Origin: a bacterium | GTDB lineage: Bacteria > Actinomycetota > Acidimicrobiia > Spongiisociales > JAENVV01 | NCBI GenBank assembly: GCA_024641305.1 | Contig: JAHEDI010000036.1 | Coordinates: 1 to 32,234, forward strand | Direction of reading: 5' to 3' | Length of the DNA stretch: 32,234 nt | Shown here: in pieces, positions 1 to 32,234 of the stretch | Layout: each line of letters opens with the position of its first letter | Numbering within the stretch: the first letter of the stretch is position 1 | Program-made: the position numbers and the translations under genes | Notes under the pieces: model-generated | What the model was told of the DNA's origin: nothing | What the model saw: the letters and a program-made list of their open reading frames with translations, nothing else | Database searches by the model: none

Positions 1-2
1 GC

Positions 3-227
3 ATGGATTCCGAGTATCCCCCGATTCTCGACGCAGCCCAGGTAGCCGAACTGCTGTCGATGAACGTCCAGATGGTCCGCAAATATGCGCGCGAAGGGCG
101 GATTCCTGCCTACCGACTGCCCGGCGGCCGGGCCTTCAAGTTCTTCCGGGATGAAATATTCAACTTCGTCAAACAACATCCGGTTGATGTTGAGGAACTG
201 AGTGACGAGGACCTGCTCGCCGAGTAA
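3..227 (+). CDS. MerR/excisionase-type helix-turn-helix DNA-binding protein
   Basis: A 74-residue protein made almost wholly of one winged-helix DNA-binding domain of the excisionase/MerR type. Residues 8-27 (ILDAAQVAELLSMNVQMVRK) read as the 'pathway entry' helix-turn-helix. Residues 28-55 (REGRIPAYRLPGG, then FKFFRDEI) match the usual wing that ends in a hydrophobic R-x-x-E/D-I helix. The acidic tail (EELSDEDLLAE) is short and has no effector domain, as in BldC-like or phage Xis-like proteins. The ATG lies 2 nt from the window edge, so an upstream start cannot be excluded. It converges on the minus-strand gene ending at 232, with only 4 nt between stops. It could regulate the nearby tad operon or an upstream gene; that is inference from position only. 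Confidence 0.8.
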   Translation: MDSEYPPILDAAQVAELLSMNVQMVRKYAREGRIPAYRLPGGRAFKFFRDEIFNFVKQHPVDVEELSDEDLLAE

Positions 228-231
228 TTCG

Positions 232-774
232 CTAAAGGGCTTGCACGACGAGGGCAATGGTTGGGAGGGGGATGTACCAGTCGATGTCGCCGGGACCGGT
301 CATGACAATGTGGTCGACGCCGACCACATTGATATGGCCGAGGATTACGTCGGCTGTCGATGGAACGATGAGTCCGATGGATTCGCCCGTCAGTTCCAGT
401 TCTGACAGCCGGGCCTTGAAGCTTCCTGATCCGCCGGTGCTGCTTGACCCACCCGATCGCGCCGACTGCTCCCGCCGAACCACGACCGGGCCCGCCAGAT
501 TGGCCGAGACGATGGCAGTCCCGGCGTTCATCACCGCAAGGTCTCCTCGACAGTGGCTGAGCAATCCTGTCACGGTCAGTGGGGGAGTGATGAATGATAC
601 GAGGTCGCCGCGGTGTAAAAGCTCGACAACTGCATCGCTGAGCGTTCTGCGTCGAAGGGTCAATTTGAGCGCGTCTGCCTCGATATCTTCAGCTTCCCAG
701 CGGATTTCTCGGCCAACGGATAGGCGGAGCTCGGCGGCCAACTCATCTAAATCTACGTTGGGTCTGTCTGGCAT
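232..774 (-). CDS. Hypothetical protein of unknown family, divergent from the tad operon
   Basis: I do not recognise this family. The minus frame stays open from 870, and its protein has normal composition: an acidic N-terminal helix (DLDELAAELRLSVG), alternating hydrophobic beta-like stretches and a Gly/Ser linker (SGGSSSTGGSGS) about two-thirds along. It has no signal peptide or clear membrane segment. The overlapping plus-strand frame (257-844) is rich in Ser/Pro/Arg and reads as a shadow. Start choice: ATG at 774 has a GGGGAA ribosome site 8-13 nt upstream and lies downstream of an AT-rich box at 819-830. ATG at 831 gives 199 residues but has no ribosome site and would need a promoter inside cpaB. 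A role linked to Tad pili is possible from the divergent arrangement but unproven. Confidence 0.6.
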   Translation of the reverse strand: MPDRPNVDLDELAAELRLSVGREIRWEAEDIEADALKLTLRRRTLSDAVVELLHRGDLVSFITPPLTVTGLLSHCRGDLAVMNAGTAIVSANLAGPVVVRREQSARSGGSSSTGGSGSFKARLSELELTGESIGLIVPSTADVILGHINVVGVDHIVMTGPGDIDWYIPLPTIALVVQAL

Positions 775-818
775 CTCGGCTTCCCCAAATCTCACTAGCG
801 GTGGCCGTCCTGTGAGCG

Positions 819-825
819 TAATATA
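819..825. promoter_or_regulatory. Overlapping divergent -10 elements for the tad operon and the minus-strand gene
   Basis: In a GC-rich setting the sequence GTAATATATCG stands out. Read on plus it gives TAATAT (819-824), with a start expected near 831. That is just before the GAAGGGGAG ribosome site (833-841) of the ATG at 847. Read on minus it gives TATATT (825-820), with a start near 813, upstream of the ATG at 774. Neither side has a good -35 TTGACA at 17 nt. The two promoters would share the same bases and so compete. Confidence 0.4.
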
Positions 826-846
826 TCGCATCGAAGGGGAGTAGAG

Positions 847-1581
847 ATGTCCGCGCTGGGAGACGCCCATACGATTCCGATCGCCACGACCAAGCGCGGG
901 ATGATGAGCAGGCTAAGTACGGGACACGTCATTATGGTCCTCGCCGGTTTGCTGGCGGCACTGCTCAACTTCACGCTCCTCCAGCAACGCGATGAGGTTT
1001 TTCAGGTGGTCGTGACAAATCGACCGCTCCTCCCGGGCCAGACCGTTGTACTCGACGACTTCACCCATGGCGAAATTCGCGCCAGTCAAGAATTGCTCGA
1101 TACGTTCGTCATGGTCGATGCCGTTGCGAGTCTGGAAGGGCAAGTGGCGGTCCGTCCCATTGCCGTAGGGAATGTCGTCTCCGCCGCCGATTTCAGCCCG
1201 GCCGCAGCGCCTCTTGAGCAGCGAGCGATGAGCGTGCCCGTTGATGCCGCCAAGGCTGTCAATGGGTCACTGACGACTAATGACATCGTTGACATCATCC
1301 TGGTCGATGACGGTCGGGCTTCGTACGTGGCGCTTGCCATTGAGGTTCTGGCCGTGCCGGCTCCCCAAGAGGGCTTTGCCAGTGCCGCCAAATACGCAGT
1401 GACCATCAGCGTCGATGACGAGACGGCCCTGCGGGTTGCCTCGGCCATTGGTATCGGTGAATTACATCTGGTTCGCTCCACCGGTTCGCAGATGGCTGAT
1501 GTGGAGTTCTTCGATCCGACCCTTCCAGAAACGGGGGATGCCAGCACCGAAGTAAAGACTTCTTCAGCGGGGGAGGGATAG
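847..1581 (+). CDS. cpaB: CpaB/RcpC-like Flp pilus assembly protein (SAF domain)
   Basis: First gene of the tad operon, 244 residues. An N-terminal cytoplasmic stretch (1-27) precedes one membrane segment (about 28-46, VIMVLAGLLAALLNF). A SAF-type domain follows: VVTNRPLLPGQTVVLDDF, then AVRPIAVGNVVSAADF, the typical CpaB beta-clip repeat. A C-terminal domain includes SVPVDAAKAVNGSLTTNDIV, DIILVDDG and AVTISVDDETALRVASAIGIGELHLVRS, as in the RcpC/CpaB family. CpaB proteins sit in the periplasm or outer layer and help assemble the Flp pilus; in a Gram-positive-type envelope the partner secretin may be absent. The ATG at 847 has a good ribosome site (GAAGGGGAG, 833-841). The stop is 2 nt before the next start, so translation is probably coupled. 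Confidence 0.88.
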   Translation: MSALGDAHTIPIATTKRGMMSRLSTGHVIMVLAGLLAALLNFTLLQQRDEVFQVVVTNRPLLPGQTVVLDDFTHGEIRASQELLDTFVMVDAVASLEGQVAVRPIAVGNVVSAADFSPAAAPLEQRAMSVPVDAAKAVNGSLTTNDIVDIILVDDGRASYVALAIEVLAVPAPQEGFASAAKYAVTISVDDETALRVASAIGIGELHLVRSTGSQMADVEFFDPTLPETGDASTEVKTSSAGEG

Positions 1582-1583
1582 CG

Positions 1584-2762
1584 GTGGAGACGGAGCTTGG
1601 GATCGTCGTTTCTGCCCGGGACTGGTCAGAGAGACTGCACCGGTTCACCGTGGATCATGGCGGAGCCCGCGTTCGAGCCAGGGTTTTACGGCCGGAAGAT
1701 GCCATAGCCGAGGACTATGACGTCCTTGTCATCGACGATGTCACTTCCTTTCTCAGTCGCAGGCTCGTCCAGCAGGTCCAGTCGCAAGGCCGAAGCGTCG
1801 TGGGGGTGTGGGACGCCGCTAGCAATCCGGCCGGTCGAGCCTTTCTCGAGGGGTTGGGTGTCGACGACACCATTGATGCAGGTGCAACAACCGAAGAATT
1901 CATCCGAACCGTGTCGGCTTTCGGCACGATGCAGCGAGCCCCCAGAGTCCTGGAAGCTGGTGACTCAAGCTTGGCCGGCATCGACACAGGCGGCGGGCAA
2001 CTACTGATAGTCGCGGCGAGTTCGGGTGGGGTTGGAGCCACGGAGGTATCGGTCGGCCTGGCCAGTGTTCTCACTGACATCAAAAATCGGACGCTGCTGA
2101 TTGACGCCGACGACGTCATGCCTTCTATTGCACAGAGGTTGGGCCTGCCGCTTCATCCAAACCTGCGGACCTCGGTCGATGCCCTGCTCCACCAGCCTGA
2201 TCGGCTTCAGAAAACATTTCACAGTCTTCGCCGCTGTCCGACCGATGTGGCGACCGGACTCTCGAATACTCTTGACTGGATCGAGCTCAGAGCGGGCGAC
2301 GTGGTCGGTCTCGCAACAGAGGAAGCCAGACGGCGTTCCTTCGTGGTTGCAAATATCTCGAGCCGAATTGAGGATCTCGCGTATCAAGGCGGCGCTCCCC
2401 GCTACGGTCTTGCCAGGGCCATGATCGCCGCAGCCGACCAGCTCGTGTTGGTATCTGCCCCATCTCCGATTGGCGTAGCTCGGACCCTCGAATGGGTTGC
2501 TCAGGTGCGGGCGTTGACGCCACATCGTCCGATTCACCTCGTCTTCAACAAAGCGCCAAAGTCCGCATTCAAACTGGGAGAACTCGTCCATGAGGTCACC
2601 CGCACGTATACCCCGTTCTCCCTAACCGTCATTCCGGATGATCGACGGGTGCCTGAAGCCGCCTGGGACGGCGAAGTGATCAAATCTGGTGCTTTCGTGA
2701 AGGGGATTGAGGAAGTTGCCGCCTCGCTGGCGCCTCGCTCGGCCGCCAGGGCCGCCTCGTGA
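1584..2762 (+). CDS. TadZ/CpaE-like P-loop ATPase homologue with degenerate Walker A
   Basis: 392 residues with a GTG start 2 nt after cpaB. An N-terminal atypical receiver-like domain (about 1-125, with VLVIDDVTSFLSRRLVQQ) is followed by a MinD/ParA-type domain (about 138-385), the CpaE/TadZ architecture. Members localise the Tad machinery, often at a pole, and recruit TadA. The P-loop region (146-154) reads SSGGVGATE, whereas MinD-type ATPases have KGGxGKT. Both the signature and the core lysine are missing, although the downstream LLIDADD (Walker A' region, 171-177) is kept. This suggests loss or change of ATP hydrolysis, as known for some TadZ proteins. The stop overlaps the tadA GTG by 4 nt. 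Confidence 0.85.
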   Translation: METELGIVVSARDWSERLHRFTVDHGGARVRARVLRPEDAIAEDYDVLVIDDVTSFLSRRLVQQVQSQGRSVVGVWDAASNPAGRAFLEGLGVDDTIDAGATTEEFIRTVSAFGTMQRAPRVLEAGDSSLAGIDTGGGQLLIVAASSGGVGATEVSVGLASVLTDIKNRTLLIDADDVMPSIAQRLGLPLHPNLRTSVDALLHQPDRLQKTFHSLRRCPTDVATGLSNTLDWIELRAGDVVGLATEEARRRSFVVANISSRIEDLAYQGGAPRYGLARAMIAAADQLVLVSAPSPIGVARTLEWVAQVRALTPHRPIHLVFNKAPKSAFKLGELVHEVTRTYTPFSLTVIPDDRRVPEAAWDGEVIKSGAFVKGIEEVAASLAPRSAARAAS

Positions 2763-4033
2763 ATGCCTACGACGAGATTCGGCAAGCGGCAGTGCGACTC
2801 ATTGAGGAGCGCAAGCTCGACCCAGGCAAGGCGAAGGATGAGACCCGGGCGTTGGCCGTCGAGGTGGTTGAGGACTACCAGCGGAGAGCCCATTTAGGGA
2901 CTCTTCGGGCATTGCGGGATCCGACTGAGATGGTCAACAGGGTTCTCAGATCCATTCTTGAGTTCGGGCCACTTACCGACTTGTTCAATCGTCCCGACAT
3001 CGAAGAGATCTTCATTGAAGGGTCACGAGTCAGTTTCATCGACGGGACGGGGACGCTTCAGGCTCTGAGCGTTCCCACTACCGAGCAGGAAAACCGCCAG
3101 GTCGTCACCCGGCTTCTTGCCGAAACCGACCGTCATCTCGACACGGCGAATCCGATTGTCCAAGCTCGGATTCTTGATGGCACGGCTCGACTCACTGCGG
3201 TGATCAGCCCAGTCGCGGATCAGATGTCAGCGACTGTCCGGCGCTATGCCCTTCGGAAGGAGACTCTGTCGTCGATGGTCGAGCTCGGATCACTAACCCC
3301 GCCCGCGGCGGGATTCTTGTGGGCGGCGATGCAGACCAACATGAGCGTCCTCATCTCGGGCCCGCCCGGGGCCGGCAAAACCTCGATGCTGGCCGCCTTG
3401 ATGACAGCCGCCCCATCAACCCACTGTCTGCGTTGTTGCGAGGAAGTTCGAGAGCTCCACGTCCCCATCACGCACGGCTCGTATTACGAGTCGCGACCCG
3501 CCGCTCTTGACGGATCAGGCGAAATCAGCCTGCGAGATTTGGTCAAGGTGGTTCTGGCAATGAGGCCTGACCGGATTGTGGTTGGCGAGGTGCGTGGGGC
3601 TGAGGCATTCGAGTTGACGAGGGCAGTCAACGCCGGATGTGGGTTTGCCTGCACGGTCCACGCCAACTCGGCGCGCGACGCACTCAACGCCATTGTGAAT
3701 GCGGCGCTTATGGCCGGCGAGAATGTCAGCGAACCGATCGTCAGGAAGGTGTTCGCCGCCTCGATTGACTACGTCATCCATCTGGGCAGAGACGCGCTGC
3801 CTGCCAACGACGGGTCCGGCCTCCGGCGTCAGGTCATGGAGATACTGGCGGTCGTACCCACCATGAACACCGACTTTTCAACCGAAAAACTGTTCGACCG
3901 GGAGCGACTCGGCAAGCCGCTCGAATGGACCGGATTGTTACCGCCACCTCAAGCCGTCGGAATCATCGAGCAGTCACTACCGGAAGACATGACCTTGCGA
4001 GCCATTCTGGAGGGCAGGGTTTCACCCCTATGA
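2759..4033 (+). CDS. tadA: TadA/CpaF secretion ATPase of the Tad pilus
   Basis: 424 residues, the PilT/VirB11-superfamily ATPase that powers Flp pilus assembly at the inner face of the membrane. Visible motifs: GPLTDLFNRPDIEEIFIEG near 70-88 (the N-terminal CpaF signature), Walker A GPPGAGKTSM (201-210), the acidic box around CCEEVREL (226-233), Walker B region DRIVVGEVRGAEAFE (271-285) and the His box TVHANSARDALN (299-310). The length is usual for the family. The start is GTG, overlapping the tadZ stop as GTGA; the nearby ATG is out of frame. The end overlaps tadB as ATGA. It should work with TadB and TadC in the membrane and TadZ for placement. Confidence 0.96.
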   Translation: MNAYDEIRQAAVRLIEERKLDPGKAKDETRALAVEVVEDYQRRAHLGTLRALRDPTEMVNRVLRSILEFGPLTDLFNRPDIEEIFIEGSRVSFIDGTGTLQALSVPTTEQENRQVVTRLLAETDRHLDTANPIVQARILDGTARLTAVISPVADQMSATVRRYALRKETLSSMVELGSLTPPAAGFLWAAMQTNMSVLISGPPGAGKTSMLAALMTAAPSTHCLRCCEEVRELHVPITHGSYYESRPAALDGSGEISLRDLVKVVLAMRPDRIVVGEVRGAEAFELTRAVNAGCGFACTVHANSARDALNAIVNAALMAGENVSEPIVRKVFAASIDYVIHLGRDALPANDGSGLRRQVMEILAVVPTMNTDFSTEKLFDRERLGKPLEWTGLLPPPQAVGIIEQSLPEDMTLRAILEGRVSPL

Positions 4034-4923
4034 GGCTCCTCGCGTCCTTGATGACTGGGGTGGTCTTCTTGTTCGGAGTCGGCTTGCTAACTGGCACCGC
4101 GCCCCGGCCAAAACTACTTCGAAAACGTCAACCTTCTCTGACGGATCGACAGCTCTGGTTGACGCAGGCGGGGGTTGATTTGACGCCGCATCAATTCTGG
4201 GCAGCTTCGGTAGCTGTCGGGCTACTGGCCTTCTTGCTCTTTCTGCTGCTGACGGGCATACCGATCATCGCGGCGATCCCCGCAATCGGGGTCGGGATGC
4301 TTCCGCGAGCGTATTTTGCGCGACAGCGGAGCAGTCGATTGTCGGAGGTTTTGGAGGCTTGGCCGGATGGCCTGCGAGACATAACCGCCTCGATATCCTC
4401 TGGAATGTCGCTGCCGAGAGCTATGGAGACTCTCGCCTTGAAGGGTCCGGATCCGTTGCGCCGAGCCTTCGACCGGTACGACCTCCTTGCCAGGACCATT
4501 GGGGTGGTTCCCGCTCTTGAAACTGTGAAAGAGGAACTCGGCGACCCGACTTCTGACCGGGTTATCGAGGTGCTGATCCTGGCTCACGAACGGGGAGGGA
4601 ACATCGTGACCGAGATCCTTACGGATCTGGCCGAAGCGACCACCCGGGACCTGTGGACGCTCGAAGACATTCGCACGGCGGCGATTGAACAGAAGATCAA
4701 CTCACGTGTGGTGTTCGTGCTCCCATGGTTTGTGCTCGTTGCGTTGACGGCCATGACGCCCGCCTACCGGCAGTTTTATGCTTCGGCGGCCGGGTTCTTC
4801 GTCGTGATGGTCGGCGCCGGGCTGAGCGGTTTTGGGATCTTGCTGGTGAGCCTGTTGTCCAAAGAACCGCAGGAAGAACGGGTCCTCGGTGGGTCGGCGC
4901 GAATTTTTGAGGAAGCCCGATGA
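4030..4923 (+). CDS. tadB: TadB-like inner-membrane platform protein (T2SS-F domain)
   Basis: 297 residues from the ATG that overlaps the tadA stop (ATGA). The frame is open from 3925, but the upstream part lies inside tadA and looks non-coding. Membrane segments at about 1-21, 58-76 and 77-93 and a C-terminal pair (about 235-285) flank a cytoplasmic type II secretion F domain (about 105-230, with EVLEAWPDGLRDITASISSG and RVIEVLILAHERGGNI). This is the usual TadB layout; it pairs with TadC to form the platform that TadA drives. It overlaps tadC by 4 nt. Confidence 0.93.
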   Translation: MRLLASLMTGVVFLFGVGLLTGTAPRPKLLRKRQPSLTDRQLWLTQAGVDLTPHQFWAASVAVGLLAFLLFLLLTGIPIIAAIPAIGVGMLPRAYFARQRSSRLSEVLEAWPDGLRDITASISSGMSLPRAMETLALKGPDPLRRAFDRYDLLARTIGVVPALETVKEELGDPTSDRVIEVLILAHERGGNIVTEILTDLAEATTRDLWTLEDIRTAAIEQKINSRVVFVLPWFVLVALTAMTPAYRQFYASAAGFFVVMVGAGLSGFGILLVSLLSKEPQEERVLGGSARIFEEAR

Positions 4924-5888
4924 TTGTCGATCTGGTTGGTCGCTCGCTCCTCGCGGCCTTGCTCAGTGGGCTAGCAGTCGCGGGAATTGCTTCTCTTGCG
5001 GTCCGTCCGACGCGAAGGCTTGCGCCGAGAGTGCGGCCGTATACGACGATCAGCCGGACCAGTCTCGGACGAGCTCCCGACGTCGTGGCAGAGGGAGCGG
5101 ATTTCCGAGGGATGGGTGCGAACCCGATCGCCAGGCTATTCGCTCCGATTCTGGGATCGTTGGCCAATCGGTTCGGTCAGATCCTCGACTCCGGGGGAGA
5201 GGAGGCCATGATCCTCAAGCTACGGCAGGCAGCCCTGTACGAAGGCGTCAGCGACGTTGAGCGACTCATGCAGTTCCGGGTTCGGCAGCTGGCGGCCGGT
5301 GCGATTGGTGCAGTGATTGCCGGACTCATCGGCAAAGTGGTTGGACTTGGCACGCTGGGTGTCTTGACCTTGCCGTTGGTCGGGTTGGTTGCCGGGATCG
5401 GGCGATATCGAGGGGCAGTTGATGGAGCAGTCGATGATCGACGAGAACGTATGCGGATCGAGATCTACACGATCAATCAGTTACTCGCCATGCACATCCG
5501 GGTGGGAGGTGGCGTTACGCAGGCCGTTCAAGAGTTGGTTGATCGAGGAGCGGGGGATGTGGTCGCCGAGCTTGCCGAGGCGGCGAGGCTTCACCGAAAC
5601 GGGATGGGCGCCAGCGAGGCATTCGAACGGGCGGCCCGGCTAACGCCGGAGCCGTATTGCGCGCGTACGTATTCACTCCTGGCGGCGGCTGAGGAGCGGG
5701 GGTCGGACCTTGGTGATGCGTTGTTGGCTCTTGCTGAGGATGTTCGAGAGGGCAGACGAGAGTCGATGAAGCAACGGGCAACCAAACAGCGAGCGGCCAT
5801 GCTCATCCCGACCATTGCCATTTTGGCGCCAGTGCTGTTGGTGTTCGTAGCCGCCCCGTTGCCGTCAATCATTTTTGGAACGTTCTGA
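4920..5888 (+). CDS. tadC: TadC-like inner-membrane platform protein (T2SS-F domain)
   Basis: 322 residues starting at the ATG overlapping the tadB stop. There is an N-terminal membrane segment (about 5-27), a central hydrophobic pair (about 125-165, LAAGAIGAVIAGLIG and LTLPLVGLVAGIG), a T2SS-F helical domain (about 180-285, with INQLLAMHIRVGGGVTQAVQ and SLLAAAEERGSDLGDALLAL) and a C-terminal membrane helix (about 293-318). It is the second half of the TadB/TadC platform. A 14-nt gap with an AGGAAAGGA ribosome site leads to the pilin gene, fitting strong pilin translation. Confidence 0.9.
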   Translation: MIVDLVGRSLLAALLSGLAVAGIASLAVRPTRRLAPRVRPYTTISRTSLGRAPDVVAEGADFRGMGANPIARLFAPILGSLANRFGQILDSGGEEAMILKLRQAALYEGVSDVERLMQFRVRQLAAGAIGAVIAGLIGKVVGLGTLGVLTLPLVGLVAGIGRYRGAVDGAVDDRRERMRIEIYTINQLLAMHIRVGGGVTQAVQELVDRGAGDVVAELAEAARLHRNGMGASEAFERAARLTPEPYCARTYSLLAAAEERGSDLGDALLALAEDVREGRRESMKQRATKQRAAMLIPTIAILAPVLLVFVAAPLPSIIFGTF

Positions 5889-5902
5889 GGAAAGGAAAGG
5901 AT

Positions 5903-6097
5903 ATGGAAAAGCTACGGGTCTGTTGGGAAAGGAAGATCGGTCCGATTCGGACTGACGAGCGGGGTCTGAACACGGCCGAACTGCTCGGCAACGCCGCGTT
6001 GGCGATCGTCGCTCTTATCGCGATTTGGGCCGGATTACAGGCGCTCGGCGTCGACGTCATCGAACGAATCCGATCGCTGCTGTTCGGCCAGCTATAA
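5903..6097 (+). CDS. flp: Flp-type pilin (major prepilin)
   Basis: 64 residues with the Flp/type IVb prepilin pattern: a basic, hydrophilic leader ending in DERG, a predicted cut before LNTAE (Glu at +5 of the mature chain), then a hydrophobic helix (LLGNAALAIVALIAIWAGLQALG). The mature pilin would be about 43 residues, within the small Flp range. The ribosome site AGGAAAGGA lies just upstream of the ATG. Its place straight after tadC, and the small size, make it the best candidate for the main pilus subunit. The processing enzyme (TadV/CpaA type) is not in the window. Confidence 0.85.
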   Translation: MEKLRVCWERKIGPIRTDERGLNTAELLGNAALAIVALIAIWAGLQALGVDVIERIRSLLFGQL

Positions 6098-6101
6098 GCC
6101 C

Positions 6102-6479
6102 GTGCGGGACGAACGTGGGATGTCGACTCCTGCGGTGATCCTGGCGGTCGGAATCGCCATGATCTTTTTCGTCGCGCTCGCCAATCTGGTTCTGTACCAG
6201 TATGCGGCCGGTGCCGTCCGAGCCGCGCTCGACCAGGGTGTGCGAGCTGAATCGTACGCTGGAGCTGCGCCGGGCATGTGTCAGAGGGGTATTGAAGAGA
6301 CACTCGACGCACTGCTGGGCGGGTCCTACGGCGATAGGGTTGTCGCCACATGCTTCATTGATCCGACCGGACCGACTGTCGTTGCCAACGCGACTGCTTT
6401 GTTTCCCTCGATTGCGTTGTGGGTGCCCGACTACACATTTGTCGCATCGGCACGTGCCGTGAAGGAGGTGGCACCGTGA
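6102..6479 (+). CDS. Small TadE-like pseudopilin with divergent processing site
   Basis: 125 residues from a GTG start 4 nt after the pilin stop. It begins RDERG then MSTPAVILAVGIAMIFFVAL, a prepilin-like leader and hydrophobic helix. The fifth residue after the expected cut is Ala rather than the Glu found in the pilin and in the next protein. The rest is a short extracytoplasmic domain with two Cys (about 63 and 86, MCQRG and ATCFID) that could form a disulfide. It is probably a minor pilin. GTG is in frame with no better start; the end overlaps the next start as GTGA. Confidence 0.8.
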   Translation: MRDERGMSTPAVILAVGIAMIFFVALANLVLYQYAAGAVRAALDQGVRAESYAGAAPGMCQRGIEETLDALLGGSYGDRVVATCFIDPTGPTVVANATALFPSIALWVPDYTFVASARAVKEVAP

Positions 6480-6934
6480 TCCGCGATGAACGAGGGGTAG
6501 CGGCCGTTGAACTGCCGCTCGCAATCGGGTTGCTGCTCATCCCGACGGCCTTTGTGGTTCTGATGCTTGCCCCGTGGGCGGCCAGGGCCAACATGGCTCG
6601 GTTGGCCGCAGCCGAGGCCGCCAGAATCATCGTGACCGATCCCACGATCGACCCCGACGATGAACAAATCCGGATCATCATCGATCAGATTGCCGTCAAT
6701 CACAGCATTCCGGCCGCTGATGTTTCCGCCGCCTTGTGCGTGACCACCTCGATGACGGCTGGCCAGAAGGCTGCAGCGAGATGTGACGCGCTGGTCAGAG
6801 GTATGGAGGTTCGCGTCGAAGTAACGGTCGCCATACCGGTCGTGGCATTGCCAGGAAGCGGTCGATCTTTCGGTGGGTTCTCCTGGACCGTCGCCCATAC
6901 GGAACTGGTCGATCGGTACCGGAGTTTCGAATGA
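6476..6934 (+). CDS. tadE: TadE-like minor pseudopilin
   Basis: 152 residues from the GTG that overlaps the previous stop, with a strong ribosome site (GAAGGAGG, 6461-6468). The frame is open from 6419, but that stretch lies inside the previous gene. The N-terminus IRDERG-VAAVELPLAIGLLLIP is a classic TadE start: DERG, a cut, then Glu at +5 and a hydrophobic helix. The following WAARANMARLAAAEAARIIV matches the TadE pattern of a small-residue helix after the membrane segment. Two Cys lie in the extracytoplasmic part. Its end overlaps the next ATG by 4 nt. Confidence 0.86.
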   Translation: MIRDERGVAAVELPLAIGLLLIPTAFVVLMLAPWAARANMARLAAAEAARIIVTDPTIDPDDEQIRIIIDQIAVNHSIPAADVSAALCVTTSMTAGQKAAARCDALVRGMEVRVEVTVAIPVVALPGSGRSFGGFSWTVAHTELVDRYRSFE

Positions 6935-7341
6935 ACCTACGAGCAGAAACCGGGCAGATCACTCTTTGGGTACTTGGGCTGGCGTTGGCGTTGCTTGGGT
7001 TGGGCGGCATAAGTGTGGATCTCTGGCGGGTGATGGGCGAACGATCCGAACTGGCCGTCATTGCCGACTCGGCAGCAGTGGCCGGAGCCAACGGTATCGA
7101 TGTTGATTGGTATCGCGCAACCGGCGAGGTGCGACTGGACGAATCGTTGGCTCAGGATCTTGCGTTGTCGATTCTCTCTCAGGAGGACGTCGTAGTGGTT
7201 GGCTTGACCGTTCAGAATGATCAGATTGTGGTGGAGATCCGGCGAGAAGTCCTGTTTTCGCTCTTGAACATTCTCACCGCCGGCCAGGACCCGAGTGTCA
7301 CCGTCGATGTGGTTGGTCGGGCGACTGCCGATCTGTCATGA
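6931..7341 (+). CDS. Short TadG-like Flp pilus assembly protein
   Basis: 136 residues. The N-terminus RAETGQITLWVLGLALALLG matches the TadG/TadE-like leader (E-[RT]-G-Q before a hydrophobic helix). It is followed by ISVDLWRVMGERSELAVIAD and SAAVAGANGID, the 'D..r....R..lq..aDaAAlAga' signature of the Tad/TadG N-terminal domain. TadG proteins usually carry a long C-terminal, often vWA-like, region; this one stops after about 85 extracytoplasmic residues, so it is a short form. Both ends overlap neighbours by 4 nt (ATGA), tying it to the operon. Confidence 0.82.
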   Translation: MNLRAETGQITLWVLGLALALLGLGGISVDLWRVMGERSELAVIADSAAVAGANGIDVDWYRATGEVRLDESLAQDLALSILSQEDVVVVGLTVQNDQIVVEIRREVLFSLLNILTAGQDPSVTVDVVGRATADLS

Positions 7342-7883
7342 CCGGGGAGGTGGCCACCTGGCGGATGGTGGTTGCGGTTTCCGTGGTGACTGGCCTGGCG
7401 GTCTCGCTCGGGGTGGTGGCCTGGGCCGGGGGACAGGACCCGCCATCGGGTGAAGCGCTCGGCAACGCGACCAGCGCTCCGTCTACAACGACTGTGTCAT
7501 CGAGTGCGCCCGGATCTACCACCACAGTTTTGTCTGCCGTATCAGTCGGCGAGGCGGCCCGGGTGGGAGTCCGAGAGGCACTTGCTGCATGGGGTCGCTT
7601 TGCCGGATCCGGTGATCGCGCCGAGGTAGAAGGTTTCTTCGATCCTCTGGGTCCCCAATGGTCAGTGTTCGAGGAGGAAGCCGGATCGGTCGGGGTGCCA
7701 TTCGCAGCGGAGGTCGAAGAGGAGTCCTTGAGTATCGATGGCCGATCGGCCACCTTGCTGGCGTCTATCACCTTCGTGGCCCGGGGAGGCGAAAGTTTTC
7801 TGGCCAAATGGGAGATCGAACTGCGACCTGATCCCGATGGACGCTGGTTGATTTGGTCGGTCCGGGATCTCGCCGACGGGTAA
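7338..7883 (+). CDS. Membrane-anchored NTF2-like protein at the end of the tad operon
   Basis: 181 residues. An N-terminal membrane anchor or signal (about 10-30, MVVAVSVVTGLAVSLGVVAWA) is followed by a Ser/Thr/Pro-rich linker (about 33-65) and a compact C-terminal domain (about 68-180). The domain order (helix REALAAWGRFAGSGD, then FFDPLGPQW, beta strands and a closing DGRWLIWSVRDL) resembles the NTF2/SnoaL-like fold; that is a fold guess, not a named family. It overlaps the TadG-like stop as ATGA, and a hairpin follows its stop, so it looks like the last gene of the operon. I know of no standard Tad component with this layout. A long antisense frame here (7298-8239) looks like a shadow. Confidence 0.75.
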   Translation: MTGEVATWRMVVAVSVVTGLAVSLGVVAWAGGQDPPSGEALGNATSAPSTTTVSSSAPGSTTTVLSAVSVGEAARVGVREALAAWGRFAGSGDRAEVEGFFDPLGPQWSVFEEEAGSVGVPFAAEVEEESLSIDGRSATLLASITFVARGGESFLAKWEIELRPDPDGRWLIWSVRDLADG

Positions 7884-7895
7884 TCGTCGCCTATC

Positions 7896-7917
7896 ACCCG
7901 GGGTTCAACCCCCGGGT
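7896..7917 (+). terminator. Hairpin after the tad operon
   Basis: ACCCGGGG (7896-7903) and CCCCGGGT (7910-7917) pair perfectly over 8 bp around a 6-nt loop, 12 nt after the last tad-operon stop. There is no T-tract, which is common in actinobacterial terminators. A second small hairpin, GTGGC-TTC-GCCAC (7936-7948), follows. The arms resemble the AACCC-N-GGGTT elements near 28.3 and 29.4 kb. Confidence 0.6.
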
Positions 7918-8054
7918 TCCCGGTGGTGGTAGCGGGTGGCTTCGCCACAATTGACATTCGGGCCCTAGGTCCCTGATCCTTCCGATCGTGCAGGTAGAAA
8001 CTGAACGGTGGAACAGACCGTTGGGAGTTGGGTCGTTCATCTGGAGGAGGAACA

Positions 8055-8534
8055 ATGAGGAAGACGACCAGTATCGTCGGTATTCTGTTCGTGCTGCTGG
8101 CTTTGGCTATGCCGGCCGCAGCCAAAACCGATCGGATTCCGTTTTCGGGCCAAGACACGTTTGTCGAACAGACCGACCCGGGACGAGTTTGGTTTAGTGA
8201 CCACGGCCGCATCATGCACGTCCGTGGTTCGGTGAGCACCTACACCTCGACTAGCGACAGCATCTACTTCGGAGGCGACGCCGTCATTGTCGTGAACTAC
8301 AACCTCGACACTTCGACCGGCAATGGTCAACTCTGGGGCACCAGCCACTCGACCATCGGGGACGGGGGCTTTGATGGCACCTGGGTAGGGAAGTTCACGG
8401 CGTTTGTGTGGGAGGGGAAGGGCCAGACCAAGGGGTATGGCGACATGGCCGGGTACCAGCAGAGGTTCACGCTCCAAGCGGCTTCCTACGGTGACACGGC
8501 AGCGGGATACACGTTCCTGCCTGGTAACAACTGA
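8055..8534 (+). CDS. Small secreted protein of unknown function
   Basis: 159 residues from the ATG at 8055, preceded by GGAGGAGG (8042-8049). An earlier in-frame start at 8028 would include the ribosome site and is unlikely. A Sec signal peptide is clear: MRKTTS, a hydrophobic core (IVGILFVLLALAMP) and a cut after AAA. The mature part is beta-rich with many Gly, Thr and aromatic residues (GGFDGTWVGKFTAFVWEGKG, then GYGDMAGYQQRFTLQA). The G-x-G-x-(L/M)-A-G-Y pattern recalls the dirigent/allene-oxide-cyclase-like barrel; this is tentative. It stands alone: the tad terminator is upstream and an inverted repeat is downstream. A TTGACA box (7951-7956) is a possible -35, but no good -10 lies at 17 nt. 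Confidence 0.8.
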   Translation: MRKTTSIVGILFVLLALAMPAAAKTDRIPFSGQDTFVEQTDPGRVWFSDHGRIMHVRGSVSTYTSTSDSIYFGGDAVIVVNYNLDTSTGNGQLWGTSHSTIGDGGFDGTWVGKFTAFVWEGKGQTKGYGDMAGYQQRFTLQAASYGDTAAGYTFLPGNN

Positions 8535-8590
8535 GGCCAGGTCCATTGACGCCGGCGTGACTCCATGCGTCGGGTTGGCTTCATTCAGTA

Positions 8591-8639
8591 AACGAGTGTG
8601 TATCCAAGTTCGATAGTGCGAGTTGGATGCACACTCGTT
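8591..8639. repeat. Long inverted repeat between the secreted protein and the BTAD regulator
   Basis: AACGAGTGTGTATCCAA (8591-8607) and TTGGATGCACACTCGTT (8623-8639) are inverted copies with 16 of 17 positions matching, around a 15-nt loop. No T-run follows. It lies 56 nt after the secreted-protein stop and about 200 nt before the regulator start. It could be a terminator, an operator or the remains of a small mobile element. Confidence 0.75.
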
Positions 8640-8678
8640 GTATGGATGTGGGTTGGCTCTTCACTGCAGTTGTTCCGC

Positions 8679-8694
8679 TTCTCAGGGCCCCAGC
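8679..8694 (+). repeat. Partial copy of the 41-bp repeat found near mdh
   Basis: TTCTCAGGGCCCCAGC differs at one position from the first 16 bases of the direct repeat at 29376. After base 16 the similarity fades. It lies in the same gap as the inverted repeat at 8591. A chance match is possible. Confidence 0.35.
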
Positions 8695-8695
8695 T

Positions 8696-8707
8696 CCCGA
8701 TATCGGG
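8696..8707. promoter_or_regulatory. 12-bp perfect palindrome upstream of the BTAD regulator
   Basis: CCCGATATCGGG is a perfect two-fold palindrome in the otherwise gene-free 8535-8842 stretch, about 52 nt before the candidate -10 (8759-8764). Its size and place suit a dimeric operator, possibly autoregulatory; this is inference. Confidence 0.35.
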
Positions 8708-8758
8708 CAGGCGGGTGACTAGCCACCAATCTGCTCGGTCACCTAGTTATTCGGTTGG

Positions 8759-8764
8759 TATGAT
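8759..8764 (+). promoter_or_regulatory. Candidate -10 for the BTAD regulator
   Basis: TATGAT sits about 79 nt before the ATG at 8843. No good -35 is seen 16-18 nt upstream, so it may rely on an activator. Confidence 0.35.
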
Positions 8765-8842
8765 TTGGGAACGAGCGCGTGCCAAGTGGGAGGTACACAT
8801 CTCGCACTCAAACTGGATCCCGGCCCCGAGAGAGGGTGGAGC

Positions 8843-11800
8843 ATGAGTTCGTCCTTGCATGCCCACTTGTTGGGTGGATTCCGGGTGGAAGTCGACGGTG
8901 AAGTTGTCCAGCTGAGTGGGTCCCGAACCGCCCGGTCGCTCCTCGCCTTCCTGCTTCTCACTCCCGATCGCCAGCAACTTCGCTCCAAGCTGGCCGGGAT
9001 GTACTGGCCGGAGCAATCCGAGTCGGTGGCGCGAGAGCGGTTGCGCTCCGTCCTCTACCGAATCGGGAAAAGCTTCGAGGAATCCGGAGTACACGTGCTG
9101 GATCAGGCCCGCGAATCGGTTGGCATCTCAACGGAAGTCGACGTTTGGGTCGACGCTACCGAGTTTCGGCGACTCGCTACCGAAGCCCGCCGGTCAAACG
9201 ATGGGGTCGGTGACCGCTTGCAGCAGGCCATTGATCTGTACGGCGGCGAGTTCATGCCCGGCCATTACGAAGACTGGGTGTTTGAGGAACAGCAAACCCT
9301 TCACAACGCGCAGGCGGCGGCCCTGGCCCAGCTGCTCTCGTTGCGGGAGGCTGACGGCCAGTTCGATCGGGCGTTGCTCATCGCCAAACGTATCGTGGCG
9401 CTCGATCGGCTTGATGAGGGTGCTCACCGTGACGTGATGAGGCTCTCGGCGTTGTTGCGCAGGCCCGAGGAGGCCTTGCGACAGTATCGGGACTTGCGCA
9501 GAACTCTGAAGTTCGAGTTGGGTGCCGAACCGGCTCCGGCCACGTCTCGACTGGCCGCCGACATCGCCTCACATGTCGAAGCGTCGTTGCCATCACCACC
9601 AACCGCCGATCGGTCCCAGGCTCCCGTGTTCGTGGCTCGAAGGGCTGAACGGGACGTGCTCATCGGAGCCCTGGAGCGCGCCCTCGGAGCGGAAGGGGCG
9701 ATCGCCCTCGTCGAAGGGCCACCGGGTGTTGGGAAATCGTCGCTGCTTGAACAGGCCGGTGAGGACGCCAAGTGGCGCAACTATGAGATTCTGCGAGGCA
9801 GCTATCAAGACCGGGTCGGCGGCGAAGCATTCGAAGGCATCCGCGGTGCGCTCGAGGCGGCTCTGACCCCGTTGCGTATTGAACAGCTCCGATCGGTATG
9901 TGAGCCAATGTGGCTTGAGGAGGCCAGCCGGGTGATACCCCGACTGGGGATGAGCAGGACACCGTCGATCGGGCTGGCCGGAGAAGATAGCCGGTGGAAA
10001 GTCCAGGAGTCGCTCGTCCAGGTCCTCAAAAGTCTGGCGACCATTTATCCGACAATGCTCGTCCTCGAAGACGTGCACTGGGCCGACCTGGATTCGCTCG
10101 CCGTCATGAAACGTTTGTCGTCCGGCCTTGCGGGGGTATCGCTCGTCGTTCTCCTCAGCTACCGGCGCGAAGAGGCCGAAAGCGGGTGGGATCGATGGGG
10201 GTTGCTGCAGGATATTGATCGCTCGGCTTTTACAAGACGGTTGGTCCTATCCGATCTTGACGTCGAGGCGGTCACCCGTCTCATCGAGGCAATCGGCGGC
10301 TTTGGTGACCACGCCGATGCGCTGGCTCAATGGCTCGTCGAGCACACCGGGGGTAATCCATTGTTCGTCGTCGAGACGCTTAAGAGCTTGCGCGAAGACG
10401 ATCTGTCCCATCCGTTCGAGCTGCCCGCCCACCTGCCGGTGGCGTCGAGCGTGGCCCAAATTGTCGAACACCGCCTCGACAAGCTTGATGACACCGCCCG
10501 CCAGGTCATCGATGCTGCCGCCGTCTTTGCCAGGCCCATGTCGACGACCCAGCTCACGGAACTCACCGATCTGGAGTATCCGGCCGTCCTGGAAGCGATC
10601 ACCAGGGTGGTCCGGCGCCAGGTGCTTTCGGACCAACCCGACGGGCTGCTGTTTAGCCACGAGCTCATTCGCCGGGTCGCCTACAACGGGATCCACCCTG
10701 ATCGTTTGCTTGAACTTCACATCCGATCTGCTGAAGTCTTGATCGACCTGCAGGCCGCCCCGGCCGAGATCGCCCACCATTTCTATGAAGCCACTGACTG
10801 GCCCGAAGCCCTTGGGTGGAGCATCAGGGCGGCCAAGGATGCCGAAGACCTCTCAGCGTTCGACACGGCTCAAACCCACTACCGCCGGGCCCTCGATGCG
10901 GGGGAGCACGGAGACCCGACGGAAATGGGACTCTTCGGGTTGCTCGGCTCCATGGAGCAGGTGGCCAATGTCCTTGGTGACCGGGCAACCCAAACCGATC
11001 TCATCGGGAGAATGGCGGTACTGGCTAGTACCGGGGATGAGCAAGCGGAGACCCACCTCCGGAGGGCCTGGCTGCTTGCTCATACGGACCGTTTTGGAGA
11101 AGCCGAGGAGGCGGCCATAGCTGGATGGGATCTTGCCCCGTCCCGGATCGAGGACTTTGGCCGGGTCGCCGCCCAGATTCAGATCTGGTCGGGCCGTCCC
11201 GAAGCGGCCGTTGCGACGCTGCGTCGAGTGTTAGCCGAACAGGGTGAGTCCGCCAGCGGTTCAACACATCTTCTGCTCGGAACGGCCTATGTCGAAGCTG
11301 CCATGCACACCCAGTCCGAGTCGGAACTTCGTACCGCACTGGTCCGGTTTCGAGCAGACGGGGACCGGGGTGGGGAAGCCAGGACGATCGGAATTCTCGG
11401 GACCGTAATCGGCGAGCAACGTCGGCTAGCCGACGCCGAAGATGCCCTTCGGGAAGGCCAAACGATCGCCCGAGAAATCGGTTATCGGATCGCCGACGCC
11501 GAATGCACAGTCAATCTTGCGACCATCTTGTATCAGCGCAACCGTCCGGCGGCGGCCCTGGTTGCCTACGAGGAGGCCGAAGAGGCGTTTCGGTCGATCG
11601 GGCAGCAACGTGGGGTGGCCTCTGCACAATCAAATCGGGCGTCGTTGGCGTGGCTGGTGTTTGGCGACGCCCCTACAGCTGTTAGTGCTGGCCGCGCGGC
11701 CAGGGAGTACTTCGCGTCCGTCGGCGAAACGGCCAGGGTCGCATCGGTCGACGCGGTTCTCGCAGCGTATGAAGCCACCCAGGCTCCCGACGCGGCCCGC

Positions 11801-12565
11801 GCCACGTTTGAACAAGCCCTGTCGGCAGTTATCCAAACACCCGATGGCTACCGCTCGAAGATCGTGGCGATTGCCTATCTCTATTGCCTCCTCGAGTTCG
11901 ATGACTTTGACGCTGCGAGACCTGTCTTCGAACTTCTCGAGGATCTCGATCCAAGCTGGGCTGACTCACCAAGGGAGCGATTACTGCGAGCGTGGTGGCT
12001 CAAAGAAACCGGTCAGATTGACCAGGCAATCAGCTCGCTCCAAAAGCTTGTCGACTCGCTCGATGAAACGGTGCAAACCGGAACCCGGGTTGCCTGGGGG
12101 GTGTTTCTGTTGGCCCAGGACAACGCCTCGTTGGCCGATCAGGCGATTGAGCGAGCCAGGACTCTCATGGAGTCGGACCTGGAAGGTTTGGACACCGAGC
12201 TGGCGGAGCGCGCCCGGGTCGGCGAACTGTTCGCGAAGATCGCCCGCGAGAGCGGCAGTCGGGCGGTCCAACGTGTCACGATCGCCGTTCCGAAGGTCGG
12301 AGCCCCCGGTGGCCGCCAGCTGCGCCCTGATGAATTGGTGGACGTCGTCATTACCCTCTCACAACCGGCCGACAACACCGTGGCTTCCCATGTCGAACGG
12401 CGGCGGGTGCAGTTGCAGCGGATCATGGCTGAGATCGAGGCGGCAGGAGCGGTACCCGCCATCCGGCACCTTGCTCAGGCTACGGGATTCAGCCGGGCCA
12501 CGATCAAGCGGGATCTCTCAGCTTTGCGGGCCGACCGTCACGCCATCGCCACTCGCGGTTCCTGA
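8843..12565 (+). CDS. BTAD-STAND-TPR transcriptional regulator (SARP/AfsR-like) with a C-terminal HTH-like segment
   Basis: 1240 residues. An N-terminal OmpR-type winged helix (about 5-95, LLGGFRVEVDGEVV to SRTARSLLAFLLL) is followed by a bacterial transcriptional activation domain (about 100-245, VDVWVDATEFRRL, YGGEFMPGHYEDWV, RQYRDLRRTLKFELGAEPAP). Next comes a STAND-type NTPase with Walker A GPPGVGKSS (292-300) and Walker B MLVLEDVHWAD (about 404-414), then a long TPR-like helical region (about 640-1130). The end (about 1215-1235, HLAQATGFSRATIKRDLSAL) reads as a second, DeoR-like helix-turn-helix, which is unusual. Such proteins act as signal-gated activators of secondary metabolism or secretion. 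The ATG at 8843 has a GAGAGAGGGTGGA ribosome region; the frame is open from 8765, but the domain begins at 8843. The target is unknown; no biosynthetic cluster adjoins it. Confidence 0.93.
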   Translation: MSSSLHAHLLGGFRVEVDGEVVQLSGSRTARSLLAFLLLTPDRQQLRSKLAGMYWPEQSESVARERLRSVLYRIGKSFEESGVHVLDQARESVGISTEVDVWVDATEFRRLATEARRSNDGVGDRLQQAIDLYGGEFMPGHYEDWVFEEQQTLHNAQAAALAQLLSLREADGQFDRALLIAKRIVALDRLDEGAHRDVMRLSALLRRPEEALRQYRDLRRTLKFELGAEPAPATSRLAADIASHVEASLPSPPTADRSQAPVFVARRAERDVLIGALERALGAEGAIALVEGPPGVGKSSLLEQAGEDAKWRNYEILRGSYQDRVGGEAFEGIRGALEAALTPLRIEQLRSVCEPMWLEEASRVIPRLGMSRTPSIGLAGEDSRWKVQESLVQVLKSLATIYPTMLVLEDVHWADLDSLAVMKRLSSGLAGVSLVVLLSYRREEAESGWDRWGLLQDIDRSAFTRRLVLSDLDVEAVTRLIEAIGGFGDHADALAQWLVEHTGGNPLFVVETLKSLREDDLSHPFELPAHLPVASSVAQIVEHRLDKLDDTARQVIDAAAVFARPMSTTQLTELTDLEYPAVLEAITRVVRRQVLSDQPDGLLFSHELIRRVAYNGIHPDRLLELHIRSAEVLIDLQAAPAEIAHHFYEATDWPEALGWSIRAAKDAEDLSAFDTAQTHYRRALDAGEHGDPTEMGLFGLLGSMEQVANVLGDRATQTDLIGRMAVLASTGDEQAETHLRRAWLLAHTDRFGEAEEAAIAGWDLAPSRIEDFGRVAAQIQIWSGRPEAAVATLRRVLAEQGESASGSTHLLLGTAYVEAAMHTQSESELRTALVRFRADGDRGGEARTIGILGTVIGEQRRLADAEDALREGQTIAREIGYRIADAECTVNLATILYQRNRPAAALVAYEEAEEAFRSIGQQRGVASAQSNRASLAWLVFGDAPTAVSAGRAAREYFASVGETARVASVDAVLAAYEATQAPDAARATFEQALSAVIQTPDGYRSKIVAIAYLYCLLEFDDFDAARPVFELLEDLDPSWADSPRERLLRAWWLKETGQIDQAISSLQKLVDSLDETVQTGTRVAWGVFLLAQDNASLADQAIERARTLMESDLEGLDTELAERARVGELFAKIARESGSRAVQRVTIAVPKVGAPGGRQLRPDELVDVVITLSQPADNTVASHVERRRVQLQRIMAEIEAAGAVPAIRHLAQATGFSRATIKRDLSALRADRHAIATRGS

Positions 12566-12582
12566 CACCCGCTTTCCAGGTG

Positions 12583-12610
12583 ATCCCCTAGTTTTTACCA
12601 GATAGGGGAT
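12583..12610 (+). terminator. Hairpin after the BTAD regulator
   Basis: ATCCCCTA (12583-12590) and TAGGGGAT (12603-12610) pair perfectly over 8 bp around a 12-nt loop, 17 nt after the stop. TTTG follows, without a longer T-tract. A terminator is the simplest reading. Confidence 0.5.
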
Positions 12611-12686
12611 TTGTGAACACGGCCCACGCACGGCGATCAGCGATGTTGGCCCGGTAAGCAGTCATATCGTTCCCCGGAGGGTTCCC

Positions 12687-12779
12687 ATGCGTCGCCGTCT
12701 CTACATTCTCGCCATTGCTGTCATTGCCAATCTGGCTGTTGCCTTGCCGGCTCTCGCCACGGGTGACTTCCACCGCTAA
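12687..12779 (+). CDS. 30-residue signal-peptide ORF (micropeptide or truncated secreted protein)
   Basis: ATG at 12687 with a CCGGAGGG ribosome site (12674-12681) gives 30 residues: three Arg, a hydrophobic core (LYILAIAVIANLAVALP), an ALA-type cut site and only a few residues (TGDFHR) before TAA. It has the form of a complete Sec signal peptide with almost no mature protein. Just after the stop the same frame reads ITFSG, close to the IPFSG that follows the signal peptide of the secreted protein at 8055. The ORF may therefore be the broken start of a paralogue, but similarity does not clearly continue. The gene-free remainder of 12566-12918 holds only the hairpin at 12583 and a short palindrome, GCCGAC-CTA-GTCGGC (12859-12873). 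Confidence 0.45.
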   Translation: MRRRLYILAIAVIANLAVALPALATGDFHR

Positions 12780-12892
12780 ATCACGTTTTCGGGTCTTCCG
12801 GGCGCGGTTCCTCACCATCTATCTGCCCGTCCCCCTGGCTTGGTGTGTGGGGAGTGGGGCCGACCTAGTCGGCAAGCGCCTGGAGGACCTGG

Positions 12893-12917
12893 AATATTGA
12901 ACTCACGGGAGAGGTGA
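12893..12917 (+). promoter_or_regulatory. Candidate -10 and Shine-Dalgarno sequence for the PAS protein
   Basis: AATATT (12893-12898) is a plausible -10 in a GC-rich gap. GAGGTGA (12911-12917) is a strong match to the anti-Shine-Dalgarno sequence. Both point to translation starting near 12919, about 100 nt before the first in-frame GTG at 13024. Confidence 0.4.
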
Positions 12918-12969
12918 CATCAAACAGCTTCTGCTCGTTGCCGATACCCCTTCCCGGGTTGAAGGCCTA

Positions 12970-12996
12970 AGAGGACCGCTCGCCGAGCGGTTCTCT
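12970..12996. other. Strong hairpin near the start of the PAS gene
   Basis: AGAGGACCGCTCG (12970-12982) and CGAGCGGTTCTCT (12984-12996) form 13 pairs, one a G-U wobble, with a single base between the arms. It lies 27 nt before the GTG at 13024. It is 5' leader if that start is used, or coding (RGPLAERFSL) if translation starts near 12919. Confidence 0.55.
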
Positions 12997-13023
12997 CTGA
13001 TTGGGCCACTTCACCCAGACGAC

Positions 13024-14052
13024 GTGAGTACTCGCACCGAGTACAGGATTGTCGTGATCTGGGAATCTGGCCTTGATGGTTTGGTCAGCGTCCGTCGCGC
13101 CCAGCCGACCGCCTGGATCGTCGCCGTGACGGACGACCCCCGAGGTGAAAAGGCTGCGCGAGCTGGCGGGGCCGATGTGGTCATTCCGGTCGGCGAGGCG
13201 AACATCGAGTACCTGTGCGCAGTCGCAGAACCACCTTTGACCCCGGTGGCGCCGGGCGCACACTCTCAGATCGAGCTCACGGCCACCGTCTCGGCCGACG
13301 CGACCGGGCTCATAACCCGCGCCTCGCCGTATTTTGCCGAACTAGTCGTGGCCGATTCGAGTCGATCGTTGATCGGTACGCCATTGCAAAGTCTGTTTGC
13401 GAGCGAAACCCAGGGTCACAGTGTCCTGTCTCGCCTCGTCCCGGCCAGAACGCTTCGAAACATTGAGGTGGAGATTGTTCGCGCCGACCGAACCCGCGGC
13501 TGGGTGCTGCTGACATTACGCAAGACCAAGGATGGGTCCCGGATCCATGGTGTGGCTGTCGATATCACCGACCTCGCTCAGGCCTGGCAGGGGCTGGCTC
13601 GCAGTGAGGCCCGATATCAGTCTCTCTTTGATGCCTCTCCGATTCCCACTTGGGAAGTCGACCTCTCCGGTGCGATTGGTGTGCTGGAAGAAAGGACGTC
13701 AGGCGGCTCGAGTGCGCCACGATTGGAGTTGGCTGCACTGGTGGTTGGTTCGCTCCGCTTGATCCACGCCAATGATTACGCCAGAAAATGTTCACAGACC
13801 GATCCGACCGACGATCAGGCCGTTTTACGCTCCATGGTGCGGATGGTTGGCGGTCCCAATGGTATGGACATTCTCGACCAGGTTGTGCTGTTTTCGAAGA
13901 CCGCCGGGCCGCTCAGTGTCCCGGCGGTCGGACGCGATAACTCCGGGGTCGAAACCCGGGTCTCGGTGACCTGGAACGCCCCGATGCTCAGGAGCCGTCG
14001 CGATTTTGGCCACACGGTGGTGGTCGTTGCGCCGGCCGCGCCTCGTTCCTAA
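13024..14052 (+). CDS. PAS-domain protein with a degenerate receiver-like N-terminus, no visible output domain
   Basis: 342 residues from the first in-frame GTG (13024). Residues about 1-62 look like the later part of a response-regulator receiver fold (YRIVVIWESGLDG, PTAWIVAVTDDP, AARAGGADVVIPVG). The frame is open back to a stop at 12898, and its upstream codons read IKQLLLVADTPSRVEGLRG, the expected first strand. The true protein probably starts near 12919 (377 residues), although only ATC or CTG codons are available there. A PAS domain follows (about 85-185, ending GVAVDITDLAQA), then a second PAS-like segment (about 192-330, RYQSLFDASPIPTWEVD). No kinase, GGDEF, EAL or HTH domain is seen, so it may sense a ligand and act through a partner. 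Confidence 0.75.
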   Translation: MSTRTEYRIVVIWESGLDGLVSVRRAQPTAWIVAVTDDPRGEKAARAGGADVVIPVGEANIEYLCAVAEPPLTPVAPGAHSQIELTATVSADATGLITRASPYFAELVVADSSRSLIGTPLQSLFASETQGHSVLSRLVPARTLRNIEVEIVRADRTRGWVLLTLRKTKDGSRIHGVAVDITDLAQAWQGLARSEARYQSLFDASPIPTWEVDLSGAIGVLEERTSGGSSAPRLELAALVVGSLRLIHANDYARKCSQTDPTDDQAVLRSMVRMVGGPNGMDILDQVVLFSKTAGPLSVPAVGRDNSGVETRVSVTWNAPMLRSRRDFGHTVVVVAPAAPRS

Positions 14053-14103
14053 CGCCGAATCGTTCGTCGATTATCCGATGGGGGAGGGCTGTTGCGGGGT
14101 GAC

Positions 14104-14109
14104 TACTAT
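14104..14109 (+). promoter_or_regulatory. Candidate -10 for sucCD
   Basis: TACTAT lies 27 nt before the TTG start of sucC, leaving a short leader that holds the GAAAGGGA ribosome site. No clear -35 is visible. Confidence 0.35.
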
Positions 14110-14136
14110 GGCCACGCCGTACGAAAGGGACCGTCG

Positions 14137-15360
14137 TTGAAGATCCATGAGTATCAAGCCAAGCAGCTCATGAAGGCCAGGGGAATTTCCGTTCCATCGG
14201 GCCTGCTGGCCACAACCGTGGATGAGGCCGTCGCCGCAGTCCGCCCGCTCATCGAGGAATCGGGCAATCCCGTGGTGGTGGTCAAGTCGCAGATCCACGC
14301 CGGCGGACGGGGCAAGGGGCGTTTTATCGAACATCCCGACCTTGGTGGAGTAACCGTCGTATTGGCCGGTATCGACGGAGGTGTCGAGGCTGCCGAGGCA
14401 GCTGTCAGGGACCTCGCCGGGAAGATGCTCGGTTCAACACTCGTGACCATTCAAACCGGTCCCGAAGGCAAGCAAGTCAACCGGGTGTATATCGAGCAGG
14501 GCGTCGACATCGAAACCGAACTGTATCTGTCGGTCGTCCTTGATCGAGCCGTGAGTCGAAACGTGGTCATGGTGTCCACCGAGGGCGGAACCGAAATCGA
14601 GGAAGTCGCCGAACACACACCAGAGAAGATTCTCAGGGCGACGATCGATCCGGCGATTGGCCTGGCCAACTTTCAGGCGGCCGACCTTGCCTACGGACTC
14701 GGTCTGGAAGGCGACGCGTTCAAGAACGCTATTAGTTTCATGAAAGCCCTCACTGCGGCCGCGGTCGAACTGGACACCGACCTTATCGAGATCAATCCGC
14801 TCGTCGTAACCAAAGCAGGTGGGGTAATGGCGTTGGACGGGAAGATGAGCTTCGACGCCAATGCGATGTTCCGTCATCCTCATATCGCTCAGATGCGCGA
14901 CGAGTCCGAGGAGGATCCTGCCGAACTCGAAGCGGCCGAGTATGACCTTTCGTTTATCAAGCTTGACGGCTCGATCGGCTGTATGGTCAACGGGGCCGGG
15001 CTGGCCATGTCGACCATGGACATTATCAAGTACGTCGGCGGGGAACCCGCCAACTTCCTGGACGTCGGTGGGGGTGCAACGGCAGACAAGGTCACCGCCG
15101 CCTTCAAGATCATCACCAAAGATCCGCGAGTTAAGGGGATCTTCGTGAACATCTTCGGCGGCATCATGAAATGCGACACCATCGCCGTCGGAGTCGTTGA
15201 AGCCGTCAAAGAAGTGGGCTTACAAGTCCCGCTGGTGGTGCGGCTAGAGGGCACCAACGTCGACTTGGGCAAACAGATCATCGACGAATCAGGACTGAAC
15301 GTGGTCAGCGCCAGTGACATGAAAGATGGCGCTCAGAAGATCGTGGAGCTAACCAAATGA
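14137..15360 (+). CDS. sucC: Succinyl-CoA synthetase, beta subunit
   Basis: 407 residues. This subunit binds the nucleotide and succinate in the TCA-cycle step succinyl-CoA + NDP + Pi = succinate + CoA + NTP. The start is TTG at 14137, giving [17 protein letters not shown], the standard SucC beginning. The ribosome site is GAAAGGGA, 6-7 nt upstream; the frame is open from 14092, but those residues are not family-like. An ATP-grasp domain has [13 protein letters not shown] early on and [19 protein letters not shown] near 225-245. The C-terminal ligase domain contains [47 protein letters not shown] and [11 protein letters not shown]. Nucleotide choice (ATP or GTP) cannot be told. It overlaps sucD by 4 nt (ATGA). 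Confidence 0.97.
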
Positions 15361-16280
15361 GCGTGCTGGTTGATACGAACACCCGGGTCCTGGTTCAGGG
15401 GATGGGCCAGACCGGCCGGTTCCACACCGACACTGCCCTCGCCTACGGGACGAACATGGTTGGCGCCGTCCACCCGTCCAAGGCGGGAACGATCGAGCAC
15501 TTCGAAGGCGAAACCGATCACAGCGGAGTCCAGGGTCGCGCCGACATCTATTCGGCGGATCTGCCCATCTTCCGGAGTGTTGTTGAGGCAGCCGAAGCGA
15601 CGGGCGCCAATGCGTCGGTGATCTATGTCCCGCCACCATTCGCAGCCGACGCCATCATGGAGGCGGCCGCGGCGGGTATCGAACTCATCGTCTGCATTAC
15701 CGAAGGCATTCCCGTAGGTGACATGGTGATTGCCAAGCGATACCTGGAGGACAAGAACGTTCGACTCGTTGGACCGAACTGCCCGGGGGTCATTACACCT
15801 CAGCAGTGCAAGATCGGCATCATGCCGGGCTATATCCACAAGCCAGGCAAGATCGGCGTCGTGAGTCGCTCGGGAACCCTCACGTATGAAGCGGTGTTCC
15901 AGCTGACCAATAACGGACTCGGCCAGACGACCGCCATCGGCATCGGTGGCGATCCCGTGAACGGGACCAACTTCGTCGACTGTCTCGACCTCTTCAATCA
16001 AGACCCCGATACCGAAGGCGTCATCATGATTGGCGAGATCGGTGGAACGGCCGAAGAAGAAGCCGCCGAATGGATCCAGCAGTACATGACCAAGCCGGTC
16101 GCCGGGTTCATTGCAGGCACCACCGCCCCAGCTGGCAAGCGGATGGGCCATGCCGGCGCCATCATCTCGGGTGGTAAAGGAACGGCCGCCGACAAAATTG
16201 CCGCACTGAAAAAGGCTGGCATTGTCGTCGCCCCGACCCCAACCGACATGGGAACCGCCATGCTCGAGGCACTCGGGTAA
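15357..16280 (+). CDS. sucD: Succinyl-CoA synthetase, alpha subunit
   Basis: 307 residues, the CoA-binding and phosphohistidine-bearing partner of SucC. The N-terminal Rossmann-type CoA site reads [12 protein letters not shown] (13-24). [12 protein letters not shown] (137-148) and [12 protein letters not shown] (167-178) are family signatures. The active-site His lies in [17 protein letters not shown] (261-277), with His265 as the phosphorylated residue. Length is slightly above the usual 290 or so, with a short N-terminal extension. It starts within the sucC stop, so equal translation of the two subunits is likely. Confidence 0.97.
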
Positions 16281-16298
16281 ACAACCCGTCAGCGCCAG

Positions 16299-16304
16299 TA
16301 GGCT
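16299..16304 (+). promoter_or_regulatory. Candidate leaderless -10 for the truncated haemoglobin
   Basis: TAGGCT ends 6 nt before the GTG at 16311, so transcription would begin at or next to the start codon. No ribosome site is present. The same layout is seen at 19840 and 28446. Confidence 0.4.
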
Positions 16305-16310
16305 CGACCT

Positions 16311-16745
16311 GTGGACATTCGACCAGCTTCCGAGCATTCGCACCCGTGGGGTGGGGCCGCCACTCCGTATGAGGAGCTCGGCGGCGAAGAGCGAGTCCGG
16401 GAACTTGCGGATGCCTTTTACGACATCGTCGATGAGAGCTCACCGGTCCTTCGGGCGATGTTGCCGCTCGACTTGTCCGTGTCCCGCCAGAAGCTGTTTG
16501 AGTTCCTCAGTGGGTGGATGGGTGGGCCAGGACTGTACTGGGAGCGGCACGGCCATCCTCGTCTCCGTATGCGTCATGCCCGGTTTCCCATCGACGATCA
16601 CGCCGCCGATGAATGGTCGCGTTGCATGGACGTCGCTTTGGAGCGAATCGGAGCCGACCAGGCGGTGAGGGCTTATCTGGCCGAAGAACTCAGCAAGGCA
16701 GCTCAGTCGTTACGCAACCTGGCCTCGCCGGACCCGTTGATCTAG
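16311..16745 (+). CDS. Group II truncated haemoglobin (trHbO type)
   Basis: 144 residues, a haem protein that binds O2 or NO. Motifs in order: TPYEELGGEERVRELADAFY (18-37, Tyr37 as the B10 distal residue), LSGWMGG (66-72), LYWERHGHPRLRMRHARFPI (75-94, His89 as the proximal haem ligand) and DEWSRCMDVAL (100-110, Trp102 at the G8 place typical of group II). The start is GTG with a candidate -10 six nt upstream and no ribosome site, suggesting a leaderless message. The stop TAG shares the CTAG tetramer with the stop of the convergent ABC permease. Role inferred from the family: oxygen handling or nitrosative-stress defence. Confidence 0.93.
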   Translation: MDIRPASEHSHPWGGAATPYEELGGEERVRELADAFYDIVDESSPVLRAMLPLDLSVSRQKLFEFLSGWMGGPGLYWERHGHPRLRMRHARFPIDDHAADEWSRCMDVALERIGADQAVRAYLAEELSKAAQSLRNLASPDPLI

Positions 16746-17827
16746 GCGTTCGTCAACGCAGGCCTTTGGTGCTTTGCCTCGCCGACCAAACGCCCTTCCA
16801 GCGATCTCCCGAAACGCATCACGATTGGTAGAAGTGCGACACAGATCACGGCAGCGATGGCCAGCTGCGGAGCGACATCTGCCAGGGTTGCTCCGTTGAT
16901 GGACAAATCGAAAATTGGCTGGAGAAAGTAATACGTCGGGCCGAGTTTGGCGATCCATTGGGGGAGGGTCGGCCAAATGGTGAATAGGACCGGAAATAGC
17001 AGCAAGATCGCTCCGCCCTTCCACGCCGCGAACATGGTGGCAGTGTCGGGCGCCCACGACCCGAGCATCAGACCGATCTCGGCCATCATGATCGCCCCGA
17101 CAGTGATCGCCAACAGGATGGCCACTGGGGCGCTTCCGAACGCACTGTTGAGGAGCAGTGTCATGACGCCGGTGAGAATGGCCAGGATGGTTCCCAGCAA
17201 GCCTTTGGCCACGAGAACATCTTTGAGCTGGGCCGGAGTTACCAGCATCGCGCTTAACGTTCGACGGGTCTTTTCCTCGATGAGGCTTGCGGCGGGGACC
17301 ATGACGCCGGCGATGGCCACGGCCATAATGACCAGCATCGGGAGCATCCTCACCGATAGTTCAAGGCCCTGATCCCCGATTGGTACCACGGAAACGTCGA
17401 CGGGCGAATCCACGGCCGACATGGTTCGAACGAGGTCCAGGGCGGTGACCCCGAGGATGATTCGATTCGAGGCAAGGCTATCGCCGCCCACCCAGAACTG
17501 GAGCTGTGGCTGGGCGCCGCTACGGACCAAGTCGTCGAATCCGACCTCAAGAACCAATCCAGCGTCGAGATTGCCTTCTTCGACCTGCCGGCGTAGTTCC
17601 CCTGCGTCGTCGAGGAAGGTGACCTCGATGCCCTCCAGCTGAGCAGCCGCCTCCGTAACGTCGGAGTCGCCAAGGTCGACGATCCCGAGCCGTGGTTCGG
17701 TGTTGAACAGCCCGCCAAACACCATGCGGAAAGCGAAGGTCAAGACGACTGGCAAAACCAGTGCCCACAGGATCATCGGCGAACGGGGCCCGAGGGAGAG
17801 ATCTTTGAGCAAGATCTTGCGGATCAT
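16742..17827 (-). CDS. ABC-2 type permease, NatB-like (second subunit)
   Basis: 361 residues from the ATG at 17827, which overlaps the previous gene's stop as ATGA. The frame is open further upstream, but that part lies inside the other permease. Membrane helix 1 (about 19-39, ILWALVLPVVLTFAFRMVFG) is followed by a long extracytoplasmic domain (about 40-160). A set of helices then runs from SVRMLPMLVIMAVAIAGVMV to the end; LIEEKTRRTLSAMLVTPA is the typical ABC-2 coupling segment. This is the NatB/YhaP-like layout of ABC exporters. It should pair with the permease at 17824-18900 and the ATPase at 18897-19760. The substrate (Na+, peptide or drug) is unknown. Confidence 0.9.
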   Translation of the reverse strand: MIRKILLKDLSLGPRSPMILWALVLPVVLTFAFRMVFGGLFNTEPRLGIVDLGDSDVTEAAAQLEGIEVTFLDDAGELRRQVEEGNLDAGLVLEVGFDDLVRSGAQPQLQFWVGGDSLASNRIILGVTALDLVRTMSAVDSPVDVSVVPIGDQGLELSVRMLPMLVIMAVAIAGVMVPAASLIEEKTRRTLSAMLVTPAQLKDVLVAKGLLGTILAILTGVMTLLLNSAFGSAPVAILLAITVGAIMMAEIGLMLGSWAPDTATMFAAWKGGAILLLFPVLFTIWPTLPQWIAKLGPTYYFLQPIFDLSINGATLADVAPQLAIAAVICVALLPIVMRFGRSLEGRLVGEAKHQRPALTNA

Positions 17828-18900
17828 AAGCGAATCACCCTTCGTTTCAGCACGATAAGTCCCGCAGCAAACGCAACGACACACCAGCCGGCCAGTATCA
17901 GGAGAGGCCCGGCCAGCTGTCGGAAGCTCTCGCCATACGCGGTGGCGCCGACGATCGCCTCGACCAACCCCCAACTGGGCAGGACTTGAATCCACCCGGC
18001 GGCCGTGCCGGGAAAGAGCGCGGCAATTGCGGGAATGATCAACGGGATGAGGAACAGAACGCTCCAGAAGATGATCGAAATGAAGTCGCGGCCCGCTGAT
18101 CCGGCCCACAATCCGAATCCGGTCACGAGAATCGCCCCGAGGAGTAGTGACACGAGAAGCACCAAGGTATTTGTGCCGAACGAACCGATGGCTGCCATGA
18201 GCAACACTGCCTGGCTGAAAGCCAGAAGTGTCCCCAAGATTGACTTTGCCGTGAGGAAGTCCGCCACGGTGGTTGGGGTCGCCAGGATGGCAGTCACCGT
18301 GCGTTGTTGGATTTCCGAGGCGACCAGGGTGGCGAGTGCCATCATCTCCACCATGAGCATCAAGAAGACGAACATCGGTCGCATGGTCTCCTGCAGCGAA
18401 ACCTGATTCCCTGCCCGGTCGGTTCCGAGCAATATCTCTTGTTCGGTTGGGAGGATGACGAGCGGAGGGTTGCCTGCTGCCGCATAGGCCAATTCTCGAA
18501 CCATCGAACTCAGCGCTCCGCGAACTTCGGATGGAACCTCTGAGGTAACAAAGAGCGTTACCTCAGTCTCGTTGCCGGTCGCCACTTTGGTGATGAAGTC
18601 GGGGGGAAAGGCCAATCCGACGGCGGGACCGTCGCCAGCCCGGATCGCCGCCTCGAGTGCGGCACCTGAATCGAAAGGCGTGATGGTGAGTCCGGCGCCG
18701 CCGGTGAGTTCGTTGAAGTAGGCATCCATGCCCGTCTGAGCGATTCCCATCTCAATGGATTCGTTGACGGTGTTGGGCAGTACCCAAAAAATCGCCACGT
18801 AGAAGACGAGACCGAGGACGGTCATGAAGAGATAGAACCGATCCCGGGTGAAGGCCCAGAGGTCCTTGGCGACAATCGCACGAATAGCGGGCCAATTCAC
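17824..18900 (-). CDS. ABC-2 type permease, NatB-like (first subunit)
   Basis: 358 residues from GTG at 18900, overlapping the ATPase stop as GTGA. Helix 1 (about 21-41, RFYLFMTVLGLVFYVAIFWV) precedes a large extracytoplasmic domain (about 42-180) and a C-terminal bundle from MFVFLMLMVEMMALATLVAS on. ASEIQQRTVTAILATPTTVA is the coupling segment, equivalent to EEKTRRTLSAMLVTPA in the partner. Two different NatB-like permeases with one ATPase suggest a heterodimeric channel. Regulation probably follows the promoter upstream of the ATPase. Confidence 0.9.
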   Translation of the reverse strand: MNWPAIRAIVAKDLWAFTRDRFYLFMTVLGLVFYVAIFWVLPNTVNESIEMGIAQTGMDAYFNELTGGAGLTITPFDSGAALEAAIRAGDGPAVGLAFPPDFITKVATGNETEVTLFVTSEVPSEVRGALSSMVRELAYAAAGNPPLVILPTEQEILLGTDRAGNQVSLQETMRPMFVFLMLMVEMMALATLVASEIQQRTVTAILATPTTVADFLTAKSILGTLLAFSQAVLLMAAIGSFGTNTLVLLVSLLLGAILVTGFGLWAGSAGRDFISIIFWSVLFLIPLIIPAIAALFPGTAAGWIQVLPSWGLVEAIVGATAYGESFRQLAGPLLILAGWCVVAFAAGLIVLKRRVIRL

Positions 18901-19760
18901 GCGGTCAAGCCCCTCCCGGCGTACTCGACGAAGATATCCTCCAGGGTCGCTTCCTCGGTATGAATCGTGAGGATGTGTCCGGCCGACATGGCCTGGCGTA
19001 ATTGTTCGGTTGCGTCAGGGTCGTCGAGCGGCACCACGATTTCGGTGATGACGCCGTCGTCGCGGCTGCGAACCTTGACCGCGCGCTGGCCATGCGCCAG
19101 CTTGAGTTCTTCGGGTGTGTCGACGGCCAGAATCGACCCTTCGTTGATGAAGGCCACTCGATTGGAGAGCTCATCGGCTTCGAACATGTCGTGGGTGGTC
19201 AATATGACCGCCGCTCCGCGGGCGGCTTGATCCTTGATGAGGTCCCTAATGGTTCGTGACGAGACGGGGTCGAGACCGTCGGTCGGCTCGTCCAGGAACA
19301 AGATGTCCGGTTCGTTGATCAGACTTCTGGCCAGCATGAGCCGCTGGCGCATACCTTTCGAGTAGGTGGATACCCGGTCATCGGCCCGCCCGGCCAGATC
19401 GACCCGGGTGAGGAGTGGTATCGGATCGAACCGTTTGATCCCGAACAGGCTTGCGAAGAAACGTAGATTTTCGACTGCCGACATGGCGTCGTAAACATTC
19501 TTCTCTTCGAAACAGACCCCCATCCGGGCCTGAATGGCCTCGCGAGCTTCCGGCATGGGATGCCCGAGGATTGTGATCGATCCGGAATCGGGTCGCAACT
19601 GTCCCGTGAGCATTCTGATCGTGGTCGACTTGCCGGCCCCGTTCGGCCCAAGCAGCCCCACGATCTCACCCGCCGCCACCTCAAGCGAGAGGTTGTCGAC
19701 GGCCCGCACCTGCCCAAACGAATAGCTGAGCCCCGACACGGAGAGCGCACTGTTGGGCAT
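18897..19760 (-). CDS. ABC transporter ATP-binding protein, NatA-like
   Basis: 287 residues. The start is ATG at 19760 with an AAGGAAGGGG ribosome site; the frame runs from 19808, but the fold begins here. Motifs: Walker A GPNGAGKSTT (38-47), signature YSKGMRQRLMLARSL (usual LSGGQ replaced by YSKGM, common in NatA/DrrA-type exporters), Walker B ILFLDEPTDGLDP and H-loop LTTHD. A C-terminal extension of about 70 residues ends in TLEDIFVEYAG, the normal DrrA/NatA tail. First gene of the three-gene exporter operon, with 4-nt overlaps. A candidate -10 TAGATT lies at 19792-19787 (minus). Confidence 0.95.
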   Translation of the reverse strand: MPNSALSVSGLSYSFGQVRAVDNLSLEVAAGEIVGLLGPNGAGKSTTIRMLTGQLRPDSGSITILGHPMPEAREAIQARMGVCFEEKNVYDAMSAVENLRFFASLFGIKRFDPIPLLTRVDLAGRADDRVSTYSKGMRQRLMLARSLINEPDILFLDEPTDGLDPVSSRTIRDLIKDQAARGAAVILTTHDMFEADELSNRVAFINEGSILAVDTPEELKLAHGQRAVKVRSRDDGVITEIVVPLDDPDATEQLRQAMSAGHILTIHTEEATLEDIFVEYAGRGLTA

Positions 19761-19786
19761 CTGAACCCCTTCCTTAGGCTCTTCCG

Positions 19787-19792
19787 AATCTA
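19787..19792 (-). promoter_or_regulatory. Candidate -10 for the ABC exporter operon
   Basis: On the minus strand TAGATT precedes the ATG at 19760 by 26 nt, with the AAGGAAGGGG ribosome site between. It is divergent from the purN promoter (19840-19845). No clear -35 is seen. Confidence 0.4.
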
Positions 19793-19839
19793 TCACCGTC
19801 CTGGCCAACGGGGCCGGGTTTGAGGTTGTCTGGCCGAAC

Positions 19840-19845
19840 TACACT
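19840..19845 (+). promoter_or_regulatory. Candidate leaderless -10 for purN-purH
   Basis: TACACT ends 7 nt before the GTG at 19853, so the message would start at the start codon itself. No ribosome site lies before that GTG. Confidence 0.45.
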
Positions 19846-19852
19846 TCCCGGC

Positions 19853-20461
19853 GTGCGGACGGCAGTTTTGATATCGGGATCGGGATCGAATCTGCAAGCC
19901 ATTGTGGATGCTCAGGCTGATGACCCCTCGTTTTCAGCTGAGCTTGCCGTCGTGGTATCAGATCGGCACGGTGTTGGTGGTCTGCTGCGGGCGGAGGCCT
20001 GTGGAATCCCATCGGAAGTAGTCAACTGGTCCGACTACCCGGATCGAGCGGCGTTTACGGCCGCGATTTGCGAAACCCTGGACCGCTACGGCGTCGAGTT
20101 GGTGGTCCTGGCCGGATTCATGCGGATACTTTCCGAAGAAGCCATCCAACGATTCCCCAATGCGATTTTGAACATTCATCCGGCGCTTCTGCCGGCTTTT
20201 CCCGGTGCTCACGCCGTCGAGGATGCCCTGGCATATGGTGTGAAAACCACTGGTGTCACGGTTCATTTCGTCGATGAGCATGTCGATCATGGGCCGATCA
20301 TTGCCCAGGAACCGGTGCCGGTCATGGCCGCCGATACGGCTGGGTTGCTGCACAGCCGGATTCAAACGATCGAACATCGTCTATATCCGAAATGTGTCCG
20401 GGCGGCGGCGTCGGGTCACCTTCGCGTCGAAGGAAGAACGGTGATCTGGAATGAACGTTGA
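19853..20461 (+). CDS. purN: Phosphoribosylglycinamide formyltransferase 1 (GART)
   Basis: 202 residues. It transfers a formyl group from 10-formyl-THF to GAR, the third step of purine synthesis. The start GTG at 19853 gives VRTAVLISGSGSNLQAI, the family's first strand and P-loop-like turn; the earlier TTG at 19820 adds residues that are not family-like. Catalytic elements: NIHPALLPAFPGAHAVEDAL (Asn/His pair in NIHPALLP) and GVTVHFVDEHVDHGPIIAQE (the Asp of VDHG). The end overlaps purH by 11 nt. FolD, encoded about 2.8 kb downstream, makes its cofactor. Confidence 0.96.
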   Translation: MRTAVLISGSGSNLQAIVDAQADDPSFSAELAVVVSDRHGVGGLLRAEACGIPSEVVNWSDYPDRAAFTAAICETLDRYGVELVVLAGFMRILSEEAIQRFPNAILNIHPALLPAFPGAHAVEDALAYGVKTTGVTVHFVDEHVDHGPIIAQEPVPVMAADTAGLLHSRIQTIEHRLYPKCVRAAASGHLRVEGRTVIWNER

Positions 20462-21995
20462 GGTACGACGCGCGCTCGTCTCGGTCTATGACAAAGAGGG
20501 ACTCGTGGAGTTCTGTTCTGCCTTGGTAGCAAATGGCGTTGAGATCGTCTCGTCGGGTGGAACCGCCCGATTTCTTACTCAGGCCGGTCTTCCGGTCACG
20601 TCAGTTGAGTCTGTCACCGGTGCTGCTGAAATGCTGGGCGGTCGAGTCAAGACGCTGCATCCCAACATCCACGGAGGGATCCTTGCCAACCGCGCCGACG
20701 AGATTCACCTTGCCGATCTTGCAGCACGACAGATCGAGCCTTTCGATTTGGTCGTGTGCAACCTTTATCCGTTTCGCCAAACCGTGGCGGTTCCCGGCGT
20801 CACGGTGGCTGAGGCAATTGAACAGATCGATATCGGTGGGCCGACGATGGTGCGAGCGGCGGCCAAGAACCACGCCTGGGTAGGGATCGTCACGTCGCCC
20901 GGTCAATACGGCGAAGTCGCGGCGGCGGTCGGCGCAGAGGGTTTGTCAGATGAGCTCCGGACCCGTCTCGCCAGGGAAGCCTTTTTCCATACCGCCTCCT
21001 ACGACGCAGGCATCGTGAACTGGTTCGCTCGCGACGAGCAGCTTCCCGAGCATGTCGTTACTCCGCTGCGACGCCGGACGGTGCTTCGATACGGCGAAAA
21101 CCCGCACCAGGCAGGAGCCCTTTACCATCAGGACGAAACCTCGTCATGGTGGGATGGTGTGGTCCAACACGCCGGGATCACCCTGAGTTACCTCAACCTG
21201 TTCGACGCCGGCGCGGCCTGGGTGTTGGCCAACGATCTGGCCGGTGAGTTTGGTTTGCCGGCCGCGGCGATCATCAAACATGCCAACCCGTGCGGGGCGG
21301 CGGTCGGCGCCGACCTGGCCGACACGTACCAACGTGCCTACGAGTGCGACCCTCGGTCGGCCTTTGGCGGGATCGTGGCGTTGTCTGCGCCGGTGGATGT
21401 CGCCACGCTGGATCGGATCGTCGAAGCGGCTCAGGCTGACGTGGTGATCGCGCCTGGCTATGGACCGGGAGTAGTTGGAGGGCTGATCGCCAAACGGAAA
21501 AACACGCGAATCCTCGAAGCGCCCGCGCCAGGGATGGACTCCTTTGAGCTTCGTCAGATTTCTGGTGGATGGCTCGGCCAGGTTGCGCACCATTTCGCCT
21601 CCGGGCCTCATACCTGGCAGGTTGTGACGAAGCGGACCCCGACCGCTGCTGAACGAGCTGACGCGGCGTTCGCCTGGCGAGTCTGTGGGCACGTCAACTC
21701 GAACGCCATCGTCCTTGCCAAGGACGGGACCGCCTGGGGGATCGGAGCCGGCCAACAGAACCGGGTCGAGGCGGGTGAAATCGCTGCCGCCAAGGCGGCC
21801 GGCCGAGCGGTCGGTGGAGCGTGCGCCTCGGATGCGTTCTATCCGTTCCCCGACGGAATCGAAGCGGCCGCCGCCTCGGGAGCGACCGTGGTGGTCCAGC
21901 CAGGCGGGGCGATGCGCGACGCGGATGTTATTGCTCGGGCCGATGAACTCGGCCTCGCCATGCTCTTCACGGGAGAACGCCACTTTCTCCACTAG
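20451..21995 (+). CDS. purH: Bifunctional AICAR formyltransferase/IMP cyclohydrolase
   Basis: 514 residues, the last two steps of IMP synthesis. The N-terminal MGS-like cyclohydrolase domain (about 5-195) shows [11 protein letters not shown] (32-42), [16 protein letters not shown] (63-78) and CNLYPF (103-108). The C-terminal transformylase domain has [10 protein letters not shown] (213-222), [13 protein letters not shown] (274-286, the Lys-His pair near catalysis) and GDAIIKR-like core segments. The end, ITGERHFLH-type (reads FTGERHFLH), is the standard C-terminus. ATG at 20451 lies inside purN, so the pair is translationally coupled. The following 170 nt have GC-rich self-complementary runs but no convincing terminator. 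Confidence 0.97.
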
Positions 21996-22136
21996 GGGCC
22001 GGCCGGACTGGCCAGGCCAGGCCGCGCTCGTTTCAGGAAAGTGGCCACCCTCATGCCGTTCTCAGTGGCGTTTTCGTTGGTCGGTTTGTCCGACATTTGG
22101 GACTTCCAGCGATGGTGAAAGCCCAGTTTCTGGCCG

Positions 22137-22142
22137 TAGAAT
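22137..22142 (+). promoter_or_regulatory. Candidate -10 for the GerMN lipoprotein
   Basis: TAGAAT lies 23 nt before the ATG at 22166, with an AACAGGAGA ribosome site between. No strong -35 is seen. Confidence 0.4.
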
Positions 22143-22165
22143 TCGGATAGGAACAGGAGACTTAC

Positions 22166-23209
22166 ATGACTGCAAGAACCGTTTTGGTCGGTTTGATTGT
22201 CGGAGGGGTGTTGCTGACTTCCTGCGGAGGCGATGCAACCACGACGACCTCCGTCGCTCCGACTACGAGCTTGGCATCCACCACGACCTCTGTCCCCGAC
22301 CGTACGACGACGACGGGGGCGAGTACCACCACGACCACCTCAACGACGACGTCAACGCCCGGGGTTGGTGTCCTCGTCTACTACTCAACCGGTGATGGGA
22401 CTGACTGTGGCCTGGTCGCTCCTTTTGAGCGAACGATCCCGGCGGACGTTGATCCGATCTTCGGGGCACTGGAGCAGTTGGTGGTCGGTCCAACGACCTC
22501 AGAAGCGGCGGCCGGCGCTGGTTCTTTCTTTTCAGAGGCAACCGCCGATGCGGTTCTGTCGGCCACCTTGACCAATGGCCTGCTTACGGTGGACTTCTTC
22601 GATTACCGGAACGAGCTTGCCAATGCATCGACGAGTTGTGGAAGCGAGGCGTTCTTATCGTCGCTCAACGACACGGTGTTTCAGTTCAGTGAGGTCGAAC
22701 GGGCCCGGTACACGATCTTTGGAAGCTGCAACGCCTTCTACAACTGGCTCCAGCGAGATTGCCAGGATCAGACGCGGACCGGATCCGTAAGTGTTGACCT
22801 GAACACGAACGACCTGGCTTCTGGTTCGGGATGCACGCCCGGCACCGCCGTCCTGCCTGACGGGGAGTGGTTTGGATATGTTGTCACGGCTGCGAGCTCC
22901 GACCTCGAGTTCGACCTGGCGTGCTGGTTCAGCGGAGTGCCGGCGGCCGATGCCGCCGCCGAAGACGGAGAGGAATCGCCACCTCCCAATGACTACTACG
23001 TTCGGAACCAGTCGTCGGCCCTCCGAACGGTCACCGTCGATGCTGCCGCCGTGGTGGAGCAGTTGGTTGATCCTGGGGGACCGGACCTAGCGACGGTTAC
23101 CTACGGAGAATGGTCGGCAGGTTGGGGAAGTCTCGACTACCAGCCAGGAGTCTGGCTGACCATCAAAGACGGCAAGATCACAGAGATCATGGAGCAGTAC
23201 GTTCCCTAA
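22166..23209 (+). CDS. Lipoprotein with GerMN-like domain
   Basis: 347 residues. The signal ends in a lipobox, LLTSC (Cys20), so the protein should be lipid-anchored outside the membrane. A Thr/Ser-rich linker (about 24-65, TTTT and TTTS runs) acts as a spacer. Residues about 68-195 look like a GerMN domain: VLVYYSTGDG, a central ALEQLVVGPTT, GLLTVDFFDYRNEL and a C-terminal FSEVERARYTIFGSC. This domain is named from spore germination proteins but is common in lipoproteins of non-sporulating actinobacteria (LpqB-like). The C-terminal part (about 215-347) is acidic with VTYGEWSAGWGSLDYQPGVW; its role is unknown. It separates purH from folD and has its own candidate promoter. Confidence 0.8.
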   Translation: MTARTVLVGLIVGGVLLTSCGGDATTTTSVAPTTSLASTTTSVPDRTTTTGASTTTTTSTTTSTPGVGVLVYYSTGDGTDCGLVAPFERTIPADVDPIFGALEQLVVGPTTSEAAAGAGSFFSEATADAVLSATLTNGLLTVDFFDYRNELANASTSCGSEAFLSSLNDTVFQFSEVERARYTIFGSCNAFYNWLQRDCQDQTRTGSVSVDLNTNDLASGSGCTPGTAVLPDGEWFGYVVTAASSDLEFDLACWFSGVPAADAAAEDGEESPPPNDYYVRNQSSALRTVTVDAAAVVEQLVDPGGPDLATVTYGEWSAGWGSLDYQPGVWLTIKDGKITEIMEQYVP

Positions 23210-23229
23210 AGGGCAAGGCGTCCATCCGC

Positions 23230-23235
23230 TACTGT
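23230..23235 (+). promoter_or_regulatory. Candidate -10 for folD
   Basis: TACTGT lies 23 nt before the ATG at 23259, leaving a short leader with TAGGAGA as ribosome site. Confidence 0.35.
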
Positions 23236-23258
23236 GCCTGCAGCAGTTTTAGGAGACC

Positions 23259-24119
23259 ATGAGCGCCATGATTCTGGACGGCAAAGCCGTCGCCGAAACC
23301 GTCAAAGCCGACGTTGCCACCCGGGTGGCAGCTCTCAACCAGCGAGGAGTCTCCGTCGGCCTGGCCACGGTGCTCGTAGGGGACGACCCCGCTTCGCACG
23401 TCTACGTCCGCAGCAAGCGCCGGACGGCCGAGGCGACGGGGATCAACTCGTTCCACCATGAGCTGCCGGCAAACACCCCTCAGAGAGACATAGAAGCACT
23501 GATCGAGCAACTGAATGCCGATCCGGCAGTTGACGGCATCCTCGTCCAGCTGCCCCTTCCGCACGGTTTGGATTCCGATCGGATTACCGAACTGATCGAT
23601 CCGTCAAAGGATGCCGATGGGCTCCATCCCTTTAACCTCGGTCTGCTCGTACTGGGACGCGATGGTCTCACTCCGTGCACACCGACCGGAGTGTTGCGAA
23701 TCCTGGAACATTACGGGATTGAGATCTCGGGCAAGAACGTGGTGATTGTGGGTCGCTCATTCCTGGTGGGTCGCCCTCAGGCCCTACTGATGATCCAGAA
23801 GGGGGCCGATGCCACCGTCACGATCGCTCATTCGCGAACCAATGATCTGGCAGCCGTGTGTCGGGGAGCTGACATCATCGTGGCGGCGGTTGGGGTGCCC
23901 AAGCTTATTGGCGCCGGTCACGTATCTCCCGGCGCAGTGGTGATCGATGTGGGGATCAACCGCACCGATGATGGTCTTGTCGGCGATGTTGACTTCGATG
24001 CGGTTCAAGATATCGTCAGCGCCATCACGCCGGTTCCCGGCGGGGTCGGTCCGATGACGGTCGCCATGCTGATGCACAACACCGTGACCGCAGCCGAATG
24101 GCGAGCGGCCGGCGGCTGA
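23259..24119 (+). CDS. folD: Methylene-THF dehydrogenase/methenyl-THF cyclohydrolase
   Basis: 286 residues. It interconverts 5,10-methylene-THF and 10-formyl-THF, feeding PurN and PurH. The catalytic region SHVYVRSKRRTAEATGI (46-62) holds the expected Tyr49 and Lys53. DGILVQLPLPHGLD and DPSKDADGLHPFN are family signatures, followed by TPCTPTGVLRIL. The dinucleotide site reads VVIVGRSFLVGRPQALLM (usual GRSNIVGKP, here FLVGRP). GAVVIDVGINR and TPVPGGVGPMTVAMLMHNT close the domain. Two ATGs are possible (23259 and 23268); the AGGAG is 3 nt from the first and 12 nt from the second, so the choice is open. Confidence 0.96.
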   Translation: MSAMILDGKAVAETVKADVATRVAALNQRGVSVGLATVLVGDDPASHVYVRSKRRTAEATGINSFHHELPANTPQRDIEALIEQLNADPAVDGILVQLPLPHGLDSDRITELIDPSKDADGLHPFNLGLLVLGRDGLTPCTPTGVLRILEHYGIEISGKNVVIVGRSFLVGRPQALLMIQKGADATVTIAHSRTNDLAAVCRGADIIVAAVGVPKLIGAGHVSPGAVVIDVGINRTDDGLVGDVDFDAVQDIVSAITPVPGGVGPMTVAMLMHNTVTAAEWRAAGG

Positions 24120-24169
24120 CGCCCGCCGACCGGCTAGCACGTCAGTTCCAGTCGGCCGGAGCTTGTTGC

Positions 24170-24175
24170 TAGCCT
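24170..24175 (+). promoter_or_regulatory. Candidate -10 for icd
   Basis: TAGCCT lies 40 nt before the icd ATG, with GGAGG (24203-24207) as ribosome site. No clear -35 is seen. Confidence 0.3.
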
Positions 24176-24215
24176 CTTGACCTGAACAAACTCTCTGCTT
24201 CACGGAGGCAAAACC

Positions 24216-25418
24216 ATGGCCACGCCTATCACTATGGGTCCCGACGGACTCGTCGTACCCAACGACCCGATCATTCCTTTCATCGAGGGTGATGGGATCG
24301 GGCCAGACATCTGGGCGGCCGCCGTGCGCGTCTTCGACGCCGCCGTCGAGAAGGCCTACGGTGGCGAGCGAAAGATTGCATGGAAAGAGGTGCTGGCTGG
24401 CGAGAAGGCATTCAACGCCACCGGGGAATGGCTCCCTGACGAGACAGTGGCAGCTTTCAATACCTATTTGGTTGGAATCAAAGGCCCGTTGACGACTCCG
24501 GTTGGTGGGGGGATTCGTAGCCTCAACGTGGCGTTGCGCCAGATCATGGACCTCTATGTCTGCCTTCGCCCGGTCCGTTGGTTCGATGGTGTGCCGTCGC
24601 CCGTCAAGGATCCTGGTGCGGTCGACATGGTCATTTTCCGCGAAAACACCGAAGACGTGTATGCCGGAAAAGAGCTTGAGGCGAATAGTGACGATGCCAC
24701 CAAACTTCTTGAGTTCATGCGCGACGAGTTCGGCTGGGATATCCGACCGGACTCGGCCATCGGGATCAAGCCAATTTCGATCACGGGATCAAAGCGCCTC
24801 ATCCGGGCCGCCATCAACTACGCGATTGCCAACGATCGTAAGTCCGTAACGCTCGTGCACAAGGGCAACATCATGAAGTTCACCGAGGGTGCCTTCCGTA
24901 CCTGGGGTTACGAACTCGCTAAGGAAGAGTTTCCGAGCGAACTCGTGTCGTGGGAAGACTCTGGCGGCGATCCCGGCGACAAGATTCTCATTCAGGACGT
25001 AATCGCCGACGCCATGTTCCAGCAGGTTCTCACCCGCCCGGCTAACTATGACGTCATTGCCACGATGAACCTCAACGGTGACTTCATTTCCGATGCATTG
25101 GCCGCTCAGGTCGGTGGAATCGGCATCGCCCCGGGCGGAAACATCAACTATGAGACTGGCGTAGCCGTGTTCGAGGCTACCCATGGGACGGCGCCGAAAT
25201 ACGCCGGCCTGAACAAGGTGAACCCGGGTTCGGTGATTCTTTCCGGCGAGATGATGTTCAACTACATTGGCTGGAAAGAGGCTGGCGCCCTGATGGTCGC
25301 GGCGATCGAGAAGACCATTTCGGAAAAGATCGTCACCTACGACTTTGCCCGGCTGATGGACAATCCCACCGAGGTCAGCACGTCAGCCTTCGGTGACGCG
25401 ATCATCGAGCGGTTGTAG
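24216..25418 (+). CDS. icd: NADP-dependent isocitrate dehydrogenase
   Basis: 400 residues, the E. coli-like homodimeric type, converting isocitrate to 2-oxoglutarate and CO2. [13 protein letters not shown] begins the fold. [13 protein letters not shown] contains the substrate-binding Ser and Arg (the Ser is the regulatory phosphorylation site in E. coli). [28 protein letters not shown] and [16 protein letters not shown] give catalytic Tyr, Lys and Asp. [18 protein letters not shown] with the following VTYDFARLM carries the Lys-Tyr and Tyr/Arg set that selects NADP over NAD. ATG with GGAGG 8 nt upstream is clear. The VOC-fold gene follows after only 6 nt. Confidence 0.97.
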
Positions 25419-25424
25419 ACCGGA

Positions 25425-26186
25425 TTGCTGAAGTTTGATCATGTAGCGCTTGCTGCCGATCGGGTCGTGCCGCTCCAACGATTCCTGGCGGGTCGGCACG
25501 GTGGCGTCGTGATCGGCGGCGGTTCACCGCCTGGGTCGGGATTCCGGGCCATGCAGATCCGGCTCGGCCGTGGCGAAGATGGCATGACCATCGAGCTTCT
25601 CGAACCCTGGGAAGTTGAGCGCAATGATTTCCTGGCCAGGTTCTTGAGTGCCAACGGCGCCGGCCCGCATCATTTCACGTTCAAGACGGCCGATGTACAG
25701 GCTGAGCTCAAGAGGTTTGAGGCGCTGGGTTTCGATCCGGTTGGGGTGAACTTTTCCAATTCGTTGTGGCAGGAGTTCTTCATCCATCCCAGGCAAAGCC
25801 ATGGCCCAGTCATTCAGATTGCCCAGCCAGGACATGACGAAGGTTCGATGACGCAGTTGCTGGTCCGGGCCATGGCCGGTGAGCACACTGCGTGGGGTGA
25901 GCCATGGTGGTCGGCCACCGACCTGGCCCGTGGATCGGCGGTGTCCACCCTGGAACAGGTCGTCATTGTCACCCCCGACCTCGACGCTGGGGTCACCTTT
26001 TATGGGGACGTGTTGGGTGGGGTGGTCGACCGAACCGTCCGGACTGCCACGATCACGTGGTCAGGTGGCACGGTCATGTTGGAACAAGCGGAGATAGGTC
26101 GTCCCCGAATCGACCGACTTGAGATGTCCGGCGACAATGTGGCCGACGAACATGTCGAGCAGGGGACTCGCTTCGTCGCGGTTTAG
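25425..26186 (+). CDS. VOC-superfamily (glyoxalase-like) protein
   Basis: 253 residues from TTG at 25425, six nt after icd, so probably co-transcribed. The first half reads as a glyoxalase/VOC module: LKFDHVALAADRVVPLQRFL, MTIELLEPWEV, GAGPHHFTFKTADVQAEL and SNSLWQEFFIHPRQSHGPVI. The second half (about 175-253) starts a second module: LEQVVIVTPDLDAGVTFYGD and VMLEQAE. His6 and further His/Glu residues could bind metal. The closest general theme is methylmalonyl-CoA epimerase or a dioxygenase-like VOC protein; the substrate cannot be told. Confidence 0.8.
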   Translation: MLKFDHVALAADRVVPLQRFLAGRHGGVVIGGGSPPGSGFRAMQIRLGRGEDGMTIELLEPWEVERNDFLARFLSANGAGPHHFTFKTADVQAELKRFEALGFDPVGVNFSNSLWQEFFIHPRQSHGPVIQIAQPGHDEGSMTQLLVRAMAGEHTAWGEPWWSATDLARGSAVSTLEQVVIVTPDLDAGVTFYGDVLGGVVDRTVRTATITWSGGTVMLEQAEIGRPRIDRLEMSGDNVADEHVEQGTRFVAV

Positions 26187-26203
26187 ACCGTCGCGGCGTT
26201 TGC

Positions 26204-27310
26204 CTACCACAGCCACACATAGATGAGCAGCGGCCCTTCGGCACCGAGATCGCGGCCCTCGATGAGCTCGACCCAGATGACCGAACCGTCGGGTACTTGG
26301 TACGCTCCGGCGTACCCCTGACCATCAGGTTGGATCTGGCCGGCCAGGCCGTTGGCATGCAGATGGTCGGCAATACGCTTGGCCAGGGCTTCGAGCGAGG
26401 GAGAGTCGGGGGCAAGCTCAAAGTAGATCGGGTCGACGTGTGTGGATGTCTCACTGGCAAGTTCGGAGATGCTTGCTTCGTCATAGAGGGCAGTCGCCGA
26501 GCTGACCTCGGTTGCGTGGGCAGGAACCCACGGCTTACCGCGGGTGAGTTCGCCGAGGGTGGTGCCCATCCAAGTTTCGATCCACGCAACCCGATTCGCG
26601 TCGAGGAAGTCTCCCAAACCGGCTGCCGCCAAAGAGACGCTCTCGGACATGTCCTCCGATGGACTGGTCGCCGCGTAGGCGTTCGGTGCGTGGCCGGTCA
26701 GTGTCCAAGTAGCGGCGAGCGGATCGTCGTTGGAATCGTTCCACCCCGTTGCTTCGGCCCAGTCGGCGACCAGCGCCGAGCCATCGTCAAGGTCGAGCGC
26801 GGCGATGTCTCCTGATCGGGCTGCCGCTACATAGTCGGGTGCCAACCCGTACCACTGGGCGACGTGAACCAGCTCGTGGACGAGCACCCGACCTACCGAC
26901 CAGCGGGTCGCCGACCGCGTACCGGTAAAGGCACCGTCGAGCAGGTATACGTCGGGGCCCCTGGCTACTGCAACGGCCGCGCTCGCCGGGTGGGAGGCAG
27001 GAACCCCTGCCGAGGCGGTCCGGATCAGCTGTCGTGGTTCGGTCGAGATGGCGGCCGGGATATCTGATGAGGCGGCCTGGATGATCTCAACGTCGGCCGG
27101 CTGGGGGAGTGGCCCGTCGCCGACGATCGTCCAACGCCCGGCCCTGCGCTCCCAGGCGATATCGGTGAACTCAGGCGATCCGAGCGATGCCGCCACGATC
27201 GGGTCGGTAAGGTCGACCGCGGGGAGTGATTGACGGGTCTGCGAAGTGGGTGAACTGACGCAGCTCGTGGTCGCAATGGCGATGCCGACGGCGGCCAGCA
27301 GAGTTCTCAT
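26204..27310 (-). CDS. Lipoprotein with gluzincin-like zinc-protease motif
   Basis: 368 residues. The signal peptide ends ATTSC (Cys17), a lipobox. A conserved zinc-binding motif VHELVHVAQW lies at 144-153 (HELVH at 145-149). About 65 residues later YAATSPSEDMSESVS (212-226) resembles the Y-A-x-x-x-P-x-E-D-x-(A/S)-E motif that supplies the third zinc ligand in gluzincin peptidases. The C-terminal part (about 290-368) has beta-strand character and ends LLIYVWLW. It converges on the VOC gene (17-nt gap, nothing seen) and is divergent from mdh. Enzyme activity is inferred from the motifs; it may be a cell-surface peptidase. Confidence 0.75.
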   Translation of the reverse strand: MRTLLAAVGIAIATTSCVSSPTSQTRQSLPAVDLTDPIVAASLGSPEFTDIAWERRAGRWTIVGDGPLPQPADVEIIQAASSDIPAAISTEPRQLIRTASAGVPASHPASAAVAVARGPDVYLLDGAFTGTRSATRWSVGRVLVHELVHVAQWYGLAPDYVAAARSGDIAALDLDDGSALVADWAEATGWNDSNDDPLAATWTLTGHAPNAYAATSPSEDMSESVSLAAAGLGDFLDANRVAWIETWMGTTLGELTRGKPWVPAHATEVSSATALYDEASISELASETSTHVDPIYFELAPDSPSLEALAKRIADHLHANGLAGQIQPDGQGYAGAYQVPDGSVIWVELIEGRDLGAEGPLLIYVWLW

Positions 27311-27342
27311 ACGGCGGGGCTATCAGCGCCACATGGCAGCGC

Positions 27343-27348
27343 TAGGGT
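27343..27348 (+). promoter_or_regulatory. Candidate -10 for mdh
   Basis: TAGGGT lies 31 nt before the ATG at 27380; a CTCAGGAGA ribosome site lies between. GC-rich flanks include a near-palindrome around AGCGCCACATGGCAGCGCT (27325-27343), possibly an operator. Confidence 0.4.
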
Positions 27349-27379
27349 TATGACGTATCTTGTCTCAGGAGACCTAATC

Positions 27380-28318
27380 ATGCGGAAAGTATCAGTTGTC
27401 GGCGCCGGAAAATATGGTTCGCTCACCGCCATGCGGTTGGCTGAATCAGGCATTGTTGACGAAGTAGTCATGACGGACATCGTAGAGGGTCTGCCACAGG
27501 GTCTGGCTCTCGACATGAATCAGTCCCGACCCGTCGAGAATTATTCGACCAAAGTGCTCGGCACGAATGATTATGCCGACACGGCGGGCAGCGAGGTCGT
27601 GGTGATCACCGCCGGTCTGGCTCGCAAACCAGGCATGAGCCGGATGGACTTGCTGGAGGTCAATGCCAAAATCGTCAAGGGCGTGACCGAGTCGATTCTC
27701 GAATACTCGCCCGACGCGATTTTGGTCGTGGTAACCAATCCACTTGATCACATGACGACGCTGGCGTTCGAGGTTTCGGGACTGCCGTCACACAAGGTGA
27801 TCGGGCAAGCCGGAATCCTGGACAGCTCCCGGTTCGTACACTTCATTTCTGAGAAGCTCGGCGTGGATATTTCCGAGGTCAAGGCAATGACGCTCGGTAG
27901 CCACGGAGACACGATGGTCCCGGTCCCGTCCCAATGCAGCGTTTCAGGCAAGCCCCTGACCGAGGTGCTGTCTCAGGCAGACATTGACGAATTAGTGGAC
28001 CGCACCCGAGCTGGTGGTGCTGAGATCGTCGGTCTCCTCAAGACCGGGTCGGCCTATTTCGCCCCGTCGTCGGCTGCCGCCGCGATGGTCAAGGCGATCA
28101 TCACGGACTCGAAAGAGGTCATGCCAGTGTGCGCGATGACGTCGGGTGAGTACGGCATCGAGGGCGTGTATCTCGGTGTGCCAGCCCGCCTGGGAGCGAA
28201 GGGTATCGAAGAGGTAGTCGAGCTGGACCTGACAGCTGACGAGAGGGCCCTGCTGGTAGATGCGGCCGGAGCCGTCAAAGCCAAGGTCGACGAACTGCAC
28301 TCGATCAACTTCGACTAA
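27380..28318 (+). CDS. mdh: Malate dehydrogenase (LDH-like, NAD-type)
   Basis: 312 residues, oxidising malate to oxaloacetate. The ATG at 27380 has a CAGGAG site; the earlier ATG at 27350 sits almost on the candidate -10 and lacks a site. Motifs: VSVVGAGKYGSLTAMRL (4-20), with Asp33 after the second strand indicating NAD; ARKPGMSR (81-88) carrying the Arg pair of the substrate loop, the malate rather than lactate form; VVTNPLDHMT (117-126); and SSRFVHFISEKLGVD with GSHGDTMVPVP (173-183, catalytic His175). The family (LDH-like MDH) is usual in actinobacteria and Chloroflexi. A strong hairpin follows 16 nt after the stop. Confidence 0.96.
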   Translation: MRKVSVVGAGKYGSLTAMRLAESGIVDEVVMTDIVEGLPQGLALDMNQSRPVENYSTKVLGTNDYADTAGSEVVVITAGLARKPGMSRMDLLEVNAKIVKGVTESILEYSPDAILVVVTNPLDHMTTLAFEVSGLPSHKVIGQAGILDSSRFVHFISEKLGVDISEVKAMTLGSHGDTMVPVPSQCSVSGKPLTEVLSQADIDELVDRTRAGGAEIVGLLKTGSAYFAPSSAAAAMVKAIITDSKEVMPVCAMTSGEYGIEGVYLGVPARLGAKGIEEVVELDLTADERALLVDAAGAVKAKVDELHSINFD

Positions 28319-28333
28319 CCGTGTGAACGCTCG

Positions 28334-28364
28334 AACCCAGGGTTTCCTGTGCGAACCCTGGGTT
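28334..28364 (+). terminator. Hairpin after mdh
   Basis: AACCCAGGGTT (28334-28344) and AACCCTGGGTT (28354-28364) pair perfectly over 11 bp around a 9-nt loop. No T-tract follows. It is the first of five AACCC-N-GGGTT copies around the AbiEi-DUF559 gene. Confidence 0.7.
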
Positions 28365-28365
28365 G

Positions 28366-28412
28366 TTCTCCGGGCCGCAGTGCGCGGAATCCGATAGTAG
28401 GAACCCAGGGTT
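28366..28412 (+). repeat. Left copy of a 41-bp direct repeat plus one AACCC-N-GGGTT element
   Basis: Positions 28366-28406 match 29376-29416 at 37 of 41 bases, with an unbroken 24-bp identical core (28383-28406). The copy runs straight into AACCCAGGGTT (28402-28412). It lies between the mdh hairpin and the AbiEi-DUF559 start. Confidence 0.85.
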
Positions 28413-28457
28413 GCCAGCTGGGCGGAATCTGTCAGAGGTCGGCTTCATAGTGGCCGG

Positions 28458-29366
28458 ATGAGCTACGAACGCACCATTGCCGAACTCGCCGCTGCGCACG
28501 GCGGACACATCACGCGATCACAACTTGTTGAGCTGGGGTTATCGGACCCGATGATTAGCCGACGAGTGGCAGCCGGGTTTCTAACCGGGGTCAAGTCTGG
28601 TGTTTATCGGACCTTTACTCCGCCCGACGACGATGCGCTTTTGCGTGGCGCTGTCCTGAGTCTCAGGGCGGCGGTCGTGTCGCACAGGTCGGCGGCCAGA
28701 ATCCACGCACTCGTGGTTCCCGCCGGCGGGCGTCCGGTCGTGACGGTTCCCGCATCGACCACGCACGAGTTCCCGGGTGTCGAGGTCCGCAGAACAGCCG
28801 ACCTCAGCCGACGGCATTGGACAGTCAAGACGAACCTGCCAGTTACTACTGTTCGGCGCACCGTCTTTGACCTTGCGTCCTGTATGGACGAGGACGCGTA
28901 TTGCGCACTTGTAGATGGTCTGCTGACTAGCCGGCGTTTGAAGCTCGGACAGCTAGCCGACTTACTCGGCGAGATCGGCGGGAAAGGGAAGCCCGGTACC
29001 TCGCTCGTCAGAGCGATTGTCACCGAACGAAGCGCTAGTGGTGACGATGATGCAACCCCGCTCGAACGGCTCGGGCTGAAAGTGCTTCGGTCGGGAGGAT
29101 GCGTTCCGGATGCAGTTCAATACGATCCGGGGTTTGTACCTGCCGTGCGCTTCGACGCCGCGTATCTTGGCTCGAAGGTCGCCATTGAGTGGGACAGCCG
29201 CCGATGGCATGCATCGGTGGAGCGTTTCCAGTCGGATCGGAACCGAGATCGCGTTGCCGCAACGTATGGATGGATCACGTTGCGGTTCACCTGGGACGAT
29301 CTCAAAACCCAACCTGACCGAGTGATTTCGCAGGTTCGGGCAGTGACCAAGCGTCGATCCGCCTGA
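28458..29366 (+). CDS. AbiEi-DUF559 fusion protein (antitoxin-like wHTH plus Vsr-like nuclease fold)
   Basis: 302 residues. The N-terminus (about 5-50, ELAAAHGGHITRSQLVELGL to GVKSGVYR) matches the AbiEi antitoxin-type winged helix. The middle (about 55-150) resembles the AbiEi middle domain. The C-terminus (about 195-295) is a DUF559/Vsr-like fold of the PD-(D/E)xK class: DATPLERLGLKVL, VRFDAAYLGSKVAIEWDSRR and a closing WITLRFTWDDLKTQPDRV. The E, D and E-x-D residues that would form the active site are present. No AbiEii-like toxin lies beside it. A CATAGT box (28446-28451) six nt before the ATG suggests a leaderless message. It is flanked by 41-bp direct repeats, suggesting insertion or repeat-mediated gain. 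Function in the cell is unknown; defence or mobile-element roles are guesses. Confidence 0.85.
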   Translation: MSYERTIAELAAAHGGHITRSQLVELGLSDPMISRRVAAGFLTGVKSGVYRTFTPPDDDALLRGAVLSLRAAVVSHRSAARIHALVVPAGGRPVVTVPASTTHEFPGVEVRRTADLSRRHWTVKTNLPVTTVRRTVFDLASCMDEDAYCALVDGLLTSRRLKLGQLADLLGEIGGKGKPGTSLVRAIVTERSASGDDDATPLERLGLKVLRSGGCVPDAVQYDPGFVPAVRFDAAYLGSKVAIEWDSRRWHASVERFQSDRNRDRVAATYGWITLRFTWDDLKTQPDRVISQVRAVTKRRSA

Positions 29367-29375
29367 TCTACCCGA

Positions 29376-29416
29376 TTCTCAGGGCCACAGCACGCGGAAT
29401 CCGATAGTAGGAACCC
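29376..29416 (+). repeat. Right copy of the 41-bp direct repeat
   Basis: Matches 28366-28406 at 37 of 41 bases, with a constant offset of 1010 bp. It starts 9 nt after the AbiEi-DUF559 stop and merges into the hairpin at 29412. Confidence 0.85.
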
Positions 29417-29434
29417 TGGGTTAAACCCAGGGTT
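29412..29434. terminator. Hairpin between the AbiEi-DUF559 and SCP2 genes
   Basis: AACCCTGGGTT (29412-29422) and AACCCAGGGTT (29424-29434) are perfect 11-bp inverted copies with one base between. Lying between convergent genes, it could end transcription from both sides. Confidence 0.65.
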
Positions 29435-29449
29435 GCAGCGCTCGTGTGG

Positions 29450-29836
29450 TTAGTAGGCGACGTCGAGGGATTCGCCAGCAGATCCCCACTGGCTGATGAT
29501 GTTTTGGTTCATCATGAGGACCGCCAGGTTGCCGGTGACCTTGATCTTGCCGGTCATAAAGGCGGTCTGGGTGTTCATGTCACCTTTGGAAATGCCAGCG
29601 GCGGTGTCGTAGTCAGAAGAGATGGTGGCATCTGCGTCGGCGAGTTCTCCGAGGGCAACATTGGCCGACCCGTTCGAAATCGAGATGTAGTAACCAACCG
29701 GTCCGGACGGCGCGTCACTCACATTGAACTGAAGACCCAGGTTGGCACTCGCAATGGCACCCTGAAACCCGTCATGCGATGCAAGGGCTTCGCTATAGGC
29801 CGTGGCCCACTCTTCACTCAAAAACTGTACGGCCAT
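29450..29836 (-). CDS. SCP2 sterol-binding domain protein
   Basis: 128 residues with an AAGGAGTAG ribosome site before the ATG at 29836. The sequence runs FLSEEWATAYSEALASHDGF, then LGLQFNVSDAPSGPVGYYIS, a strand-rich core with GELADADATISSDYDTAAGI and SKGDMNTQTAFMTGKIKVTG, which is the classic SCP2 lipid-binding signature (MTGKIKVxGNL). It is soluble, with no signal peptide. SCP2 proteins bind fatty acyl or sterol-like lipids in a hydrophobic pocket. It follows the second tadG by 69 nt on the same strand but has its own possible operator/promoter; a functional tie to the pilus is not implied. Confidence 0.9.
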   Translation of the reverse strand: MAVQFLSEEWATAYSEALASHDGFQGAIASANLGLQFNVSDAPSGPVGYYISISNGSANVALGELADADATISSDYDTAAGISKGDMNTQTAFMTGKIKVTGNLAVLMMNQNIISQWGSAGESLDVAY

Positions 29837-29873
29837 AACCGCTACTCCTTATTGGGCTCTTGAACCGCAGGAA

Positions 29874-29891
29874 GGTTAGCAGCGGTTAACC
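29874..29891 (-). promoter_or_regulatory. Repeat/palindrome upstream of the SCP2 gene
   Basis: GGTTAGC (29874-29880) and GGTTAAC (29884-29890) are spaced exactly 10 bp, and GGTTAACC (29884-29891) is a perfect palindrome. AACCGCT at 29837-29843 is the inverse of AGCGGTT at 29881-29887. On the minus strand a TAACCT box (29878-29873) could be the -10. The layout suggests an operator; low certainty. Confidence 0.3.
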
Positions 29892-29905
29892 GGGCTCCGC
29901 GAGGG

Positions 29906-31369
29906 CTACTTTGTGAGTTCGACGACGCCAAAGGTTGGTGTTCCGCCTCCGCCAGTCAGTTTGGTGCAGACTGGTTCAACGAGTTGCGTGCACCCGATGA
30001 TGACGGCGCCCAGCGAGTCAAGCTTTTGCTGGCCCTGTGGTACTACCGTCGTGGTTCCCACCATGCCTGGCTCGTGAACACACACTCCGCCCGCCACTCG
30101 GAGGTTGCCGGTGCAGTTAACGCTATCTTTCATGTAGATTCCCTCGATCCACATGGGTACCAAGAGTTCAACGTGATAGCAGCAGCTGTTATTGGCCAGC
30201 TTGGCAAGCTCCCAATACTTCGGAACAACAGATAGCCGTGGCGAGTCTGCAATGGAGGGCAAAAAGATGACACTGTTGGTCGTCTTTAGGCAGGTCAGCA
30301 TATCTGCCCATGCGGTTGCGTAGAGAGCTGGGGTTGCCGGTTGCGCCGGATGTCCAGCGGCTGCGACGCAGTTAGGTGATGCGACGCTCGTGTCGATGTA
30401 GGTCCAGAGAGCTCGATTGTCTATGCCCTTTCCAAAGATGGTCGCAGAGCCGTACGTCCCAGTCGCGACGGTGCCGCCGTTTAGGCGTCCTTTGAAGGCA
30501 CCACCCCATGTTCCGCCCTTCACGATCCCATCTGTAATGTCGGTATTCGAGTAGCCACCCGACGAGTCGACCATATTGGGCTTCGCAGGTCCCCCAAATT
30601 GCGGACAAGACGCGCCGTTGACAAGACCGCCGCCTGCCCCGCTCGGGTGCAATCCGAGTTGATGATCCATGCCCAACGCGATGATTCGTGACCTCGGCCC
30701 AGGTTGGCCTCCTGAAGTGCACTCATTCGGCCCGCTGTAGAAGTATGCATTGAACGTGCCGAAGTCGCCCGTCGAAGGATTGTCGCAACTCTCGACATTC
30801 GTGGAGCCGGTACCGGTCTTAAGACAGATTTCGGTTCCGCCCGCCGCTGAGAACGCGCCCGAAGGGAAGGCGAAGGCACCGCCGAAAGATGGTCGGACTT
30901 GAGCTTGAGCGAACGCTGAAACTTCAAGACCATTCGAGCCAACGAACACGCCGAAGACCGCGGGTACGTCGATTGTCGGAATCCGTACGCGTATTTCGGT
31001 ATAGGCCTCCGAGAAGCTGATGCAGTCGGAACCCCCGGCGACGCCAAGGTCGGTGAGCGTCCGCCGGGCTAGTGCATCTGGATCAGTGCAGGCTGCCCAG
31101 TCTCCAGCCGAAATCACGATGTCGTTTGCCGCGATCTTTGCGTAGACCTCTGTAACGGCAGCCGCCACGGCATCTGTTGCAGACGTCGTGGTGAACTCCA
31201 CCGCTCCGCCCAGCGCAGCAGCATCTGCAGCGTTCTGGGCGGCTCTCCGTTCGGTTGTGCCTAAACCCCAGTCGACCACAAGCGCCGCAAAACCAAGGAG
31301 CAAAACCATAACGACCGCCACGAGAACTGCCGTTGCTCCTCTTTCATTGTCACGCAGCCGATAAATCAT
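29906..31369 (-). CDS. Long TadG-like protein with Cys-rich extracytoplasmic region
   Basis: 487 residues from the ATG at 31369, which overlaps the tadE-like stop as ATGA (a TTG six nt earlier is also in frame). RDNERG-ATAVLVAVVMVLLLGFAALVVDWG is split here as leader ending NERG and membrane helix. It is followed by TERRAAQNAADAAALGGAVE, the Tad/TadG N-terminal signature. The remaining 430 residues are extracytoplasmic, Gly/Ser/Thr-rich and contain about 14 Cys, including SCCYH and pairs near CLKTG, CTSGG and CTQLVEPVC. No vWA MIDAS motif (DxSxS) was noticed. It is far from the main tad operon and on the opposite strand. Base composition looks slightly less GC-rich than neighbours (impression, not computed). 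Confidence 0.85.
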   Translation of the reverse strand: MIYRLRDNERGATAVLVAVVMVLLLGFAALVVDWGLGTTERRAAQNAADAAALGGAVEFTTTSATDAVAAAVTEVYAKIAANDIVISAGDWAACTDPDALARRTLTDLGVAGGSDCISFSEAYTEIRVRIPTIDVPAVFGVFVGSNGLEVSAFAQAQVRPSFGGAFAFPSGAFSAAGGTEICLKTGTGSTNVESCDNPSTGDFGTFNAYFYSGPNECTSGGQPGPRSRIIALGMDHQLGLHPSGAGGGLVNGASCPQFGGPAKPNMVDSSGGYSNTDITDGIVKGGTWGGAFKGRLNGGTVATGTYGSATIFGKGIDNRALWTYIDTSVASPNCVAAAGHPAQPATPALYATAWADMLTCLKTTNSVIFLPSIADSPRLSVVPKYWELAKLANNSCCYHVELLVPMWIEGIYMKDSVNCTGNLRVAGGVCVHEPGMVGTTTVVPQGQQKLDSLGAVIIGCTQLVEPVCTKLTGGGGTPTFGVVELTK

Positions 31370-31827
31370 GGGCAAGCAACGAATCCGGTGTTGGGCCAGG
31401 TCGCCGTTTGCTCAAGCCGCATTGAAATCTCGGAGTGGAGAGTCAACCCGTTGAAGAAAGGCAAAAACCCAACTAGAGGCTGGTATTGGTGTCGTACTTC
31501 AGCAAGCAGCTCTCCGCCGATTTGGCTTCCGGTACGTGTGAGCCTCATAGAAACATCAGCAGAGGCGTCGATGCGATCGCACGTTTCGAAAATGATCTTG
31601 ATGCTCTGATTACCCCCGCCATTTACAGGGGTGGCGTTGACCGCAGCGAGCCGCCCAGCCTCTCTTGCCGCGTGAGTGGCGTCTAGTTGACTGTTGAAGG
31701 CCCAGCCTGCTTCGACCATTCCAAAAATGAGGACCAGAAGGAGGGGCATGACGATGGCGAATTCGACGAGGGCGGCGCCGCGTTCGTCTTTGCCACGGTT
31801 ACGGAGTTTCTTCAAAAGTGTTCTCAT
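31366..31827 (-). CDS. tadE: TadE-like pseudopilin (second locus)
   Basis: 153 residues. The basic leader (RTLLKKLRNRGK) ends in DERG, followed by AALVEFAIVMPLLLVLIFGM, with Glu at +5 of the mature chain, the standard TadE pattern. VEAGWAFNSQLDATHAAREAGR matches the family's post-membrane helix. The rest is a short extracytoplasmic domain with two Cys. The start ATG at 31827 has only a weak GGATGG site; a TAACGT box (31884-31879, minus) may be the -10. It is translationally coupled to the long TadG-like gene. Confidence 0.9.
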   Translation of the reverse strand: MRTLLKKLRNRGKDERGAALVEFAIVMPLLLVLIFGMVEAGWAFNSQLDATHAAREAGRLAAVNATPVNGGGNQSIKIIFETCDRIDASADVSMRLTRTGSQIGGELLAEVRHQYQPLVGFLPFFNGLTLHSEISMRLEQTATWPNTGFVACP

Positions 31828-32088
31828 CCATCCAGCGCCTGTACAGCGCCCCCCCTATTTCCGTCCATCCCTGTTCTGACGTTAGCCGGAGTCGGTACCA
31901 CCATCGGTTCCATACATCCGGCCCAGCGCTACGCAGAGTAGTAGCAGCTTGTGGCTTAACCAACACTCAAATAATCGGCAATCCGCCAATTTCCTCAAGC
32001 GGTTTCTATGAATCCAGTTGCCGCAACAGGCCAAGTGTTACATAGGCAATATCTGCCAGCAGTCCAGGAGCGCAGGAGCCCTGAGCGA

Positions 32089-32234
32089 TCAGCCGGTCTG
32101 CGAGACCAGGCGTCGATTCTTGAACTTGGCCTTCATGTAGTCCTTGTTCATGAGGGCAATGAAATCAATTGAGATTTCCTTCGGGCAGGCCGTTTCGCAT
32201 TCGCCGTGGTTCGTGCAGGAGCCGAAAAATTCTT
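32089..32234 (-). CDS. sdhB: Succinate dehydrogenase iron-sulfur subunit, C-terminal part (cut by window edge)
   Basis: The last 47 codons of a gene running off the right edge. The protein reads EFFGSCTNHGECETACPKEI, then SIDFIALMNKDYMKAKF, and ends RRLVSQTG with TGA at 32091-32089. The Cys pattern (SCTNHGECETACPKEI) is the C-terminal ferredoxin-type motif of SdhB, and ISIDFIALMNKDY is typical of the actinobacterial/Bacteroidetes-type subunit. It links succinate oxidation to quinone reduction at the membrane. The 261 nt to the tadE-like start hold only a weak GTTGC-C-GCAAC hairpin (32017-32027). Confidence 0.9.
   Translation of the reverse strand, partial: EFFGSCTNHGECETACPKEISIDFIALMNKDYMKAKFKNRRLVSQTG

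Follow-up and report, generated by a model that had tools for sequence, protein, structure and literature searches.

Palindromic repeats accompany a family of solitary AbiEi-DUF559 genes in Acidimicrobiia: a possible small selfish element

The window, i.e., the whole stretch of 32,234 nucleotides analysed here, contains a small cassette between two conserved genes, those for malate dehydrogenase on the left (27350..28318, + strand; Pfam Ldh_1_N/C) and for an SCP2 domain protein on the right (29450..29836, - strand; Pfam SCP2). Among congeners, the products of these flanking genes have, respectively, 93.9-97.4% and 87.5-97.7% amino acid identity. The cassette is bounded by two repeat units in direct orientation, both on the + strand. 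The left unit, a member of a dispersed family, consists of the spacer TTCTCCGGGCCGCAGTGCGCGGAATCCGATAGTAGG followed by the palindrome AACCCAGGGTT (28366..28412), and the right unit is a spacer followed by the palindrome AACCCTGGGTT (29376..29422). Additional palindromes, to which no strand is assigned, extend the units into arrays: AACCCAGGGTT at 28334..28344 and AACCCTGGGTT at 28354..28364 on the left, and AACCCAGGGTT at 29424..29434 on the right. The alignment of close relatives that carry different gene types, A and B (see below), stops at the first of these palindromes and restarts at the last. Beyond the SCP2 gene, at 29906-31827, lie Tad/TadE-like genes, whose counterparts in three congeners (G001, G003 and G004; G000 is the genome of the window) look strongly diverged in comparison with SCP2. 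No Rfam family was matched in the window.

The original prediction, made from the sequence of the window, was of 41-bp direct repeats at 28366-28406 and 29376-29416 with a single gene enclosed, and both parts of it hold. The two segments share 37 of 41 bases, and ungapped extension lengthens the repeat to 47 nt with 89% match; the only gene between the units is at 28458-29366 (+). Chance repetition is ruled out, as equally spaced pairs of segments from other parts of the window match at 24/41 at best, and the 22-nt core GCGGAATCCGATAGTAGGAACC never occurs in shuffles of the window. A search for this core across the 3.42-Mb genome, which had been proposed as a check, has a two-sided outcome: with up to three mismatches the core is found in two places, both at this locus, and at lower identity it turns out to be one of a dispersed, genus-wide family.

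The enclosed gene (28458..29366, + strand) codes for a protein of 302 amino acids, identified by Pfam, the AbiEi models of PADLOC and an AlphaFold2 model (pLDDT 92.9). Residues 1-198 (28458..29051, +), an N-terminal winged helix with an antitoxin-type domain, are AbiEi-like, and residues 199-302 (29052..29363, +) form a Vsr/EDxHD-like nuclease part, recognised by structure, profile and alignment. In Pfam, AbiEi_4 is matched at 28.4 bits (cut-off 25) and DUF559 at 21.3 (cut-off 20.6), and the match to REase_MTES_1575 stays below that family's own cut-off; NCBIfam models gave no match to the protein. Comparison of the structural model aligns 179 of the first 198 residues with AbiEi of S. agalactiae (6y8q, Z 12.3), and Rv2827c (1zel) follows with Z 9.3. 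The best structural match of the nuclease part (200-302) is the catalytic domain of the homing endonuclease I-Bth0305I (3r3p, Z 13.4 over 96 residues), with Vsr (1cw0) at Z 11.0, and a search with the family profile detects 3r3p with E 0.003 and 3hrl with E 3e-8. Seven residues, D233, E244, D246, R248, H251, D260 and R263, are invariant in 44 family members, and all of them sit in the nuclease part. The predicted fusion of AbiEi with a Vsr-like nuclease, unaccompanied by a toxin, is thus borne out by the Pfam and fold matches and by the neighbours: adjacent to the gene are malate dehydrogenase and SCP2, so that the toxin partner AbiEii is absent from the locus, and no methylase stands beside the gene either. 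Cargo of a phage or plasmid was considered and ruled out, since the protein has no relatives in the phage and plasmid collections.

The unit of the repeat family is the 11-bp palindrome AACCCWGGGTT joined to a spacer of about 36 nt, which can often form a hairpin. The palindrome occurs in 59 copies in the 3.4-Mb genome, the reversed control sequence in none, and the family spans the whole genus; the copies make up about 20-25 clustered sites, single or in arrays. Occurrence at most terminators regardless of gene content, named in advance as the outcome that would speak against a special role of the repeat, is therefore not what the genome displays. Spacer hairpins vary in strength, the z-score against interior shuffles being about -1.5 for a second, 45-bp repeat family (see below) and about -0.7 for the AACCCWGGGTT family, and because of this variability we do not claim a conserved RNA. 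Copies were counted by pattern searches, and genome-wide placement was judged from 27 element sites of both repeat families in G000 by means of home-made gene calls: nine sites are in convergent, eight in tandem and four in divergent intergenic regions, two are within predicted genes, and four are unclassified. A lone AACCCAGGGTT in a predicted coding region (L179:1575-1586; G000:C48:2475-2485), conserved in G001 and G002, is probably a chance match. In another contig, two identical repeat arrays are separated by about 100 N (L171:13591-13921; G000:C23:118091-118420), from which we conclude that an assembly gap, or a masked stretch, falls inside a repeat array.

The same 27 sites were compared with G001 and G002. 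Those that could be recovered are mostly occupied in both relatives too, and at such conserved sites the number of units and the spacer sequence vary, though the flanks are often 93-97% identical. At one site (L178:1590-1661; G000:C39:36790-36860), an AACCCWGGGTT element stands between flanks of about 95% identity where G001 and G002 (L225/L212) have an unrelated, GC-rich, terminator-like hairpin, so that the element may replace a terminator or serve as one. No clean empty site bearing a target-site duplication turned up among the 27 sites in these two comparisons, which counts against the element explanation given below. As most comparable sites are common to close relatives, any spreading would seem to be slow, or to act chiefly nearby and through conversion; the pattern of sites fits slow gain together with conversion between copies.

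The junction between malate dehydrogenase and SCP2 can be read in four genomes of the genus (G000, G001, G003 and G004), and all four have the AbiEi-DUF559 gene between repeats. These genes are of two types. Type A comprises the window gene and its counterpart in G003 (85% amino acid identity), type B those of G001 and G004 (73%), and the two types are 48% identical to each other. The flanks pair the genomes differently: SCP2 is 96% identical between G000 and G001 and 98% between G003 and G004, as against 88% between these pairs, so the type of the gene contradicts the species tree. In close pairs, alignment is lost inside the AACCCWGGGTT palindromes. With types running against the species tree and junctions placed within palindromes, the cassettes appear to have been swapped, and exchange of cassettes bounded by repeats would be a simpler reading of the A/B pattern than differential loss. 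The units are direct in type A and inverted in type B, hence direct orientation is not diagnostic. The presence of the gene, with repeats on both sides, in all four readable congeners rules out recent simple insertion at this junction; no relative with only one copy of the repeat was encountered. What survives of the initial idea of a unit inserted or copied with its repeats, or gained through them, is that gene and repeats act as a unit and that exchange is repeat-bounded; a recent simple gain does not.

The A/B pattern could also have come from two ancestral genes in tandem, reciprocally lost without any exchange, which is unlikely in our estimate and is, in any case, compatible with the explanation that we prefer for the system as a whole. 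In the family tree, types A and B group as sisters, the divergence within type A is close to that of the flanks (third-position identity 65% vs 58-68%), and deletion would be helped by the repeats to either side. At least four reciprocal losses have to be assumed in this scheme, however, both types together at the junction were found in no genome, and third positions of type B are only 42% identical between G001 and G004, far below the 68% of the SCP2 flank.

Contig C62 of the genome of the window carries another AbiEi-DUF559 gene, whose product is 28% identical to that of the window gene, and the two form a crossed control. The C62 paralog is flanked on both sides solely by 45-bp units of the form CGAGTGTGC-N27-GCACACTCG, and the window gene solely by AACCCWGGGTT units. 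The 45-bp element has 18-38 copies in G000-G003, 2 in G004, 27 in G088 and 6 in G133; the remainder of 138 genomes lack it, and the reversed control is at 0 everywhere. Of the 131 genomes from outside the family, just 2 contain it. G088, a member of another family, has a gene with 41% identity to the C62 protein, situated between three 45-bp elements. Elsewhere in G088 (L188:1632-2942; G088:C36:21631-22941), three CGAGTGTGC elements surround about 1.1 kb in a two-then-one layout that resembles the AbiEi-DUF559 locus of that genome, and no AbiEi-DUF559 protein is detectable there. In their interiors, copies of the 45-bp element are 94% alike in G003, compared with about 60% in G000-G002, which suggests recent amplification in G003. 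In G004, a weak paralog match on C99 failed against the C62 protein, so that this genome probably has no second gene.

To see the gene in a broader setting, 54 loci of relatives were obtained, largely from Acidimicrobiia and mostly in unrelated contexts. Relatives with at least 36% identity often have AACCCWGGGTT directly outside the gene, on both sides. We compared the 260 nt before each gene with the 260 nt after it and set the threshold at 39, the highest inverted score in 1181 control windows from the same loci, where the 99th percentile for direct repeats was 34. Both flanks are available at 42 family loci, 31 of which score above this threshold; the other 11 have no strong repeat, which counts against reading gene and repeats as an element. 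Among clade loci from whole genomes, 21 of 26 have the palindrome on both sides, with some genomes overlapping the first set; the neighbourhoods of the gene in these loci are of ten or more unrelated kinds. More distant subfamilies carry palindromes of their own, namely GTCGAGTGTGC/GCACACTCGAC, GTTCGTTGTGC, CTGTTGTGCC and TCTGTGGAC. Sharing of palindromes follows protein identity (Mantel r 0.50, 0/5000 permutations): a repeat 9-mer is shared by none of the pairs below 30% identity and by 62% of those above 50%. The claim that the gene and its flanking repeats belong together is hence extended to the whole family, with palindromes specific to subfamilies.

Several of the exceptions have variant palindromes: TACCCWGGGTA (G034 and G092), AACCCWGGGCT (G017) and ACCTCAGGT (G121 and G130). 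In G034, where the gene is flanked by TACCCWGGGTA, the ensuing prediction was tested in 393 kb of sequence, which contains 10 copies of TACCCWGGGTA, 5 mixed ones, 2 of AACCCWGGGTT and none of 14 other end variants. The flanks of a more divergent member (L163 of G062, and L104) show a terminal palindrome CCTWAGG and long hairpins at both ends. Genus g8 is a true exception: in seven loci that were read (L264-L270; G011, G043, G031, G063, G038, G024 and G049), the clade gene, which is conserved in this genus, has no flanking repeats, and each genome has 0-2 copies of AACCCWGGGTT, which again counts against the element reading. The clade genes of this genus are, possibly, domesticated.

Gene and palindrome also co-occur across 138 genomes of the order, mostly fragmented metagenome assemblies. 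With the clade gene defined by a score above 245 bits, a threshold placed at a gap visible in the same data, at least five copies of AACCCWGGGTT are found in 34 of 51 genomes with the gene and in 8 of 87 without it (Fisher p 2e-12, a value that overstates independence because the genomes are related). Among genomes at least 90% complete, the respective proportions are 21 of 34 and 3 of 47. Contrasts within a genus agree with this: in g40, for example, 75 copies are present in G085, which has the gene, and 0-2 in six relatives without the clade gene. Copy number in gene-bearing genomes ranges from below 5 to 159, and several of the copy-poor ones carry variant ends. Eight genomes have five or more palindromes with no clade gene detected, several of them less than 90% complete; these, too, count against the element reading.

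The association of gene and palindromes, its specificity, the dispersal of the repeats and the A/B discordance with junctions in repeats are direct observations. They lead us to propose, with a probability of about 0.6, that the AbiEi-DUF559 gene supplies the enzyme for a small element, with the palindromic repeats as its ends and as its scattered relatives. Binding and cutting of the palindrome, and copying of the units and of the gene, would proceed as follows. The AbiEi-type winged helix would read the palindrome, a role suggested by the known ability of AbiEi proteins to bind inverted repeats; the Vsr/EDxHD nuclease would nick or cut at the palindrome or a related site; and repair from another copy would spread repeat units and overwrite those at existing sites. 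On occasion, the whole gene cassette would be exchanged between repeats, and the cassette bounded by the repeats at the mdh-SCP2 junction would be one in which two old types have replaced each other within the genus. Such an element would operate much as a REP/RAYT (REPtron) system or a free-standing homing endonuclease does, with an unrelated enzyme. The chances seem to us evenly divided on a broader proposal, that of an undescribed class of selfish elements in Acidimicrobiia, in which AbiEi-homing-nuclease proteins and cognate palindromes are propagated by nuclease-induced copying, with two orthogonal pairs in a single genome.

Three other accounts of the same data were weighed. Inverted repeats in the promoter are bound by AbiEi and by Rv2827c, both of which autoregulate (PMC7319586), and nearly every clade locus has palindromes upstream of the gene, so the winged helix might simply control its own expression, the dispersed copies being a regulon or decoys and the nuclease a defence function or a vestige, with nothing moving at all. 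Under this account, which we deem improbable, one would hardly expect the repeats downstream of the gene as well, nor their mostly non-divergent placement in G000 (4 divergent sites among 21 classified), nor the differences between species in copy number per site and in spacer sequence, and it is the nuclease residues that are invariant. About equally improbable is that other machinery spreads REP- or terminator-like palindromes, and that the gene inserts beside them or is swapped by homologous recombination. Junctions of types A and B within repeats are what homologous recombination would give, many sites are 3' of genes, and at one of them the counterpart in relatives is a terminator-like hairpin; against this, each of two repeat families in one genome brackets only its own paralog, a change of protein between genera goes with a change of palindrome, genomes that lack the gene have few repeats, and searches in the genus found no RAYT.

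A defence role, with palindromes that serve as labels of self DNA or as decoys and are kept by selection, would agree with the placement of AbiEi- and DUF559-type domains among proteins of defence and conflict (PADLOC models and, for the MTES_1575 REase, PMC3710099). It is the least probable of the three and, in our judgement, very unlikely: the gene has no methylase or toxin beside it, phage and plasmid records contain no relatives of its product, and the wide range of copy numbers in gene-bearing genomes fits a spreading repeat better than a self marker. We therefore favour the small element with its own nuclease over these accounts.

Dispersed palindromes are common in bacteria, and the enzyme family usually tied to them is that of the RAYT transposases; here, a different superfamily, found across Acidimicrobiia and annotated as antitoxin or DUF, pairs with its own palindromes. 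With partial coverage of the literature, we found no earlier report that ties DUF559 or AbiEi to palindromic repeats, REP, mobile elements or homing. Should the enzyme indeed act on these repeats, solitary AbiEi-DUF559 genes would acquire a function, palindromic repeats a second route of origin (some repeat families, such as CGTC-tagged REPs, have no known enzyme; PMC3733652), and there would be a set of naturally orthogonal pairs of protein and DNA site.

Parts of the system resemble several known ones. Residues 1-198 have the AbiEi fold of AbiE type IV toxin-antitoxin systems, so that binding of inverted repeats would be expected by analogy; unlike AbiE, there is no adjacent AbiEii, the protein is fused to a nuclease, and the repeats are on both sides of the gene and dispersed. 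Vsr repairs T:G mismatches beside Dcm. The nuclease part shares its fold with Vsr and belongs with the Pfam families DUF559 and REase_MTES_1575, but nothing at the locus points to mismatch repair. The closer likeness is to I-Bth0305I of the EDxHD family, in which a nuclease is likewise tethered to a DNA-binding part; assignment to the EDxHD/Vsr type is supported by the fold and by the invariant D233, E244, D246, H251 and D260. Homing of the I-Bth0305I kind would account for gene conversion at repeats, and both the A/B swap and the turnover in situ would be in keeping with it. In contrast to I-Bth0305I, the DNA-binding part is AbiEi rather than phage-type modules, the gene is outside any intron or intein, and the palindromes are dispersed. 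As regards a classical insertion sequence, the ends are inverted at many loci and direct at others, including mdh-SCP2.

In its layout, the system is most reminiscent of REP/RAYT (TnpA-REP), REPtrons and TIRtrons, in which a solitary, low-copy enzyme gene is flanked by palindromes dispersed between genes, sometimes with several enzyme-repeat pairs in one genome (PMC3733652, PMC8266576). The palindromes on either side of the AbiEi-DUF559 gene similarly recur at scattered sites of its own genome. RAYTs, however, are HUH tyrosine transposases (Y1_Tnp), and the enzyme in our case is a winged helix of AbiEi type joined to a Vsr/EDxHD nuclease; also unlike REPs, the units are 45-47 nt long and have no GTAG tag. 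A search for RAYT (PF01797) was negative in 4 of 4 congeners and gave matches in control genomes, which rules out RAYT-driven REPs in the genus. The enzyme being unrelated and RAYT not found, the system is not a REP/RAYT pair; if REPtrons are taken as the kind, it would be a REPtron variant with an unrelated enzyme.
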